This document shows, piece after piece, positions 1 to 64,000 of a DNA stretch of 64,000 bases. The translations under genes were made by a program, and so were the position numbers. The DNA is taken from NCBI GenBank assembly GCA_001767525.1, contig MELF01000036.1, positions 1 to 64,000 on the forward strand, given 5' to 3'. The DNA comes from Acidobacteria bacterium RIFCSPLOWO2_12_FULL_68_19. GTDB lineage: Bacteria > Acidobacteriota > Vicinamibacteria > Vicinamibacterales > UBA2999. Below the pieces are notes generated by a model, which saw only the letters and a program-made list of their open reading frames with translations, did no database searches and had not been told where the DNA came from. The first letter of the stretch is position 1; every line of letters begins with the position of its first letter.

Positions 1-690
1 GACGACGCGCAGGCGCCCGGTGCCGATGCCGGCCCGCTGCACGAACTCGGAGAGCTGCTGGTAGATGCCGAGACGCGGGTCCTTCAGGTTGATCGAGTCG
101 ATCGGATGCACCGACATCGGCACTTCGATCTCGGTGGCGGCGACGATGCGCTCGTTGTGGAAGCCGATGACGCGCGTCAGCCGCCGGCGCGGCCGGCCCT
201 CGACCACGCCGTCGAGATCCACGAAGAAGACCGATTCGCCGGGGCGATTCGGATGGGTGACGCAGGCGCGCAGGCCGCCGGCGATGAAGGCCAGATGCGA
301 GTCGGCGTTGCGCGGCTCGGAGGCGCGCTGCATCGGGTCGAGATCGTGGCGGCGTTCCAGATGGTCGTGCTCGTAGCCGGCGCCTTCCGGAAACAGCGCG
401 CGAAACGTCTCTACGTAGTCGGGGACGCGCTCGGGGCTCAGGCGGATCGCGAGGCTGCGATCGAGAAAGCCCGCCGTGGTATGCGACGACCAGTAGAGAC
501 AGCGCGGATACGCGGCGAATGCCTCGTGCGCCGCGGCGCAGTGGGAGCGCAATTCGAGAACGTCGAATCGCGCTCTCGGGACGAGCTCAAGCGTGACGTC
601 GAGCGGCCGCGAGGCCGCGAGTCGCTGATAGGACACGCGGGAATTAGGGCAGGTGCCACCATGCGGGCCTGCCGCACAACAGGGTAACAC
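1..690 (-). CDS. YjbQ/UPF0047-like protein, 3' end beyond the window
   Basis: An open minus-strand frame runs without a stop to the left edge, so the C-terminus is missing. The middle contains SSHTTAGF followed by NADSHLAFIAGGL and a stretch reading VFFVDLDGVVEGRPRRR. These resemble the HTTAG, N-(G/A)-(D/H)-(S/A)-H and terminal FDGPR blocks of the YjbQ/UPF0047 family, whose biochemical role is unclear (a weak thiamine-phosphate synthase activity has been described). YjbQ proteins are usually about 140 residues and end near the DG-R block; here at least 60 further residues follow, so this is an extended version or another domain is attached. The frame opens at a GTG at 690 with a second GTG at 636; neither has a clear ribosome site. 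It is divergent from the TamB fusion gene, with only 18 bases between the outer GTG and the neighbour's ATG. Confidence 0.55.
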   Translation of the reverse strand, partial: MLPCCAAGPHGGTCPNSRVSYQRLAASRPLDVTLELVPRARFDVLELRSHCAAAHEAFAAYPRCLYWSSHTTAGFLDRSLAIRLSPERVPDYVETFRALFPEGAGYEHDHLERRHDLDPMQRASEPRNADSHLAFIAGGLRACVTHPNRPGESVFFVDLDGVVEGRPRRRLTRVIGFHNERIVAATEIEVPMSVHPIDSINLKDPRLGIYQQLSEFVQRAGIGTGRLRVV

Positions 691-696
691 ACCGGG

Positions 697-702
697 TACG
701 AT
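697..702 (+). promoter_or_regulatory. -10-like hexamer TACGAT ahead of the TamB fusion gene
   Basis: TACGAT ends only 6 bases before the ATG at 709. If it is used, transcription would start at or next to the start codon, giving a leaderless message. No convincing -35 box is visible, so this is tentative. Confidence 0.35.
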
Positions 703-708
703 GGGTGC

Positions 709-3700
709 ATGAGCTTTCGGCGGCGACTGGCGGTGGTCGCCGCAGCCTTGGCCCTGGCCGGCGCGGCGTTCGTGCTGTTCGTGCACATCCCGCCGGTCCG
801 TCGCGCGGCGCTGCGGTACGTGCTGCCGGCCGTCGAGCGGCAGTACGGGCTGCGCCTCGAGGCATCTCGCCTCGACTACAACCTGGCCGCGCTGCGGGTG
901 GGGCTCGCCGATTTTCGTCTCTCCGCTCCCGAGAGCCCCGACGAGCCGTTCTTCTCTGCCGAGTACGTGTCGGTGACGCTCGCGCGTCGCGCGCTGGTCG
1001 GGCCGATCGCCTTCGAACACATCGGCCTCACCAACGCGCGCGTGCTCGTACGGAAGCGGCCCGATGGGACCACGAACATCCCGGCGGCGTCGAACACGCC
1101 CGGCGGCGAGCCGGCGCCGCTCTCGGTCGCCACTCTCGACGCCCCCCGGATCGCCATCGATCTTCGGGATGAGGAAGCCGCGAGGTTTCTCTGGGCGCCG
1201 GCCCTCGCGGTCCATTTGACGCCCGGCGGCGGATCCATCCGCCTGACGCGGCCTGCCGAGCTGAACACCGAAACGCAATTGACGAGCATCTCCAGCCTGG
1301 AGGGGGAGGCCGCCTTCGACGGCCGCGCGCTGCGCCTCGCGAGTCTCCGGCTGCAGTCGCCGGAGCTCTCCGCGCAGCTCGATGGGTCGGTGACGATCCT
1401 CGCCGGCGAACCGGCCGTCAACCTCACCGTGCGCGGAACGGGCGAGGCGGCACGCCTCGCGCGCTGGGTGGTGACGAATGGATTCCTGCCGCGGGGCGAG
1501 TTCGCCTTCGAGGCCGAGATCGGCGGTCCGTTCGCCGAACTCGAGATGCGGCTTCGCGTGTCGAGCCCGCGGATCGCATGGCGCAGTCTGGCGGCCGCCG
1601 ATCTTGCGGTGCGCCTGCGCGCCACCCCGGCGGCTGCCGACATCGAAGAGGCGCAGCTCGGGTTCGAAGGAGGGCGGGTGTCGGCGTCTGCGCGGGTGCC
1701 GTTCGAGCAGGAAGGCGAGGGCCGTGTGGAGGTCTCGTGGAGTGGCGTGAACGCGGCGTCGGCGGCGCTGGCGATCGCGCCGGACGCGGGACTCGTGCCG
1801 TCCGCGACCCTCTCGGGAACGCTTACGGCACGGGGCGGGGGAACCGACCCGGCGCGGTGGACCGGCACGTTGCGGGCGTTCGCGGTGGGCCGGCCGAACG
1901 CCCGCGGCCGCCTAGCGCTCGATGGTGATCTCGAGCTGCAGCTGCGCGATGACAGCTGGCAGCTCGCCGGCCGGCAGCGCGTCGGCGGCGTCGCGCCTCT
2001 GACCTTCGCGCTGCGCGGTCGAGGCACATCGAATGCTGCGCCTGCCGACACCCCGATTGACGGCACCGTCCGCCTGGCGGCCACCGACATTCCGGCGCTC
2101 GTGCGCGTGTTGGATGCCACCGGTCTTGCCGACCTCGAAGCGGATGTCGTCACGGCCGGGCAGCTCGACGCCGACCTTCGTGTCGGTGGCTCGATCGCTC
2201 GTCCGTCGCTCGAGGGTGTCGCGTCGATCCAGGGGCTGGCGGCGGCGCAGATGGAGGTGAGCGCGCTTCACGCCGCCGTTAGGGGCCAGCCGCGGCAGCT
2301 GGCGCTCAGCTTTGCCGTCGATGTGCCGGAGGCTATCGTGGCCGGGCAAGCGGTGACCGGCGTACGGGCGGCGGGCCGCGTCACCGAGGCCGGACTCGAC
2401 CTCGAGGCATTGACGGCGCGCCAGGCGTCCGGGCCGGGGACGTTGGCGGCGGACGGCGCCTACAGCTTCCGCACGCGCCGGTACGTCGTGTCGGTCGAGG
2501 GGCAGCAGTGGCAACTGGCGCCCGTGCCCGAGCGGCCGGTCGGTGCTCAGGTGGAGCTGCGGTTTGCCGGTGAAGGGAGCATCGACGCGCCGCGGGGCCT
2601 CGGCGACGTGACGCTGCGGCAGACGACGTGGCGCGATGTCGCGGTCGGCACCGTCACGGCGTCGGTGGCGCTCGAGGGACGGACAGCGGCGCTCGAAGCG
2701 GCGGCGCCCGAGTTCGCCGCCCGCGCCACCGCGCGCGTGCAGCTCGACCCGCCCTACGCGGCGGTCGTCGATGCCCGCGCGGAGGGGCTGGATCTCGCGC
2801 GGATCCTTCGAGACATCGGGAGCGCGACGCCGGGTGGGACGTCTCTGTCGGGCACCACCACCTTCGTCGCCCACGCGGAGCTGCCGCTGGAGACGTGGCG
2901 GAGCGGGTCGGCCACGCTGGAGATCGCGTCGCTGGAGGCGCGGGCGGGCGAGCTGCCCCTGCGGCTCGTCGAGCCCGCGCGTGCGCGCTACGAGGGCGAG
3001 CGCCTCTACATCGAGCGCTTCGAGGCCGCGGCCGGCGACACGCGGCTCTCCGCGTCGGGCGATCTGGCCGTGTTCGATGCTCCACCCGACTCCTCGGGAA
3101 TCGTCGTGACCGCCACCGGCGAGGTCGAGGAAGTCGCGCGCGCCGCGGCGGCGACGAAACTCATAGACGTGCCGGTCACCGGCGGCAGCGGTCCGGTGGC
3201 GCTGCTCGCACGGATCACCGGCACGGTGCAGGCGCCGGTCGTTGCGGCCGATCTCGAGGTCGGTCCGGGCAGCGTCGCGCTCGAGAACCTGCCGGCGATC
3301 TCACGCGTGCGCGTGCGGGCCCATGCGGAAGACGGCTGGGTCGAGCTGCGCGAGGGGATGGCCTCCTATCAGAACGCGGATCTGTCGGTCACCGGTCGGG
3401 CGCCGGTGTCGCTGTTTACGAATGGGGCCGAACCGTCCGGCGAGGCGGTGATCCGCGCGCGCGCCGCGAACCTCACGCCGGCCGTGCTCGCTCCGTTTCT
3501 CGAGCCGGACACCCTGGCCCAGATCGAGGGGTCGATCGACGCGACGCTCGAGGCGGCCGCGCCGTCGCTCGATCTCACCGCGCTGACGGGCGAGCTCCGG
3601 ATCGATCGGTTCGATGTGCGGATTGCCGATCTCCCCGTCACGCAGCGCGTGCCCACCCGCATCGTGGCGCGCGACGGCTTCGCGCGGGTGGAGGCGTGGG

Positions 3701-6700
3701 ACTGGGCCGGGCAGGGGGCCACGCTGAGCGTGCGCGGACAGGTGCGGCTCGAGGACCGCCAGGCCGCGATCCTGGCGGACGGTGTCGTGGATCTGCGCGT
3801 GCTGACGCCGTTTGTCCGCGACGCGGGCATCACCACCGCCGGCCGGTTGGAGCCGCGGCTGTCGATCACGGGCGCCCTCGACACCCCGCGCATCGACGGC
3901 GATCTCGTCGTGAGCGACGGCGAGATCCGGCTCGTCGATCCACGCGTGTTCGTGTCGGATCTCGCCGTGCGTACGGTGCTGACGCGGACGAGCGCCCGCA
4001 TCATGTCGCTCACGGGGGCGGTGAACGGCGGGGCGCTCACCGGCGGCGGCGCGCTCGACGTCGATGCGGCCGAGGGGGTGAGCGGGCAGTTGTCGGCCAG
4101 CGTTCGCGGTGTCGCCCTCGAGTTCCCACAGGGACTGCGCAGCGAGCTCGACGCCGACCTGACCCTCGACGTCGCCCCGTCGGCGGAGCGCCTCTCTGGG
4201 GTTGTGACCGTCGTTCGCAGCTCGTACCGGGAGCCGATGGCGGTCGTCACCGGGCTGCTGGCGGGCCTGCGCGGCGAGCGGATTGCCGCTGTGACAGGAT
4301 ACTCGCCGCTCGCCGAGCGTCTCGCCCTCGACGTGCGCGTCGTGACCGAGGAGGACGTCACCGTCGACAACAACTACGCCCGGGCGCAGCTCGGCGGCGA
4401 CCTGCGCGTGATCGGCACCGCCGCGGCGCCGGGAGTGTCGGGGCGCGCGGAGCTGCGCGAGGGTGGACAGCTCTTCGTCGGCCGCAACGTCTACACCGTC
4501 AATGTTGGAGCGATCGACTTCGCCAATCCGGTGGCGATCGAGCCGAATCTGAACGTCGAAGCGGTGACCCGCGCCGGGGGCGAGGAGATCGAGGTCACGA
4601 TCACCGGACCGGCGGAAAGTCCCGCCGTAAACCTCCGGTCGCCGTCAAACCCCGATCTCGGGCAGGCGGAGCTCGCGTCGCTGCTGCTGACCGGACGCCG
4701 GCTCGAGGACCTGGCCCCCGGTGATGCCGCGTTCGTCGGCACCCAGGTGCTCGGGAACTTCTCGGCGGAGGTGCTCGGATTTGCGAGCCGCGCCGTCGGC
4801 CTCGACACGCTCCGGCTGGGCGGTGTCGAATCGACCACGGTGCGGCGCGACCCGACGGTCGTCGCCACCGATCTGGATCCGACCACGAGGCTGACGTTCG
4901 GCAAGAGCCTCGGCACCGACCTCGACGTGACGTTCTCGCAAAGCCTCCGCGACGGCGACGCGCAGACCTGGATTGTCGACTATCTTCCGGCACGGGGACT
5001 GGATCTCAGGCTCGTGTCCGACGACGACGACCTGCGGTCGTACGGGTTCCGGCACGATGTGTCGATCGGGACGGGCGGACGGCGGCCCGCCGCGGCGGGA
5101 TCGGCGCGGCAGAGACGGGAGCTCCGCGTCGTGGCCGTCAATCTGACCGGCAACCTCGTGCTGCCCGAGGCGCGCGTCCGCGACGCCTTGCAGCTCGGGC
5201 CCGGCGACCGCTTCGACTTCGGCCGGTGGCAGACCGATCGCGACCGGCTCGAACGGCTCTACCGGATGCAGGGATACCTGACGGCCCGCGTCGTCGCCCG
5301 CCGCAGCGACGAGGGAGGCGGCGTGGCGCTGACCTACGAAATCGCGCCGGGCCCGCAGACGCGCATCGACGTGACCGGCCTGACCGTCGATGCAGCGCTT
5401 CGGTCGCAGCTCGAGACCGCCTGGGCCGAGGCGGTGTTCGACGACTTCGTGGTGGACGAGGCGGCCGGGATCGTGCGGCGCCGTCTCGCGGCCGACGGGC
5501 ATCTGCAGCCGGCGATCGATGCCAGGATCGCCGAAGCGGGGGGCGCGAAGACGCTCGTTGTCACGGTCGATCCCGGGTCGCGCAGCACGGCCACCCTCGT
5601 GCGGATCGAAGGTGTGCCGGACGATCTGGCCGGGGAGATCCTCGCGCATCTCCGGGAACGCGGGCTGCTTGAGGGTGCCGTCGCCGATCCCGTCGCCGTG
5701 GAGCGCGAGGTCGAGACGTACCTTCGCGGGCGCGGGCGCGTCGGCGCGCGCGTCAGCGCGGGCGCGCCACTGTTCGAGGCGACGACCGCCATTCTGCCGG
5801 TGGTCGTCGAGGCCGGTCCGGCGCATACGATCGCCCTTGTCCGGTTCGACGAGGCGCTCACGCTGCCGGAAGCGGGCCTGCGTGAGGCGGCCGCCCTGGA
5901 GGCGGGCGCGCCGTTCGACCCCGGCGCGGTGGAGGCGGCCCGCGACCGCCTGGTCTCGCTGTACCGCCGCGAAGGGTTTGCGTCGGTCTCCGTGGCCGCA
6001 CAGCCGGCCGTCCGGACCGAACAAGCGGCCGTCGATGTGGTGTTTCGCATCGAGGAAGGGCGCCGGCAGGTGCTGGGCGACGTCATGGTTGCCGGCAACC
6101 GCGCGATCGATGCCGACGTGATTGTGCGGGCGGTCGGACTCGCTCCCGGTGCGCCGCTCCGGGCGGAAGACGTCCTGCGGGCGCGCACGCGGGTGTTCGA
6201 TACCGGGCTGTTCCGCCGGATCGACGTGACGTCGGAGCCGCTCGAGTCGCCTGCCTCTGACGCGGGCACAATCCCGATGCGCCTCCGCGTCAGCGTGGAG
6301 GAGTGGCCGGCCGCACGGCTCCGCTACGGCTTCGTCGCGGCGGAAGAGCGGCCCGAAGACAGCCTCGAGGGGCGCAAGCTCGTACCGGGCGTGTCGGCCG
6401 ATGTGACCCGCCGCACGCTCTTCGGCCGGGCGATCGTGGTCGGCGGCGCAGCCGAGTGGCAGCGGCGCGAGCAGCGGGGGCGGGCTTTCCTGAACGCCCC
6501 CACGTTCATGGGGCTGCCGCTCGAGTCGTCTCTGATTGCGGAGCGGTCGCGGGAGCAGTTCGAGGCGGTGACGCTCGTCACGAACCGGACCAGCGTGACG
6601 TGGGAGCAGCGGACGCGGGTGGCGCGGAACCTGAGCCTCTCGTACGCCTACACGTTCGAGCGGAATCATACGTTCGATACCCGCACCTTCGACCCCGACG

Positions 6701-7314
6701 CGCTGGCGTTCGACATCACGATCAACATCGCCCGGCTGAACGCCGCCGCGGCGTGGGACACGCGGGACGATCCGTCCGACACGACGCGCGGCCTGCTCGC
6801 CTCCTCCAGCTTCGAGCTGGCGCCCGAAGCGATTGGCTCCGATATCCGGTTCCTCCGGCAACTGTGGCAGGGCTATTTCTTCCAGCCGTGGCGCGGCGTC
6901 GTGCTGGCGTCGGCCGCGCGCGCCGGGGTGGTCGTGCCGCTCGGCGGCCAGGAGCTCATCCTGTCCGAGCGCTTCTTCGCCGGCGGGTCCCGAACCGTTC
7001 GCGGCATGGCGGAGGGGGGGCTCGGCCCGCGGGATTTCTTCGGCGACCCGGCCGGCGGCCGGATGATGGTCGTGCTGAACCAGGAGGCCCGCGTGCCGAT
7101 CCACCGCTGGCTGCGTGGCGTGGCGTTCGTCGACGCGGGCAACGTGTTCCTACGGCCGGGCGACGCCAGTCTGGCCGATCTGGTTGGGTCAGCAGGCGCC
7201 GGCCTGCGGCTGGTGACGCCCTTCGCGCTGCTGCGCGCCGACTACGCCCGGGCGATGTGGGGCGCCACGCACAAGGGCGGGCGCTGGACGTTCGGGATCG
7301 GACAGACGTTTTGA
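709..7314 (+). CDS. TamB-Omp85 fusion: translocation/assembly module in one chain
   Basis: The 2201-residue protein starts with a membrane anchor (about residues 7-27, RRRLAVVAAALALAGAAFVL) and an AsmA/TamB-like N-terminus. A long, repetitive beta-rich TamB body follows, ending in the conserved DUF490 C-terminal region at about 1240-1465 (features include SNPDLGQAELASLLLTGR). Five POTRA-like repeats occupy about 1467-1868, and an Omp85 barrel about 1869-2201. The barrel carries GGSRTVRGM near 2092-2100, matching the VRG(F/Y) L6 motif, and ends in phenylalanine. TamA (POTRA plus barrel) and TamB normally are separate, often adjacent genes that together help assemble or move material to the outer membrane. 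Here one frame encodes both, with no internal stop or frameshift, so the chain would span inner membrane, periplasm and outer membrane. Function is inferred from the parts. Confidence 0.85.
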   Translation: MSFRRRLAVVAAALALAGAAFVLFVHIPPVRRAALRYVLPAVERQYGLRLEASRLDYNLAALRVGLADFRLSAPESPDEPFFSAEYVSVTLARRALVGPIAFEHIGLTNARVLVRKRPDGTTNIPAASNTPGGEPAPLSVATLDAPRIAIDLRDEEAARFLWAPALAVHLTPGGGSIRLTRPAELNTETQLTSISSLEGEAAFDGRALRLASLRLQSPELSAQLDGSVTILAGEPAVNLTVRGTGEAARLARWVVTNGFLPRGEFAFEAEIGGPFAELEMRLRVSSPRIAWRSLAAADLAVRLRATPAAADIEEAQLGFEGGRVSASARVPFEQEGEGRVEVSWSGVNAASAALAIAPDAGLVPSATLSGTLTARGGGTDPARWTGTLRAFAVGRPNARGRLALDGDLELQLRDDSWQLAGRQRVGGVAPLTFALRGRGTSNAAPADTPIDGTVRLAATDIPALVRVLDATGLADLEADVVTAGQLDADLRVGGSIARPSLEGVASIQGLAAAQMEVSALHAAVRGQPRQLALSFAVDVPEAIVAGQAVTGVRAAGRVTEAGLDLEALTARQASGPGTLAADGAYSFRTRRYVVSVEGQQWQLAPVPERPVGAQVELRFAGEGSIDAPRGLGDVTLRQTTWRDVAVGTVTASVALEGRTAALEAAAPEFAARATARVQLDPPYAAVVDARAEGLDLARILRDIGSATPGGTSLSGTTTFVAHAELPLETWRSGSATLEIASLEARAGELPLRLVEPARARYEGERLYIERFEAAAGDTRLSASGDLAVFDAPPDSSGIVVTATGEVEEVARAAAATKLIDVPVTGGSGPVALLARITGTVQAPVVAADLEVGPGSVALENLPAISRVRVRAHAEDGWVELREGMASYQNADLSVTGRAPVSLFTNGAEPSGEAVIRARAANLTPAVLAPFLEPDTLAQIEGSIDATLEAAAPSLDLTALTGELRIDRFDVRIADLPVTQRVPTRIVARDGFARVEAWDWAGQGATLSVRGQVRLEDRQAAILADGVVDLRVLTPFVRDAGITTAGRLEPRLSITGALDTPRIDGDLVVSDGEIRLVDPRVFVSDLAVRTVLTRTSARIMSLTGAVNGGALTGGGALDVDAAEGVSGQLSASVRGVALEFPQGLRSELDADLTLDVAPSAERLSGVVTVVRSSYREPMAVVTGLLAGLRGERIAAVTGYSPLAERLALDVRVVTEEDVTVDNNYARAQLGGDLRVIGTAAAPGVSGRAELREGGQLFVGRNVYTVNVGAIDFANPVAIEPNLNVEAVTRAGGEEIEVTITGPAESPAVNLRSPSNPDLGQAELASLLLTGRRLEDLAPGDAAFVGTQVLGNFSAEVLGFASRAVGLDTLRLGGVESTTVRRDPTVVATDLDPTTRLTFGKSLGTDLDVTFSQSLRDGDAQTWIVDYLPARGLDLRLVSDDDDLRSYGFRHDVSIGTGGRRPAAAGSARQRRELRVVAVNLTGNLVLPEARVRDALQLGPGDRFDFGRWQTDRDRLERLYRMQGYLTARVVARRSDEGGGVALTYEIAPGPQTRIDVTGLTVDAALRSQLETAWAEAVFDDFVVDEAAGIVRRRLAADGHLQPAIDARIAEAGGAKTLVVTVDPGSRSTATLVRIEGVPDDLAGEILAHLRERGLLEGAVADPVAVEREVETYLRGRGRVGARVSAGAPLFEATTAILPVVVEAGPAHTIALVRFDEALTLPEAGLREAAALEAGAPFDPGAVEAARDRLVSLYRREGFASVSVAAQPAVRTEQAAVDVVFRIEEGRRQVLGDVMVAGNRAIDADVIVRAVGLAPGAPLRAEDVLRARTRVFDTGLFRRIDVTSEPLESPASDAGTIPMRLRVSVEEWPAARLRYGFVAAEERPEDSLEGRKLVPGVSADVTRRTLFGRAIVVGGAAEWQRREQRGRAFLNAPTFMGLPLESSLIAERSREQFEAVTLVTNRTSVTWEQRTRVARNLSLSYAYTFERNHTFDTRTFDPDALAFDITINIARLNAAAAWDTRDDPSDTTRGLLASSSFELAPEAIGSDIRFLRQLWQGYFFQPWRGVVLASAARAGVVVPLGGQELILSERFFAGGSRTVRGMAEGGLGPRDFFGDPAGGRMMVVLNQEARVPIHRWLRGVAFVDAGNVFLRPGDASLADLVGSAGAGLRLVTPFALLRADYARAMWGATHKGGRWTFGIGQTF

Positions 7315-7372
7315 GGGAGACGGGAACGGTATTCCTTCCCTGTGTTCCTGCGACTTCAGTGGCGTCGCGGAG

Positions 7373-7963
7373 CTACCTCCCGCGCACCGTTCGCATGATC
7401 TGCAGCACCTCGGGCCGTTCCGGCGCCTCCGGCGCCAGTTTGAGGAACTGCTCGAAGTGGATCGCCATGCGGTCGGGCCGTCCGGCGCGGTAGTGCATCA
7501 ACCCGCCGTAGTAGTGCGCGTAGGCCGTGGCCGGGCTGAGCTCCGCCGCGCGATCGAACGCCTCGGCAGCCGCCCGCCACTCTTCGCGCCTGGCGTGCAC
7601 GAGCCCCATCTGGTAGTGGGCGTCGGCCAGCCGTGGCCCGAGCGCCACCGCCTGCTGCGCCGACTCCAGCGCCGCGGCCGTCTGGTCGTCGAGCAACTGC
7701 TGCCCGGAGAGGCCGATGAAATGCCACGGGTCGTCCTCGCCGCGCGTCGCCAGCTGCGCGTAGGCGGCGCGTGCCTCGCCCGCGGCGCCGAGCTTCTGGT
7801 GGCTCTGGGCGGCCGTGTAGACCACGGCCGGGGCCGCGGCATCGCCGGCGCTGTCGACGACCTGCTGGAACCGCCCCGCCTCGAACATCCGGCGGACCTC
7901 CGCGGCGTCCTGCGCCCAGGCAATCGCCGGGGTCAAAAGAAGAGCAACAGCGAGGGTTCTCAT
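7373..7963 (-). CDS. Exported TPR protein
   Basis: The 196-residue protein starts at an ATG preceded by AGGAG eight bases upstream; a longer upstream reading without such a site was not used. A signal peptide (MRTLAVALLLTPAIAWAQD) points to the periplasm. The rest is tetratricopeptide-like helical repeats, including YQMGLVHARREEWRAAAEAF and YYGGLMHYRAGRPDRMAIHF, so it probably is a protein-interaction scaffold; no partner is evident. A TACAAT -10-like box lies about 30 bases upstream of the start (7992-7997 on this strand). It converges with the TamB fusion gene, with about 58 bases between their ends. Confidence 0.75.
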   Translation of the reverse strand: MRTLAVALLLTPAIAWAQDAAEVRRMFEAGRFQQVVDSAGDAAAPAVVYTAAQSHQKLGAAGEARAAYAQLATRGEDDPWHFIGLSGQQLLDDQTAAALESAQQAVALGPRLADAHYQMGLVHARREEWRAAAEAFDRAAELSPATAYAHYYGGLMHYRAGRPDRMAIHFEQFLKLAPEAPERPEVLQIMRTVRGR

Positions 7964-8110
7964 CACAGCTCCTGTGGCCTGAGGCCTGTTTGATTGTACG
8001 GGAAGCCTGCGCTTCTCATGCCAACCGTGACGCCCTTCGAATGCGGCGGTACGTGGAGGGAAGAAGAGGGGACCCGGACCGCCCGACTGTCCCATTTCCT
8101 GCACCGGGCG

Positions 8111-9037
8111 TCAGATCGCCAGCTCATCGTCTCCGGGAAAGGCGTGCTGGGCGCGGCCGACCGGCCCTTCGTGCCGGGCGGTCGTCTTGTACAGCTCGAA
8201 GCGGCCGTCGGTCGCCTCGTCGCGGACGCGGCGGCGCAGCGCCTCCATCTCGCGCCGCGTCATCGGCGTGAAACCGGCCGCCACGGCCAGATTCTGCCTC
8301 AGGACGCGCATCGAGTCGATTCCGCTGACCGTGGTCGCCACCGGCAGGCTCATCGCGTAGCGGAGCGCCTCCCGGGGCGTGACGGCCTTCGTCTTCAGTT
8401 GGCGCGCGTCGCCGCCGAAACTCTTCATGCCGATCGGCGCGACGCCGCGCCCGACGAGCATCGGGAGCACCTGCGCCTCGAAGGAACGAAACGATGCGTC
8501 GAAGCAGTTGAGCGGCAGCTGGCACGCGTCGAACCGGACATCGTGCGCGAGCATCGCGAGGTGGATGGAGGGATGCTTGTGGCCGGTGAAGCCGACCAGG
8601 CGCACCTTCCCCTGCCGCTTCGCCTCGACGAGCGCCTCGACGACCCCGCCCCGGGCGAAATGGCGCTCGGGATCGTTGTCGTAGACGCACTCGTGAATCT
8701 GCCAGAGGTCGAGCGTGTCGGTGCGGAGCCGCCGCAGCGACTGGTCGAGCTGGCGCATCGCCTCGCGCCGGCCGCGCCCGTGCGTGCACACCTTCGTCAT
8801 CAGGAAGACGCGCTCGCGGCGGTCCGCAAGCGCCTTGCCCATGATCGTTTCCGAGCGCCCCTCGTGGTACTCCCACGCGTTGTCCATGAAGGTGACGCCC
8901 GCGTCGATGGCCGCATGGACGATCCGGATCGCCTCGCGCTCGCTCGCCATCCTGCCGAGGTGGTACCCGCCGAGACCGAGGGCCGACACCACCAGGCCGG
9001 TGGCGCCGAAGGGCCGGAGCGGGATGTCAGAGGTCAT
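8111..9037 (-). CDS. Aldo/keto reductase family oxidoreductase
   Basis: The 308-residue protein has the AKR TIM-barrel layout and the full catalytic tetrad: D52 and Y57 (in FMDNAWEYHEG), K82 (FLMTKVCTH) and H115 (LWQIHECVY). Members reduce aldehydes or ketones with NAD(P)H in the cytoplasm; the substrate cannot be read from the sequence. The NGLG-type start GATGLVVSALGLGGYHLG and the loss of the usual YSP signature place it with the broad predicted-oxidoreductase AKRs. The ATG at 9037 gives the expected N-terminus; the frame stays open for 60 residues upstream but that part has no family similarity. It is divergent from bacterioferritin, and an inverted repeat sits between them. Confidence 0.85.
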   Translation of the reverse strand: MTSDIPLRPFGATGLVVSALGLGGYHLGRMASEREAIRIVHAAIDAGVTFMDNAWEYHEGRSETIMGKALADRRERVFLMTKVCTHGRGRREAMRQLDQSLRRLRTDTLDLWQIHECVYDNDPERHFARGGVVEALVEAKRQGKVRLVGFTGHKHPSIHLAMLAHDVRFDACQLPLNCFDASFRSFEAQVLPMLVGRGVAPIGMKSFGGDARQLKTKAVTPREALRYAMSLPVATTVSGIDSMRVLRQNLAVAAGFTPMTRREMEALRRRVRDEATDGRFELYKTTARHEGPVGRAQHAFPGDDELAI

Positions 9038-9049
9038 GGCGCGCTCCGT

Positions 9050-9070
9050 CGAGACTGAGATTGAGTCTCG
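9050..9070. promoter_or_regulatory. Inverted repeat, candidate operator between AKR and bfr
   Basis: Perfect 7-base arms CGAGACT and AGTCTCG are separated by 7 bases. The site lies 12 bases upstream of the reductase start and about 30 bases upstream of the bacterioferritin -35 box, where a regulator could affect either gene. Confidence 0.35.
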
Positions 9071-9101
9071 GGTGCAAGGGGCGGACCTGCGTGCGTGCAG
9101 C

Positions 9102-9131
9102 TTGATTCGCCGTGCCGCGGCCACGTACGAT
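9102..9131 (+). promoter_or_regulatory. Putative sigma-70 promoter of bacterioferritin
   Basis: TTGATT (9102-9107) and TACGAT (9126-9131) are separated by 18 bases, close to the housekeeping consensus. The predicted start of transcription is about 55 bases before the bfr ATG, which has its own GGAGG. Confidence 0.5.
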
Positions 9132-9194
9132 ACGTTGCCATGCGGTTTCCTCACGCCTGTCGCGAAGGAGAGCCGCGGCGAAGGAGGCATCGGC

Positions 9195-9671
9195 ATGCGC
9201 GGCAACGACAAGGTCATCGCTGAGCTGAATCAGGCGCTCCGCGAGGAGTTGACGGCGATCAACCAGTACTTCGTGCACGCGGAAATGTGCCACAACTGGG
9301 GCTACCATCGGCTCGGCTCCTACATCCGCAAGCAGTCGATCGACGAGATGAAGCATGCCGAAGCGTTGATCGAGCGCGTACTGTTCCTCGACGGCACACC
9401 CACGATGGAACCGCTCGCCCTGCACATCGGACAAAGCGTGCGGGCGCAGATCGAATCCGACCTGAAGCTCGAGGTCGGCGCGGTAGCGATGTACAACAAG
9501 GCCATCGGTATCTCCCGCGACCAGGGCGACGACCAGTCGCGCGACCTCTTCTCCAAGCTCCTCAAGGACGAGGAGGCCCACGTCGACTGGCTCGAAACCC
9601 AGCTCCATATGATGCAGGAGATGGGCTACGAGCGCTATCTGACGATGCAGGCGGAGGGGACGAACGAGTAG
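9195..9671 (+). CDS. bfr: Bacterioferritin
   Basis: This 158-residue protein is a full-length bacterioferritin, which stores iron as a mineral in a 24-subunit haem-containing shell. The diiron ferroxidase ligands are all present: E18, E51, H54, E93, E126 and H129. M52, the axial haem ligand, is also there (SIDEMKHAE). The ATG at 9195 follows AAGGAGG at good distance. A plausible promoter lies just upstream. It is next to OsmC (convergent, stop codons 3 bases apart), so both neighbours fit an oxidative-stress theme, though they are on opposite strands. Confidence 0.95.
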   Translation: MRGNDKVIAELNQALREELTAINQYFVHAEMCHNWGYHRLGSYIRKQSIDEMKHAEALIERVLFLDGTPTMEPLALHIGQSVRAQIESDLKLEVGAVAMYNKAIGISRDQGDDQSRDLFSKLLKDEEAHVDWLETQLHMMQEMGYERYLTMQAEGTNE

Positions 9672-9674
9672 GGG

Positions 9675-10118
9675 CTAGATGGCCTGCGCCTCGACGGTGA
9701 TCGCCACAGAGCCGCGGATGGCGTTCGAGATCGGGCAGCCTTTCTCGGCGCCGGCGGCGAGCTCCTGGATCGTGCCGCGATCGATCCCTTCAAGGCCCTC
9801 GACCACCGCCTTCAGGTGCGACGAGACCACCGCGAGGCCGGCCTCGCTCTTGTCGCCGGTGAGGGTGGCGGTCACGCGGACGCGGCGCGCCGTGCCGCCC
9901 TGCTTGCCGATCGTGTTCACCAGCACCATCGCATAGCAAACGGCATGCGACGCCGCCATGAACTCCTCGGGCGTCGTCTTGCCGTCGCCCTGCGGGGCGA
10001 TGCGGCTCGGGAACGTCACCGGCACCGAGAACGCGCCCGTGCCGGCCCTGGCCGTGCCGGTCCCTTCCAGGAGCGTTCCGGTCCAGTCCACATCGACATG
10101 CCTCGCAAACGTAGCCAT
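9675..10118 (-). CDS. osmC: OsmC family peroxiredoxin
   Basis: The 147-residue protein is of normal OsmC length. The two redox cysteines are present: C61 in ASHAVCYAMVL and C128 in EKGCPISNAI. OsmC proteins reduce organic hydroperoxides in the cytoplasm using cysteine chemistry. The start MATFARHVDVDWTGTL is typical of the OsmC rather than the Ohr subgroup; upstream the frame is open but looks non-coding and contains an intergenic repeat. It is convergent with bacterioferritin. Confidence 0.9.
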   Translation of the reverse strand: MATFARHVDVDWTGTLLEGTGTARAGTGAFSVPVTFPSRIAPQGDGKTTPEEFMAASHAVCYAMVLVNTIGKQGGTARRVRVTATLTGDKSEAGLAVVSSHLKAVVEGLEGIDRGTIQELAAGAEKGCPISNAIRGSVAITVEAQAI

Positions 10119-10131
10119 CTGTCCACTCCTC

Positions 10132-10213
10132 CGGGCTTTGGGCTCCAGGCCGTGGGCTCTGGGCTTCAGGCTGCAGGACTCGAGGGATCGCCCAAAGCCC
10201 GACACCTGCAGCC
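10132..10213. repeat. GGGCTTTGGGC-type repeat with nested inverted arms
   Basis: CGGGCTTTGGGC (10132-10143) is perfectly repeated in inverse orientation at 10190-10201, and GGCTGCAGG (10169-10177) pairs with CCTGCAGCC (10205-10213). It lies between the 3' end of the PEGA-like gene and the osmC start, and belongs to the dispersed repeat family seen throughout the window. Confidence 0.7.
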
Positions 10214-10258
10214 GGCCGTGAGTATTACACAACCGCCGCGCGAACCGGTCTACGGTGC

Positions 10259-10672
10259 CTACTCGCGTTCGAGCGTGAGATAGAAGGGCCCCGCCCCGAG
10301 GAAGCCAATCCAGAACGCCCACACGGAGTAGGTGCCCCACCCCGCGCGGTTGGTCGCGGTGAACCGAGCGTGCTCGCCGCCGGCAAGAGTGAACTCGATC
10401 GTCTTCTTGAAGAGCGTGTTGTGGACCCGCAGGCGGTGGGGACCCGGCTGCACGTCGCGCGCCAGGACGTCTCCGTGCCGGAGCACGCCGATCGGTTCGT
10501 CGTCGAGGAGGACGAAGATCTCCCGGTAGCCGACGTCCTCCTCCGATTGCCGCCGTACCGTGACCGTCGCAGTCCACGACCGGGTCAGGTCGCTGACCAC
10601 GTTGTCGAGATCCTGGACGCTCGGTTCGACCTCGGGGACGAGAGGCATCGATCGATGCCTGCTGCCGTTCAC
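10259..10672 (-). CDS. Hypothetical protein with PEGA-like domain and C-terminal hydrophobic segment
   Basis: I do not recognise the exact family. The 137-residue frame has a central beta-rich part (FVLLDDEPIGVLRHGD ... QPGPHRLRVHNTLF) that resembles PEGA-type surface or periplasmic domains. A hydrophobic stretch near the end (TYSVWAFWIGFLGAGPFYL) could be one membrane segment. The frame opens with a GTG at 10672; an ATG nine codons in (10648) is an equally possible start, and neither has a strong ribosome site. It lies 36 bases downstream of the biotinyl-subunit gene on the same strand and may be read through from it. Confidence 0.6.
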   Translation of the reverse strand: MNGSRHRSMPLVPEVEPSVQDLDNVVSDLTRSWTATVTVRRQSEEDVGYREIFVLLDDEPIGVLRHGDVLARDVQPGPHRLRVHNTLFKKTIEFTLAGGEHARFTATNRAGWGTYSVWAFWIGFLGAGPFYLTLERE

Positions 10673-10708
10673 ACTTCTAGGTTCTCACTTCCTGGTGAAC
10701 GGCCGTCC

Positions 10709-11125
10709 TCACTCCAGCTCCACCAGCGGGATCCCGGGCTGCACCAGCTCTCCGGGCCGGCAGGCGACCGCCTTGACCCGGCCGGCCCTCGGCGCCCTGA
10801 CGGGCAGCTCCATCTTCATCGCTTCGAGCACGATGAGGAGGTCGCCCGGTTCGACCAACTGACCCGGCGCGACATTGATGGCTGCCACCGTTGCCGGCAT
10901 CGGCGCGGAGAGCGCCAGGTCCTCGTCCGGGGTGCGCCCGCCCTCGCGGGTCCCGGCGGGTCCCGTCCGCGCCACATCAGTGCCGGAGCGAACGTCGATG
11001 ACGTACACCCGTCCGTCGAGGAACACCCAGCGCGCCTCCGGCGGTCCGGCGGCGTACGCCGTCCGCTGCCGCGTCCCGTCGATCACGCGGTATTGCCCTC
11101 GGCCGATCGGGATCACGTCAGCCAC
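10709..11125 (-). CDS. Biotin carboxyl carrier protein of the acyl-CoA carboxylase
   Basis: The 138-residue protein has a C-terminal biotinyl domain with EAMKME, making K104 the predicted biotinylated lysine. Biotin on this lysine carries CO2 between the biotin carboxylase and carboxyltransferase. The N-terminal ~70 residues are a distinct small domain. In most methylcrotonyl-CoA carboxylases this domain is fused to the biotin carboxylase; here it is a separate gene. The start overlaps the end of the biotin carboxylase gene by 8 bases, so the two are probably translationally coupled and made in matched amounts. Confidence 0.88.
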   Translation of the reverse strand: MADVIPIGRGQYRVIDGTRQRTAYAAGPPEARWVFLDGRVYVIDVRSGTDVARTGPAGTREGGRTPDEDLALSAPMPATVAAINVAPGQLVEPGDLLIVLEAMKMELPVRAPRAGRVKAVACRPGELVQPGIPLVELE

Positions 11126-12608
11126 GCCACCCTCGCAGCAAGGTCCACGGGTCTATCACGGCAGGCCCGTTCGGGTCGTGCGCGGCAGCGTCCACCGACG
11201 CGTGTCGTGCGACGGCGACTGCCTCCGGCGGCGGTGCGCCAGCCAGGCCGGCGAGCAGGACCGGCCGTTCGGCCTCCACGAGCCCCGTGTCGAGCTGGCC
11301 CGCGATGAACCGCGGGTGTTCCAGCAGGGCGATGAGGAACGGGCCGTTGGTCCTGACACCCAGAATCGGGTAGCTGCGGAGCGCAGCCAGCGCGCGACGC
11401 CGAGCGAGATCGCGCGTGTCGCCCCACGCAATCAGCTTCGCCACCAGCGGATCGTAGTGGACGGACACATCCCCGCCCTCGGCGACGCCGCCATCGACAC
11501 GCACGCCGGGCATCGAGGGCTCGCGGTAGAGGAGGAGCGGTCCGGCCTGGGGAAGGTCGTGCCGCTCCGGGTCTTCGGCGTACACGCGCACTTCGATGGC
11601 GTGACCGCGCTGCCTCAGCTCGTCCTGCGTCCACGGCAGCGGCCCGCCCGCCGCGACGACAATCTGCGTGCGGACGAGATCGACGCCGGTCGTCTGCTCG
11701 GTCACCGGATGCTCGACCTGGAGGCGCGTGTTCATCTCGAGGAAGTAGAACCGCGCCTCGTCTCCGGACCCGTCGAGCAGGAACTCCACCGTTCCGCAGT
11801 TTCGGTAGCCGGCGGCACGGGCGAGCGCGACGGCGGCGCCGCCCATCCTCGCGCGCAGCGCCGGCGTGACAGCGGGCGAGGGCGCCTCCTCGACGATCTT
11901 CTGGTGGCGGCGCTGCAGCGAGCACTCGCGCTCGAACAGATGGACGATCCGGCCGTGATGGTCGCCGACAACCTGGATCTCGACGTGCCGGGGCCGGTCG
12001 ATCAGGCGCTCGACGTACAACGTGCCGTCGCCGAAGGCCGCCGCCGCCTCGCGCCGCGCCTGGGCGATGGCTGGCAGCAGCGACGCCTCCTCTGGCACCG
12101 TCTTCATGCCGATGCCGCCGCCCCCTTCCGACGGCTTGACCACCACCGGAAACCCGAGCCGGCAGGCCGCCGCGGCAATCGTCTCGTCGCGCTGGTCGGA
12201 CGGGGTGGCGCCCGGGACGACCGGGACGCCGGCCTGCTCGGCCAGCGCCCGCGCGGCGGTTTTCGATCCCATCCGCGCGATGACGCCGGAGGGAGGGCCG
12301 ATGAACGCCAGGCCGGCTCCGGCGCAGGAGGCGGCGAAGGCGTGACTCTCGGCCAGAAAGCCGTACCCGGGATGGATCGCCTCCGCGCCGGTCTCGCGCG
12401 CGGCCTGGAGGATCGCCTCACCCGACAGATAGCTCTGTGCCGCCGGCGCCGGGCCGATTCGCACGGCGCGATCGGCGAGCGCGACGTGGAGGGCCCGGTC
12501 GTCGGCGTCCGAGTAGACGGCGATCGATTCGATGCCGAGTTCGCGGCACGCCCGGATGACGCGAACGGCAATCTCGCCGCGGTTGGCGATCAGGATGCTG
12601 CGGAACAT
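11118..12608 (-). CDS. mccA: Biotin carboxylase subunit of the acyl-CoA carboxylase
   Basis: The 496-residue protein begins MFRSILIANRGEIAVRVIRA, the hallmark start of biotin carboxylases, and shows the glycine-rich ATP-grasp loop (KPSEGGGGIGMK) and EVRVYAEDPE. It uses ATP and bicarbonate to carboxylate biotin on the carrier protein. Its length matches the carboxylase domain alone, without the biotinyl domain found in most MccA chains, which instead follows as the next gene. The ATG at 12608 was chosen because it gives this conserved N-terminus. The 67-base gap to the upstream mccB is filled with a hairpin repeat. Confidence 0.88.
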   Translation of the reverse strand: MFRSILIANRGEIAVRVIRACRELGIESIAVYSDADDRALHVALADRAVRIGPAPAAQSYLSGEAILQAARETGAEAIHPGYGFLAESHAFAASCAGAGLAFIGPPSGVIARMGSKTAARALAEQAGVPVVPGATPSDQRDETIAAAACRLGFPVVVKPSEGGGGIGMKTVPEEASLLPAIAQARREAAAAFGDGTLYVERLIDRPRHVEIQVVGDHHGRIVHLFERECSLQRRHQKIVEEAPSPAVTPALRARMGGAAVALARAAGYRNCGTVEFLLDGSGDEARFYFLEMNTRLQVEHPVTEQTTGVDLVRTQIVVAAGGPLPWTQDELRQRGHAIEVRVYAEDPERHDLPQAGPLLLYREPSMPGVRVDGGVAEGGDVSVHYDPLVAKLIAWGDTRDLARRRALAALRSYPILGVRTNGPFLIALLEHPRFIAGQLDTGLVEAERPVLLAGLAGAPPPEAVAVARHASVDAAAHDPNGPAVIDPWTLLRGWRG

Positions 12609-12618
12609 CACTCCATCA

Positions 12619-12664
12619 CCACAGAGGCACAAGGACGCGGCGTGTGCCTCCGTGTCCCTGTGCC
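12619..12664. repeat. CACAGAGGCAC-type imperfect inverted repeat inside the carboxylase operon
   Basis: CACAGAGGCACAAGGAC on one side faces GTGCCTCCGTGTCCCTGTG on the other, forming an imperfect stem. It fills most of the space between mccB and mccA and resembles the repeat at 39886-39952. Confidence 0.6.
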
Positions 12665-12675
12665 GGTGTCAGCGG

Positions 12676-14283
12676 TCACATGCGGAACACACCGAACTTC
12701 GGCGGCGGGATGGGCGCGTTGAACGCGGCCGAGATTCCGAGTGCGAGCGCCGCCCGCGTCTCGGCCGGATCGAGAATCCCGTCGTCCCACAGGCGCGCCG
12801 TGGAGTAGTAGGGCGTCCCCTCGGCCTCGTACTGCTCCAGAATCGGACGGCGGATCGCCTCTTCGTCCTCCGGCGCCAGCGTCTTCCCGTCGCGGGCGAG
12901 CTGGTCGCGCTTGACCGTGGCGAGGACCGACGCAGCCTGTTCGCCCCCCATCACGGAGATGCGGGCGTTCGGCCACATCCAGAGCAGACGCGGCTCGTAG
13001 GCGCGCCCGCACATGCCGTAGTTGCCGGCGCCGAACGAGCCGCCCACGACGACGGTGAACTTCGGCACCACGGAGTTGGCGACGGCATGCACCATCTTCG
13101 CGCCGTCCTTCGCAATGCCGCCGCGCTCGTACTGCCGCCCGACGATGAAGCCGGTGATGTTCTGCAGGAAGATCAACGGAACCGCGCGCAGGTTGCAGAG
13201 CTCGATGAAGTGGGTCGCTTTGAGCGCCGACTCCGAGAACAGCACGCCGTTATTGGCCACGATGCCGACGAGGAAGCCGTGCAGCCTGGCGAACCCGGTG
13301 ACGAGCGTCGGGCCGTAGCGCTGCTTGAATTCGTCGAACCGCGAGCCGTCCACCAGCCGCCCGATGATCTCGCGGACGTCGTACGTCTTCCGCAGATCCG
13401 CTTCGACGATGCCGTAGATCTCGGACGGGTCGTAGGCCGGCTCTTCCGGCGGCGCCACGTCCGGCGGCAGCGTCTTTCGGGTGTTGAGCGTCGAGACGAT
13501 GGTCCGCGTCAGCTGGATCGCGTGCGCGTCGTCGTCGGCGAGGTAGTCGGCGACGCCGGACAGCCGCGTGTGTACGTCGGCGCCCCCCAGTTCCTCGGCG
13601 GTCACCTCCTCGCCCGTCGCCGCCTTCACGAGCGGCGGGCCGCCCAGGAAGATGGTTCCGGTGCCGCGCACGATGACCGTTTCGTCCGACATCGCGGGCA
13701 CGTACGCGCCGCCGGCGGTGCACGAGCCCATCACGACCGCGATCTGGGCGAGGCCTTCGGCGGACATCCGCGCCTGATTGAAGAAGATGCGGCCGAAATG
13801 GTCCCGGTCCGGAAAGACCTCGGCCTGGAGCGGCAGGAACGCCCCGCCCGAGTCGACCAGGTAGATGCAGGGCAGCCGGTTCTCGAGGGCAATCTGCTGC
13901 GCCCGGACGTGTTTCTTCACGGTGATCGGATAGTAGGTCCCGCCCTTCACCGTCGGGTCGTTGGCGACGACCACCACCTCGCGGCCGGATACCCGGCCGA
14001 TGCCGGTGACGATTCCCGCTCCCGGGGCCTCGTTGTCGTACAGGTCCCAGGCCGAGAGCGGCGACAGCTCCAGGAAGGGTGATCCCGGGTCGAGCAGCCG
14101 ATCGATCCGTTCGCGGACCGGGAGCTTCCGCTGCTCGCGCAGCCGCTCCAGATAGCGCGGCCCGCCGCCCTGACGGCACACGGTCACGCGATCCCGGAGC
14201 TGCTTGACCAGCCCGCTCATGCGCGCGTGGTTCTCGCGGTATTCCGGCGTGTCAGTGCGAACGTGGCTGACCAGGCGATCCAT
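12676..14283 (-). CDS. mccB: Methylcrotonyl-CoA carboxylase-type carboxyltransferase subunit
   Basis: The 535-residue length and signature blocks ([45 protein letters not shown]) match the beta subunit of methylcrotonyl-CoA carboxylase, which moves CO2 from biotin to methylcrotonyl-CoA in leucine breakdown. Related geranyl- or other acyl-CoA carboxyltransferases share these features, so the exact substrate is inferred. No isovaleryl-CoA dehydrogenase or enoyl-CoA hydratase gene is in the window. It is the first large gene of an operon with the biotin carboxylase and carrier protein. A 38-codon sORF ends 9 bases before its ATG. Confidence 0.88.
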
Positions 14284-14292
14284 GCAGGCCGC

Positions 14293-14409
14293 TCACCAGC
14301 CGCAGCAATCCGTCGTGTCGAGGCAGGCCGGACCGCCGTCCGCCGAACCACGGGACTGCGACGCGGCATCGGGAGAGGAGGCACAGGCGGCCGGCTGTGG
14401 GTCCGTCAT
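14293..14409 (-). CDS. Small Cys-rich ORF ending DCCGW, leader of the mcc operon
   Basis: A 38-codon frame starts with MTDPQPAACASSP and ends with ACLDTTDCCGW, then TGA; mccB begins 9 bases later. It contains four cysteines, including a tandem Cys pair four residues from the end. A perfect TATAAT lies 7 bases upstream of its ATG, so the transcript would begin at the start codon. No Shine-Dalgarno is visible, which fits leaderless translation. I do not recognise it as a known family. It may be a regulatory leader peptide, like Cys-run attenuator peptides known in mycobacteria, or a functional small protein. No peptide-modifying enzyme is nearby to suggest a RiPP. Confidence 0.5.
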   Translation of the reverse strand: MTDPQPAACASSPDAASQSRGSADGGPACLDTTDCCGW

Positions 14410-14416
14410 CGCCGGC

Positions 14417-14422
14417 ATTATA
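14417..14422 (-). promoter_or_regulatory. TATAAT -10 box of the carboxylase operon
   Basis: A perfect TATAAT is read on the minus strand 7 bases before the ATG of the sORF at 14409. No strong -35 is seen 17 bases further upstream. The position predicts a transcript starting at the A of the ATG. Confidence 0.55.
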
Positions 14423-14463
14423 GGGCGAGACCGAACGACGGCTCATCTGTATCGTCTCGATGG

Positions 14464-15411
14464 ATGCTGGAGGAGCTGGTCGAGAGCCGACCGGTCATAA
14501 TCACTGCTGTGACTTCGGCCCGGATCCTGCTCCGCATCCGCGCGGAGCTTCGTCTGTCGGGGCTCGCCGCGTGGCGCGGCCTGGTCCGGCTGGTGAACGG
14601 CAACGACCTGACCCACGCGGCGGCGATCGCCTATTACGCGCTGCTGTCGCTCTTCCCGTTCCTGCTGCTCGGCATCTCGATGCTCGGGTCGATCACCGCC
14701 GATGACGAGGACCGGCTGGCCGTGCTGACGTTCGTCTTCCGGTACTTTCCGACGCAGTTCGACTTCGTCAACACGCAGCTCGACGCGTTCCGCCGGACGC
14801 GGCTGCCGCTCGGCGTGGCCGGCGGGCTGGCGCTCATCTGGGCCTCGCTCGGCGTCTTCGGCGCCATTACGAGCGCCGTCAACGAAGCGTGGGGCGTGGA
14901 GCGCCAGCGCAGCTTCCTGAAGCATCGCCTCGTGTCGTTCCTCATGCTGGGGGCCGCCGGCGGAGTGCTCGTCGCGGCGCTCCTCGTCGTCAGCGCGGTG
15001 GAGGTGGCGAACGCGTCGTGGTTCGGCGTGATGCTGGCGCGATTCGAGTGGCTGCGCGCCTTCGAGTCGTTCGCCTTCAGATATGCGGCGACGATCCTGC
15101 TCATCGTCGCCGTCGGCCTGGTGTACTACTTCATTCCGAATGCGAAGACGCGGTTCCGTGACGTGTGGGTCGGAGCGGTGCTGACGGGCGTCCTCTGGAG
15201 CGCCGCGCTCGAGGGCTTCACCTGGTATATCGGCCGCAGCGGCCAGTTCAACCTGATCCATGGATCGATTGCGGCCGTCGTCGTCTTCCTGCTCTGGATC
15301 TACGTGTCTTCGGTCATCCTCATGTACGGCGTGGAATTCACCGCGGCGTACGCCCGTTTGCGCCGGCGGCGCCCGGACGAGGTGCCCGTCGCCTCCACGC
15401 CTCGCGTATGA
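14464..15411 (+). CDS. YihY/BrkB family inner-membrane protein
   Basis: The protein has the YihY layout: [25 protein letters not shown] at the first membrane segment, about six hydrophobic segments, and [25 protein letters not shown] near the fifth. Despite the old name, the family is not RNase BN; its function is undefined. Two starts are possible: ATG at 14464 (315 residues) or GTG at 14509 (300 residues). The GTG is preceded at 7 bases by CATAAT, the same spacing as in the divergent sORF, so it may be the real leaderless start. It overlaps the following protease gene by the sequence ATGA. Confidence 0.85.
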
Positions 15412-16205
15412 GAACCGCAGTTGCCTTCGTGCTGCTGACCGCCACGACGGGGGCGCAGTTCTCGCTCGTCTCCGTGGAGCAGGAAATCGAGATCGGCCGG
15501 CAGGTCGACGCCAAGGTGCGACAGGAGGTGCCGGAGCTCGCCGACGGCCAGGTCTCCGAGTACGTCCGCAGCATCGGGCAGCGGCTGGTGCGCCAGGCGC
15601 CCGGTCCGAAGTACCCGTACCGCTTCTCCGTCGCGGACTACCGCGAGATCAACGCCTTCGCGCTCCCCGGCGGGCCCGTCTGGCTGCATCGCGGCGTGCT
15701 GCACGCCGCCACCAACGAGTCGCAGGTGGCGGGTGTGCTCGCGCACGAGGTCGCGCACATCGCCCAGCGCCACGCGGCCGATCAGCTCACGAAGGCGACC
15801 ATTGCCAATTTCGGCCTCGGGCTCCTGGGGGCGGTGCTCGGCAACGGCGGCGGCGCGACCGCCGCGCAGGTGGCGGCCTCGTTCCTGACCAACGGGATCT
15901 TCCTCGAGTTCAGCCGGGACGACGAGCGCGAGGCCGACGCGGTGGGGCTGCAGGTGATGCGGCGCGCCGGCTGGGACGGCCGCGGCATGGTGGAGCTGTT
16001 CGAGATCCTCCAGCGCGAGGCGCGCCGCAACCCGGGCGGCGTGGAGGTGTTCTTCTCGAGCCATCCACCCCCGCAGGACCGGATCGCGCGCCTGCAGGCA
16101 GAGGTCGGACGCGGTACGGGTGGGACGCACGACACGCCGCGGTTCAAGGCGATCAAGGCGCGACTGCTGAAGATGTCACCGCCCCGCGCCATGCGGCGCA
16201 ACTGA
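15408..16205 (+). CDS. M48 family zinc metalloprotease
   Basis: The 265-residue protein has an N-terminal export-type segment ([16 protein letters not shown]) and the zinc motif HEVAH with H113, E114 and H117. The third ligand is expected in DEREADAVG further on. Such periplasmic M48 peptidases (BepA/LoiP-like) help quality-control outer-membrane proteins. The gene overlaps the upstream YihY gene by ATGA, so translation is probably coupled. A large outer-membrane load in this window (three DUF5916 barrels and the Omp85 fusion) fits such a role, but this is inference. Confidence 0.85.
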
Positions 16206-16207
16206 TA

Positions 16208-16245
16208 GGCTTGGGCCAAGGCCCAAGGCCCAAGGCCCAACGCCC
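16208..16245. repeat. CCCAAGGCCCAA tandem repeat between protease and YyaL-like gene
   Basis: The run CCAAGGCCCAAGGCCCAAG continues as CCCAACGCCC and fills the space ahead of the next ATG. It is a member of the dispersed GGGCNTT family. Confidence 0.7.
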
Positions 16246-16258
16246 GGAGCCTCGTCCC

Positions 16259-18487
16259 ATGCCGAATCGCCTCGCCGCCGAGCAGAGTCCGTATCTGCTC
16301 CAGCACAAGGACAACCCGGTCGACTGGTACCCGTGGGGGCAGGCTGCTTTCGAGCGCTCGCGCCGCGAGGACAAGCCGATCTTCCTGTCCATCGGCTACT
16401 CGACCTGTCACTGGTGTCATGTGATGGAGCACGAGAGCTTCGAGGACCCCGAGATCGCTGCGGTGCTGAACGAGCACTTCGTGTCGATCAAGGTGGACAG
16501 AGAAGAGCGTCCGGACGTCGACCGGGTGTACATGGCGTTCGTGCAAGTCACGACCGGCTCCGGCGGATGGCCGATGAGCGTCTGGCTCACCCCCTCGCTC
16601 GAGCCGTTCTACGGCGGCACTTATTTCCCCCCCACGTCACGGTGGGGAAGACCGGGCTTCGTCGAGGTGCTCGAGGAGATCGCCCGGGTGTGGCGTACCG
16701 AGCGGGAGAAGGTCGTCCAGTCGGGACAAGCGATCCTCGAGCGGCTCCGGTCGCTTGGCGGGACGACCGGCGCCGACACCGTGCCCGGCGCCGAGGCGCT
16801 CGACGCCGCCCTTCATGAGTTTGCGGCGGCCTTCGATGCGAGGCGCGGCGGGTTTGGCGCCGCACCGAAGTTTCCGCGACCGAGCGAGCTGCTGTTCCTG
16901 CTGCGCGAGCACTGCCGTACCCACGTGACGGAGCCGAGGGACATGGCGCTGGCCACGCTGCGGGCGATGGCGCTTGGCGGCATGCGCGACCACCTGGGAG
17001 GCGGTTTTCATCGCTATTCGGTGGACGCCGACTGGCGGGTGCCGCACTTCGAGAAGATGCTCTACGACCAGGCGCAGCTCGCCCTGGCCTATCTCGAGGC
17101 GGCGCAGCTCACCGGGGAGCGGTTCTTCGCCGAGGTTGCCGCCGATACGCTGGGCTACGTGCGCCGCGATCTCTCCGATCCCGACGGCGGCTTCTATTCG
17201 GCCGAGGACGCCGACAGCGTTCCTCCGGACCCGCCGGCCGCCAGCCACTCACGTCCCTCCGGGCAGCCGCACAAGAGCGAAGGCGCCTTCTACCTCTGGG
17301 GCGACGAGGAGATCGGCCGCGCGCTCGGCTCCGACGCCGATGTCTTCCGCCTGCGCTACGGCGTACTTCCCGACGGCAACGCGCCGTTCGATCCGCAGGG
17401 GGAGTTCACGCACCGGAACCTCCTGTACGCGGCGCGGCCAATCGAAGAGATCGTCCGGATGACCGGACAGTCGGCGGAGGCGGTGGCGGCCGCGCTCGAG
17501 CGGGCGCGCGCACTGCTGCTCTCCGTCCGCTCCACGCGGCCCCGGCCGCACCTCGACGACAAGATCCTCACCGCCTGGAACGGGCTCATGATTGCGGCGT
17601 TTGCGCGCGCGGCGCGTGTGCTGGAGGAGGGCGCCCCGTACCTGGCCGACGCCACGCGTGCCGCGGCCTTCGTCCGGGCGCGGCTCTGGAGGGGAGCCGA
17701 CGAAACACTGCTCCGGCGCTTCCGCCAGGGAGACGCGGCGGTCGAGGGGTATGCCGAGGACTATGCCTGTCTCGTCTTCGGCCTGCTGGAGCTGTTCCAG
17801 GCCGACGGCGACCCAGCCTGGCTCGAATGGTCGCTCACCCTGCAGCGCCGCCTCGACGATCTCTTCTGGGATCCGGTGGACGGCGGCTGGTACAGCACGA
17901 CGGGGACGGACGCGTCGGTGCTCCTGCGGCTCAAGGAGGAGTACGACGGCGCCGAGCCGGCGGCGAGCTCGGTGGCGGTGATGAACCTGCTCGTACTATC
18001 GCGCCTGGTCGAAGCAACGCCCAATGCGCCAACGCCCAACTCCCAACGAGTGGGAGTTGGCGGATTGGGCGTTGGGAGTTCGTACCACGAGAAGATCGCG
18101 CGCACCTTCAGCGCCTTCGGCGTGCGCGCGTCAACGCGCGGGCGGACCGTACCGATGATGCTGGCGGCGCTCTCGACCTACTACACGGGCCTGCCCCAGA
18201 TCGTCATCGCGGGCGAGCGCGAGGCCGCCGATACGCGGGCGCTCGCCGCAGTCGTCCGGCGCCATTACCTGCCGACCGCGGTCGTCGTGCCGCTGGTCGC
18301 CGCCCACCGCCAGGCGCTTGCGCGGCTGCTCCCGTGGACGGCAGCGCTCGCCCCCCGCGGCGGGAAGGCGACGGCCTACCTCTGCCGCGACTTCGCGTGC
18401 CAGGCGCCCACGACTTCGCCCGGCGATCTGGACGCGCAGCTGCGGGAACTCGGTGGCGAGCCGGTGGCGCGAGCCTCGACCGATTGA
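16259..18487 (+). CDS. YyaL/DUF255 protein: thioredoxin-like domain plus helical toroid
   Basis: The 742-residue protein starts [19 protein letters not shown], a signature of the DUF255 (YyaL, SSP411-like) family. A thioredoxin-like domain follows with C50-H-W-C53 in STCHWCHVM. The rest is an (alpha/alpha)6-type region with [15 protein letters not shown]. The family is widespread, and its exact reaction is not settled. An in-frame insert at about residues 586-606 (encoded at 18015-18074) is the dispersed repeat and has no counterpart expected in the family; it sits just before [13 protein letters not shown]. The start codon follows a CCCAAGGCCC repeat rather than a good ribosome site. Confidence 0.85.
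18015..18074. repeat. Dispersed repeat inserted in frame in the YyaL-like gene
   Basis: Outer arms CAACGCCCAAT (18015-18025) and ATTGGGCGTTG (18064-18074) are perfectly inverted, as are inner arms CCAACTCCCA (18036-18045) and TGGGAGTTGG (18051-18060). The reading frame is kept open across the element. Confidence 0.8.
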
Positions 18488-18506
18488 CCGCGGCGCCCGC
18501 GCCGCA

Positions 18507-20798
18507 TCAGAAGCGGTAGGTATAGAGAATCTTCGACGCCAGGCGTCTGTCAACCGTCGCAAAGCGGTCGAGCAGCGGTTGTTCGACCCAGTTGTGCGTG
18601 TACACGACGTACAGGTCGTTTCCGGGTGTCAGAATCCACCGGAACCGCGACTGCCAGCCGAGCACGGCGCTCTGGCTGTCGTACTGGATGTTGTTGACGA
18701 GCGCGATGAACGGAGAGATCTGCGTTTCGGCGATGACGCGGTACAGCCGCGTCGTGAAACGCCCTTCGGGCAGCCTGATGTTGTTCCACTGGCCGTTCAG
18801 GAACAGGAAGTAGCCCGGCCGCAGCCGCAGTGAAAGGTTCATCTGCCGCTCGGCGCGCGAGCCGGAGTAGAAATCGCCCACTTCGACGCGGCCGTTGACG
18901 GCGAGCGTCCGCCGGTTCGCCGTCTGGGCGACCACGCGGTACCGCGTGAACTCGTACTCGGACCCGACCGGCAGCGTGATGCCGCGGCTGATGGCGAACG
19001 GCGCGTCCAGCCGCTCCTGTCGGTTGATCACGCTGAGGAAGACGTTGTCCTGCGTGTGCGTGCTGACGCCGAAGACCGACATGTCGAGCTCGCGCATGAG
19101 CAGCTCGTTCTTCAGATCGGTCATCAGGTCGAGCGTCGTCCCGAACCGGAACTGCCGGACGACGGGATTGCTCGCCGGCCGGGGCTGGAACGCCACCATG
19201 GGCGCGTAGCGCCGGTAGTTCAGCCGGCGGACGAACCCGATGGCGGGATCGAAGTGCTCCTGCACCTCGGTCGCCTGCAGCGCTGCGACCCACCGGTCGT
19301 TCGGATAGTCGACCGACAGGCCGAACGCCGAGTTGCCCCGGGCGATGTCGGGACGGGTGGTGTGCAGGAACCAGGCGGCGACCTCCAGGTTGTCCTTGCC
19401 CCGGAAGTTCGACGTGCCGAGCGACATGTCGATGCCGGCCGTCTGCCGGGCCTGGCCGCCGGGCGTCCGCGGGTCGCGGCGCGTGTACATGCCGCCGACG
19501 TAGGACTGCGACAGGAGGCGGCGCTTGACGCGCGCCACGGTGAAGTCCTCGCTGCTGTACCCGTTGTCCTGGCCCGTCCGTACGTGCAGCAGCCCGACGT
19601 CCTGCGCGCCGACCTGCCCGGTCACCTTCGTGCCGAAATCGATCTTCTGGGGCGTGGCGTCCGCGCTCAGTCCGACGCGCCGGCTGAAGAACGGGATGAC
19701 GAGGTCGTCGTTGCTGTTGTTGTTGTTGCCTTCGCCGAACCAGAAGCCGCCGTTGCCGCGGCGGTCGCTGTTGCTGCCGAAGTCGAGGAACGTGGCGCCG
19801 TCGAGGAAGAAGTCGCGCCGCTCGGGAAAGAAGAGCGAATACCGCGTCAGGTTCACCTGGCGCTGGTCGACCTCCGTCTGCGCGAAGTCGGTGTTGACGG
19901 TGAAGACCGTCCGCACGAGCGGCGTCGGGTTGTAGAAGAGATCCAGGCCGCCGTTGGCGTCTCCCTGCATGGCGCTCTGGCCGCGCCCCGGCGAGGCCTC
20001 CGACGTGAAGACGCCGTACGGCTTGATATCGATCCCGCGCCCCTGCGTCACGTCGCCGATGCCGGTCACCAGGCCCGTGTTGCTCATCCGGCGCAGCCCC
20101 TGGTTGCGCGCCCATCCCATCCAGAGGCTGTCCTCGTTCTTCCGGCGGACGGTCCGCTGGAAGTTGATGCCCCAGGTGTCGCTGTTCGGATTGAAGTTGA
20201 GCGTGCGGAACGGAATCTGGATCTCGAGCGCCCAGCCGATCTCGCTGCGCCGGTGCCGGGCGTTCCAGATGCCGTCCCACTGCCGGTTCTCGCCGTTGAT
20301 CCCGATGAGCGAGTCGGCCATCAGACCGGACGGATTCATCTCGAAGAAATAGCCGCTGCGGCCGTCCAGGAAGGTGTCGATCACCCACTGGAACCGGTCG
20401 TCGGAGCCGAGTCCTTCGTCGCGCCGCCGCTGCCAGCCGATCCAGCCGTCCGGGTCGGAGTCGTACGCGGTCACGCCAAGGTAGATCGATTCATCGTCGA
20501 ACACGATCCGGACCTCGGTCGGCTCGGTCGCCGGCCGGCCGTTCTGCGGTTCCTGCTGGATGAAGTTGGAGGCGGGCACGGCGCGCGTCCAGAACGGCTC
20601 GTCGAACCGCCCGTCGAGCGTGACGGATTCCCCTTCGGCCAGCCGCAGCGCCGTCATCGTGCGACGGCCTCCGTTGTCTCCCTGGCCGTTCCCCTGACTA
20701 CTGGCCTGGCCCTGTTGAGCTGCCGCCGGCAGGGCGGCGATAAGCAGCAGACCGGCGACAGACGGGAGTCGTCTGACTCCCGGGCGGCACGTGCGCAT
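18507..20798 (-). CDS. DUF5916 outer-membrane protein with CBM9-like N-terminal domain (paralogue 1)
   Basis: The 763-residue protein has a signal peptide (VAGLLLIAALPAAAQ) and an N-terminal carbohydrate-binding-family-9-like domain (LDGRFDEPFWTRAVPASNF ... YLGVTAYDSDPD) over about residues 55-260. The DUF5916 beta-rich region follows, with TDFAQTEVDQRQVNLTRYSL, and the chain ends in YTYRF, an aromatic end typical of BAM-inserted barrels. It probably sits in the outer membrane. Ligand or substrate is unknown. An Asn run (GEGNNNNSND) is encoded by an AAC microsatellite. It is followed in the same direction by nothing close, and lies downstream of a second paralogue with 154 bases between. Confidence 0.85.
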   Translation of the reverse strand: MRTCRPGVRRLPSVAGLLLIAALPAAAQQGQASSQGNGQGDNGGRRTMTALRLAEGESVTLDGRFDEPFWTRAVPASNFIQQEPQNGRPATEPTEVRIVFDDESIYLGVTAYDSDPDGWIGWQRRRDEGLGSDDRFQWVIDTFLDGRSGYFFEMNPSGLMADSLIGINGENRQWDGIWNARHRRSEIGWALEIQIPFRTLNFNPNSDTWGINFQRTVRRKNEDSLWMGWARNQGLRRMSNTGLVTGIGDVTQGRGIDIKPYGVFTSEASPGRGQSAMQGDANGGLDLFYNPTPLVRTVFTVNTDFAQTEVDQRQVNLTRYSLFFPERRDFFLDGATFLDFGSNSDRRGNGGFWFGEGNNNNSNDDLVIPFFSRRVGLSADATPQKIDFGTKVTGQVGAQDVGLLHVRTGQDNGYSSEDFTVARVKRRLLSQSYVGGMYTRRDPRTPGGQARQTAGIDMSLGTSNFRGKDNLEVAAWFLHTTRPDIARGNSAFGLSVDYPNDRWVAALQATEVQEHFDPAIGFVRRLNYRRYAPMVAFQPRPASNPVVRQFRFGTTLDLMTDLKNELLMRELDMSVFGVSTHTQDNVFLSVINRQERLDAPFAISRGITLPVGSEYEFTRYRVVAQTANRRTLAVNGRVEVGDFYSGSRAERQMNLSLRLRPGYFLFLNGQWNNIRLPEGRFTTRLYRVIAETQISPFIALVNNIQYDSQSAVLGWQSRFRWILTPGNDLYVVYTHNWVEQPLLDRFATVDRRLASKILYTYRF

Positions 20799-20952
20799 CG
20801 TGAAATGTGTTCCCTGACGGTGCAGGAGCCGGGCGAGACCTCACCCGACTGCTTCTGATACGACACCGCAGCCCCGCGCGTTGACACACCCAGGGCCACT
20901 CGCGGTTCAGGGGGCTCTCAATGTTACCCCGGGACACGGCTGGGGTGCCAGC

Positions 20953-23202
20953 TTAGAACCGGTAGGTGTAGAGGATCTTCGAGGCGAGCCGGCGATCGAG
21001 TGTAGTGAACCGGTCGAGGAGCGGCTCGTCGAGCCAGTTGTGCGTGTAGACGACGTAGAGGTCGTTGCCGGGCGACAGGGTCCACCGGAAGCGCGCCTGC
21101 CAACCGAGCACGCCGCTCTGCGTGTCGTACTGGACGTCGTTGACGAGCGCGATGAAGGGAGAGGCCTGCGTCTCGCCCACCAGCCGGTAGAGACGCGTAG
21201 TGAAGTGTCCCTCCGGGAGCTTCACGGCGTTCCACTCGCCGCCGACATAGACGATGAGCCCGGGACGCCCCCGGACGGTCAGGTTGACCTGCCGCTGGGT
21301 GCGCGTGCCGGAGTAGAAATCGCCCGTCTCGTAGCGCCCGTTGACCGAGAGCATGCGCCGTTCGGCCGTCCGGGCGAAGATTCGGAACCGCGCGTAGTCG
21401 TAGTCGGCGCCCCTCGGCAGCGTGATGCCGCGGCTCATCCTGAACGGCCCGTCGAGGCGCTCGCGGCGGCGGGTCGCATTGATCGCCAGATGGTCTTGCG
21501 AGTGCAGCGTGATGTTGAACAGTGTGACGTCGACCTGGCGCGTGAGCAGGTCGTTCTGCCGGTCCGTCATGACGTCGACGTTGGCGCCGAACCGGAGCTG
21601 CCGGATGAAGGGATGGTTGCGCGGGCGCGGCGCGAACTGGAGCGTCGGCGCGTACCGGCGGTAGTTCTGGCGCCGGAGGAAGCCGACGGCCGGGTCGAAA
21701 TGCTCCTGGACCTCGGTGGTCTGGAACCTGGCGAACCAGCGGTCGTTGGGGTAGTCGAGCAGGGCGCCGAAGGCCGAGTTGCCGCGCCCGGTGTCGGGCC
21801 GGGTGGCGTGCAGCATCCACGCCCGGAGCTCCAGGTTCTGCGACCCCCGGAAGCGTGAGGTGGCCAGCGACATGTCGAGTCCGGTGGTGTGGCGGGCGTC
21901 GCTCCCGGCCGCCAGCGAATCGCGCCGCGTGTACAACCCGCCGACGTACGACTGCGCGAACAGGCGCCGCCTCACGCGCGCCACCGTGAAGTCCTCGCGG
22001 CTGAAGCCGCTGTCCTCGCCGGTGCGCACGTGGAGCACGCCGACGTCCTGGGCGCCCACCTGGCCGGTCACCTTGGTGCCGTAATCGATCTTCTGCGGCG
22101 TGGCATCGGCGCTCAGACCGACGCGGCGGCTGAAGAAGGGGATGACCTGATCGTCGGTGTCGGGGAGCCCGAGCCAGACCGCCCGACGCCCTTCGTCGCT
22201 GCTGAAATCGAGGAAGTTGGTGCCGTCGAGGAAGAAGTCGCGCTGCTCGGGAAAGAAGAGCGAATAGCGCGTCAGGTTCACCTGGCGCTGATCGACTTCG
22301 GTCTGCGCGAAGTCGGTGTTCACGGTGAAGACCGTGCGCACGAGCGGCGTCGGGTTGTAGAACAGGTCGATCCCGGCGCTGGCGTCGCTCGCCGTGCCCG
22401 GGGCGCCGCGGCCCGGCGAGGCCTGCGAGAGGAACGCCCCGTACGGCTTGATGTCGAGGCCGCGCCCCTGGCTCACGTTGCGGATGCCGGTCACCAGGCC
22501 GGCGTTGGTCAGGCGCCAGATGCCCTCGGTCCGGCGCCATCCCGACCAGATGCTCACCTCGTTCTTCCACTGGACTGTGCGCTGGAAGTTGATGCCCCAG
22601 GTGTCGCTCGCCGGGTTGAAGTTGAGCGTGCGGAAGGGGAGCTCGATCTCGAGCGTCCAGCCGACCTCGGTCCGCCGGGCGCGAACGTCCCAGATGCCGT
22701 CCCACGCGCGGTTGGTGTCGGTGGGGCTCTGGAGCGCGTCGGTCATCGCGCCCTGCGGATTCAGCTCGAAGAAATAGCCGGTCCGCGCATCCAGGAACGT
22801 GTCGATCATGATCTGGATCTTGTCGTCCGACTGGAGGCTCTCGTCGCGGCGGCGCTGGTACGCGATGCGGCGGTCCGGCTCGGAGTCGTAGCACGTCACG
22901 CCGATGTACAGCGCATCGGCGTCGAAGGCGATGCGCACGTCGGTTCGTTCGGTCGCCGGCCGGCCGTTGTCGGGATCGACCTGGATGAAGTCGCCGGCAG
23001 GGACGGCGCGCGACCAGACCGGCTCGTCGAGCCGGCCGTCGAGCGCCACCGACTCCCCGTCGGCGAGGCGTGTGGCCGCCATGGTCCGGCGGCCACCCCC
23101 TTCGGGCGCAGCCTGCTGCCCCTGCGCGGCGAGCGCGGCGTTCGGCGGAGCACACAGGAGGGCGGCCGGCAGCAGGGCCGCCGCCGCGAGGAGGCGTCTC
23201 AT
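20953..23202 (-). CDS. DUF5916 outer-membrane protein with CBM9-like N-terminal domain (paralogue 2)
   Basis: This 749-residue tandem paralogue of the gene at 18507-20798 shares the same design: signal peptide (MRRLLAAAALLPAALLCAPP), CBM9-like domain (LDGRLDEPVWSRAVPAGDF) and DUF5916 barrel with TDFAQTEVDQRQVNLTRYSL, ending in YTYRF. The ATG at 23202 was chosen because the signal peptide begins there; the frame stays open upstream inside the neighbour. Its start overlaps the stop of the metallo-beta-lactamase-fold gene by ATGA, indicating translational coupling and a shared role. The family is often numerous in Acidobacteriota-like genomes; the ligand is unknown. Confidence 0.87.
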   Translation of the reverse strand: MRRLLAAAALLPAALLCAPPNAALAAQGQQAAPEGGGRRTMAATRLADGESVALDGRLDEPVWSRAVPAGDFIQVDPDNGRPATERTDVRIAFDADALYIGVTCYDSEPDRRIAYQRRRDESLQSDDKIQIMIDTFLDARTGYFFELNPQGAMTDALQSPTDTNRAWDGIWDVRARRTEVGWTLEIELPFRTLNFNPASDTWGINFQRTVQWKNEVSIWSGWRRTEGIWRLTNAGLVTGIRNVSQGRGLDIKPYGAFLSQASPGRGAPGTASDASAGIDLFYNPTPLVRTVFTVNTDFAQTEVDQRQVNLTRYSLFFPEQRDFFLDGTNFLDFSSDEGRRAVWLGLPDTDDQVIPFFSRRVGLSADATPQKIDYGTKVTGQVGAQDVGVLHVRTGEDSGFSREDFTVARVRRRLFAQSYVGGLYTRRDSLAAGSDARHTTGLDMSLATSRFRGSQNLELRAWMLHATRPDTGRGNSAFGALLDYPNDRWFARFQTTEVQEHFDPAVGFLRRQNYRRYAPTLQFAPRPRNHPFIRQLRFGANVDVMTDRQNDLLTRQVDVTLFNITLHSQDHLAINATRRRERLDGPFRMSRGITLPRGADYDYARFRIFARTAERRMLSVNGRYETGDFYSGTRTQRQVNLTVRGRPGLIVYVGGEWNAVKLPEGHFTTRLYRLVGETQASPFIALVNDVQYDTQSGVLGWQARFRWTLSPGNDLYVVYTHNWLDEPLLDRFTTLDRRLASKILYTYRF

Positions 23203-24332
23203 CTGGTGCCGGTGTTCCTGAGGTCCTGCGGCCGGTAGGTCTTGCTGAATCCGTTTCGCCCGTTCGCAATCGTGTAGGTGCCGTCCCGGTCCGCCGTGAG
23301 CTTGAACCAGTAGGCCGGCCCGTTGTGCGCGGGAGGCGGCGGCGCGCCCGGCCCCGGCGCCGGTACGGCCATCGGCGCAACCGGCATCGCCTGGGGCTGC
23401 TCGTCGGCCACGTTCGCGATGAACAGGCCGGGGACGGTGTACTCCTGGCCGCTGAAGAGCGAGAAGTGGATCTGCCAGAGATCCTCGAGGCCGGGCGAGG
23501 AGAAGATCGTCCGCATGACCTCGGGCTCGCCTCCCTTGCGGGTGCCGTTGTTCATGATGATGGCCCGCGGGCCGAGCGCGTGGACGACGACCTCGGAGTT
23601 CGACGTCGCCTGGCCGTGATGGACGCCGAGGATCACGTCGACTGTGCCGAGGCGGTTGGCGGGACACATCAGCTCGAATTCCTTGTTCTTCGTCAGGTCG
23701 CCGAGGTGCACCGTACGGAACCGGCCGAAGGTGACGAGCACGCCAACCGACATCGGGTCCTCGAGGTTGTTGGTGCCCGGCGTGAAGCGGGCGCAGTACG
23801 GGTTGGGCCGGCCGGCGCCGGGGAGCGGCCTGGCCAGCACCTCGCCGTTGGAGGTGACCACCTGGACGTCGACCCCGGCGAGTGGGATGCGGGCGCCCGG
23901 CCTGGCGACGGTGTGCGCCCCCTTCGCGTACATCTCCTTGTAGGCCGCCTCGAACTTCGCGCCCGATCCCGCCGGGTCGATGTTCGGTCCGGGGTCGATG
24001 AAATGGCGGACCGGCAGGCGCGGCAGCAGGTCCGGCAGGCCGCCGATGTGGTCGGCGTGGTAGTGCGTGACGATCAGGTGGTCGATCTGCGTGAGGCCGG
24101 CGTCCCTGGCGGCGGCGACGATGCGCTCGGCGTCGCGGCCGTTGCTCGGGTTGCCGGTGTCGATGAGGAGCGATTCGCCGGTGGGCGAGACGACGAGCGT
24201 GGCGTTGCCCCCCTCGACGTCGATGACGTAGATCTGGAGCGATGTCGACGCGCGGGTTTGCGCGGCTGAAGGAGCCGCCCCGACCGTCACCACGCCCAGA
24301 ACCGCCGCACGTGCCAGGAATCGCCGCGTCAT
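23199..24332 (-). CDS. Exported metallo-beta-lactamase-fold hydrolase
   Basis: The 377-residue protein has a signal peptide (FLARAAVLGVVTVGAAPSAAQ) and the metal motif T-H-Y-H-A-D-H with H90, H92, D94 and H95. Further metal ligands are expected at VHHGQATSN. The fold resembles the ComEC/Rec2-type hydrolase domain, here as a free, exported protein. A proline-rich stretch (about 310-335) precedes a small C-terminal beta domain. The ATG at 24332 follows GGAGGAGG, and TACTAT is readable as a -10 box at 24375-24380. It is translationally coupled to the following DUF5916 barrel. Substrate unknown. Confidence 0.82.
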   Translation of the reverse strand: MTRRFLARAAVLGVVTVGAAPSAAQTRASTSLQIYVIDVEGGNATLVVSPTGESLLIDTGNPSNGRDAERIVAAARDAGLTQIDHLIVTHYHADHIGGLPDLLPRLPVRHFIDPGPNIDPAGSGAKFEAAYKEMYAKGAHTVARPGARIPLAGVDVQVVTSNGEVLARPLPGAGRPNPYCARFTPGTNNLEDPMSVGVLVTFGRFRTVHLGDLTKNKEFELMCPANRLGTVDVILGVHHGQATSNSEVVVHALGPRAIIMNNGTRKGGEPEVMRTIFSSPGLEDLWQIHFSLFSGQEYTVPGLFIANVADEQPQAMPVAPMAVPAPGPGAPPPPAHNGPAYWFKLTADRDGTYTIANGRNGFSKTYRPQDLRNTGTR

Positions 24333-24387
24333 AGCCGCCTCCTCCGAGACGATCGTCGCCGGATGCGCGCCTTTATAGTACCGGAGG

Positions 24388-24712
24388 TCTGGGCTGCGGC
24401 CTCAGGCCTTGGGCCTTAGCCTCGATCATTCACGAACGCGTCGTTCACACTGCTGGGTGCGCTCTTCTCCGTTCGGGTTCCGGTTCGGGTCTGCCGTTCC
24501 TCGGTCCCCGTCGAGCCGGTTCGAGGGGTTCCGGCTAGGACGAGCCAGAGACCTCCGCCCAGTGAACCGCGAACCCGCGAACCGACCGTGAACACGAACC
24601 GAGCACCGAGCACCGAGAAGCGTGAACGACTGATTTATGAATAGTGCGGGGTAGGCCTTGGGCATTGGGCGTTGGGCATTGGGTGTTGGGCGTTGGGCGT
24701 TGGGCTGGCTGA
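24388..24712. repeat. Complex repeat region, 491-base gap without a gene
   Basis: The space from 24333 to 24823 holds no convincing gene. It contains GGCCTTGGGCCTT-type repeats at both ends (24388-24420 and 24655-24712, the latter a tandem GGGCATTGGGCGTT array). Between them is a GAACCGAGCACCGAG-type element bounded by an imperfect inverted repeat (24428-24448 and 24622-24642). The whole could fold as one long hairpin. Confidence 0.65.
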
Positions 24713-24730
24713 GGTCACGATCGCAACGGG

Positions 24731-24736
24731 TATAAT
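24731..24736 (+). promoter_or_regulatory. TATAAT -10 box upstream of the Phd/PIN pair
   Basis: A perfect TATAAT lies 87 bases before the antitoxin ATG. No clear -35 box is visible at 17 bases. The leader between may hold the operator for antitoxin-mediated autoregulation. Confidence 0.45.
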
Positions 24737-24823
24737 CAGGGCGGAGAAGAGCTACAAGCTGCCCGACGCCGTCTCCGGCACGTCAGACAGGCATTGGCAA
24801 ACCAACTCGGCACGTGAGCGATC

Positions 24824-25078
24824 ATGAAGAGCGTTGCCGCAACTGAAGCCCAAGAGCGTCTCGGTGTCGTCCTGGATGACGCGCAGCGAGAACCGGTCGT
24901 GATTCGACGCGAGGACCGCGACGTTGCCGTCGTCGTTTCGATGGCGGAGTACGAACGCCTGAGAACCGGCAACGTGCGAGCTTTCCTCGACCTGAGAAGT
25001 GAGATTGCAGCCGAAGCCGCTGCCAAAGGACTTACCGACGGACGCCTCGCCGAGATTCTGAGCGGCGATGAAGCGTGA
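24824..25078 (+). CDS. Phd/YefM-type antitoxin
   Basis: The 84-residue protein begins MKSVAATEAQERLGVVLDDA and continues PVVIRREDRDVAVVVSMAEYERL, which matches the Phd/YefM DNA-binding N-terminal fold. Such antitoxins bind their own promoter and neutralise the partner toxin through a C-terminal tail. The stop overlaps the PIN toxin gene by 11 bases, the usual arrangement for a TA operon. Confidence 0.85.
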   Translation: MKSVAATEAQERLGVVLDDAQREPVVIRREDRDVAVVVSMAEYERLRTGNVRAFLDLRSEIAAEAAAKGLTDGRLAEILSGDEA

Positions 25079-25487
25079 GCGTGTTGTTCTCGACACCAAC
25101 GTTCTGATCAGCGGCGCGCTTTCCACCACATCGACCCCGGCCGCAGCTCTGGAGAAGGCCATCAACGATGGACAACTTCTGGCTTCCAGGGCCACTCTGC
25201 GGGAGGTGATGGAAAGGCTGCTCTCGCCGAGATTCGACACCTACGTGTCGCGGGAAGAGCGCGACGCCTTGCTCCTCCGCCTGGCGCCGCTCCTCGAGAT
25301 CGTGGAGATCGTCGAGACCGTTCAGGCGTCGCGCGATCCGAAGGACGACAAGTTTCTTGGCGTCGCTGTGAACGGACGCGCCGATGTGATCGTGACTGGC
25401 GACAAAGACCTGCTTGCGTTGCACCCGTACCGCGGAATCTCAATTCTGACGCCCGCCGACTACGTCAGTCGGCAGACCTCGCGTTAG
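25068..25487 (+). CDS. PIN-domain toxin
   Basis: The 139-residue protein begins MKRERVVLDTNVLISG, with the first PIN acidic residue D9, and has further conserved acidic positions in SRDPKDDKFLGVA and VTGDKDLLAL. PIN toxins are Mg-dependent ribonucleases that block translation when not neutralised. It belongs to the 'putative toxin component, PIN family' group. Its overlap with the Phd-like gene supports a two-gene TA module. The pair lies about 190 bases upstream of tRNA-Leu and outside the islet defined by the tRNA repeat. Confidence 0.88.
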   Translation: MKRERVVLDTNVLISGALSTTSTPAAALEKAINDGQLLASRATLREVMERLLSPRFDTYVSREERDALLLRLAPLLEIVEIVETVQASRDPKDDKFLGVAVNGRADVIVTGDKDLLALHPYRGISILTPADYVSRQTSR

Positions 25488-25673
25488 ATCACTCGGCCAG
25501 CCGAGGCTTGATGCGACCGGCCTCAACGTTCCCCGTAGCTTGGCGGACGCCTCCGACGGCTTCTCACTTGAGGTGGTCGGCCAAGACATCATCGTACGAG
25601 CGCTCGAATCTTTCGAGATCGAACGACCCCGCCACTCCGGTAGAATCAGGATGTTCCACGCACTGAACCACAC

Positions 25674-25760
25674 GCCGGGGTGGCGGAACTGGCAGACGCA
25701 CGGGACTTAAAATCCCGGGCCCGCAAGGGCGTGTGGGTTCGATCCCCGCCCCCGGCACCA
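25674..25760 (+). tRNA. tRNA-Leu(TAA) with encoded CCA
   Basis: The 87-base gene begins GCCGGGG, which pairs with CCCCGGC before ACCA. The anticodon stem GGGA..TCCC holds the loop CTTAAAA, giving anticodon TAA. A long variable arm (GGGCCCGCAAGGGC) and GTTCGATC T-loop are typical of class II tRNA-Leu. Its 3' end is the attachment repeat of the following islet. Confidence 0.95.
25739..25758 (+). repeat. Direct repeat copy 1: attachment site in the tRNA-Leu 3' end
   Basis: TCGATCCCCGCCCCCGGCAC covers the T-arm and acceptor stem of tRNA-Leu. The same 20 bases recur perfectly at 27718-27737 in the same orientation. Confidence 0.85.
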
Positions 25761-26022
25761 TTTCCTTTGGGAATCGCCACACATGCCGACAGTGAGAAGG
25801 CGACCGGGCGTCGTGCGGGATGTCAATCCGCTCCTACCTTCGACTCAATAGCAGCGGCGGCGATGCTCCGTTTCATCACGACGGTCACGGCAGATACTCG
25901 CTACGGCGTCTGAGAGCTGGCAAGCAAGGCTGAAATTGCCACACGTGGGGGCGGACGCCGCTGCAATTTCTGCCCGCCTTTTGGCGTAAACCTACGAGAT
26001 GCGGCATCGCTGTTCAGCCGGG

Positions 26023-26041
26023 ATACCATCCGTGGTATAGT
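26023..26041 (+). promoter_or_regulatory. Palindrome overlapping the -10 box of the methyltransferase gene
   Basis: ATACCA (26023-26028) and TGGTAT (26033-26038) form a 6-base inverted repeat with a 4-base spacer. The right arm overlaps TATAGT (26036-26041), a plausible -10 box. Such a site could mediate autoregulation of the R-M genes. Confidence 0.45.
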
Positions 26042-26093
26042 CGTCCCGCTTGCACGTCGGTTCGACGTGCCTTTCCGACCGAAACAGTTGACG

Positions 26094-27038
26094 ATGTTGA
26101 TCGAACCCGTCAGCAAGCCCACGACACCCCTATTCGACGAACGGAAACCGGCGAAGCTCGGGCCGTTTGAACTTGTGCGCGCGGATGCCTTCGAGTGGCT
26201 GCGGACGGCGACTCAGCGCAGCCTTCATGCCATCGTGACCGATCCGCCCTACGGTCTCGTCGAGTACACGCCGGCCGAACTCGCGAAGCTGAAGAAGGGA
26301 CGTGGCGGGGTGTGGCGTATCCCGCCATCGTTCGACGGCTGTCAGCGAAGCCCGCTGCCACGGTTCACCGTGCTGACGGAAGAGGATCGCGCCAATCTGC
26401 GCGCGTTCTTTCAACGTTTCGCCGAAGCCGTCTTTCCGGCGCTCGTGCCCGGCGCTCACGTCTTCATCGCGACAAACCCGCTCGTGTCGTATCTCGTCTA
26501 CGAACCGATGATCACAGCCGGATTCGAGAAGCGCGGCGAGATTATCCGGCGCGTATTCACGCTCCGTGGCGGTGATCGGCCGAAGAACGCGCACGAAGAG
26601 TTCCACGACATCACGGTCATGCCGAAGTCGTGCTACGAGCCGTGGGGCTTGTTCCGCAAACCCTGCGAAGGGCGCGTGCAAGACAACCTTCGCAAGTGGA
26701 AGACGGGCGGCCTGCGTCGAATCTCGAGAGACGAACCGTTCAAGGACTTGATCGAAGCGTCTCCTGCTCGCGGTCTCGAACGCGAGCTTGCGCCGCATCC
26801 ATCGTTGAAACCGCAGAAGTTCCTGCGGCAGATCGTCCGCGCCGCGTTGCCATTCAACGACGGCGTGATTCTCGATCCATTCATGGGCAGTGGCTCCACC
26901 ATCGGAGCAGCGTCTGCGTGCGGGCTTCGCAGCATCGGGATCGAAATCAACGTCGAGTATTACCGGATGGCCGAAAAAGCCGTGCCGTTGCTTGCCGCGT
27001 TGCGCACGGACATGAACGGGGATGGTTCGAGCCGCTGA
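26094..27038 (+). CDS. Site-specific DNA methyltransferase (beta-type, N6A/N4C class)
   Basis: Counting from ATG 26094 the protein has 314 residues. The catalytic motif IV is TDPPYG, about residue 50 from this start, and the AdoMet motif I (DPFMGSGST) lies near residue 261, followed by GIEINVEYYRMA. This IV-before-I order marks a beta-class amino-methyltransferase, with the recognition region between the two motifs. It probably methylates adenine N6 or cytosine N4 to protect the host from the partner nuclease. A GTG at 26067 in frame is an alternative start adding nine residues; neither start has a good ribosome site. It overlaps the downstream nuclease gene by 17 bases. Confidence 0.88.
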   Translation: MLIEPVSKPTTPLFDERKPAKLGPFELVRADAFEWLRTATQRSLHAIVTDPPYGLVEYTPAELAKLKKGRGGVWRIPPSFDGCQRSPLPRFTVLTEEDRANLRAFFQRFAEAVFPALVPGAHVFIATNPLVSYLVYEPMITAGFEKRGEIIRRVFTLRGGDRPKNAHEEFHDITVMPKSCYEPWGLFRKPCEGRVQDNLRKWKTGGLRRISRDEPFKDLIEASPARGLERELAPHPSLKPQKFLRQIVRAALPFNDGVILDPFMGSGSTIGAASACGLRSIGIEINVEYYRMAEKAVPLLAALRTDMNGDGSSR

Positions 27039-27630
27039 TTTCGACGCGGCCGTTTCGTTGCCGCCCGGCTTGGACATCAGTGCGATCCGCCGCGCAATCG
27101 AATACATCGAAAAGGAACTCGCCGATTTGGTTGAACTCTACTTCGAGCAAGCGAACGTCTTCAGCGCTCTCGTCGGTATGTTCGGCACGAAAACCCTCCA
27201 CCAATACAGCCAGTTCGAGAAGAACAAACATCCAGACATCGCCGCTCAGCGGTTCCCCGATCTCTGCCGGCGCCGGCGCGTCGGCAGACTGAAGCCGAAT
27301 GACTGTCTCGAAAGCAAGGCCAGCAAGCGGCCGTTCGCAATTCAGTCGCATTTTGATCATGCCGGTTGGTATATCGTGTGGCGCTATCTCGTCGATCCGC
27401 CTGAACAGATCGAGCATGGCAAGCCGGTGATCATCTGGCGAGTGGATGTCGTGTTCCTGAACAAAGACGATTGGAAATACGAAGGGAGCACGGCCGGGGC
27501 CGGTAGCGGCGGACGCACGCACACGTTCGGCGTGAGGGAACCGGCAACGAAACTCGAAGGAACCGCCGTGTACAAGCGCAAGGACATCGTGGTCAAAGGT
27601 GGCAAGCCCGTCCCCGTCAACGGCGACTGA
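27022..27630 (+). CDS. Putative restriction endonuclease partner, PD-(D/E)XK-like
   Basis: The family is not firmly recognised. The 202-residue protein has RFPDL with P79-D80, then 16 residues later LESK with E97 and K99, which fits the PD-X(n)-(D/E)XK nuclease core. SHFDHAGWYIVWRYLVDP and IIWRVDVVFLNKDDWKYE look like a compact enzyme fold. It overlaps the methyltransferase gene by 17 bases and is within the same tRNA-bounded islet. This makes a type II restriction enzyme the best explanation, but specificity and activity are unknown. The lower GC of the pair relative to neighbours suggests transfer. Confidence 0.6.
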   Translation: MVRAADFDAAVSLPPGLDISAIRRAIEYIEKELADLVELYFEQANVFSALVGMFGTKTLHQYSQFEKNKHPDIAAQRFPDLCRRRRVGRLKPNDCLESKASKRPFAIQSHFDHAGWYIVWRYLVDPPEQIEHGKPVIIWRVDVVFLNKDDWKYEGSTAGAGSGGRTHTFGVREPATKLEGTAVYKRKDIVVKGGKPVPVNGD

Positions 27631-27717
27631 ATTAGCAGACGAAGACGTGGTCCGTCTCAACCGAACCGTCCTCGTGTTTCTCGGCCTGGCACCGAGCCCG
27701 GGCAGGTAAGCGCGCCA

Positions 27718-27737
27718 TCGATCCCCGCCCCCGGCAC
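27718..27737 (+). repeat. Direct repeat copy 2: distal attachment site of the islet
   Basis: This is a perfect 20-base copy of the tRNA-Leu 3' end at 25739-25758, lacking the rest of the tRNA. It lies 88 bases after the nuclease stop and 49 bases beyond it the CcdC gene ends on the other strand. Confidence 0.85.
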
Positions 27738-27785
27738 TCACCGGGCTGCGCGCCGCTCGCGCCACCGGCGATGCGCGCGAGCCGC

Positions 27786-28265
27786 TCAGCGTCCCTCCGC
27801 CCGGCTCAGCCGGCGATACTCGACGAACATCGCGCTCCGCCAGCGCACGATCATGCCGAACGCGATGATGAAGAAGAGCCCCGCCGTCTGCTCGACCGAG
27901 ATGATGTGCCCGACGTAGCTCCGGAGCGCAATCCGCACGGCGGCGAGCCCGAGGAGAATCGCGATGAACAACCGCGACCGCCGCATCATGATGGCGCCGC
28001 CCTCGCGGGTGAGCCGCGACGTCGCGACAATCGGATAGCCGAAGACGACGGCCCCGACGAGAAAGGCGCCAACCGCCCACGGCCACGGCATCCGGAACGC
28101 GCGAACGGCGAACATGGAGAATCCGGTGCTCATCGCGAGCGGCGGCAGAACGATGCTGCGGGCGGTCACCGGCCGCATCGATTCATGAACGCGCCAGATG
28201 AGAATGGCCGCCGCGCCGAGGATCGCGGCGCCGACCGACGTGATCGGCAGGCTTGATAGATCCAT
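27786..28265 (-). CDS. CcdC-family membrane protein
   Basis: The 159-residue protein is mostly membrane-embedded, with about five hydrophobic segments. These begin with ITSVGAAILGAAAILIWRV, and PWPWAVGAFLVGAVVFGYPI and GLFFIIAFGMIVRWRSAMF follow. Length and pattern match the CcdC (DUF1453) family, named from a protein found beside cytochrome c maturation genes in Bacillus. Its function is not well defined. No cytochrome maturation genes adjoin it here. It lies 36 bases downstream of DUF5916 paralogue 3, in the same direction. Confidence 0.7.
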   Translation of the reverse strand: MDLSSLPITSVGAAILGAAAILIWRVHESMRPVTARSIVLPPLAMSTGFSMFAVRAFRMPWPWAVGAFLVGAVVFGYPIVATSRLTREGGAIMMRRSRLFIAILLGLAAVRIALRSYVGHIISVEQTAGLFFIIAFGMIVRWRSAMFVEYRRLSRAEGR

Positions 28266-28301
28266 GACGGATTGTCGACGGGTCTTTTCGACGATTATCG
28301 T

Positions 28302-30554
28302 CTAGAAGCGCCGCGTGTAGAGCAGCTTCGTCGCCGCCTGCCGGGTGATCGTCACCAGCCGGTCCCGCACGGGATCGTCCAGCCAGTTGTGCGTGTACAC
28401 GACATACACGTCGTCACCGGGCGTGAGGATCCACCGGAACCGCGACTGCCAGCCGACCACCCGGCTGACCGAGTCGTACTGCACGGTGTTCACGAGCGAC
28501 ACCCACTGGCCGATCGCGACGTCCGGCGTCAGCCGGATGAGCTCGGTCCTGAACCGCGTCTCGGGCAGGTCGACCCTGTTGAGCTCGGTCGAGGTGTAGA
28601 TGATGAGCCCCGGACGGGCGCGCACGGTGAGCTCGAGCGACAACTGCCGGCGCGTCCCCGAATAGAAGCCGCCCCATTCGAGCGTCGGCACGACGGCGAC
28701 GACCCGCCGGTTCGCCGTCTGGCCGGTCACCCGATAGCGAACGAAGCTGAATTCGCGCCCCCGCGGCAGCGCGACCTGGTCGCGGACGTTCACCCGGAAG
28801 TCGGCGTGCAGCCGCTCGTACTCGGGCAGCACGAGGACGCTGAAGCTGTCCTCCGAATGAAAGTCGACGTTCAACAGCGTCAGGTTCCACAGCCGTGTCA
28901 GCCACCCGTCCTCGGAGTCGAGCTGCAGATCGGCGTCGGCGGTGAACCCGAGCCGGCGGACGAGCCGGCTGTTGCGCGGCCGCGGCGAGAAGTTCAGGTA
29001 GGGCTGGTACCGCGTGTACCCGCTCGTCCGCGTCATGAAGCCGAGCGCGGGGCTGAAATGGTCCTGGACGACGCGGTACGCCAGACCGGTGTTCCAGCGG
29101 TCGTTCGGATAGTCGATCCGCAGGCCGTAGGCGGCGTTGCGGCCGGTGCCACGCGGGTTGGTGGCGTTCAGGACGAATCCGCCGGCGGACAGGTTTTTCG
29201 ATCCCCGGAAGGTCGAGGTGGCAAGCTGGAAGTCGACGCCGGTGGTCTGCAGCAGCGGCGACGCGGCGTCCCGCCGATCGCGCCCCGTATAGAGCAGTCC
29301 CACGTACGACTGGCGGAACAGCCGCTGCTTGAGGCGCAGCGTCGTGAAGTTCTCGCCAACGACGCCCGCGCCCGGGTCGTCGGCCGTCTGCACCTGCAGC
29401 ACGCCCGCGTCGAGGCGTTGGCCGATCTGCCCGACCATCCGCGCGCCGTAGTTGATCGTCTGCGGGTTCGCGCGCTCGTCGAGCCCGATTCGGCGGCTGA
29501 AGAACGGGATGAGGGAGTTGTCCGCCTGCCTCCGGAAGCTGTCGCCGACGCCGACCGACGCGCCCGTGCCGAAGTCGAAATAGTTGGCGCCTTCAAGGAA
29601 GAACGTCCGCTTCTCGGGGAAGAAGAGGGCGAACTGCGTCAGGTTGACGGCGCGCTCGTCGACCTCCGTCTGCGCGAAATCGGTGTTGACGGTGGCGCTG
29701 GCGCGAAGCCCAGGCGTGAGGCTGTAGAAGAGATCGATGCCCGCCTTGACGCTTCCCTTCGTCTTCGGCTGGCCCGTGAGGGGAGAGGCGTCCGCCAGCC
29801 CCAGGGCGTAGGGGCGGAGGTCGAGCCCGAGCCCTTGCGTGACGTCCTGATTGAGACCGGTGAGGAGACCGGTGTTCGAGAACCGGAAGAGCCCCTGATT
29901 GAGCGCCCACCCGGTCCACAGGGTCTCCTCGCCCTTCCGGCGGACGGTGCGCTGGAAGTTGACGCCCCAGGCGGTGGCGTTCGGGTCGAAATTCAACGTG
30001 CTGAAGGGAATCGCGATCTCGATTGTCCAGCCGATGGAGCTGCGCCGGACGCGCAGCGTCCAGACGCCGTCCCAGTTGCGGTTGTACCCGGCGGGACCGA
30101 GCAGTCCCTCGCCCATGAGTCCGGACGGGTTGGTTTCGAAGTGGTACCCGCTCTGCGCCGTCAGGAACGGGTCGATCACCCACATGAACCTGTCGTCGGC
30201 CGGCAAGAACTGGTCGCGGCGGATCTGGTACCGCAGCAGCCCGTCCGGGTCGCTGTCGTAGCAGGTGACGCCCATGTAGAAGGTCGTGCGGTCGTAGGCG
30301 ATGCGGACTTCGGTGCGCTCGGTGGCCGGCGCGCCGGTCTGCGGCAGCTGCTGGATGAAGTCGGTGGCGGGCGCGGCGCGCGTCCACACCGGCTCGTCGA
30401 GGTTGCCGTCGACGGCGATCGCCTCGCCGTCTCTCATCCGCACGGCCGCCATCGTCGCGCGCTCGGGCGGCGCCTGCGCGGCGGCGAGCGAGGGCGCGAG
30501 TAGCGCGATTGTCAGCACACAGCAGTTGCGCAGGAATCTATGGGGTTCCATCAT
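28302..30554 (-). CDS. DUF5916 outer-membrane protein with CBM9-like N-terminal domain (paralogue 3)
   Basis: The 750-residue protein is the third copy of this design. It has a signal peptide (LRNCCVLTIALLAPSLAAAQ), a CBM9-like domain (VDGNLDEPVWTRAAPATDF) and the DUF5916 region with TDFAQTEVDERAVNLTQFAL. It ends in YTRRF, consistent with a beta-barrel C-terminus. It is more diverged from the tandem pair at 18507-23202 than those are from each other (compare TQFALFFPEKRTFFLEGANY with TRYSLFFPE). Ligand unknown. It is followed by CcdC and preceded by an exported alpha/beta hydrolase on the same strand, so the three may form one unit. Confidence 0.86.
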   Translation of the reverse strand: MMEPHRFLRNCCVLTIALLAPSLAAAQAPPERATMAAVRMRDGEAIAVDGNLDEPVWTRAAPATDFIQQLPQTGAPATERTEVRIAYDRTTFYMGVTCYDSDPDGLLRYQIRRDQFLPADDRFMWVIDPFLTAQSGYHFETNPSGLMGEGLLGPAGYNRNWDGVWTLRVRRSSIGWTIEIAIPFSTLNFDPNATAWGVNFQRTVRRKGEETLWTGWALNQGLFRFSNTGLLTGLNQDVTQGLGLDLRPYALGLADASPLTGQPKTKGSVKAGIDLFYSLTPGLRASATVNTDFAQTEVDERAVNLTQFALFFPEKRTFFLEGANYFDFGTGASVGVGDSFRRQADNSLIPFFSRRIGLDERANPQTINYGARMVGQIGQRLDAGVLQVQTADDPGAGVVGENFTTLRLKQRLFRQSYVGLLYTGRDRRDAASPLLQTTGVDFQLATSTFRGSKNLSAGGFVLNATNPRGTGRNAAYGLRIDYPNDRWNTGLAYRVVQDHFSPALGFMTRTSGYTRYQPYLNFSPRPRNSRLVRRLGFTADADLQLDSEDGWLTRLWNLTLLNVDFHSEDSFSVLVLPEYERLHADFRVNVRDQVALPRGREFSFVRYRVTGQTANRRVVAVVPTLEWGGFYSGTRRQLSLELTVRARPGLIIYTSTELNRVDLPETRFRTELIRLTPDVAIGQWVSLVNTVQYDSVSRVVGWQSRFRWILTPGDDVYVVYTHNWLDDPVRDRLVTITRQAATKLLYTRRF

Positions 30555-30581
30555 GCTCCGGCCGGCCGTCGTTCTGAGCGC

Positions 30582-31640
30582 CTACCGCCGGTCGAGCTGC
30601 TTCTCGGCCAGGAACGCGGAGAGCAGATCGGCGATCTGCACGTTGTTCAGGTCGAGCATCGGGAAGTGCGTGTTGCCCCGAATGCCGATCTCCGGGAGCA
30701 TCACGTTCCGCGCGTCGCCGCCGTGGCGGTTGATCGCCTCCACCATCAGCTTCGCCCGCTGCACGTTCACCCGGCGGTTGTCGAGCGAGAGCCGCGGTCC
30801 CACATTGACCTGCTCCATCGTTGGCGGGATGTAGTCGCCCCAGACGATCTGAATCGGCACCTTCGTCAGCTTCAGGAAGTCGGCCATTGGAATCGCGCGC
30901 CCCGGCGGCAGCTTCATGCCGTCGATTCGTTCAATCGGCGACGGCATTTCGCTGTCGGGAAGCACGGCGTCGCCCGGCTCGTACGAGACGATCGCCGCGA
31001 CGCGTGTCGTCTTGGTCGCGGTGATCCAGCCGCGAATGCCGGTCGAGGAGTGCGTCAGCAGGACCGACGGGCCCAGCTCGTCGAGGAGCGCCGCCAGCGC
31101 GTCGGTTTCCACCTGCTCGTTTTCCGGGGCGTTGAACTCGGGGTACTGGATGCGGAAGAACTCGTTCAGCGCGCGCTCGGTCTGCGGGAACTGCACACCG
31201 GGATAGAAATCCGGCGTCGGGTCGCCGGGAAGCCACAGCCCCAGCCGCCAGTTGGTGAACCACGCCTGATCGTGGTTCGGCTGCGGCTCGTAGCTCACCG
31301 GCGCGCACCCCTGTCCGGCGCGGCCGGTCCGCGGCAGATCCGTCAGATAGACCGGGAACCCGCGCCGCAGGAAGATGTGCCGGAAGCCCTCGCGGCCGTC
31401 GAAGGTCGTGTCCCACGTCTTGGTGCTGCTGGCGTGCACCATGACGAGCGGCGTCCGGCGCGGGCCCTCCGGTATCTGCCACTCGACATACCCATGGTCG
31501 CAGTGCAGGGATCCGCCGGCGGCATTCCCCGTGATCCGGCCGCCAAACGGCCGTGCGCCCTGCTCGCGAATGACGAAGGCCGACTGCGCCGCGGCCGTCG
31601 CAGCCGCCAGCAGCGCGACGAGGACAATCCGGACCGGCAC
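30582..31640 (-). CDS. Exported alpha/beta-fold hydrolase
   Basis: The 352-residue protein has an N-terminal signal (MPVRIVLVALLAAATAAAQ). LVMVHASSTKTWDTT resembles the oxyanion region, and the nucleophile elbow reads THSSTGIRGW, where the central Ser would be the nucleophile. A late GNTHFPM contains the likely catalytic His. The enzyme is probably a periplasmic esterase-like hydrolase. The substrate is unknown. It lies 27 bases upstream of DUF5916 paralogue 3 and 10 bases downstream of the M1 peptidase gene, all in one direction. Confidence 0.75.
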   Translation of the reverse strand: MPVRIVLVALLAAATAAAQSAFVIREQGARPFGGRITGNAAGGSLHCDHGYVEWQIPEGPRRTPLVMVHASSTKTWDTTFDGREGFRHIFLRRGFPVYLTDLPRTGRAGQGCAPVSYEPQPNHDQAWFTNWRLGLWLPGDPTPDFYPGVQFPQTERALNEFFRIQYPEFNAPENEQVETDALAALLDELGPSVLLTHSSTGIRGWITATKTTRVAAIVSYEPGDAVLPDSEMPSPIERIDGMKLPPGRAIPMADFLKLTKVPIQIVWGDYIPPTMEQVNVGPRLSLDNRRVNVQRAKLMVEAINRHGGDARNVMLPEIGIRGNTHFPMLDLNNVQIADLLSAFLAEKQLDRR

Positions 31641-31650
31641 GCGCCTGAGT

Positions 31651-34254
31651 CTACTGCGAGTCGAGCCACGCCGTGAGCGCGGGCGATTGCCGCGCCCGCA
31701 GGGCGACGCAGTTCTCGATGCGCTCGAGCGCCTGGCCGACGGATCGCTCGGCGGCCGGCACGGGATTGCGCGCGAAGAACTGCCGCACCTCCTCCGCGTC
31801 GGCGGCGGAACAGAAGCTCCCGGTCGCGCCGACGATGGCCGGAATGCCCTGGAAGGTGCCCAGCGTCCGTGTCAGCGTCGGCCAGTTCGCTTGCACGAAT
31901 CGCCAGGCAGCCTGTCGCGAGGCGGGCCGCGCCAGCAGGCCGGCGATGAGCTGGCCCGTATCCTGCGTGCGCACGCGGTCCGAGAGCGCGAAGGCGAGCG
32001 TCCGCTCGACGAGCGCCGGGCGCTCGAACCAGGAGAGCGCGCCGAAGAAGCGGTAGTACTGCTCCGGCTGCGAGGCGAGCCGTCCGAGCTGCGCCTCGTA
32101 CTGGTCGTAGAGAGCCGCATCTCCGCCGGTGGCCGCCACGCGCAGGACCGCCGGCGCAAGCGTGGCGGCGAGCGAGGTGGGGTCCGCGATGTACCGCGCG
32201 GCGAGCTCCCGCGCCAGGCGCTGCACCGCCGCATCGTTGCCGGTGACGCCGACGAGCGTCAGCAGCTGCGCCCGGCGGCTATGCCGCTCGTCGGCGTCAC
32301 CCATGTTGCCGGGCAACCCGGTCGCGGCGAGCACCGGTCCGAACCGCGCGCGAATCCACGCCTCGAACCGCGGCCGATCGGTCGCCGAGGCGACATCCCC
32401 GGCGGTCTGCGCCAGTCGAGGGGCCAGGGCATCGACCACGGCCGCCGTGTCGTCGCCTGCAAGCGCCGCGGCTAGGTCCAGGTAGACGCCGATGTCGTGG
32501 CGGCCGGCGCGCACCATCCACCACTGGTCGCCCAGCAGGCTGATGCGCTCCATGGGCGCCAGGCGGGCGGCGCCGCCGGCGAGCGCCCGGACAGTGTCAG
32601 CGGTGTACTCGGTGAAGTAGTACCCCCGGGCGTCGGCATTGGCGAAGACGGCGCCGCACGAGGGTACGCGGAATGTCTCGCGTGCCTCGTCGAGCACGTC
32701 GCAGCGCGAGCGACCGTCGGCGGTCTTCATGCAGACCGGCACGGTCCAGCGCTGCGGCGGCGCCGGCGGCGCCGGGAGGGAGGTACCGACGAAACGCTGC
32801 TGCTCGAGCGTCAGCTCGGTCCGCCGTCCGGCGCACCGCATGGCGACCGAGACGACCGGTGCGCCGGCCTGTTCGACGTACCCCCGCAGGATCCGGTCGA
32901 CGGGGCGCCCGGTGACGCGGGCCATCTCGGTCCAGAAGTCCTCGCCGGCCGCGTTGGCGAACGCGTATCGCTTCAGGTACGACGCCACGCCCTTTCGAAA
33001 CAGATCGGGACCGACGAACGCCTCCACCATCCGGAGCACGCCGGCCGTCTTCTCGTAGGCAATCCCGTCGAACATCTGGTTGATTTCCTCCGGCGTCTCC
33101 ACGCGGAGGCGGATGGCGCGGGTGGTGCGCAGCGCGTCGATCCCGAGGGCCGACTGAGTGTCGGCGGCTTCGTCGAGCTCCACCTTCCACTCGGGCCGCC
33201 AGCGGGCCAGCGGCTTGCCGGTGACCCAGGTCGCGAACCCTTCGTTGAGCCAGATGTCGTCCCACCATGTCATCGTCACGAGGTTGCCGAACCACTGGTG
33301 GGCGATCTCGTGCGCGATGATGCCCGCCACGCGCTTGCGCGCGGCGAGCGAGGCGCGCTCGGGGTCGATGAGCAGGAGCTGCTCCCGGAAGGTGATGGCG
33401 CCGGCATTCTCCATGGCGCCGGCCGCGAAGTCGGGCACCGCAATCAGGTCGAGCTTCCCGAAGGCGTACGGAATGCCGAAATAGCCGTTGAAGAAGGCGA
33501 GCTGCTGTTCGGCCGCCTCCAGCGCAAACGCGGTGAGCCCCAGCTTGTCCGGCGTCGCGCAGACGCGAATCGTGGTGCCGGCGGCGCCGCCTGTCCGGCA
33601 GACGAAGTCGCCGACAACGAGCGCGACCAGATACGTCGGCATCCTGGGGGTCGTCGCGAAGGTCAGCGTGTGTGTTCCGGGCTCGGGTCCGGGCACGTCG
33701 GAGAGCTGCCGCCCGTTTGAAATCGCGGAATCGCCCGCATCGACCATGAGGGAGACGTCGAAGGTCGCCTTGGACGTCGGCTCGTCGAACGACGGGAAGG
33801 CGCGCCGCGCGTCGGTCGGCTCCATCTGCGTCACGGCATAGCGGCGGCCGTTGGCCCGGCTGAGGTAAAAGCCTCGCAGCTTGTCGTTGAGGATGCCGGT
33901 GTATGCCATCCGGATCGTCGCGGCGCCCGGGGGAATCGGCTGAGGCACTTCGAGCGTTGCCGTCTCGGCGGTCGGGTCGAGCGTCACGCGCGCCGTCCGG
34001 GTGCGGCCGCCTGCGGCAATGGTGACCTCGCCGAATTCGATCTCCGCCGCGTGCAGCGTGATGGCCCGTACGGGCGCCTTCACCTGGATCCGGATCGTCG
34101 TGCGCCCGCGGAACGCGGCCCGTTCGAGGTCCGGAGCGAACCAGAGGGTGTAGTGGTTCGGAACGACGGTTGCCGGGAGCCGCTCGGCGCCGGCCGGCGC
34201 CGCCACGACCAAGAGCGCCATGACGCCGGCACACGCCACACTACGTCTGAGCAT
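31651..34254 (-). CDS. M1 family aminopeptidase
   Basis: The 867-residue protein starts with a signal peptide (VACAGVMALLVVAAPAGA) and shows the aminopeptidase signature GAMEN at about 279-283 and HEIAHQWFGN with zinc ligands H315 and H319, E316 as the base, and E338 in NEGFATW. The C-terminal half is an ERAP1-like helical domain. It removes N-terminal residues from peptides, probably in the periplasm. The ATG at 34254 was taken because the signal sequence begins there; the frame is open upstream but that part overlaps the neighbouring gene. It is 14 bases downstream of the pseudo-hydrolase gene. Confidence 0.9.
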   Translation of the reverse strand: MLRRSVACAGVMALLVVAAPAGAERLPATVVPNHYTLWFAPDLERAAFRGRTTIRIQVKAPVRAITLHAAEIEFGEVTIAAGGRTRTARVTLDPTAETATLEVPQPIPPGAATIRMAYTGILNDKLRGFYLSRANGRRYAVTQMEPTDARRAFPSFDEPTSKATFDVSLMVDAGDSAISNGRQLSDVPGPEPGTHTLTFATTPRMPTYLVALVVGDFVCRTGGAAGTTIRVCATPDKLGLTAFALEAAEQQLAFFNGYFGIPYAFGKLDLIAVPDFAAGAMENAGAITFREQLLLIDPERASLAARKRVAGIIAHEIAHQWFGNLVTMTWWDDIWLNEGFATWVTGKPLARWRPEWKVELDEAADTQSALGIDALRTTRAIRLRVETPEEINQMFDGIAYEKTAGVLRMVEAFVGPDLFRKGVASYLKRYAFANAAGEDFWTEMARVTGRPVDRILRGYVEQAGAPVVSVAMRCAGRRTELTLEQQRFVGTSLPAPPAPPQRWTVPVCMKTADGRSRCDVLDEARETFRVPSCGAVFANADARGYYFTEYTADTVRALAGGAARLAPMERISLLGDQWWMVRAGRHDIGVYLDLAAALAGDDTAAVVDALAPRLAQTAGDVASATDRPRFEAWIRARFGPVLAATGLPGNMGDADERHSRRAQLLTLVGVTGNDAAVQRLARELAARYIADPTSLAATLAPAVLRVAATGGDAALYDQYEAQLGRLASQPEQYYRFFGALSWFERPALVERTLAFALSDRVRTQDTGQLIAGLLARPASRQAAWRFVQANWPTLTRTLGTFQGIPAIVGATGSFCSAADAEEVRQFFARNPVPAAERSVGQALERIENCVALRARQSPALTAWLDSQ

Positions 34255-34268
34255 TCCTGGGTCCGCGG

Positions 34269-35141
34269 TCAGCGGTCGTCCCGCACGGCGGCGATGGTGT
34301 CGCGGATGGCCGCAATCGCTGCCTCTGCGGCGGCTGAATCGGTGAGGAATCCGAGGCGTTCGCGCCCGCCGTCGCCGACGCGGACGATCCGCACGTGGTC
34401 GGCCACGGGCGTTCCGGCGGCGAGCGCGACCGTGTCCTCCCATCGCGAGAGCTCCACGGCCGCACGCGTCAGGTGATCGGGCCGGTTGAGGAACGCCCGC
34501 AGGGCGCCGGCGGACGGCTCGGGCAGTCCGGCGGCGTGCTGCGACAGCAGCCTGGTGGCCCGGAGAATGCCGGTGCGGGCGAGCCACGGCGCCGCCTGCA
34601 CGAGCTGCCGCGTGGTCTGCGGCGGCGTGTCGGGCGTCTCGAGTGTAGGCGCGTCGATGAGTACCAGCGCCCGCACCTCGCTCTCATAGCGGGCCGCATA
34701 CAGGGTGGCGAACGCCGCCCCAAGGCCCTGGCCGACGAGCACGTACGGCCCCTCCGCGCGCGCGCCGCCGAGCAGCGCGTGCAGTTGGTCGGAGACCGCC
34801 GAGGGATCGAACGGCCGGTCTCCGGCCTCGCTCCAGCCGAGCCCGGCTCGGTCGTAGCTGCAGGTCCGCGTGGTCTTGCCGAGGGCGGGTTGGACGAGGC
34901 TCCACACCGACGACATGCCCGTGGCGGGCGCTTCCAGCACCACCGCCGGCGTTCCTTCTCCGGTGCAGTGGATGTGGAGCTGGTGGCCTCCGACGTCGAC
35001 GAGCTGGCCGGGATGGGGGAACTGCCGGCGCTCGAGTGCGGTCGCCACCCCCTGATAGGTCGCGCCTGCCAGGATCGGGAAGATGACGACGGCGGCGGCA
35101 GCCAGCAGCGCGCGGCGAAATCTCGGTGAGACGAGCGGCAT
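34269..35141 (-). CDS. Alpha/beta-hydrolase-like protein lacking the nucleophile serine
   Basis: The 290-residue protein has a membrane or export segment (ALLAAAAVVIFPILAGATYQG) followed by an alpha/beta hydrolase fold (HCTGEGTPAVVLEAPATGM, TCSYDRAGLGWSEAGDRP). Where active relatives have G-H-S-L-G, this one reads LVGQGLG (G137-Q138-G139-L140-G141), so the nucleophile is a glycine. The chain also ends without an obvious terminal catalytic histidine. It may be an inactive relative with a binding role, or active by another route. It sits upstream of the M1 aminopeptidase with a 14-base gap. Confidence 0.75.
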   Translation of the reverse strand: MPLVSPRFRRALLAAAAVVIFPILAGATYQGVATALERRQFPHPGQLVDVGGHQLHIHCTGEGTPAVVLEAPATGMSSVWSLVQPALGKTTRTCSYDRAGLGWSEAGDRPFDPSAVSDQLHALLGGARAEGPYVLVGQGLGAAFATLYAARYESEVRALVLIDAPTLETPDTPPQTTRQLVQAAPWLARTGILRATRLLSQHAAGLPEPSAGALRAFLNRPDHLTRAAVELSRWEDTVALAAGTPVADHVRIVRVGDGGRERLGFLTDSAAAEAAIAAIRDTIAAVRDDR

Positions 35142-35203
35142 CGTTCACGCCGCCGGCTGCCGCGCGGCGGCCGGCCGAGCGGCACGCCTGCGAAGCCGGG
35201 GGG

Positions 35204-37198
<1,995 letters not shown>

Positions 37199-37223
37199 GA
37201 CCAGCACGGGAGTATCCACCCAG

Positions 37224-37229
37224 TATAAT
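37224..37229 (+). promoter_or_regulatory. TATAAT -10 box of the MBL-fold gene
   Basis: A perfect TATAAT lies 11 bases before the GTG at 37241. Between them GGGGGA could act as a ribosome site in a very short leader. Confidence 0.5.
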
Positions 37230-37240
37230 CCGGGGGATCC

Positions 37241-38155
37241 GTGGCCAGCGTGCTCGCATCCGGTCTGTCCTGGGTCGATCTGCACTTCCTCGATCGGCCG
37301 CACGCCATCGCCACCGCCGTCGTACAGGGCGGCGGCGCGCTGGCTCTCGTCGATCCCGGGCCCACCAGTTGCCTCGAGACGCTCGAGCTCGGTCTGCAGA
37401 CGCAGGGACTGCGCCTCGGCGACCTCACGCACCTGCTCCTCACGCACATCCACCTCGACCACGCCGGCGCCACCGGCACGATCGTGCGGCGGATCCCGGA
37501 CGTCACGGTCCTGGTGCACGAGCGTGGCGCGCCGCACATGATCGATCCCGCGAAGCTGCTCGCCAGCGCCGCGCGCTTGTACGGCGAAGAGATGGACCGG
37601 CTGTGGGGCGAGTTCGCGCCGGTGCCGCCGGAGAATCTCGTGGTGCTCGCCGGCGGCGAGCGCGTGGAGGCGGGCGGCCGATCGTTCGAGGTGGCCTACA
37701 CGCCTGGGCACGCCTCGCACCACGTCTCCTATTTCGATCGCGCGAGCGGCGTCGCGTTCGTCGGCGACACGGCCGGCGTCTGCGTCGACGGCGGCTACGT
37801 GCTGCCGCCGACGCCGCCGCCCGATATCGACATCGAGGCGTGGCAGCGGAGCATCGAGCGCATCGAGGCGTGGTCGCCTGAGACGCTGTTCCTGACGCAT
37901 TTCGGCCCGGCACCGAGCGTCGCGCCACATCTCGGCACGCTGATGGAGAACCTCGAGACGACCGCGGGCCTGGTGCGCGGGCGGCTGGCCGAGCCGGGAT
38001 CGGATGAAGAGAAGATGCGGCGCTTCTCCGACGACTTGACGCGCGAGCTGCGCCGGCGCATGCCCGAGGCGCAGGTCGCCGCCTACGTCGCCGCCGCCCC
38101 GCCCGACCTGCTGTGGCTCGGCCTGGCGCGGTACTGGAGGAAGAAGGCGGGTTGA
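37241..38155 (+). CDS. Metallo-beta-lactamase-fold hydrolase
   Basis: The 304-residue protein has the metal-binding motif THIHLDH with H69, H71, D73 and H74, and a second histidine cluster at [12 protein letters not shown]. Later D-T-A-G in FVGDTAGV supplies the bridging aspartate. There is no signal peptide, so it is cytoplasmic. The arrangement resembles glyoxalase II or general MBL hydrolases. The start is GTG with GGGGGA upstream and a TATAAT 11 bases before it. The gene is divergent from a sigma-54 activator. Substrate unknown. Confidence 0.82.
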
Positions 38156-38206
38156 GGGCTTTGGGCTGAAGTCCAACGCCCAAGGCCCAACGCCCAACGC
38201 CCAAGA
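38156..38206. repeat. CCCAACGCCCAAGGCCC repeat at the 3' end of the MBL gene
   Basis: GGGCTTTGGGC is followed by GTCCAACGCCCAAGGCCCAA and CGCCCAACGCCCAAG. It fills the gap between convergent genes, and could form a hairpin that ends transcription from both sides. Confidence 0.65.
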
Positions 38207-38210
38207 AGTC

Positions 38211-39299
38211 CTACCGCTCGTCGAAGGCGGCCAGCAGCGTGAGGTCGTTGACGGTCCGCGCCATCAGATCCACCAGGTCGACGAGATTCCGCTGACCGAA
38301 GATCTTCAGCGCGCGCTGGTAGGTCGCCGGCGCGACCGTGTGGTTCCTGAACAACTCGCGCCCGAACCGCACGATCGCGGCGTCCCTCTCGTCGAGACCG
38401 GTGAGCGGTCCGTTCTCGCGCACGAGGTCGATCACGGCCGCTTCGACGCCGCCAGCCCGCGCCGCCGCCTCGCTGCGCGCCCAGTGATAGGGCTGGTGAT
38501 GCTCGTGCGACGTCACGAGCACCGAGAGCGCCATCGTCGGGCGGCCGACGCCCGCCTCGAGCAGCTTCATGCCCGAGCCGTTGCGCGTGATCAGGCCGGG
38601 ACCGGTGCCTTCAGGCGCGAGCCCGCGGCTGTAGAGCGGACCAGGCGTCGCGCCCGTCTGGGCCTTCACGTATGGGAGCCGGCTGCGTGTATCCGGTCGG
38701 ATGTCGTCGGGCGGCGCGAACGGCAGCGGCAGGAGCTGCTTCCATCCGGGCGGCATCTGCTGGTTGAACGCGGTCAGCCGCGTCGCCGTCGCCGCGTAGC
38801 TGCCCATGAGGATCACGATGTCTACGAGGTTGCCCCTGCCGAGGACCTCGAGCGCCCGGGCGTACGTCACGGCGCCGAGCGAATGGGTGCCGAAGATCTC
38901 GCGCCCGACCTCGACGATGACGGCCGCCTTCTCGGGCACTCCGGTGACCGGCCGGCGATACCGGACGAGGTCGATCACCGCCGGATCGAGCCCGACGGCG
39001 AGCGCTTCCATCTCGTGCAGCGACCACTCGTACGGTTGATCGTGCGCGCGGGCGGCGGTGAGAATCGCCAGTTCGGTGAGATCGCGTCCGAGTGGCGACG
39101 ACCAGCGGACATCGACGCCGGAGGCGTGCAGCCGAATCGCCTCGACACCTTCCACGCCCGGCTCGAGGAGCGGCAGCCGGCTGCGTGACTTGGAATCGAC
39201 GTTTCGGGGAAGAGAGCCGCTCGGGGCCGTCTGCGCCTTGACGGCGGAGACGGCGCCGGCGACCAGCAGGACGACGAGAAGCGCGTGTCGCATCGGCAT
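38211..39299 (-). CDS. Exported protein with two carboxymuconolactone decarboxylase-like domains
   Basis: The 362-residue protein has a signal peptide ([21 protein letters not shown]) and two tandem CMD-like helical repeats. The first has [19 protein letters not shown] and the second has [18 protein letters not shown]. Neither has the CxxC of the AhpD peroxidase branch, so these are closer to gamma-carboxymuconolactone decarboxylase folds. The exported location is unusual for such a domain. An in-frame GTG at 39332 would add eleven residues; the ATG at 39299 directly before the signal peptide was preferred. It is divergent from the diheme cytochrome gene, and both may share one control region. 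Confidence 0.75.
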
Positions 39300-39334
39300 G
39301 GCCGGAGAGTGTACTTTGTTGTAGTCTTTCACGC

Positions 39335-39871
39335 ATGTCGATCCCCTTCCGCGCCGTGGTGTTCGGGTGCATGCTGGCTGCCTTCGCTTCGCCGCCGCTT
39401 CGAGCCCAGACGACGGGCTCGGCCCCGGCGCTCCCCGAGGGTGCGGGCAAGGCGCTCGTGACGACCAGGTGTGTCGGCTGCCACCAGCTCGATGTGAGCC
39501 TCAGCCGGCGCGGCACGGCGGAGGAGTGGCGGGCCATCGTGCAGACCATGGTCGTACGCGGTGCGACCGTCACCGACCCGGACGCGGCGGCGATCGCCGC
39601 GTATCTGGGGCAGCATTTCGGGCCTGGCGCTGCCGGTGTCGGATCGGCGCCTCAGTCCGGCGGGCCGGCGTTGCCCGAGGGGCGGGGCAAGGACGTGCTG
39701 ACGAGACGCTGCTTCCAGTGCCATCAGATGAGCATGTGGAGCGCCCTGCGCCAGGACCGCCGCGAGTGGCTGGCGGTCGTCTATCGCATGGTCGGGCGCG
39801 GCGCGCTCTGGACCGACGACGAGATCAACCTCATGGCCGATTACCTCGGGCAGATACGGGGACCGAAATGA
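39335..39871 (+). CDS. Exported diheme cytochrome c-like protein
   Basis: The 178-residue protein has a signal peptide (FRAVVFGCMLAAFASPPLRAQ) and two haem c-binding motifs: CVGCH (C46, C49, H50) and CFQCH (C126, C129, H130). The two halves look like tandem copies of one mono-haem domain (PALPEGAGKALVTTR and PALPEGRGKDVLTRR). It should carry electrons in the periplasm. It is separated from the following TPP enzyme gene by a long hairpin, and both are read in the same direction, suggesting the pair works together. Confidence 0.82.
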   Translation: MSIPFRAVVFGCMLAAFASPPLRAQTTGSAPALPEGAGKALVTTRCVGCHQLDVSLSRRGTAEEWRAIVQTMVVRGATVTDPDAAAIAAYLGQHFGPGAAGVGSAPQSGGPALPEGRGKDVLTRRCFQCHQMSMWSALRQDRREWLAVVYRMVGRGALWTDDEINLMADYLGQIRGPK

Positions 39872-39885
39872 AGTCAACCCCGCGA

Positions 39886-39952
39886 GGCCACGGAGTCACA
39901 GAGACACAGAGCAAGGAATTTGGTGTGTCTGTGACTCTGTGTCTCCGTGGCC
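39886..39952. repeat. CACAGAGACACAGAG-type inverted repeat between cytochrome and TPP enzyme genes
   Basis: The left arm from 39888 (CCACGGAGTCACAGAGACAC) is the inverse of the right arm ending 39950 with two mismatches over 23 bases, and the stem extends two further pairs. The loop holds AAGGAATTTGG. Confidence 0.8.
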
Positions 39953-39986
39953 CGGGGGGTGAGACGTGTGACGTGATGAGGGAATC

Positions 39987-41891
39987 ATGAGAGAGCTGGT
40001 AGCGCAGCTACTGTCCAACGGGATCTCGCGGCGCGACTTCGTGCGCCGTCTGGTAGCCACCGGTGTCACCGCGACTGCGGCGAATTCCATCGCCGAATCG
40101 CTCACGGCGATGGCCCAGGCGCCCGGCGGGCCGCCGGCGTCCCCGGAGGCCGTTCGCCTCTTCACCGGGACGGGCGGGGAGCACTTCGCCGAGCAGCTCA
40201 TCGCATCGGGCGTGAAGTACATATTCGGCAACTCCGCGAGCGAGGACGCCTTCTTCTACGAGGCGCTGGTCGAACGCCCGCAGTTGCAGTACATCCTCAC
40301 CCCCCACGAGGGGCCGGGCGCCGCCATGGCCGCGGGCTACATCAAGGCCTCCGGGCAGCCGGCCGTCGTCATGCAGGCGGCGGTGGTCGGGTTGACCAAC
40401 GCGCTCGGCCAGATGTTCAACTGCTGGAAGGAGCAGACGCCGCTCGTCTTCTACTCCTATCGCACGGAGGAGTCGCTGGCCGCCGGGCGAGACGGCTTCG
40501 AGGAGCTGCCTGGGCAGGAGCAGCTCACCGAGCCGATGACGAAGCTCACGTGGTCGGCGAAGGCGCCCGCGCAGATTCCCGAGACGATTCGCCGTGCGTT
40601 CCGCGTTGCCTGGACGCCGCCGCACGGGCCGGCCTACATGAACTGGCACTCCGACTTCACGGAGGAGCGGTTCACGGCCGAGATCATCCGGCACGACCAG
40701 GTGGATCCGCGGATGCGCGTCCGGCCGAACCCGGTGGAGGTGCAGCGCGCCGCGAAGCTCCTCGTCGAGGCGCGGCGGCCGTTGCTCATCGTCGGCGACG
40801 AGGTCTACAAGGCCAGGGCGTTCGGCAAGATCGTCGAGCTCGCCGAGCTGCTGGCGCTGCCGGTGACCCAGGCGCGGCAGGTGTATGCGAGCTTCCCGCA
40901 GCAGCATCCGCTGTGGGTGGGAAGCATTCCGGGCGGGCGCGTCGACTCGCTCGCCTTCCCTACGCAGCCCGACGTGGTCATCAACATCGGCAACAAGCTC
41001 CAGCACAACTCGGCGGCGCCAATCGTCTCGCGCCGGACGGCGTTCATCGACATGCGGAACGACGCGGCGAGCATCGGCAACGTGATGACGACCGCCGCGC
41101 CGCTCGTGGCCGACGTCGCCTACGGGACCGAGGACCTGCTGGCGGCGGTGCGCGACCTGATGACGCCGGGGCTCAAGGCGCGCGTAGCGGAGCGCCACGA
41201 GGAGGTGCGGGCGTTCAGCGCCCGCGCCCGGCAACTGCGCGGGATGGTGTCACGGAACCCGTTGTGGGACTCGAGTCCGCTCGAGGCGGACAGGGTCACC
41301 TGGGAGCTGGCGCAGTGGGCCGACAAGGACGCGATCATCGTCCATGAAGGCGGGTCGCTCGAGATTTCGCACAGCTTCGAGTTCGACCCGCGCGGCGGGC
41401 GCGACCTCTTCTTCTACTACGCGGCCCATCTGGGAACGGGAGTTGGAACGGCCGCCGGCGTGCAGTTGGCGCGGCCGGGCAAGCAGGTCGTCCTGCTGGT
41501 CGGCGACGGCTCGTTCATCTTCGGGCCGACGGCGCTCTGGAACATGGCCCGTCTCCAGCTGCCGGTCCTGACCGTCGTCTACAACAACCATGCGTACGGC
41601 GGGCCGCACAACCGCGCGATCGCGAACCTGGGCGGCGGTGGCCGCGCCGTCGATGCGACCAAGTTCGTGCACGACTATCTGGGGAAACCCGACATGGACA
41701 TGTCGGCGATTGCCCGGGGGTTCGGGGTCGAGGCCGAGCGCGCCACGACGCCGGCGCAGCTGAAAGAGGCGCTCGGCCGCGCGCGCCGGAAGCAGGCCGA
41801 CGGCAAGCCGTATCTGATTGACGTCGAGGTGGCGCGGCACGGGCCCGGCTGGACGACGGATCCCTGGGTCCCTGCCATCCAGCGGACGTGA
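39987..41891 (+). CDS. Tat-exported thiamine-pyrophosphate-dependent enzyme
   Basis: The 634-residue protein has a twin-arginine signal (ISRRDFVRRLVATGVTATAA). Otherwise it follows the acetolactate synthase/pyruvate oxidase pattern. The catalytic Glu is E108 in PHEGPGAAMAAGY, the central domain starts near 240, and the TPP site has GDG at about 506, ending in NN (GDGSFIFG ... VVYNN). Enzymes of this group decarboxylate 2-keto acids. Export to the periplasm is unusual for them. A diheme cytochrome gene lies just upstream, so it may pass electrons to cytochrome c, as an oxidase-type relative would. This is an inference. The ATG follows GAGGG. Substrate unknown. Confidence 0.82.
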   Translation: MRELVAQLLSNGISRRDFVRRLVATGVTATAANSIAESLTAMAQAPGGPPASPEAVRLFTGTGGEHFAEQLIASGVKYIFGNSASEDAFFYEALVERPQLQYILTPHEGPGAAMAAGYIKASGQPAVVMQAAVVGLTNALGQMFNCWKEQTPLVFYSYRTEESLAAGRDGFEELPGQEQLTEPMTKLTWSAKAPAQIPETIRRAFRVAWTPPHGPAYMNWHSDFTEERFTAEIIRHDQVDPRMRVRPNPVEVQRAAKLLVEARRPLLIVGDEVYKARAFGKIVELAELLALPVTQARQVYASFPQQHPLWVGSIPGGRVDSLAFPTQPDVVINIGNKLQHNSAAPIVSRRTAFIDMRNDAASIGNVMTTAAPLVADVAYGTEDLLAAVRDLMTPGLKARVAERHEEVRAFSARARQLRGMVSRNPLWDSSPLEADRVTWELAQWADKDAIIVHEGGSLEISHSFEFDPRGGRDLFFYYAAHLGTGVGTAAGVQLARPGKQVVLLVGDGSFIFGPTALWNMARLQLPVLTVVYNNHAYGGPHNRAIANLGGGGRAVDATKFVHDYLGKPDMDMSAIARGFGVEAERATTPAQLKEALGRARRKQADGKPYLIDVEVARHGPGWTTDPWVPAIQRT

Positions 41892-41892
41892 G

Positions 41893-41988
41893 GAAGGCTG
41901 GGCGTTGGGCCTTCGACTCTGGGCTTACGGCCCAGAGCCCAACTCCCAGAGCCCAGCGTCAACTCCCAAGGCCCAAGGCCTGGAGCGC
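41893..41988. repeat. GGGCGTTGGGCC and CCCAACTCCCA repeat region between convergent genes
   Basis: GGGCGTTGGGCC, GGGCTTACGGCCC and several CCCAACTCCCAGAGCCCAG units follow the TPP enzyme gene and precede the PilZ-like gene's stop. Both orientations are present, so the region could fold. Confidence 0.65.
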
Positions 41989-41993
41989 AGAGC

Positions 41994-42497
41994 CTACGCC
42001 AGGCTGCTGACGGCGACAGCCGAGCGGTCCCTCGCGACGGCGAGGCGCGCCGGGTCGATGAGCAGGCGGAGCGCGTACCCCTGGGGCGTGCCAGTGGAGG
42101 AGCGGTACGGCCCGACCCGGTAGACCGCCGACAGCACCCGGCCCTGCTGCAGCCCTGCCGGGAGGTCGACGCACTCCCTGTCGGTTCTCTCCACCTGGAA
42201 GTGCACCAGCCGGTAGAGCGGGATCGACGTCGGCGCCTGGCACTCGACGAAGGCATCGACCTCGCTGACATCGCGGGTCACCACCGATACGAACCGGAGC
42301 GCCCCTTTGGCGTCACGCCACGTGAGGCGTCCCGGCACGCGAAGCTTGCGACGGTCTCCGATGCGCGGCCGGCCACTGAGCTGCGGAATCCGTGTGTTCG
42401 CAACGCTGTGAATCACCTTTGCCCCCTTGCTCGTCGACCGTTTGGTCGTCCCTCGCTCGATAGGTATCAATGGCGAGGCCGCTGTCGCTGCTGTCAC
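41994..42497 (-). CDS. Putative PilZ-domain protein
   Basis: The 167-residue protein contains RRKLRVPGRLTWRD followed by TRDVSEVDAFVEC. These resemble the RxxxR and (D/N)xSxxG motifs with which PilZ domains bind cyclic-di-GMP, though the second motif lacks the usual glycine after the serine. No membrane segment or enzyme domain is seen. The start is GTG at 42497 with no clear ribosome site. Its 3' end abuts the repeat region. A role in cyclic-di-GMP signalling is probable but not sure. Confidence 0.55.
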   Translation of the reverse strand: MTAATAASPLIPIERGTTKRSTSKGAKVIHSVANTRIPQLSGRPRIGDRRKLRVPGRLTWRDAKGALRFVSVVTRDVSEVDAFVECQAPTSIPLYRLVHFQVERTDRECVDLPAGLQQGRVLSAVYRVGPYRSSTGTPQGYALRLLIDPARLAVARDRSAVAVSSLA

Positions 42498-42614
42498 GTG
42501 GAAGAATTGCGCACAAGGTAAGGGGCTGATTCTAAATGACTACTGGCGATCAGCCGAGGAGTGAAGCCGCCCCAGCATGGATATGGCGTATCCATGGGCC
42601 TGTATACATGGTTA

Positions 42615-45566
42615 CTAGATATCCGTTCCGACGACTTCGAGGCGCAGGCGGCGTATCTTGAGGTACAGGCCACGACGGGTGAGTCCGAGGATCCGCGCGG
42701 TCTCAGAGATGTTGCCGCGGGTTCGATCGAGCGTGGCGACGATCAGCTCTCTTTCCACTTGTTCGATGGCGGCGGCAAGGTTCGGCGGCCTCCCGCCAGG
42801 CGCCGGCGCCACGACCGGCGTTGTCGCGTCGGCGCGGGTGGGCGGGGCGGTGAGGTCGGCCGACAGGTGGTTCGGTTCGACGGCGCCGCCAGGAGTACTC
42901 ATGGCCACGGCTCGCTGGACCTCGTTCCGCAGTTGGCGCACGTTGCCCGGCCACCAGTACCGCGCGAAGAGATCGAGCGTGGCCGGCGCCAACTGTACGT
43001 CGGGTTTGCCCAGGCGGTCGCAGGCCTCGCGCAGGAAGAACGTGCTGAGATGCGGGATCTCCTCGCGCCGCTCGCGCAGCGGCGGGACGTGAATGCGGAT
43101 CACGCTCAGACGGTAGTACAGGTCTTCCCGGAACTTCCCTTCCGCGACCCGCTGCTCGAGGTCGGCGTTGGTCGCTGCCAGCACCCGGACGTCGACCGCC
43201 TGCGGGCGCGTGTCGCCGACCGGCATGATCTCGCCCTGCTCGAGGAAGCGGAGCAGCTTCGGCTGGATGTCGAGCGGCAGGTCGCCAATCTCGTCGAGGA
43301 AGAGGGAGCCGCCGGCGGCCGACCGAATCAGGCCGGGCTGGTCGGTGACGGCGCCGGTGAAGCTCCCGCGGCGGTGGCCGAAGAGCTGGCTGTCGGCGAG
43401 TTCGCGCGTGGTCGTCGTGCAGTTGTACGGGAGGTACATCGCCGCGCGCCGGAGCGAACCGACGTGGATTGCCCGCGCGACCAGATCCTTGCCGGTGCCG
43501 CTCTCACCCGTGATGAGCACGGTCAGGTCGCTTCCCTGGAGCCGCTGGATTTGCTCGACCACGCGGTTCATCGAGGCGCTGGCGCAGATGAAGCCCGGGA
43601 GCAGCGGCTCGATCGGCCGCTCGTTGGCCGGCTCGATCGCCTGCGGGGGCCGCTCGCGCGCGCCGCAGAGCTCGAATCCCTGGCGGGCGATGGCCGCGAA
43701 CATGCGGAGGCGCCGCGCCGCCGTGTCGGTCAGCCGCCGTGCGGCCACGATGACGCACCGGCGCGGGCCGTCGGAGTCGCGGCCGAGCGCCTCGCTCAGG
43801 AGCAGTCCCTCGCCGTACTCGCGGCTGCCCTGCGCCGCGGCGCGGGCCAGCGCCCGTGCTACGTCGCTGTCGCAGCCGCAGGAGGCGACCACGCGCACCT
43901 CGCCTCCCGGGGGGGCGACGAAGATGATCGCGGCGTCGGCCTCGAGCGTTTCGACCAGCGCGGTGGCGGCTTCGCGCGCCAGGAGATCAGGCAGGATGGC
44001 GGCCTCGATGAGCCGCCGCACCACTGCCTCGTCGGCATCGGCAACCGACACGGATGGCTGCACGAGCGGCGTTCCGTTCAGCTCGGCCCGGGCGCCCTCG
44101 ACTTCCGTGAGGTCGCGTTCGGCGCCGAGGGCGCGGAAGGTGGCGCCCGCGTGGTCGAGATAGCGTTCGGCCGCGGTGCGATTGCCCGCGCGCGCCGCCA
44201 GCCGGCCGAGCGCGAGGTTGCTCAGCGCCGCGTGGTAACGCTCGCCGAGCAGATCGAAGACGCTCGCGCTCTGGGCGAAGTCGTGGTGGGCCGCCGCGGG
44301 GCGCCTGGATCGTTCGTGCACGGCGCCGCGGATCCGCAGGAACTCGCCCCAGGATCCCGGGGCCGCCCGCGGATCGAGCCGCACCTCGCAGCGCTCCAGG
44401 CGTTGTTCGGCCTCGCCAATCCGGTTGGCTGCCACGAGCGCCTCGCACGCGGCCAGCTCCGCCTGGAGCGACTCGGCCGGCGGGACGCCGGAGGTCGCCA
44501 CCAGTTCTTCGGCCATGGCGATCGCGACCTCGTAGGCGCCGCGCCGAATGGCGAGCTTGACGCCGAGCACCCGGAGCGACCACTCGTACCATCGCATGGT
44601 CTGCGTGCCATACGCGCCGTACGCTTCGCTCGCCTGGCGGAGGTATTCGCCCGCCCGCTCGTACGAGCCGCGCATGAGGTGAATCTGCGCGAGCGTGTCG
44701 AACACGGCGCCGGTCGTCTCGTGGAACTGCACCTGGCTGCGGACCTCGAGGGTCCTCGTCAGGACTTCTTCGGCCCGCTCGAGATCGCCGAGCTGCACGT
44801 GAATCTGGCCGAGCGTCGCCAGGGCGACAGCGAGGCCATGGCCGGAGCCAAGGCCCTGGTGGAGCGCCACGCTGCGCTCGGCCAGCACCAGCGCCTGTTC
44901 GTAGTGGTGGCGCAGCAGCGCGACGTTGGCCTGGTTGTGCACGATGCCCGCCAGCACGTCGTCGGCCTGAATAGTCGTGGCGAGCCGCTCGCCCTGGCGG
45001 AGCGCGGCCGTGGCTTCGTCGCACCGGCCCGATTGCGCCAGCAGCACGGCGGAGAGGGAGTGCACGAGGGCGAGATGGCGGCGGTCGCCGGCGGCATGGA
45101 GCGCCGAGGCGGCTTCGGTGAGGTGCTCGCGGACGATCCCCGAGTCGCCGACCTGCTTGTAGCAGAGCGCCAGCTCGTAGTGGGCGAGCCCGATCGCGCG
45201 CGACTCGTGGGCCAGCTCGGCGTGCTTGAGCGCGCGCGAGTGGAGCGCGATGGCGCGCGACTGTTCGCCCCGGGCGAACGTGATGCGACCGTGGAGACGC
45301 CAGAGCGTCGAGAGGCGCGCGTCGCCGAGCGGCTCGCGGAAGGTGTCTGGCGCGCGGCCGAGCGCCGTCGCGGCCTGTGTCAGGTCGTCCTGCAGAAGGC
45401 ACGCCTCAGCCAGAGCGACGCGGACGCTGACTTCGTCCTCGCGATTGAGAGTGCCCGTCTTGAGCAGCGGCCCAAGCAGTTGCGCCGCCTCGATGCCGCG
45501 TCCCCGTTCGAGCGCGGCGCTCGCACGGCCCAGGGTTGACTGCACCGTTCCCGTCGTCACTGCCAT
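42615..45566 (-). CDS. TPR-repeat sigma-54-interacting transcriptional regulator
   Basis: The 983-residue protein has an N-terminal region of tetratricopeptide repeats (about 1-500, for example AHYELALCYKQVGDSGIVREHL), then a GAF-like part, then an AAA+ domain with Walker A GESGTGKD near 685 and Walker B LFLDEIGDL. A Fis-like helix-turn-helix (NISETARILGLTRRGLYLKI) ends the chain. The contact loop reads GSFTGA (734-739) instead of GAFTGA. Serine there occurs in some activators that work poorly or differently with sigma-54, so this is a point to check. A GTATAC palindrome covers its probable promoter. Target genes unknown. Confidence 0.88.
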   Translation of the reverse strand: MAVTTGTVQSTLGRASAALERGRGIEAAQLLGPLLKTGTLNREDEVSVRVALAEACLLQDDLTQAATALGRAPDTFREPLGDARLSTLWRLHGRITFARGEQSRAIALHSRALKHAELAHESRAIGLAHYELALCYKQVGDSGIVREHLTEAASALHAAGDRRHLALVHSLSAVLLAQSGRCDEATAALRQGERLATTIQADDVLAGIVHNQANVALLRHHYEQALVLAERSVALHQGLGSGHGLAVALATLGQIHVQLGDLERAEEVLTRTLEVRSQVQFHETTGAVFDTLAQIHLMRGSYERAGEYLRQASEAYGAYGTQTMRWYEWSLRVLGVKLAIRRGAYEVAIAMAEELVATSGVPPAESLQAELAACEALVAANRIGEAEQRLERCEVRLDPRAAPGSWGEFLRIRGAVHERSRRPAAAHHDFAQSASVFDLLGERYHAALSNLALGRLAARAGNRTAAERYLDHAGATFRALGAERDLTEVEGARAELNGTPLVQPSVSVADADEAVVRRLIEAAILPDLLAREAATALVETLEADAAIIFVAPPGGEVRVVASCGCDSDVARALARAAAQGSREYGEGLLLSEALGRDSDGPRRCVIVAARRLTDTAARRLRMFAAIARQGFELCGARERPPQAIEPANERPIEPLLPGFICASASMNRVVEQIQRLQGSDLTVLITGESGTGKDLVARAIHVGSLRRAAMYLPYNCTTTTRELADSQLFGHRRGSFTGAVTDQPGLIRSAAGGSLFLDEIGDLPLDIQPKLLRFLEQGEIMPVGDTRPQAVDVRVLAATNADLEQRVAEGKFREDLYYRLSVIRIHVPPLRERREEIPHLSTFFLREACDRLGKPDVQLAPATLDLFARYWWPGNVRQLRNEVQRAVAMSTPGGAVEPNHLSADLTAPPTRADATTPVVAPAPGGRPPNLAAAIEQVERELIVATLDRTRGNISETARILGLTRRGLYLKIRRLRLEVVGTDI

Positions 45567-45581
45567 GCCTTCTCGGTGGCA

Positions 45582-45596
45582 GTATACGTGGTATAC
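45582..45596. promoter_or_regulatory. GTATAC...GTATAC palindrome at the promoter of the TPR regulator gene
   Basis: Two copies of the self-complementary GTATAC are separated by 3 bases. On the minus strand this includes TATACT, a plausible -10 box, 14 bases before the ATG at 45566. It is a candidate autoregulatory operator. Confidence 0.45.
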
Positions 45597-45615
45597 AGTC
45601 GAAGCGTTTGGGGTC

Positions 45616-47289
45616 CTACCCCAGCCCTCCAGTCAGACTGGCGCCAAGCTGTTGCAGCAATGCGGGATCTCGTTCACGCAGACGGACGAGCAGCGCGCGC
45701 CGACCCAGCCGGTCGAGCGCCTGGAAGTCGCCCACCGCCTGGGCGGCTTGCAACACGCCAAACGAGTACGGCTGTCCCGGCACGGGGAGGTCCCCGGCGA
45801 TGTCGGCCGTCAGGATCACGAACACGCCGGTGTTGGGCCCTCCCTTGTGCAGTTGTCCGGTGGAGTGGAGGTACCGCGGCCCGAATCCGAGCGTCGTAGC
45901 GGCGCGAGTCGCCGCGGCGACCTTCTCCCGAATGCCGTCGAGAATCGGCGTGAAACGCTCATCATCGGGCGGCAAGTAGGCGAGCAGTGCGACGTAGTCG
46001 CCGGGCCGCAGCACGTGCAGGAGCGCGAGCGGCGGCTCGCCCCGCAGCGCTTCTCTCGCCGCCATCGTCAGCGACGCCCGCATGCCGCCGGAGGCGGCGT
46101 CCGGTTCGGGCAGGGGCACGTGTCGGCTGCCGACATAGTCGTCGAGCAGCGCGCGCGTCGCGTCCTTGGCCTGCTGCACGTTCGGCTCGTCGAACGGGTT
46201 GACACCGAGCAGGAATCCCGCCGTCGCGGTGGCGACCTCCCACCGGAAGAACTCGGCGCCGAGGTCGCTGGTCTCGGGCATGTCGATTGTCACCGACGGG
46301 ATCCCGCCCGACGATCCGGCGGGCCGCAGGGACGCCGCGTGCGTTGTCCCTGTCGTCACGAGGATTCGATCACTGCCGAGGGAGATCGCGGGCGACTCAC
46401 CGATGACCGGAACGATTCCCTTCCCGTCCTTCCCGGTGCTCTCGGCGATGAGCTGTTCGACCCAGAGGCCGAGCGGGGCGAGCGCCGCCGGCAGCCGTAG
46501 CGTCAGCTTGTCGCGCCCGTCCATCGCCGCCGCGGCGAGCGCGGCGCCGAGCGCCAGCCCGGGATTGCGCCGCGGATCCGCGATGCGGCACGCCTCGGCC
46601 ATCGACCGCGCGGAGGCGAGCAGCGCGTCGATATCGAGGCCCATCAGCGCGGCCGGGACGAGGCCGAAGAAGGTGAGGGCGGAAAACCTCCCGCCGACGT
46701 CCGCCGCGTTGAGGAAGAGGTCGCGAAACCGGCCTTCCACGGCGCGGTGGTGCAGCGGTGTGCCCTCGTCGGTGATGGCGACGAAATGAGATTCCGGACA
46801 GGCGACGCCCGCGGCGCGAACGCACCGCTCCGCCTCGGCGGCGAGCGCGGCGACCTCGATGGTGGATCCCGACTTGCTCGCCACGATGAAGAGCGACGTG
46901 GCGGCGCGCGCCATCGCGCGGCCGACCGCGTCGGGATCGACCGAATCGAGCACGTGGAACCGCGGGCGTCCCGGCGCCGCGCCGATCACGGCGTGCAGCA
47001 CCTCGGCCGCCAGGCTCGACCCGCCCATGCCGAGCAGGATGGCGTCGGTGAAGCCGGCGTCCGCGGCGCGGTCGGCGAACGTCCGGAGCCGTACGAGGTG
47101 CGGCTGCGCCGTCTCGACGGCGCGCAGCCATCCCAGCCGCCGTTCGATCGACTGCTGCGCCACCGTGTCGGTCGTCCAGACGTCCAGACGCCGCGCCCAG
47201 AGCGCGTCGGCGAACCGGCGCTCGTCCAGGCGAAGGCAGGCGTGTTCGAAGGCGCGGTCGAGCGGACCGGGATCGATCGCGAAGGTCAC
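45616..47289 (-). CDS. pgi: Glucose-6-phosphate isomerase family protein
   Basis: The 557-residue protein has two sugar-isomerase (SIS) domains with the PGI features ILLGMGGSSLAAEV, VASKSGSTIEV and GKDGKGIVPV. It interconverts glucose-6-phosphate and fructose-6-phosphate in glycolysis and gluconeogenesis. It resembles the PGI part of the transaldolase/PGI bifunctional proteins, but is free-standing here and no transaldolase is in the window. Start is GTG at 47289, only 24 bases from the start of the divergent arylesterase gene, so the two promoters must overlap. Confidence 0.82.
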   Translation of the reverse strand: MTFAIDPGPLDRAFEHACLRLDERRFADALWARRLDVWTTDTVAQQSIERRLGWLRAVETAQPHLVRLRTFADRAADAGFTDAILLGMGGSSLAAEVLHAVIGAAPGRPRFHVLDSVDPDAVGRAMARAATSLFIVASKSGSTIEVAALAAEAERCVRAAGVACPESHFVAITDEGTPLHHRAVEGRFRDLFLNAADVGGRFSALTFFGLVPAALMGLDIDALLASARSMAEACRIADPRRNPGLALGAALAAAAMDGRDKLTLRLPAALAPLGLWVEQLIAESTGKDGKGIVPVIGESPAISLGSDRILVTTGTTHAASLRPAGSSGGIPSVTIDMPETSDLGAEFFRWEVATATAGFLLGVNPFDEPNVQQAKDATRALLDDYVGSRHVPLPEPDAASGGMRASLTMAAREALRGEPPLALLHVLRPGDYVALLAYLPPDDERFTPILDGIREKVAAATRAATTLGFGPRYLHSTGQLHKGGPNTGVFVILTADIAGDLPVPGQPYSFGVLQAAQAVGDFQALDRLGRRALLVRLRERDPALLQQLGASLTGGLG

Positions 47290-47294
47290 AGGGC

Positions 47295-47300
47295 TACAAT
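47295..47300 (+). promoter_or_regulatory. TACAAT -10-like box of the arylesterase gene
   Basis: TACAAT ends 13 bases before the ATG at 47314. It lies in the 24-base gap between divergent starts, so RNA polymerases for the two genes would compete. Confidence 0.4.
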
Positions 47301-47313
47301 GAGACGGACGGAC

Positions 47314-48018
47314 ATGCCCTGGATCCTACGCTCTCTGCTCGTTGCGCTGCCAGTTGCGGCGATCGCCTGCGGCCAGCCCGAGGCGACGCGGTCGCTCGCG
47401 GCCGTGGAGTCGGCCGCCCCGGAGCGGGCGGCAGCCCCCTCCGCCGTCGCGGCGCGGCCGAGGATCGTCTTCCTGGGCGACAGCCTGACGGCGGGCCTCG
47501 GACTGCCGCGCGAGCAGTCGGTGCCATCGCTCATTCAGGCACGGCTCGACGCTGAGGGCTATGGCTACGAAGTGGTGAATGCGGGCGTCTCGGGTGACAC
47601 GTCGGCGGGTGGGCTGCGGCGGCTCGACTGGGCGCTCGAGGGCGACGTTGACGTGCTCGTCGTGGAGCTCGGGGCCAACGACGGCCTGCGCGGGCTCCCG
47701 GTGACGCAGATGAAGCGCAACCTGAGCGAGATCGTCGGTGGCGCCGTGGCGCGCGGGGTCATCGTGATCCTCACGGGCATGGAGGCGCCGCCCAACTACG
47801 GTCCGCAGTACACGTCGGAGTTCCGCCGCGCCTTCCGAGAGGTGGCCGACGAGCACGACGCGCTCTTCGTGCCGTTCTTCCTCGAAGGGGTCGCCGGTGT
47901 GGCGGCGCTCAACGGCGGCGATGGGATCCATCCGAACGCCGAGGGTGCGCGGGTGATCGAACGGACCATCTGGCGCGCGCTGGAGCCGGTGCTCGCGCGG
48001 GGTGCGCGGGATCGATGA
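47314..48018 (+). CDS. tesA: Lipoprotein SGNH esterase (TesA-like)
   Basis: The 234-residue protein has a lipoprotein signal (ILRSLLVALPVAAIAC), with C19 as the lipid-attached cysteine. The SGNH blocks are FLGDSLTAG (nucleophile S57), GANDGL and GDGIHPN. This is the TesA/arylesterase family, acting on acyl esters or thioesters in the periplasm. In E. coli tesA is divergent from ybbA-ybbP, whose products bind TesA; here the three genes are co-directional and overlapping. An ATG at 47299 overlaps the -10 box and would put five residues before the signal, so 47314 is preferred. Confidence 0.85.
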   Translation: MPWILRSLLVALPVAAIACGQPEATRSLAAVESAAPERAAAPSAVAARPRIVFLGDSLTAGLGLPREQSVPSLIQARLDAEGYGYEVVNAGVSGDTSAGGLRRLDWALEGDVDVLVVELGANDGLRGLPVTQMKRNLSEIVGGAVARGVIVILTGMEAPPNYGPQYTSEFRRAFREVADEHDALFVPFFLEGVAGVAALNGGDGIHPNAEGARVIERTIWRALEPVLARGARDR

Positions 48019-48734
48019 TCGAGCTCCGGGGCGTGTCCAAGACCGTGGAGAGCGGTGGTCGCCCACTCACGATCCTGCACGCGCTCGATCTGGTGATTCC
48101 GTCAGAGCGGTTCCTGGCCGTGGTCGGCCCGTCGGGGAGCGGCAAGTCGACGCTGCTCGGCCTGATTGCGGGGCTCGATGCGCCCAGCACCGGCGAGATC
48201 CTGATCGACGGAACCGACATCACCAGGCTCGGCGAAGACGAGCTGGCGAAGCTGCGCGGCGAGAAGATCGGCTTCGTCTTCCAGTTCTTCCATCTCGTGC
48301 CGTCGCTCACGGCGTTCGAGAACATCCTGGTGCCGATGGAGATTGCCGGCCGGCGCGACGCGGTCGCCCGGGCCCGGACGCTGCTCGACGAAGTGGGGCT
48401 GTCGGACCGCGGGCACCACTATCCGTCGCAGCTCTCGGGCGGCGAGCAGCAGCGCGTCGCCATCGCGCGGGCCCTCGCCAACGACCCGCCCATCGTCCTG
48501 GCCGATGAGCCGACCGGAAACCTCGATTCGACGACAGGCCGCCACATCATGCAGCTGCTGCTGGAGGTGCGGCGCGCGCGGGGATCCACGCTGGTGCTCG
48601 TGACGCACGACGCCGAGCTGGCGGCGCTGGCGGACGTGCGCCTGTCGCTCAGGGACGGCCGGCCCGTGGAGGCGACGCCGCGCGCGGTGGGCGTCCGCGG
48701 CGCCGGCACGGTCGAAGCGGAGGCGCTCGGATGA
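48015..48734 (+). CDS. ybbA: ABC transporter ATPase (YbbA/LolD-like)
   Basis: The 239-residue protein has Walker [11 protein letters not shown]-loop FQFFHLVPS, signature [14 protein letters not shown] and Walker [12 protein letters not shown]. It belongs to the MacB/LolD/FtsE group, which power transporters of the mechanotransmission type. It overlaps tesA and ybbP by ATGA at both ends, indicating one translationally coupled operon. With its neighbours it fits the TesA-YbbAP system, thought to extract hydrophobic compounds from the membrane for TesA. Confidence 0.92.
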
Positions 48735-51292
48735 CCTTCGTCCTGCGCATGGCGCTGCGCGAGATCCGCGCGTCGTGGCGGCGCCTGCTGTTCTTCTTCA
48801 TCTGCATCGCCATCGGCGTCGGGTCGATTGTCGCGCTTCGGTCGCTCATCCAGACCGTCCGCATCGCGCTCTCGGGCGAGGCGCGGACGCTGCTCGGCGG
48901 CGACCTCGTCGTCAGCACGAACCGCCCGTGGACGCGCGCCGTGCTGGACCGGCTCGACGCGGAGCGGCACGCCGGGCGCATCACGGGGCGGACCGAGACC
49001 ATCGAGGTCCCGACGATGGCGCGGTCCGGCGACCCGGCGACGCCGACGGCGCGGATGGTCGAGCTGCGGGCGGTCGGCCCGGAGTTCCCGCTCTACGGCA
49101 CGCTCGCCCTGCGCGACGGCGCCTACACGCACGCGCTCCTGGCCGGCCGCGGCGCGCTCGTGCGGCCGGAGCTGCTGGCGCAGTTCGACCTCGAGGTCGG
49201 CGGCGCGATCCAGATCGGCTCGGAGACCTTCGAGATTCGCGGCGTGATCATGACCGAGCCGGGCCGCCGGATCGGCGCATTCACGCTCGGGCCGCGGGTG
49301 ATCATCGACCGGGCGGATCTGCCGGCGACGGGCCTGCTGGCGTTCGGCAGCCGCATGTCGTACCAGCAACTGCTGCGCGCGCCGGACGAGCTGTCCGAGA
49401 ATCTCGCCTCCGACCTGCGGGAGGGGTTCGCTGACGAGTTCGTCAACGTGCGGTGGTACCGCCGCACGGAGGACCAGATGGGGGAGAACCTGACGCGGGC
49501 CGAGAACTACCTGAGCCTCGTCGGCCTCGTCGTGCTCATCCTCGGCGGCATCGGCGTCTCGAGCGTCACGCGCGTGTTCGTACAGCAGAAGGTGCGCAGC
49601 ATCGCGATCCTGAAGTGCATGGGCAGCACCTCGGCGCAGATGCTGGCGGTCTACCTGACGCAGGTGCTGGTGCTCGGCCTCGGCGGCAGCGTGCTCGGGG
49701 TGGCGCTCGCGGGGGGCGTGCTCGCGGCGGTCCCGATGTTCGTCGGCGATCTCGCCTCGGCCCTCAGGGTCGATGTCGGCCTCACCTCCTCGGCGGTGGT
49801 GCAGGGGTTCGCCATCGGACTGCTCGTGTCGCTCCTCTTCTCGCTCGTCCCGTTGCTCGAGGTGCGCCACGTCAAGCCGTCGCTGCTGCTCCGGCAGGAC
49901 CTGCCGCGCCCGGCGGCGTTCGACTGGCTCAAGTGGGGCGTGACGGGCGGCGTGGCCGCGGCGCTCGTGGCCGTGGCCTCGTGGCAGGCGGGCTCGGTGG
50001 CGATAGGGCTGCTGCTGTCGGCCGGGTTCGTCGCCGTCGCGCTGGTGCTGCACGTGGCGGGGGCGGCGCTCGTCCGGGCGGTCCAGCCGCTGCGCCATTC
50101 CTCCTCCTTCGCCCTGCGCCATGCCGTGCTCCACATCACGCGCCCGGGAAACCAGACGCGGGTGATCCTGCTGGCGGTCGGCCTCGGCGCGTTCTTCATC
50201 CTGGGCGTCCGGGCGCTGCAGTCGAATCTGCTGCGCGACTTCGCCATCCAGGCGGGGTCCGACGCGCCCGACATGTTCCTCATCGACATCCAGCCTGACC
50301 AGCGCGACGCCCTCGCCGCGTTCCTCGACGAGGCGAACGGCGGCCTACCGCGGCCGAAGATGATCCCGACGCTGCGCGCGCGAGTCGTCGCGGTCGAAGG
50401 GCGGGAGATGGACATCGACAGCTACCGCGAGACGCGCGGGCGTGGCCTGTCGCGGGAATACACGGTGACCTACCGCGCCCAGCTCGAGGCGAACGAAGAA
50501 CTCGTCGACGGCGTGTGGTGGGACGAGGCTCCTGCCGGCGACGAGGCGCAGGTGTCGATCGAGGAGCGCTTCTCCGATCGCGACAGCGACGGCACCTTCC
50601 GGAGCGGATCGCGGATTCAGGTCGGCGACCGGATGCGCTTCGACGTGCTGGGACGGACGATCGCCGCGCGCGTCACGAGCGTCCGCCGCGTCAACTGGCA
50701 GGACTTCCGCGCCGGCGGCTTCATGTTCGTCTTCCGCCCGGGTACCTTCGACGGCGCTCCGCACACGCATATCTCGGCGCTGCAGGCGCCGCGCGATCCC
50801 GCCTCGCGCGCCCGGATGCAGGCGGCGCTCGCCGTCCGCTTCCCGAACGTCTCGGTGATCGACCTGCGCGAGATCCTGCAGATCATCCAGACCGTCGTGG
50901 ACAACGTCACCCTCGCGGTCACCGTCGTCGGTGTCCTGGTGCTGCTGAGCGGCGCGCTCATCCTGGTCGGCGCCGTGTCGATGACGAAATTCCGCCGTGT
51001 CTACGAAGCGGCGATCCTCAAGACGCTCGGCGCGAGCAGCCGGCGCATCGCGGCGATGCTCGTGCTCGAGTACGGCGTGCTGGGCGCGATCGCCGGCGTC
51101 ATCGGCGCGACCGGCGCGATCGCGCTCAGCTGGGCGATCGCGACCTACGCGCTCGAACTGCCGTGGGACGCGACGCCGGGTCTCACGCTGGTCGGCGTCG
51201 TGGCGACGACGGCGCTCGTCGCGGCGATCGGCGTCGTCGCGAGCATCGACGTGCTCCGGCACAAGCCGCTTGCCACGCTCCGCGCCGAATAG
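48731..51292 (+). CDS. ybbP: FtsX-like ABC transporter permease (YbbP-like)
   Basis: The 853-residue protein has an N-terminal membrane segment ([20 protein letters not shown]), a periplasmic region, and two FtsX-type four-helix units. These include [20 protein letters not shown] with [14 protein letters not shown] in the middle and [20 protein letters not shown] near the end. The size and split layout match the YbbP/large-permease group rather than LolC. It overlaps ybbA by ATGA. It is predicted to work with YbbA and the lipoprotein esterase upstream. Confidence 0.9.
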
Positions 51293-51325
51293 GCTAGAAT
51301 CGGTGGATCGGGAGAGTCTGATTCG

Positions 51326-51664
51326 ATGAACCTGGAGACATACCGCGCCGCCCTGCTGCAGAAGCGGGGCGAACTGCTCGGCGGGAGCACCGCGAAGCCG
51401 CTGCAGTGGACCGTCGAGAGCAACTCGGGCCGCCAGGGCGACATGGCGGACCAGGCGAGCGGAAACAATGAAGTGCATATCCAGCTCAAGCTGAAGCAGA
51501 CCGACGCCAAGATCCTGCAGGCGATCGAGGAGGCGCTCCGCCGAATCGACCAAGGCACCTACGGCGTCTGCCGCGACTGCGGCGAGCCGATCGCGGGGGC
51601 GCGCCTCAACGCGATCCCGTGGACGCGCGTCTGCATCGGCTGCAAGGAAAAGCAAAACGCGTGA
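51326..51664 (+). CDS. TraR/DksA-type zinc-finger protein
   Basis: The 112-residue protein has a helical N-terminus (MNLETYRAALLQKRGELLG) and a C-terminal C4 zinc finger reading CRDCGEPI ... CIGCKEK. The GYGVCxxCG-like TYGVCRDCG block is typical of the family. DksA-like proteins enter the RNA polymerase secondary channel and can modify initiation with ppGpp. The protein lacks the extra C-terminal length of E. coli DksA. A TTGCCA/TAGAAT pair with 19-base spacing lies at 51270-51300, and GGGAGAG precedes the ATG. It overlaps the next gene. Confidence 0.85.
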   Translation: MNLETYRAALLQKRGELLGGSTAKPLQWTVESNSGRQGDMADQASGNNEVHIQLKLKQTDAKILQAIEEALRRIDQGTYGVCRDCGEPIAGARLNAIPWTRVCIGCKEKQNA

Positions 51665-52167
51665 AGCCGGCGGAACTGCAGCAGATCCTGGGCGAATTCG
51701 CCGCCGAGCGGCTGGCGCTCGTCGCGCGCCACGAGGCGGGCGCGCGGGCGGTCAGCCACTACGACTTCAACAACGCCTACCAGTACGTCATCAACCGCGA
51801 GGAGACGCAGCTCGGGTGGCTGCGGAGCGCGCTCGACGAGTACGGCGCGCCGCTGCCGCCGGCCTCGGCCGCCATGGCCGTCCCGAACGTGCCGAAGCTG
51901 GGCAGGCAGGTCGCCCCGAGCGCCTTTCGCGCCGTGCTCGAAGACGACGCGCGGCTCCTGGCGGCGTTCGTCGAGCGGTGGAACCCTCGCGTCGAGTCGA
52001 TGACCCATGCCCGCCACCGCCTCATGCTCGGCGTCATTCTCGGCGAGTCACGCGAGCACCAGCGGACCTTCGAGCAGGCGGCCGCCGGTATCGAAGACCT
52101 CCTCGGCCGACGCACCGGCGGCGTGCCGAGGCAGGGGAGTGTGCTGCCGGTGCGGTGGATGGAGTGA
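51661..52167 (+). CDS. Hypothetical helical protein, possibly ferritin-like
   Basis: The family is not recognised with confidence. The 168-residue protein is mostly helical: EFAAERLALVARHEAGARAV, then AYQYVINREETQLGWLRSAL and HARHRLMLGVILGESREHQR. Glu and His spaced like this hint at a ferritin-like diiron fold, but the set of ligands is not complete enough to call. The start is GTG at 51661, overlapping the DksA-like stop by GTGA, so it is probably translationally coupled to it. The role is unknown. Confidence 0.6.
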   Translation: MKPAELQQILGEFAAERLALVARHEAGARAVSHYDFNNAYQYVINREETQLGWLRSALDEYGAPLPPASAAMAVPNVPKLGRQVAPSAFRAVLEDDARLLAAFVERWNPRVESMTHARHRLMLGVILGESREHQRTFEQAAAGIEDLLGRRTGGVPRQGSVLPVRWME

Positions 52168-52425
52168 TCCTGCGGGTTGCCGCGACTCTGACGCTCCTCG
52201 AATCCAGCCCCGAAGCCGGAACTGCGATCTCCACTGACGGTCACACGCGTCGCGCCCTGGTTGCCGGATGTCCGTGCCAGGTTAGGTATTGGCTCCGGCC
52301 AACCGAGATCGTGTAGCCATTGCCCCTCGAGCGTCGTCCGGGATACTGGAAGAATCGAACGTGATGGTCGGCGCGCGGCGTGGTTCGTCGAGTGATTGAG
52401 TAGTCACAGCGTTGCGAACTTGCTC

Positions 52426-52508
52426 GTGCAACGGCCAAATGAGCCGCGCGCCGCGGCGACATGATGGCACAGGACACTGGGCGCGTCGGCTCCATTTGGA
52501 CGTTAGCC
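52426..52508 (-). repeat. Integron attC-like recombination site
   Basis: Read on the minus strand, R'' GGCTAAC leads into CGTCCAAATGGAGCCGAC and GCGCC. After a 31-base loop the returning arm GGCGCGCGGCTCATTTGGCC pairs with it, then R' GTTGCAC follows. Two unpaired extra bases (a G and an A) lie in the first arm, matching the extrahelical bases that guide integron integrase. The 83-base length is within the known range. It sits 9 bases after the toxin stop, as expected for a cassette. The upstream part of the gap 52168-52425 holds no gene I can support. Confidence 0.7.
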
Positions 52509-52516
52509 TGCGTGCC

Positions 52517-52855
52517 TCATTCGGCAAACATCTCCTGCAAGGTGTCGAGGACCTCCCTGGTCGTCGCTGCGGACAGGCGTCCCAACCGCTTGACGAGGCG
52601 TTCGCTGTCGACCGTGCGGAGTTGGTCCAGCGCGACGGACCCCGAACGGTTCTGAAAGCGGCATGCCACGCGCCAGGGATAGGCCTGTCCGCCGGTCGTC
52701 ATGGGCGCAACGATGACGGTGCGCAAGTGCTGGTTGAGTTCGTCCGGCGACACGATGAGGCAGGGACGGGTCTTCTTGATCTCGCTCCCCAGCGTCGGAT
52801 CGAGCCCGACGAGATGGACTTCGCCGCGGGCGGGTGCCGCTCGTGTTACCGCCAC
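52517..52855 (-). CDS. MazF/PemK-type toxin
   Basis: The 112-residue protein fits the MazF/PemK toxin family: RGEVHLVGLDPTLGSEIKK is the typical N-terminus with TRPCLIVSPDELN, and RTVIVAPMTT follows. Such toxins are mRNA-cleaving endoribonucleases. Start is GTG at 52855, overlapping the antitoxin by 10 bases. The gene is the second in a TA pair, and an attC-like site follows its stop within 9 bases. Confidence 0.88.
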   Translation of the reverse strand: MAVTRAAPARGEVHLVGLDPTLGSEIKKTRPCLIVSPDELNQHLRTVIVAPMTTGGQAYPWRVACRFQNRSGSVALDQLRTVDSERLVKRLGRLSAATTREVLDTLQEMFAE

Positions 52856-53103
52856 TGCCAGTCCTTGCCGTCGAAGCGCGTCCGAGTCGGAGCGTCGAGT
52901 AGTCGATCGTTACCCTGGGCGTGCATCGCCTTGGCCACGGCGGCCCAACCGGTTCTTGGCCTATGAGCAGCTCGCACCACTAGCCGGCCATGCTCGGCCT
53001 GCAATTCGACTTCTTCCGGCAACTGCGCCTGTTCGAGCAACCCCTTGGGCACACGAATGCCCCGAGAGTTGCCGATACGAACAATGCGAGTCTTGGCGAT
53101 CAT
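52846..53103 (-). CDS. AbrB/MazE-type antitoxin
   Basis: The 85-residue protein begins MIAKTRIVRIGNSRGIRVPK, the SpoVT/AbrB DNA-binding swapped-hairpin fold used by MazE antitoxins. The C-terminal tail (GWAAVAKAMHAQGND) would bind and neutralise the toxin. It overlaps the toxin gene by 10 bases. Between its start and a degenerate attC-like site are 58 bases that hold the probable promoter. Confidence 0.85.
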   Translation of the reverse strand: MIAKTRIVRIGNSRGIRVPKGLLEQAQLPEEVELQAEHGRLVVRAAHRPRTGWAAVAKAMHAQGNDRLLDAPTRTRFDGKDWQWR

Positions 53104-53161
53104 GTGACTACATTGTAATCACGCCTGTTCGGATTGGCAATGTGTGCGGGTTCAGCGTGGC

Positions 53162-53226
53162 GGCTAACGTCGTCAGGAGGAGATCGCTACGGAGCGCAGT
53201 ACACTCCGGCTGGTCGGCAGTTCGGC
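53162..53226 (-). repeat. Degenerate attC-like site upstream of the MazEF-like pair
   Basis: On the minus strand, GCCGAAC starts the first arm (CCGACCAGCCGGAG); the second arm (CTCCTCCTGACGAC) leads to GTTAGCC, a perfect match to the inverse of the R'' at 52502-52508. Pairing is partial, with two unpaired extra bases in the first arm. It is weaker than the site at 52426-52508. The rest of 53104-53455 holds no gene I can support. Confidence 0.35.
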
Positions 53227-53387
53227 GTGCGCGCGGCGAAAACCGACAAGCGTGTGTTACCCGCGAGAAGTGGCGGCTCACAGCGCGTTCGGTGCAGCCG
53301 CTCCACGGGTGTAACGAAGGAACCACGTACCGATGGGAGATTGTGCTCGAGACTGCCAACAGTCAACCACTGCCTGGCTGCTCACTG

Positions 53388-53475
53388 CCGCCTATCGGCT
53401 ACCGCCTACCGCCTACCTACCGGCTACCGCCTACCGGCTACCTACCGGCTACCGCCTACCGGCTACCGCCTAGCC
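53388..53475. repeat. CTACCGGCTACCGCCTACC tandem repeat overlapping the 3' end of folK
   Basis: Units of CTACCGCCTACC and CTACCGGCTACC alternate. The last units lie inside folK and supply its stop codon. Confidence 0.75.
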
Positions 53476-53917
53476 CGGCCAGCAGCGCTCCGACCGTTCG
53501 CCCGGTCACCGGATCCCTCCAGTCAGCGGCGATCTCGGCCAGCGGCGCGAGGACGAACGCCCGATCGCGGAAACGCGGGTGAGGCACGATGAGGTCCGGT
53601 TCGTCGGCGACGAGGTCGCCATAGAGGATCAAATCGAGATCGAGCGTGCGCGGGGCGCCGGGGGAGGGACGCTCGCGGCCGAAGCGCCGTTCGATGTCGA
53701 GCAGCGTGTCGAGGAGATCCCGGGCGGAGAGCGTGGTGGTGCCGGTGGCGGCCGCGTTCAGAAAGCGAGGCTGGAGGCCGACGCCGACCGGTGCCGTGTC
53801 GTGAAACGTCGAGACGCGCAGGCCGGCGAGGTGTCGGCCAAGGGCCGCAACGGCCTCGCGCAGTAGCCGTGCGCGGTCGCCTTGATTGCTGCCGAGCGCG
53901 ATTGCGACGGGAGCCAC
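53456..53917 (-). CDS. folK: 2-amino-4-hydroxy-6-hydroxymethyldihydropteridine pyrophosphokinase
   Basis: The 153-residue protein is full-length HPPK, with IALGSNQGDR, PRFLNAA, ERRFGRERPSPGAPRTLDLDLILYG and PHPRFRDRAFVLAPL. It moves pyrophosphate from ATP to 6-hydroxymethyl-dihydropterin in folate synthesis. Its start is GTG at 53917. The last residues GGSR and the TAG stop are read from the CTACC repeat, and another repeat block begins 4 bases before its start, so the gene is bracketed on both sides by repeat DNA. Confidence 0.92.
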   Translation of the reverse strand: MAPVAIALGSNQGDRARLLREAVAALGRHLAGLRVSTFHDTAPVGVGLQPRFLNAAATGTTTLSARDLLDTLLDIERRFGRERPSPGAPRTLDLDLILYGDLVADEPDLIVPHPRFRDRAFVLAPLAEIAADWRDPVTGRTVGALLAGLGGSR

Positions 53918-53920
53918 CGG

Positions 53921-54071
53921 TAACCGCTACCTGCAGGCTATCAGCTGACTACGAACTCCCAACTGCCAACTCCCAGCCACCAACTCCCAACTGCCACCTG
54001 GCGCCCGCCTACCGGCTACCAGCCACCGGCTACCAGCCACCTACCGGCTACCGCCTACCGCCTACCAGCTA
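53921..54071. repeat. AACTCCCAACTGCC and CTACCGGCTACCAGCC repeat block
   Basis: The left half has CCCAACTGCCAACTCCC units and the right half CTACCGGCTACCAGCCACC units, so two repeat types are joined. The block fills the space between the folK start and the RND gene, including that gene's stop codon. Confidence 0.75.
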
Positions 54072-57000
54072 GGCATCGGCTCGCTGGCGCAGTCCCTTCA
54101 GGCCTTCTTCGAAGAGTGTATAGACCGCCGGCACGAGCACCAGCGTCACCATCGTCGACGCCAGCAGGCCGCCGATGACGACGCGGGCGAGCGGCGCCTG
54201 CAGTTCGCCGCCTTCGCCCAGCCCGGTCGCCATCGGCACCAGGCCGAGCATGGTCGCGAGCGACGTCATCAGAATCGGGCGGAGCCGCCGGCGGCCGGCC
54301 AGCTCGACCGCGTCGCGCAGCGCCATGCCGTCCCGGCTCCGCAGCGTGTTGGTGTAGTCCACCAGCAGGATCGCGTTGCTGACGACGATGCCGCCGAGCA
54401 TGATGACGCCGATGAACGCCTGCATGTTGAAGGCGGTCCCGGTCAGGTAGAGGCTGCCGACCACGCCGATGCCGGCCACCGGAATCGAGAACATGATGAT
54501 GAACGGGTCGCGCAGCGATTCGTACTGCGAGGCCATCACCGCGTAGACGAGCAGCAGCGCCAGCATCAGGACGAGCTGGAGCTGGCGGAACGAGCGCGCC
54601 TGCTCCTCCACCTCGGCGCCGAAGCCGACGACGAAGTCGGGCGGCACCCGCACCTGGTCGAGGCGGCCTTCGACGGCCCTGATGGCGTCGCTGAGGCTCG
54701 TTTCGATGTCGGCGTTGACGCGGGTGACCCGCTGCATGTTCTTGCGGTCGATCTGCACCGGACCGGTCTCGCGGCCGATGGTGAGCAGGTTGCGCGCTGG
54801 CACCACCTGGCCCGCCGGCGTGCTCACGAGCACGTCGCCGATATCGGCCACCACGCTGCGGTCCGCCTCGCGTAAACGGACGATGACCGGGTACTCGTTG
54901 CCGCGTTCCCGGAACTGCGCCGCCTGGGTGCCGGCGACGTTGGTCTGGATCGTGGTGCTGACGTACTGCGGCGTCATGCCGAGCGTCGCGGCCTTCGGCC
55001 GGTCGATGCGGACGGCGATCTCGGGCCGTCCTTCGTCGCGGGCCAGCCGCACGTCGGCGATCCCCGGCGTGTCGATCATGACGGCGCGCGCATCGGCGGC
55101 GATGCGGCGGGCATCGTCGAGGTCGTCGCCGCGGATCTCGAGCGCGAGGCGCGCGTCGCCGTCGCCGCCGGCGAGCAGCCGGTTCAACTGGAAGTTGCCC
55201 CCCGCGGCGTTGGCGCGGATGACCACGCCCGGCAGTCCCGAGAGCTGGCGCCTGAGTTCCTGGGCGATCTGGTCGCTCGAACGGGTCCGCTCGTCGCGCG
55301 GGACGAGCCGGATGTTGATCTGTCCGCGATGAGTGCCGCCGCCGCCGGGGCCGAATCCGCCGCCGCCGGCGCCGCCGTTGGTGATGATGGTGTCGGCTTC
55401 CGGCACCGCTTCCCGCACCATCTCCTCGAGGCGCACCAGCGCGGTCTCGGTGCGCTCGATGCGGGTGCCGATGGGCAGCTCGGCGTTGACGTTGACCTGG
55501 CCCTCGTCGGTCTGCGGCAGCAGCTCGGTCGACAGCAGCGGATAGACCACCACCGCCGCGACGACCGACGCGGTTGCGAGCCCGACAATGGTCGGCCGGT
55601 GCGCGAGCGCCACGTGCAGGGCCTTCCGGTACCCCTCGTCCAGTCCCTCGAGCATCCGCTCGCTGGCGCGATACAGGCGGCCGAAGAGGCCGGTCCGGGA
55701 CGCGTCCTCGTCGGGCGTGCGCAGCCACCGGGAGCAGAGCACGGGCACCACCGTGACCGCGACGAAGAGCGACATGGCCAGCGAGAAGATCACGACGATG
55801 GAGAGCTGCCCGAACAGCACGCTCGAGATCCCGGACAAGAACAGCAGCGGAATGAAGACGGCGATGTGCGTGAGGGTGGACGCGAGGATGGCCGACCAGA
55901 CTTCCTCGCTGGCGTCGATGGCCGCCGTCATCCGGTCCTTGCCCATGTGCAGATGCCGGTGCGTGTTCTCGAGCACGACGATGGCGGCGTCGACGATCAT
56001 GCCGATGCCGAGCGCGAGACCGCCGAAGGTCATCGTGTTCAGCGTGTAGCCGCCGAAGAAGAGCAGCGCGAAGGTGCCGATCACCGATACCGGGATCGAC
56101 GTACAGACGATGAGCGTCGACCTGAAGTCGCGCAGGAAGAGGAAGATGATCAGCACCACGAGGATGCCGCCGACCATCGCGTGCTCGCGCACGTTGTCGA
56201 TCGCCCGCTCGATGAACACCGCCTGGTCGTTGGTCACGAGCATGCGGATGCCGGGCACCTCGCGGTTGATCCGGTCCATCTCGGCGCGGATGCCCGCGGC
56301 GACCGCGACGGTGTTCTCGCCCGTTTGCTTGTTCACCTGCATGCGCACGCCGGGCTTGCCGTCGATCCGCAGGAACTGCCGGCGGTCCTCGGTGGAATCG
56401 ACCACCTCGGCGATGTCACGGAGATAGATCGGCACGCCCTGGCGCGTCATCACGACCACGTCGCGGATGTCGTCGAGACTGGTGAACTGGCCCTGGTTCC
56501 GCACCAGGTAGATCGAGTCGCCCTGCGTGACCTCGCCGAGCGGCGTGTTCTGGTTCTCCTGGCGCAGCACCTGCACGACGCGATCGACCGAGAGGTTGAG
56601 CGCGGTGACCTTCTCCTTGGAGAGCTCGATGTGGATTTGCCGGCGCAGGCCGCCGCCCACCGTGACCGCCGCCACGCCGGGCGCGCGCTCGAGCCGCGGC
56701 GCGAGCTCGTTTTCCGCGATCTCGCGCAGCGTGACCGGGTCGAAGTCGCCCTGGACGGCGAGATTGATGATCGGGAAGGCGTTCGGATCGGCCTTGAAGA
56801 TCTGGGGGGGATCGGCGTCCTCCGGCAGCCGGCCGCGGACGCGGTCGATGCGGCTGCGCACCTCGTCGAGCGCCTCGGACATGTCGGTCCCCCAGTTGAA
56901 GCTCAGGCGGACCTGACTGCGCCCTTCCGACGAGCTGGAATTCACCTGTTGCACGCCCGGGACGGCGGCGGCGGCCTGCTCGAGCGGCCGCGTCACCAGC

Positions 57001-57182
57001 TGCTCCATCTCGAGCGGACCAACGCCCGTGTAGGTCACGGTGACGGCGACCGTCGGCAACGCGAAGTCCGGCATGAGATCGACCGGCAGCCGTGTGAGCG
57101 AGATCGCGCCGAGCAGCACGATCACTCCGCTCAGCATGAACATCGTGACGGGCCGGTGAATCGCAAGACGGGGAATGCTCAT
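54069..57182 (-). CDS. RND family efflux pump inner-membrane transporter
   Basis: The 1037-residue protein begins [20 protein letters not shown] and has the RND layout of twelve membrane segments with two large periplasmic loops. TM4 carries the charged residues expected for proton relay ([20 protein letters not shown]), and [16 protein letters not shown] lies late. An AcrB/MdtC-type tripartite exporter is predicted, in which it takes drugs or other hydrophobic compounds. A glycine stretch ([14 protein letters not shown]) sits in a periplasmic loop. The stop overlaps the repeat block. It overlaps the adaptor gene by ATGA. Confidence 0.92.
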
Positions 57183-58543
57183 GGCTGTCCTCCGCGGCGC
57201 CCGGCCTGCCCGCCAGGCGCGCCCCCACGTCGTCCCTGGCGGCCGGTGCCGGCGGCGCCAGGCTGTGGCTCGGCGGCGACGGCGCCCTCGCCGTCGGCGG
57301 CGAGGGGCGGCGCCGGCCGGCCGCCCCGTGCGCCCGCCAGCAGGACGCGGTCGCCGTCTCGCAGCGCCGCCGCGCCGGTCGTGACCACGCGGTCGCCTTC
57401 GTCGGCGCCCTCGAGAATCTCGATGGCCTCGCTCTCCTCGATTCCCACGCGGACGGGCCTGAAGGTCGCCGTCTCGCCGTCGGCCATCACGAACACGCCG
57501 CGCCGGCCGTTGTAGTCGACGACGGCGTTGCTCGGCACGACGAGCGCGTCCTTCCGCGCGTCGGTGGTAATCGTGACGCGGGCGTACATGCCGGGTTTCA
57601 ACCGGAACCCGGGATTCGGGATTTCGATCTCCATCGGCGCCGTTCGTGTGGCCGGATCCAGCACCGGCGACAGGCGCGCGATGCGCCCGCGAAACATCTC
57701 GCCGGGAAACGCGTCCACTTCGACCCGCGTCTCGTCGCCGGGCTGCACCTGGCGCAGATCCTTCTCGATGATATTGGCCACCAGGCGCACGCGAGCGATG
57801 TCGACGACATCGACGACGGGCGCGTTCGGGCTGACGAAGGCGCCCGGATCGGCGGCGCGCCGCGCGACGAACCCGTTGACGGGCGAGGTGATGACCGTGT
57901 TGGCCAGGTTGATCTTCAGCTCGTCGAGGCGGGCTTCCGACTGCGTGTTCTGCGCGCGCGCCAGGTCGAGCTGCGCCTGGGCCGACTGGAGGCGCGCTTC
58001 CGTGTCGTCGAGCGTCTGTTTCGGGAGGAGCTGCCGTGCAAAGAGGCTCCGCGACCGCTCGGCGTTGGTCTGGGCCAGCTGCAGGTCGGCCTCGCGCTGG
58101 CGGATCGTCGCCCGGGACACTTCGAGCCCCGCTTGCTGCTGCTTGAGCTGCTCCTGCAGCTCGTAGTCTTCGATCGTGGCGATGCGCTGGCCGCGGCGCA
58201 CCGGATCCCCGAGCCGCACGCCGATCGTCTCGAGTCGTCCGGCGGCGCGCGGCACGACCGCGACGGTGACGTCGCCAATCAAGTTGCCGACGACGAGCAG
58301 TTGCTGGGCAACCGAGCTGCGCGTCACCGTCGCCGTCTCGACCGTCAGAGGCCCCGCCGCCCCGCCCCGGCCGCCGCGTCCGCCCCTGGCGGCCCCGGCC
58401 GGGGCAGAACCTCTCCCCGCGTCCGGCGCTGCCGCCGCCTGTCCATCGGCCGTCTGTGCCGGCTGGCGGGTGAACATGCCCGAGTACACCGCAACGCCCG
58501 CGACGGCGGCGACGATCGCAATGACGATGACGAGTGCTCTCAT
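57179..58543 (-). CDS. RND efflux periplasmic adaptor (HlyD-like)
   Basis: The 454-residue protein has an N-terminal membrane/signal segment (ALVIVIAIVAAVAGVAVYSG), a biotinyl/lipoyl-like half-motif at about 95-130, a coiled-coil hairpin (LKQQQAGLEVSRATIRQREA), then a barrel with TVITSPVNGFVARR and GMYARVTI. These are the parts of a membrane fusion protein linking the RND pump to the outer-membrane channel. Glycine/alanine-rich stretches occur at residues 45-65 and at the C-terminus. The start overlaps nothing, and the stop overlaps the pump gene by ATGA. Confidence 0.9.
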   Translation of the reverse strand: MRALVIVIAIVAAVAGVAVYSGMFTRQPAQTADGQAAAAPDAGRGSAPAGAARGGRGGRGGAAGPLTVETATVTRSSVAQQLLVVGNLIGDVTVAVVPRAAGRLETIGVRLGDPVRRGQRIATIEDYELQEQLKQQQAGLEVSRATIRQREADLQLAQTNAERSRSLFARQLLPKQTLDDTEARLQSAQAQLDLARAQNTQSEARLDELKINLANTVITSPVNGFVARRAADPGAFVSPNAPVVDVVDIARVRLVANIIEKDLRQVQPGDETRVEVDAFPGEMFRGRIARLSPVLDPATRTAPMEIEIPNPGFRLKPGMYARVTITTDARKDALVVPSNAVVDYNGRRGVFVMADGETATFRPVRVGIEESEAIEILEGADEGDRVVTTGAAALRDGDRVLLAGARGGRPAPPLAADGEGAVAAEPQPGAAGTGRQGRRGGAPGGQAGRRGGQP

Positions 58544-58548
58544 GAGTT

Positions 58549-60363
58549 CTAGTTCCGGCCGCCCCCGCCGCCGAACCCGCCGGCCCCGCCGAACCCGCCG
58601 GCGTCGAATCCGCCCGCGCCGCCGCCTCCTCCGCCGGCCCCATCGCCTCCTGCGGCGTTGAGCGCGGCCACGCCGCCGCCGCGTCCCGACGGCGCCTCCT
58701 GCACGCGCTGGTAATCGACGAGCGCGCGCCGGTAGTCGAGCAGCGCCCGCAGCTCGGAGCTCTGGGCCGCGGCGAGGTCACGCTGCGCCTGCACGACGAA
58801 GAAGTTCGTCGAGAGGCCCACCTCGAACCGGCTCTGCTCCGCCTGGAGGCGCGTGTCCGCAAGCTGCCTGGCGACGGCGGCCGTCTCGAACCGCGTCACG
58901 CTGTTCTCCACCTGCAGCGCGGCGTTGGTCACCTCGGTGGCCACCTGCAGCTCCAGCGCGCGCAGCTGCGCCGTCGACTGGCTGAGCTGAATGCGCGCCC
59001 GCGCGTAGCTGGCATCGGCGGGGCTCGAGCCAAGCGGATACGAGAGATTCAGTTGCACGTTCCAGGTCGGGTAGTCGCCCCCGGTGAGCGTCCGCCACGC
59101 GTTGGCGTACCCGCCGGGGACGGTCCCGACCACGGAGCTGCCGAGACCGCTGCCCAGGCGGATGTACTGAGTGCCGCCGAGCCCCTGCGCCCCGTAGCTG
59201 GCGGCGAGCTCCAGGTCCGGCAGCATCTCGTTGCGCATGAACCGGAGCGTCAGGTTGTTCGCCTCGATCTGGCGGCGCGCCTGCTGGAGATCGGTTCGGT
59301 TCTCGAGGGCGCGGCGGACCGCCGGTTCGACATCGAGCGGCTCGGGCGCGTAGACCGGCGGGTCCACCGGGCGGAGCGACGCGCGCCAGAGCGGGTCGTC
59401 GGTGCCGCTCACGATCAGGCGCTTCAGCGCCAGCTCGGCCGTGCGCCAGGTCGCCTCGGCCTGCGCCACGACCTGGCGCCTGGTGGCCGCCTCGGCCTGC
59501 GCCTGGACGACGTCGAGCGGCGCCATCGTCCCGATCTCGACGCGCGCCTGGTTGTCCTCCACGAGCTTTTCCGCCAACGCGAGCGATCCGCGGGCGACCT
59601 CCACCGCGTCGAGGGCGTAGAGCAGCTCCCAGTAGGCGTTCCGCACGGCGGCGACCGTCGTCGCCACGGTCCCGCGGAGCTGGACCTCGGAGATCTCCCG
59701 GTTGATCGTCGTGACGCGCAACTGCTGGCGGTTGTTGTCGACGAACAGCCCGCGCAGCAGCGGCTGCGTCAGCAGCAGGTTGAAGTTGCTCGTGAACGTC
59801 GGGTTGAAGTTGGCGAAGATGTTCGACGTGACCTGCTTCCGGTTGTTGAACTGGAACGCGACCGCTCCGCCGCCCCACGGCAGCGCCTGGTTGATGCCGG
59901 CGTTGTAGTCGGTCGTGTCATTCTGCACGATGGTGCCCCCGTTCAGCTGATTGGTCGGGGGGAGCACCACCGCGCGCTGGTTGAACTGCGAGGTGGCGAT
60001 CGGGTGGTAGGCCGCGCGCAAGCGCGCGAGCGTCAGGTCGAACGTCTGCGGATTCAGGCGCTCGACGACCAGCTCCAGATTGCGCTCGAGCGCCCGGGCG
60101 GTCGCCGCTTCGAGCGTCAGGTCGACCAGCGTCCCGGAGGGCGGAGGAGGCGTGGCCGGCCGCGTCTGTTCCTCGGCGTCGCGGGCGGCGAGGAACCGCT
60201 GCGTGGCGACGCGGGCAATCTCGTCGAGCCGTATGCCATCGGAGGCGTCCTGCGCGCCGAGCGGCGGCGCGGCGCCGAGCAGGGCGGCAACCGCCAGGGC
60301 GACACGCGCGCCGGCGCGCGGTCGGAGACTCTCGGGTCGTGAATCACGCCTGCAGATTGTCAT
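58549..60363 (-). CDS. TolC-family outer-membrane efflux channel
   Basis: The 604-residue protein has a signal region (GARVALAVAALLGAAPPLGAQ) and the TolC pattern of two repeats of helical coiled-coil and barrel segments (for example AYHPIATSQFNQRA and GTMAPLDVVQAQAEAATRRQ). It should form the trimeric exit duct of the RND exporter. The C-terminal ~35 residues are almost all glycine with a little alanine and phenylalanine, ending GGGGGRN; this tail has no equivalent in TolC. It ends 5 bases before the adaptor gene starts, and is followed by no gap in the operon. Confidence 0.88.
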   Translation of the reverse strand: MTICRRDSRPESLRPRAGARVALAVAALLGAAPPLGAQDASDGIRLDEIARVATQRFLAARDAEEQTRPATPPPPSGTLVDLTLEAATARALERNLELVVERLNPQTFDLTLARLRAAYHPIATSQFNQRAVVLPPTNQLNGGTIVQNDTTDYNAGINQALPWGGGAVAFQFNNRKQVTSNIFANFNPTFTSNFNLLLTQPLLRGLFVDNNRQQLRVTTINREISEVQLRGTVATTVAAVRNAYWELLYALDAVEVARGSLALAEKLVEDNQARVEIGTMAPLDVVQAQAEAATRRQVVAQAEATWRTAELALKRLIVSGTDDPLWRASLRPVDPPVYAPEPLDVEPAVRRALENRTDLQQARRQIEANNLTLRFMRNEMLPDLELAASYGAQGLGGTQYIRLGSGLGSSVVGTVPGGYANAWRTLTGGDYPTWNVQLNLSYPLGSSPADASYARARIQLSQSTAQLRALELQVATEVTNAALQVENSVTRFETAAVARQLADTRLQAEQSRFEVGLSTNFFVVQAQRDLAAAQSSELRALLDYRRALVDYQRVQEAPSGRGGGVAALNAAGGDGAGGGGGGAGGFDAGGFGGAGGFGGGGGRN

Positions 60364-60390
60364 GGGACTCGAGGCAAAGAGAAACCAGCG

Positions 60391-60825
60391 CTACTGCGGA
60401 GCGCGGTCCGGTCCGCGTCCGCGCCGCGTCCGTTCGCTGGCCAGCGCGGTGAACTTGGCCCACTGATCGGCGGTCAGGCTGCGCCGCATGCGGAGCAGCA
60501 TGAGCGTACGCGTCTTGTTCAGTTCTGCCCGGGCGGCCTCGACGACCCCCATGTGCGCCATGACCGAAGCGTCGTCGCCCTTCTCAATCAACTGGCTCAG
60601 CTGGTCCTCGGCCTGTTCGAGCGCCTTCATGTGCTCGCGCAACTTCGGCTGGTGCTTCTGGAAGATCTCCTCCAGGCGGGTGACCTGCTCGGTGGTCAAC
60701 CCCAGTTCGCGCTGGAACCGCTCGTCCTGCCACCACTTACCGCGCTGGGCGAGGGCCGGCGCCGCGCAAAGGGCGAGGAGAAGGGCGGCGGCAACCGTGC
60801 GGATCAAGTTTTTCGAGACTTTCAT
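60391..60825 (-). CDS. Spy/CpxP-like periplasmic protein
   Basis: The 144-residue protein has a signal peptide (NLIRTVAAALLLALCAAPALAQ). The helical part contains ELGLTTEQVTRLEEIFQKHQ, and LTADQWAKFTALASERTRR near its end is the LTxxQ-like repeat of the Spy/CpxP group. Such proteins act as periplasmic chaperones or metal-responsive regulators of envelope stress. It is the first gene of the operon with the TolC-like channel, adaptor and RND pump, 27 bases from the channel gene, so it may sense stress for this exporter. Confidence 0.8.
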   Translation of the reverse strand: MKVSKNLIRTVAAALLLALCAAPALAQRGKWWQDERFQRELGLTTEQVTRLEEIFQKHQPKLREHMKALEQAEDQLSQLIEKGDDASVMAHMGVVEAARAELNKTRTLMLLRMRRSLTADQWAKFTALASERTRRGRGPDRAPQ

Positions 60826-61000
60826 TGCCGATCTGCCTCAAAATACGGCCGGCGTGCCGGGGCTGTTTACCGTCCCGGTCCGCTGCATATCAATACCACG
60901 GCAGTGACGTGGTCCGCGCCCGCCCGGGCGCAGGGTGGCATCCGGCTTGCGCCGGGAGACAGGGGGAACGGGCCCCCGACGACGGAAGGAAGAGTCGCGC

Positions 61001-61252
61001 ATGAGACGAATCGTGGTGGTGATGGCGACCGCGGCGCTCCTCGTGGCAGCGCTCACATATGCCGCCCAGCAGTCCTTCACGATCCGCGGCCGGGTGGGAG
61101 CCACGGACCAGGAAGCGCAGGAAGGATACTTCGCGCTCGATAGCCAGACGATGATCGTAGTGAAGCCGGGCAGCGAGATTCACGCCTACCTCCGATCGAA
61201 GGTGGGACAGCGCGTGCGCATGACGATCGAACAGGAAACGGGATCGGAGTGA
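61001..61252 (+). CDS. Small exported protein of unknown function
   Basis: The 83-residue protein has a signal peptide (IVVVMATAALLVAALTYA) and a compact beta-rich domain (FTIRGRVGATDQEAQEGYF ... VVKPGSEIHAYLRSKVGQRV), which looks like a small OB-like barrel. I do not recognise the family. Start ATG at 61001 follows GGAAGGA. It stands alone on its strand and converges with ispH; the shared hairpin at 61264-61299 probably ends both transcripts. Confidence 0.65.
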   Translation: MRRIVVVMATAALLVAALTYAAQQSFTIRGRVGATDQEAQEGYFALDSQTMIVVKPGSEIHAYLRSKVGQRVRMTIEQETGSE

Positions 61253-61263
61253 CCAAGGCCCGA

Positions 61264-61299
61264 GACGCACGACTCACGAAGAACCGTGAGTCGTGCGTC
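61264..61299. terminator. Hairpin at the convergent ends of the small gene and ispH
   Basis: Perfect 15-base inverted arms (GACGCACGACTCACG and CGTGAGTCGTGCGTC) with a 6-base loop form a strong stem. The right part overlaps the last codons of ispH. There is no T-run, so it may be a factor-assisted or bidirectional terminator, or an RNA-stabilising structure. Confidence 0.55.
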
Positions 61300-62488
61300 G
61301 AGGGTCTTGCGTGTCGTTGACCAGTTCGTCCAGCCGCCGAATCGCCGTCCCGACCAGGTTGTCGGGCGTCGATGCTCCAGACGTCAGCCCGATTCGGACC
61401 GCGCCGCTCGGTGACAGCCAGCCCGTCGTGATCACTTCGTCCGGCCGGCCGACCGGCTTGTGCCGAATCTCGGAGGCCGACACGAGGCCCTGCGGATTCG
61501 CGATGTGGTAGGTCGGCACCCGTTCGGCGCAGATGCGCGCCAGGTTGCAGGTGTTGCTGCTGTTCAGGCCGCCGATTACCAGCATCAGATCGAGCGAGTG
61601 TCCGGCGAGCAGCGCGCGGACGGCGTCCTGACGGTCCTGGGTGGCGCTGCAGATCGTATCGAAGGCGCGGAATCGCGAGGGGAGCTCCGCGTCGCCGTGC
61701 CGATCGCGCATGGCCGCGCGGAACATCTCGCCGACTTCGAGCGATTCGGAACTGAGCATCGTCGTCTGGTTCGCGCAGCCGATGCGCAGCAGGTCGCGGT
61801 CGGGATTGAACCCGGGCGAGGTCGCGTGGGCGAAGCGCGCCAGGAATCGGTCGGGGTCGCCGCGGTCGCGGATGTAGTCGCACACCTGTGCGGCTTCCTC
61901 CCGATCGAGCACGATCAGGTAGTGGCCCGTGCCGGTGTGGAGCGCCTGCGACGCGGTCGCCCGCGTTTCCTCGTGCCAGTACTTCCCGTGGATGATCGAC
62001 GTGAAGCCGTCCTCCGCGTAGCGCCGGACGTTCTTCCACACGTTCAGCACCGACCCGCACGTGGTGTCCACGAGCACGCAGCCGCGTTGCTCCAGCCGCT
62101 GCAGCAGGTCGACGGTCACGCCGAACGCAGGCAGGATGACGACGTCCTCGGGCGAGAGGCGGTCGAGCGACTCGCCCGGGTCGCTGAGGAACCGGATCTC
62201 CTGCGCGCGCAGTTCGGCGTTGACGTGCGGGTTGTGGATGATCTCGCCGGTCAGATGGACGACGCGGTTCGGAAACCGCCGTCGTGTCTGATAGGCGTAG
62301 TCGACCGCGCGATCGACGCCGTAGCAGAAGCCGAACTCGCGGGCGAGATGTACCGTGAGCCGCCCCGACGCGTACTCGAAGTTCGCCGCTTTGACGGCTT
62401 CAATCAGGTCGCTGTGATAGCTCGCCCGGAGCGCGCCGGCGACCTCGTGCTTGAGATCGAGACCCTTGCGGAAGATCTGGGGGGGCAC
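61274..62488 (-). CDS. ispH: 4-hydroxy-3-methylbut-2-enyl diphosphate reductase, long form
   Basis: The 404-residue protein contains the three cluster cysteines of IspH: C55 (GFCYGVDRAV), C144 (VDTTCGS) and C280 (DTICSATQDRQ), plus the TQ.-type stretch after it. It reduces HMBPP to IPP and DMAPP with an iron-sulfur cluster, the last step of the MEP isoprenoid pathway. The long length resembles the plant/cyanobacterial type rather than the ~310-residue E. coli form. Start is GTG at 62488, overlapping the anti-sigma stop by one base (TAGTG), so it is translationally coupled to the sigma/anti-sigma operon. Its final residues lie in a hairpin. Confidence 0.9.
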   Translation of the reverse strand: MPPQIFRKGLDLKHEVAGALRASYHSDLIEAVKAANFEYASGRLTVHLAREFGFCYGVDRAVDYAYQTRRRFPNRVVHLTGEIIHNPHVNAELRAQEIRFLSDPGESLDRLSPEDVVILPAFGVTVDLLQRLEQRGCVLVDTTCGSVLNVWKNVRRYAEDGFTSIIHGKYWHEETRATASQALHTGTGHYLIVLDREEAAQVCDYIRDRGDPDRFLARFAHATSPGFNPDRDLLRIGCANQTTMLSSESLEVGEMFRAAMRDRHGDAELPSRFRAFDTICSATQDRQDAVRALLAGHSLDLMLVIGGLNSSNTCNLARICAERVPTYHIANPQGLVSASEIRHKPVGRPDEVITTGWLSPSGAVRIGLTSGASTPDNLVGTAIRRLDELVNDTQDPRRTTHGSS

Positions 62489-63102
62489 TACCGCGCCGCA
62501 ACCTCCCACACGCGCGGCGTGAGGTCGTCGAGCGGCCGGAGCGCGGCGCTCGCGGCGCCCTCGGCGGCCAACTCGATGCGGCCGAGGAACTCCTCTTCCG
62601 AGAGCGGCGCCGTGGCCAGCTGCAGCGCATCGGGCCGCACGTCGACCGTGTTGGCGACCGCCGCCGGCTGCACGCGGCGCCCGGGCATCCAGTGGGTGAC
62701 ATGCTCGGCCGCGACTCCGATGAAGAGACCGGCCGCAGCGGCGGCGGCAACCCAGCGCATGCGCGGGCGCGACGTGAAGGTCGGGACATGCCCGAGCGCC
62801 GCCGGGAACGCGAGCACGCGGCCGTGCCGCGCCTCGTGGTCGATGCGCTGGAGCACGCGCGCCCGCTGCCGGGCGAGGCGATCCGGGGTGAAGTGTGCGT
62901 CGGCCTGCGCGGCGGCAACCTCGCGTACGTCGGCCAGCAGCCGGGCCAGCCGGGTCCAGCGCTCCTCGCACGGGGCGCAGCTCCGCAGGTGCCGCTCCTC
63001 GGATTCGGTGGGAGCGACGGCGGTATCGTGCCTGTCCGACGCCCTGTCGAGGCAGATGTCGATGAGCCGATCATCAGACAGGTGGTTCTGCCGCATCGTC
63101 AT
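62488..63102 (-). CDS. Zinc-finger anti-sigma factor
   Basis: The 204-residue protein has an N-terminal ZAS-type zinc motif (ERHLRSCAPCEERW, with H-x3-C-x2-C) and one membrane segment (RWVAAAAAAGLFIGVAAEHV) in the middle, so the C-terminal ~75 residues are probably periplasmic. It would bind and silence the ECF sigma factor until a signal releases it. It overlaps the sigma gene by ATGA and ispH by one base. Confidence 0.82.
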   Translation of the reverse strand: MTMRQNHLSDDRLIDICLDRASDRHDTAVAPTESEERHLRSCAPCEERWTRLARLLADVREVAAAQADAHFTPDRLARQRARVLQRIDHEARHGRVLAFPAALGHVPTFTSRPRMRWVAAAAAAGLFIGVAAEHVTHWMPGRRVQPAAVANTVDVRPDALQLATAPLSEEEFLGRIELAAEGAASAALRPLDDLTPRVWEVAAR

Positions 63103-63743
63103 GACTCGTGTTCGAGCAGGGTCCGCAGCTTTCGCACGGCGCGGAACAGATGGACGCGGACGGTCGCTTCCCGCAGGCCCAACGTCCGGCTCACTTCGCT
63201 CGTACTCTGCTCGGCGATCTGGCACAAGGTGAACACCGTCCGCTGCCGCTCGGGCAACTGGTCCACCGCCGCCGCAATCCGGCGGCCGCACTCGCTCGCC
63301 AGCAACCGTTCCTCCGGGCTCGGCTGCGGCGCCACCGGTTCGGGGGGCGCGCCGTCGGCCGGCGCCGGGAGCACCCAGCGCAGACGGCGCGCCCGCGCCT
63401 TGCGCAGGTCGAGACAGCCGTTCACGAGGATTCGCGTGAACCAGACGTCGAATGGCAGGTCCTCGCGATAGTTCGTGATGTGCGCAAACACCTTGACGAA
63501 CGCGTCCTGCACCGCCTCATCGACGTCGTGGACGTCGCGGAGGTACTGATACGCGATGCGCGTGGCGCGCCGCTGGTGCACCGCGACGATCTCCGCGAAC
63601 CGATCGCGCGCCGCCTCGCGCTTGCCTGCGAGGACGAGCGCCTTGATTTCGGCCGCCACCGCCGAATCGCGTCCGGCCGGCGGAGCCTGTGCTGGACGCG
63701 CAGCGGCGCGAGCGAGGGTGCGGCGCGATGTCGTTCTGGACAT
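63099..63743 (-). CDS. ECF sigma factor (RpoE-like)
   Basis: The 214-residue protein has sigma region 2 (YQYLRDVHDVDEAVQDAFVK and FDVWFTRILVNGCLD) and region 4 (LPERQRTVFTLCQ ... VSRTLGLREATVRVHLFRAV). It would direct RNA polymerase to stress promoters, held back by the following anti-sigma factor. The ATG at 63743 follows the TATAGT -10 box by about 39 bases; a GTG further upstream at 63794 lies in that promoter and is not used. Its own promoter region overlaps the PEP carboxykinase promoter on the other strand. Confidence 0.88.
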   Translation of the reverse strand: MSRTTSRRTLARAAARPAQAPPAGRDSAVAAEIKALVLAGKREAARDRFAEIVAVHQRRATRIAYQYLRDVHDVDEAVQDAFVKVFAHITNYREDLPFDVWFTRILVNGCLDLRKARARRLRWVLPAPADGAPPEPVAPQPSPEERLLASECGRRIAAAVDQLPERQRTVFTLCQIAEQSTSEVSRTLGLREATVRVHLFRAVRKLRTLLEHES

Positions 63744-63782
63744 GTATACGGCTGTTCGAGGCCGACGTTTACAGCTGTTCTT

Positions 63783-63788
63783 ACTATA
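63783..63788 (-). promoter_or_regulatory. TATAGT -10 box of the ECF sigma gene
   Basis: TATAGT is read on the minus strand 39 bases before the ATG at 63743. The likely -35 region overlaps the -35 box of the divergent gene. Confidence 0.4.
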
Positions 63789-63808
63789 CCCCACAGGCCT
63801 GCAGGCGG

Positions 63809-63838
63809 TTGACTTGCGCCGGACCCGGCCGGTACGAT
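63809..63838 (+). promoter_or_regulatory. Putative sigma-70 promoter of pckA
   Basis: TTGACT (63809-63814) and TACGAT (63833-63838) are spaced 18 bases apart. TACGAT ends 12 bases before the ATG at 63851, giving a very short leader. Confidence 0.5.
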
Positions 63839-63850
63839 CGAGCTCCTCCT

Positions 63851-64000
63851 ATGGCCATCAACCTTCAGCGTGCGCGCGGTCTCGAATCGGTCGGCGTCCT
63901 TCGCTCCGGCCCGGTCCACTGGAATCTCAGCACGGCGGCGCTCTACGAGGCCGCGATCCGCCGCGGGGAGGGGCTGCTCGCGGCCGAGGGCCCGCTCGTC
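63851..64000 (+). CDS. pckA: ATP-dependent phosphoenolpyruvate carboxykinase, N-terminal part
   Basis: The 50 residues present include VHWNLSTAALYEAAIRRGEG and LLAAEGPLV, typical of the N-terminus of ATP-type PEP carboxykinase, which converts oxaloacetate to PEP in gluconeogenesis. The gene runs off the right edge, so the catalytic part is not seen. The start is ATG with no strong ribosome site but a promoter close upstream. Confidence 0.82.
   Translation, partial: MAINLQRARGLESVGVLRSGPVHWNLSTAALYEAAIRRGEGLLAAEGPLV

Follow-up and report, generated by a model that had tools for sequence, protein, structure and literature searches.

The window analysed here is a stretch of 64,000 nucleotides from contig MELF01000036.1 of Acidobacteria bacterium RIFCSPLOWO2_12_FULL_68_19. 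It carries near its start a gene at 709..7314 on the forward strand, the strand of all the features of this gene listed below, which is read as one frame of 2201 codons with zero internal stops, as the first-pass annotation had claimed. TamA and TamB are normally separate proteins that pair to bridge the two bacterial membranes. Here Pfam recovers TamB, POTRA and Omp85 together in one chain: the TamB domain (DUF490; PF04357, residues 1101-1438, 4009..5022) with E 2.5e-35, above the cut-off, POTRA with E 3.4e-31, and the Omp85 barrel (PF01103, residues 1904-2201, 6418..7311), whose last residue is Phe, with E 6.8e-40. The VRG motif proposed earlier for the barrel is likewise evident in the translation (TVRGM; residues 2097-2099, 6997..7005). 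At the N-terminus, residues 7-25 (727..783) are hydrophobic, with a mean hydropathy of 2.72 over 19 residues, and constitute a probable inner-membrane signal anchor; the anchor suggested by the first-pass annotation stands as a prediction. The DUF490 end that it proposed is recovered with the E-value given above. The DUF748 match (residues 4-157, 718..1179) and the AsmA match are both weak and under their cut-offs; the N-terminal region is AsmA-like, and the body ahead of the TamB domain resembles AsmA/TamB proteins. Among 21 aligned fused proteins Omp85 and TamB are matched in all 21, POTRA in 20 and DUF748 in 14, and an N-terminal hydrophobic segment was not clear in four complete proteins of the second fused group described below (L069, L070, L074 and L075, frames as called). 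At the level of the encoded sequence, a real TamB–Omp85 fusion extending from anchor to barrel in a single chain is confirmed.

The five POTRA-like repeats postulated for this chain are borne out by the predicted structure of residues 1290-1870, which contains five beta-alpha-alpha-beta-beta units, and by a piecewise Pfam scan of the arm, in which three repeats score above the cut-off, one is weak and one is missed. POTRA 1 (residues 1473-1546, 5125..5346; E 7.1e-13), POTRA 4 (1707-1782, 5827..6054; E 3.6e-11) and POTRA 5 (1786-1865, 6064..6303; E 1.6e-06) are placed by Pfam and the model, POTRA 2 (1552-1621, 5362..5571) by the model with a weak Pfam match (E 0.16), and POTRA 3 (1628-1701, 5590..5811) by the model only, with no Pfam match. 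The modeled arm aligns with BamA residues 24-422 with Z 19.2 and rmsd 12.2 over 369 aligned residues, the alignment rows covering model residues 182-578 only. The chain possesses the barrel domain, the VRG motif and at least one POTRA that characterize the Omp85 superfamily, and has the BamA-type layout of five POTRAs followed by an Omp85 barrel; the three POTRAs of classical TamA were not found, the model showing five. The fused protein falls below the cut-offs of both the NCBIfam TamA model (69.7 bits vs 625) and the BamA model (197.8 bits vs 297.15), and in the barrel tree the fused barrel is separated from housekeeping BamA by a branch with a support of 100. A search of plasmids yielded only partial TamA-like matches, with none of 21 records having one place covering 80%. 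As judged from the sequence and the predicted fold, the Omp85 half of the fusion is not a classical TamA but has a five-POTRA, BamA-like arm.

The junction between the two halves retains a TamB-type terminal strand, SYGFRHDVSIG in the window protein (residues 1444-1454, 5038..5070) and YEVRHDVSFGG in another fusion (L046), which is the counterpart of the C-terminus of a separate TamB (for comparison, YALDVRVRHAF). In the window protein this strand is internal, lying just ahead of an 18-residue linker (residues 1455-1472, 5071..5124, with the start of POTRA 1 taken from the model); there is neither a free TamB C-terminus nor a separate gene, as the window frame runs on into the POTRAs and the barrel. 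The linker is devoid of a hydrophobic segment: hydropathy reaches a maximum of only 0.93 at the window junction, and no signal-peptide-like segment was found at the junction in 44 fused proteins (hydropathy at most 1.55), implying that an Omp85 started internally would be without a signal peptide. It is conceivable that the whole chain is made and then cut in the periplasm into TamB and Omp85, with the fusion merely ensuring co-production. The homology of both halves to separate proteins would suit such processing, as would the linkers, which vary between relatives in sequence and length in the manner that a cut site, or equally a passive tether, would allow. However, the junctions offer no hydrophobic segment for a signal-peptidase site and inspection by eye revealed no conserved linker motif, and we regard cleavage as unlikely.

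We examined fused loci in 67 genomes, verifying the state of the frame on fetched DNA because automated open-frame extents can merge neighboring genes (as in G113 C32, G402 and G407). The complete fused frame is present in 48 of these, including a one-contig genome (G198); among the remaining 19, the fusion is cut by the end of the locus in 13 and by contig ends before the barrel in four, and two genomes have it split. Comparison of the window gene with its counterpart in G102 gave dN/dS of 0.196/0.866 for the gene and 0.132/0.902 (~0.15) for a 150-codon block across the junction, and purifying selection acts on the codons across the TamB–POTRA junction. These observations dispose of the concern, voiced in the first-pass annotation, that a sequencing or assembly error near residue 1465 masks a stop or frameshift, as the frame there is kept in dozens of genomes. 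Nothing in the window itself favors such an artefact; the nearest to a point in its favor is a family (f84) in which tamB and omp85 lie in the same frame separated by a TGA and two codons, so that a single base can decide between the fused and split states. Against this, the complete frames in 48 genomes, the selection over the junction and the lack of a signal peptide at fused junctions make an artefact vanishingly improbable, and we consider this reading ruled out.

The first-pass annotation had left the frequency of such fusions open. Across the phylum, presumably Acidobacteriota, the fusion is found in at least about 67 of 297 sampled genomes, a count made by eye in the listed rows, only part of which were checked on fetched DNA; it comprises 65 genomes in which a single match begins ahead of profile position 1300 and reaches at least 1600, plus three genomes of family f37 checked on DNA, minus G192. 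The G192 locus (L189) was not counted because its frame has TamB and POTRAs without a barrel match. Some of the genomes with the fusion lack any other TamB. This holds for 19 of the 20 genomes examined from the second fused group (16/16 and 3/4), for all four from f37, a family with about seven POTRAs, and for the first-group genome G248. In the second group and f37 the fused chain must therefore cover whatever TamB does. A version with one POTRA is also present in the phylum.

Phylogenetic trees separate two main fused groups, and the seven-POTRA family falls with the two-gene operons. A single fusion origin is not rejected by the TamB tree (AU p 0.522) or by a joined TamB and barrel tree of 38 chosen rows including the seven-POTRA type (AU p 0.303), and the barrel tree unites the fused rows on one side with a support of 11. 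The barrel tree was built from 88 of 99 rows, leaving out 11 near-copies, and the TamB tree from 74 of 89, leaving out 11 near-copies and four unclassed rows, further duplicate loci having been removed before either set was made; two further trees omitted most BamA rows and additional specified near-copies. These trees are compatible with anything from one fusion to three or more, and equally with a fusion that later split.

The first-pass annotation had also called for a search for a separate TamA or BamA elsewhere in the genome, and the source genome indeed carries a separate tamB-omp85 pair, located on contig C17 and presumably the BamA-TamB operon of Heinz 2015, in addition to a BamA-like gene. 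There the fusion would be an extra TAM (translocation and assembly module), a paralogue alongside the two-gene version, and could have a different job. This raises the possibility that the window's protein is a specialized paralogue, either dedicated to a particular substrate or mainly a lipid transporter, rather than a general TAM, with its barrel as a fixed outer-membrane dock. Many other first-group genomes likewise hold the separate pair and the BamA-like gene, and a gene for an exported-looking TPR protein, found by Pfam in the window as a convergent neighbor (7376..7963, reverse strand), lies within 1 kb of the fused gene in 20 of 39 first-group loci vs none of 15 in the second group; this neighbor is a possible partner of the fused protein. 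However, such specialization does not sit well with the second group, f37 and G248, where the fusion has no second TamB beside it; we view it as a tentative alternative.

The explanation we consider best, and probably correct, is that the fused protein is a single-chain TAM. The N-terminal anchor would tether it to the inner membrane, with the groove of TamB spanning the periplasm and the C-terminal barrel residing in the outer membrane. Less certainly, the retained terminal strand may pair in cis with the first strand of the protein's own barrel, with the linker leading back to POTRA 1 from the rim of the barrel; we propose this pairing because, according to PMC12800296, the last strand of E. 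coli TamB pairs with the first strand of TamA. Cis docking is not visible in the structural models owing to their low pLDDT, the model of residues 1020-2201 being poor (mean pLDDT 33) and the TamB tail of the 1290-1870 model lying below 50. The likely activity is that of a TAM, predicted to be insertion of outer-membrane proteins and/or passage of phospholipids along the TamB groove. One chain would fix the stoichiometry and physically bridge both membranes.

By extension, the odds seem about even that there is a phylum-wide class of single-chain TAMs with one, five or about seven POTRAs, which entirely replaced the two-gene TAM in several families and in which the TamB strand and the Omp85 domain of one chain together make up a hybrid barrel in cis; if so, a TAM can work without TamB ever parting from its barrel partner. 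How TamB and its Omp85 partner hold together, whether they need to part, and whether TamB acts in lipid transport or in protein insertion are open questions in the field. Natural single-chain TAMs, especially those that are the sole TamB, provide a ready test of these since one chain fixes both ratio and pairing. A covalently joined TAM would also spare structural work the problem of keeping the complex together, and its existence suggests that a single polypeptide suffices to form a bridge across the envelope.

The proteobacterial TAM shares with the fusion the TamB domain, the anchor, the Omp85 barrel and the TamB-type terminal strand, but is encoded by two genes with three POTRAs in TamA, in contrast to one chain with five. 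Our literature searches found no paper that describes a TamB–Omp85 fusion. Heinz 2015 (PMC4494059) reports in Acidobacteria, probably the phylum of the window too, a BamA-TamB operon together with a second BamA, which are the same kinds of genes but with TamB and an Omp85 having more POTRAs as two genes; the words "fusion" and "fused" are absent from its text. In Borrelia burgdorferi, according to PMC13382580, a BAM-TAM hybrid combines TamB with a BamA that, like the fusion, has five POTRAs, and TamB strands are modeled as completing the barrel, but these are separate chains and the BamA is that of the cell's own BAM. Omp85 proteins with additional N-terminal domains, WD40-like or patatin-like as in PlpD, are described in PMC4104836, and resemble the window chain in joining a barrel to a partner domain, the partner there being other than TamB.

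The forward-strand gene at 709-7314 encodes 2201 residues in a stop-free frame, which bears out the single uninterrupted chain proposed in the first-pass annotation. The combination of domains claimed there also stands: Pfam searches recover TamB (residues 1101-1438), POTRA and Omp85 (1904-2201) matches in this one polypeptide, each far above cut-off, behind an N-terminus with a hydrophobic anchor (residues 7-25) and weak AsmA-type matches. As to the five predicted POTRA-like repeats, the first, fourth and fifth are clear by Pfam, the second is weak and the third has no Pfam match; all five are recovered in a structure model of residues 1290-1870, as units whose strands and helices follow the POTRA order, with pLDDT values mostly of 70 to 90. 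The best PDB matches of this model are BamA chains, the modelled arm aligning over 369 residues with BamA residues 24-422 (Z 19.2, rmsd 12.2), and we take the high rmsd of the model to reflect uncertain inter-domain angles.

The fused frame is not an accident. The occurrence of the fusion in related genomes, a matter left for follow-up, was examined in the DNA of 67 genomes, 48 of which contain a complete fused frame (50 frames of 1306-2539 aa, median 2222.5); the other 19 comprise 13 with fused frames cut by the end of the locus, 4 in which the contig stops short of the barrel and 2 with split genes. Sixteen further loci, picked for suspicious frames or spanning matches, yielded nine complete fused frames, one cut frame and one that lacks a barrel, with two-gene pairs at the remaining five. 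A frame with TamB and POTRAs and no detectable barrel lies at 2789-8905 of locus L189. Among 21 aligned fused proteins Pfam detects Omp85 and TamB in all and POTRA in 20, and phenylalanine is the last residue in all 67 examined fused frames with a full barrel. The dN/dS ratio between the window's gene and that of genome G102 is 0.23 over the whole gene and about 0.15 in the junction block; the closer pair G107/G109 gives 0.18 over part of the gene. Within the window's family all 43 genomes match the fused protein, though some of these matches may be to separate genes. One locus placed in this family by the trees (L010) carries the NCBI label Acidimicrobiia, Actinomycetota, which is probably wrong.

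In the window's own assembly (4.2 Mb, 52 contigs) there are four Omp85 and two TamB matches, the fusion included. The search for a separate TamA or BamA was positive: contig C17 encodes a separate 1364-aa TamB, after which come an Omp85 gene and then, by reading and a weak rotamase match, a SurA-like gene, and contig C29 encodes a BamA-like protein of 882 aa. The fusion is therefore an additional translocation and assembly module (TAM) in this genome. A 1035-aa protein on contig C10 (L009, 1181-4288) carries a partial Omp85-type barrel, preceded by what we take to be a protease and WD40-type repeats. Searches of open-licence papers, exact phrases included, gave no paper whose listing describes a TamB-TamA or TamB-BamA fusion; database domain architectures may include it.

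Two reports describe pairing of the first barrel strand of E. coli TamA with the last TamB strand (PMC12800296) and a similar modelled barrel completion in Borrelia (PMC13382580). At the equivalent position the fused proteins retain a terminal strand (SYGFRHDVSIG in the window, with YALDVRVRHAF ending a separate TamB), and in the window 18 residues separate it from POTRA 1. A hydrophobic stretch at the junction is absent from all 44 fused proteins (maximum hydropathy 1.55 over 19 residues), so that, judging from sequence, an Omp85 protein begun within the gene would not be exported. Near the N-terminus 39 of the 44 reach a hydropathy of 1.78 or more, the exceptions being the complete L069, L070, L074 and L075 and the cut L159. 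General Omp85 topology would place the end of a strand running antiparallel to the barrel's first strand at the periplasmic rim. The terminal TamB strand may dock in cis on the barrel of its own chain, and because it would end at this rim the chain could continue into POTRA 1 without a second membrane crossing. Structure models are of low confidence at the docking region. We conclude that the fused protein is most likely a single-chain TAM with proposed cis docking.

A search of 297 genomes sampled from the phylum with the window protein at E 1e-60 gives matches in 60, including G402 and G407, where the genes are split; a fused-protein profile at 1e-110 matches 205, many through separate genes, and by eye about 67 of the 297 carry a fused chain among the matches listed. 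In the second fused group (families f38, f31, f54, f62, f68, f19, f57, f49 and f74, with G252 assigned by genus and not by tree) no TamB besides the fusion is present in all 16 genomes of one set and in 3 of 4 of another; G308 has a further TamB, and the G198 genome is one contig. Family f37 has a fused chain in 4 of 4 genomes (L181 2782-10068; L182 2196-9401; L183 2151-9353; L184 2479-9795), none with another TamB frame; in these chains TamB and barrel lie about 570 residues apart, which leaves room for about seven POTRAs. Besides a five-POTRA fusion, G167 encodes a second fused chain of 1855 aa with one POTRA between TamB and barrel (L158, 3204-8771), and the second fusion of G153 is likewise a one-POTRA chain, cut by the contig end (L159, 3-3161). 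In f84 tamB and omp85 are separate yet in one frame, with TGA and two codons between them (L077 4042-11115; L078 1099-8154), a near-fused state, and the start of omp85 still resembles a signal peptide. A third TAM in G088, beside operon and fusion, has a 632-aa Omp85 gene before tamB (L167, 3091-9360).

The barrel and TamB trees concur in recovering the first fused group, with the window, the second fused group and the two-gene operons, the seven-POTRA fusion falling among or beside the latter; the barrel tree sets all these apart from housekeeping BamA with support 100. A single fused clade is not rejected by AU tests (p 0.522, TamB tree; p 0.303, joined TamB and barrel tree). Joining of neighbouring genes appears to be a simpler direction than splitting, because the fused junctions contain no signal peptide.

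A reverse-strand gene (7376-7963) convergent with the fused gene encodes a TPR protein that looks exported, with a signal peptide by eye. By profile search such a protein is found less than 1 kb away in 20 of 39 first-group loci, including the one-POTRA type, 19 of the 20 being convergent, and within 1 kb in 0 of 15 second-group loci. This position, conserved across families, suggests a link with the fused gene, and the TPR protein is possibly a partner of its product; a gene order merely long kept would give the same pattern. In the family, the divergent upstream gene next to the fused gene (1-609, reverse strand) shows good conservation but has no Pfam match; in L011, a record named Acidobacteria, the upstream neighbour shares 69% and the fused gene 41% with the window.

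Follow-up and report, generated by a model that had tools for sequence, protein, structure and literature searches.

Cis-mobilizable elements (CIMEs) keep both attachment sites, attL and attR, at their target gene but have lost the genes for integration and transfer; their origin is ascribed to the decay of integrated elements, and they have been described in tandems with ICEs or IMEs (PMC5704250). In Dehalococcoides, 15 of the 31 ssrA-specific genomic islands have no integration module, and the authors discuss possible CIMEs among them (PMC3146451). The island finder Islander takes a tRNA gene and its displaced fragment as the two ends of an island, and requires an integrase gene (PMC4383910). 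The islet described here, at a tRNA-Leu(TAA) gene, belongs to a known kind, the integrase-less tRNA-bounded element, and is CIME-like in structure: it keeps attL and attR, as 20-bp perfect repeats matched by an empty site in a sister species, and has two genes only, without integrase or transfer genes. It differs from CIMEs in being just 2 kb long with one restriction-modification (RM) system, and the likeness observed is one of structure. With the Dehalococcoides islands it shares the lack of an integrase between 3'-end repeats of an RNA gene and the presence of sister islands that do have one, although those islands use one target gene (tmRNA) and serine recombinases, whereas several tRNAs, tyrosine integrases and a smaller cargo of RM, toxin-antitoxin (TA) or nuclease genes are found here. 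As in the islands sought by Islander, there is a regenerated tRNA and a displaced 3' fragment in the same orientation, but no integrase accompanies them, so that islets like this one are filtered out.

The locus was studied within a stretch of 64,000 nucleotides from Acidobacteria bacterium RIFCSPLOWO2_12_FULL_68_19 (the window). The comparisons involve G001, a sister species of the same genus, G041, from another genus of the same family, and further relatives. The features around the tRNA are the following:

24824-25487, + strand: Phd antitoxin and PIN toxin (PF02604; PF13470 / TIGR00305), between backbone and tRNA, outside the islet, common to G001
25605-25673, + strand: final bases of a tyrosine integrase gene that has decayed, plus spacer, 5' of the tRNA and outside the islet; alignable to the ends of the integrases of G001 (score 89) and G025 (score 58)
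25674-25760, + strand: tRNA-Leu(TAA) (ARAGORN), the functional copy and hybrid left attachment site (attL), sole tRNA gene in the window
25739-25758, + strand: left copy of the core repeat, T-loop to acceptor stem, TCGATCCCCGCCCCCGGCAC (exact match)
25759-25765, + strand: CATTTCC, left arm of the islet, common to the unrelated tRNA-Leu islet of G041
26067-27038, + strand: beta-class DNA methyltransferase (PF01555, PADLOC), starting at GTG 26067 or, likelier, at ATG 26094
27022-27630, + strand: predicted type II restriction endonuclease with PD-(D/E)XK fold, of an unnamed family (invariant motif, AlphaFold, fold neighbours)
27718-27737, + strand: right copy of the core repeat, attR, the displaced chromosomal tRNA 3' end (exact match to TCGATCCCCGCCCCCGGCAC)
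27738-27754, + strand: native chromosomal flank, directly 3' of the tRNA in the G001 empty site (14/17 identical to L069 4878-4894)

The original prediction had described a perfect 20-base repeat of the tRNA-Leu 3' end bounding about 2 kb, and this was found exactly so, with both copies in the same orientation. By chance, 20-mers within three mismatches are expected at 0.05 per window (shuffled windows); no third exact copy exists in the 4.2-Mb genome, where one match to the core with two mismatches was found elsewhere, inside a tRNA-Lys. The real repeat length is 20 bp, starting in the T-loop, because the longer homology that would extend the right copy into the anticodon arm was equalled by 1227 of 2000 shuffles and was rejected. 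The tRNA-Leu copies of G001 and G025 end in GGCAC followed directly by T, without CCA, and both the window islet and the G041 islet at tRNA-Leu(TAA) read GGCACCATTTCC, so the encoded CCA of the window tRNA-Leu probably derives from the islet. Among the family genomes, CCCCCGGCACCATTTCC occurs exactly in G000 and G041 only. The gene pair had also been called less GC-rich than its neighbours, which holds against the downstream DNA (57–63% in the islet, 66–70% downstream) but not against the DNA of the Phd/PIN toxin-antitoxin pair that immediately precedes the tRNA, where GC is equally low, so GC is no marker of the left edge of the islet.

As had been predicted, the repeats enclose just two genes in about 2.0 kb, the methyltransferase ORF and a 202-aa ORF overlapping it by 17 bp. 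The methyltransferase matches PF01555 (E 2.6e-17) and the PADLOC type II methyltransferase model PDLC03215 (E 2.7e-113), and it is of the beta class because its motif IV (TDPPYG) precedes motif I (DPFMGSG). The earlier call of a PD-(D/E)XK nuclease for the second ORF is borne out by motif and fold: P79-D80, E97-x-K99 and Q108, which form the PD-(D/E)XK site pattern, are invariant in 28 aligned sequences, and AlphaFold predicts the structure with confidence (pLDDT 88). With Foldseek alone, no match to this model reached an E below 0.001, and the best ones, BglI and EcoRV, are not significant; a second structure aligner placed NaeI (Z 9.7) and SfiI (Z 8.1) on top, then DpnI, SwaI, BglI and EcoRV. 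Taken with the linkage to the methyltransferase, the motif and the predicted fold make the reading as a type II restriction enzyme well supported. The pair resembles known type II systems (NaeI, SfiI and EcoRV as fold neighbours) in having a beta-class methyltransferase, with amino-methyltransferase motifs, adjacent to a linked endonuclease-fold protein with a catalytic motif, and it is from these features that we infer the two enzyme activities; it differs in its nuclease, for which Pfam, NCBIfam, PADLOC and PHROGs gave nothing above cut-off.

G001 is the sole genome of the same genus available for an empty-site comparison. It has neither RM gene by DNA search, nor the nuclease by protein search, and its matching locus carries a single copy of the 20-bp repeat. 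The tRNA-Leu of G001 is followed by TCACGCCGCTGCGCGCC and the second copy in the window by TCACCGGGCTGCGCGCC, which are identical at 14 of 17 positions, a match equalled at just 2 of the 63,982 other positions of the window; the CATTTCC... sequence directly after the window tRNA matches the G001 flank at 6 of 17. The switch between islet and native sequence falls exactly at the end of the 20-bp core. By these alignments, the tRNA-Leu locus of G001 is an empty site for the RM islet, and since this genome lacks the pair, has one repeat copy and joins its tRNA directly to the flank that lies beyond the second repeat in the window, site-specific insertion at tRNA-Leu is well supported. A close relative with a single repeat copy and a matching right flank is what had been suggested as a check of the original prediction, and neither of the contrary results named with it was seen (the genes without the second repeat, or the repeat without any insertion polymorphism). 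G001 diverges again 17 bp past the junction and carries 2.4 kb of other genes there before synteny resumes at a CcdC-like gene, so the right side of the tRNA-Leu locus changes in other ways too.

The islet had been described as site-specific yet devoid of an integrase, and with an HMM built from curated sequences and aimed at tyrosine integrases we found none between the 20-bp repeats. No integrase stump was recognised inside the Leu islet either, so its former integrase can be proposed only by analogy. Integrase traces lie on the other side of the tRNA. In G025 an intact tyrosine integrase of 385 aa, with a putative excisionase-like gene upstream of it, ends 8 bp 5' of tRNA-Leu(TAA); G001 has a truncated one just 5' of tRNA-Leu, lacking the N-terminal part and with His in place of the catalytic Tyr, and G041 retains a short remnant at the same place. 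A search for an integrase elsewhere that uses the tRNA-Leu site had been suggested; no intact one close to that of the relatives is left in the window's genome, which is a draft in which a helper integrase may be collapsed or missing. In G041, tRNA-Leu(TAA) bounds a different islet of 2.7 kb with a single permease-like gene, its repeat being a 57-bp partial copy of the tRNA with 2 mismatches. Other observations concern the surroundings of this tRNA. The Phd/PIN pair of the window (24824-25487) adjoins the integrase remnant and shows ~89% DNA identity to G001, against 81–84% for the neighbouring backbone. Two paralogous large ORFs, 20953-23667 and 28302-30554 (-), with ~67–70% DNA identity over ~1 kb, flank the tRNA-Leu locus in the window. 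In G018 (L076:5470-6040) the 5' half of tRNA-Leu(TAA) ends at the anticodon loop (GACTTAAAA), apparently split at a contig end, and the adjoining DNA encodes a tyrosine integrase directed towards the tRNA.

At least five such islets, the Leu islet included, occur in this genome, which the original prediction had missed. We searched for exact 18-bp tRNA tails up to 10 kb on each side of the tRNAs of this genome and ~12 kb downstream of those of three relatives. In the four genomes, 22 copies were downstream of tRNAs and none was genuinely upstream, the one upstream hit being the reciprocal of a pair; this downstream-only asymmetry rests mainly on the window's genome, given the short upstream stretch of the three relatives. 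Five islets were found at the 44 tRNAs of the window's genome, the Leu islet (2.0 kb) and four others bounded by perfect repeats of 44–47 bp, which begin in the anticodon loop and extend to CCA:

L139, tRNA-Arg at c10060-10137: Arg(TCT) islet, 0.93 kb, with DUF4258 and an MqsA-like protein
L146:9959-11353, + strand: Cys islet, 1.35 kb, with a HEPN-like fragment, DUF6883 and DUF4926
L147, tRNA-Asn at c9981-10055, reverse strand: Asn islet, 1.74 kb, with ParE, and HigB with an HTH partner
L159:11044-16005: Gln(CTG) islet, 4.9 kb, with ERCC4-type nucleases and DUF3368/UPF0175

No intact tyrosine integrase was found in these five islets with the integrase HMM. The Cys islet has a 70-residue C-terminal integrase stump that points at the tRNA, and the Gln islet has another C-terminal stump, identified by the HMM (E 4e-5 and 0.004) and by their sequence; Pfam did not recognise them. 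No convincing arm motif is common to the five islets. The T-loop and anticodon-loop sublocations of tRNA sites, as Williams is said to have set out in 2002, belong to known integrase subfamilies. Among the islands of G001, those at Asp and Lys have whole integrases, the one at Arg(CCG) a fragment, and those at Arg(TCT), Gln, Cys and Ser (with a weaker repeat at Ser) no tyrosine integrase; in G039, two islands have an intact integrase (Arg, Thr) and one has none. Overall, the tyrosine integrase was intact in 4, broken in 3 and not recognised in 9 of the 16 islets examined, and this mixture in neighbouring islets of one lineage is the series expected from decay. At Arg(TCT), the two congeneric species hold different cargo between equivalent borders. 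The tRNA-Cys island of G001 (L176, tRNA at c13071-13144) spans 13 kb, its 45-bp perfect repeat lying at a distance of 12,970 bp; no tyrosine integrase was found in it, and it may use another recombinase. A different arrangement was seen at several tRNAs, where the 3' tail of 19–26 bp recurs ~83–104 bp downstream (G056: L238, L244, L249, L265, L267; G025: L077:5001-5192; G028: L022). The spacer is hairpin-like and in several cases is found after each of the two copies, so that the whole looks like a tandem tail-plus-hairpin unit.

When 84,980 species genomes were scanned, homologues of the nuclease (51–86% identity) turned up at 35 loci, in bins of Acidobacteriota, Planctomycetota, Gemmatimonadota, Chloroflexota, Pseudomonadota, Myxococcota and Calditrichota. 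A methyltransferase is directly upstream in nearly all of them and the pair is kept as a unit at ~30; the nuclease is present in 3 of the 43 family genomes, and searches of viral contigs and plasmids gave no match to it. A search for the same pair at other tRNA sites had also been suggested. A tRNA is nearby in 3 of the 35 loci (L046, selC at 18 bp; L063, tRNA-Leu(TAA) at 1 kb; L060, tRNA-Gly), about the number expected by chance for 320 kb and not clearly commoner, although the closeness to selC is striking, and in the majority the pair is away from tRNAs. No convincing att pair was found among the direct repeats around the pair in 31 other loci, so the RM pair has no general link to tRNAs. 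In a Chloroflexi bin (L046:6001-6718) 18 bp separate the end of the pair from the tRNA-SeC 3' end, with no detectable second repeat, and in a Terriglobia bin (L063) the family lies ~1 kb 3' of tRNA-Leu(TAA), an integrase end being 5' of the tRNA and a second repeat absent. Three Gemmatimonadota loci have an intact-looking tyrosine recombinase within ~5 kb of the pair (L042:3-1187, L048:3551-4810, L062:21-1187).

We favour, with moderate confidence, an explanation in which the islet is the scar of a tyrosine-integrase insertion at tRNA-Leu(TAA) that has since lost its mobility genes and kept its RM cargo. A tyrosine integrase, no longer carried, would have inserted DNA at the T-loop/acceptor end of the tRNA by recombining the chromosomal 3' end with a 20-bp core in the incoming DNA that matched it. 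At the left edge the tRNA would thereby have been rebuilt, its CCA now being encoded, and its old 3' end would have been displaced to the right edge. The mobility genes would then have been lost, as the sister islets suggest by analogy, leaving the type II RM system. An RM or a TA system can function as an addiction module. Here the methyltransferase would shield host sites and the PD-(D/E)XK enzyme cut unmodified DNA, and defence against phage together with punishment of its own loss would explain why the pair outlasted the rest of the element, a presumed retention by addiction.

Movement in trans had been put forward beside a reduced relic, and of the two the relic fits better, because islets of the same genome hold integrase stumps and other tRNAs of the relatives bear islands with intact integrases. 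A live integrase-less passenger (hitcher or CIME-type), which an integrase of the same tRNA-Leu site, such as the 5' integrase of the relatives, would mobilise in trans or in cis, is possible though doubtful. It would agree with the intact G025 integrase and the remnants in G001 and G041, with the arm GGCACCATTTCC common to two islets of unrelated cargo (the RM pair here, a permease gene in G041), and with the 9 of 16 surveyed islets in which no integrase is recognisable. However, the window's genome has no intact integrase close to the tRNA-Leu-adjacent one, five islets at five different tRNAs would require several integrases, two islets contain the stumps that decay predicts, and the close RM homologue in G010 is away from any tRNA or repeat. 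We give little credence to tRNA-Leu(TAA) being an integron-like platform, where a resident 5' tyrosine integrase would insert and remove integrase-less cassettes (RM pair, permease gene) on the 3' side, comparable resident integrases serving other tRNAs; such an arrangement seems quite improbable.

There are two further readings. The repeat could come from a local tandem array of tRNA 3' tails, between which the RM genes entered by illegitimate or homologous recombination, as the copies of 19–26 bp starting in or near the T-loop at several tRNAs of relatives might suggest; in G025, G028 and G056 the tail copies lie ~85–105 bp downstream. We consider this improbable, since the spacer in the relatives is a short hairpin-like unit, in several cases with one sequence after both copies, whereas in the window the sequences after the tRNA and after the second copy part exactly where the core ends, and the native one is solely that after the second copy. 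A repeat arisen by coincidence, or as a terminator-like sequence through convergence, beside an RM pair that is ordinary chromosomal content would suit the position of the pair away from tRNAs in most of the 35 loci, with nearby tRNAs not clearly above chance. This reading is nevertheless very improbable indeed, given the chance expectation of 0.05, the flank match of the G001 empty site, the presence of the nuclease in so few family genomes (3 of 43) and the occurrence of such repeats strictly downstream of tRNAs. Returning to insertion followed by loss of mobility genes, the five islets are most likely what is left of tRNA islands after pruning, with addiction or defence cargo retained, and are CIME-like.

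An island finder that insists on an integrase will overlook islets of this sort. The density of islets in one genome and the apparent bias of their cargo towards RM, TA and nuclease genes are points worth following, and the nuclease belongs to a widely spread family of restriction enzymes that is nameless in the libraries searched. Together with their sister islands, which have whole or broken integrases, the islets form a natural series in which the survival of addiction or defence genes during decay can be set against cassettes moved in trans.
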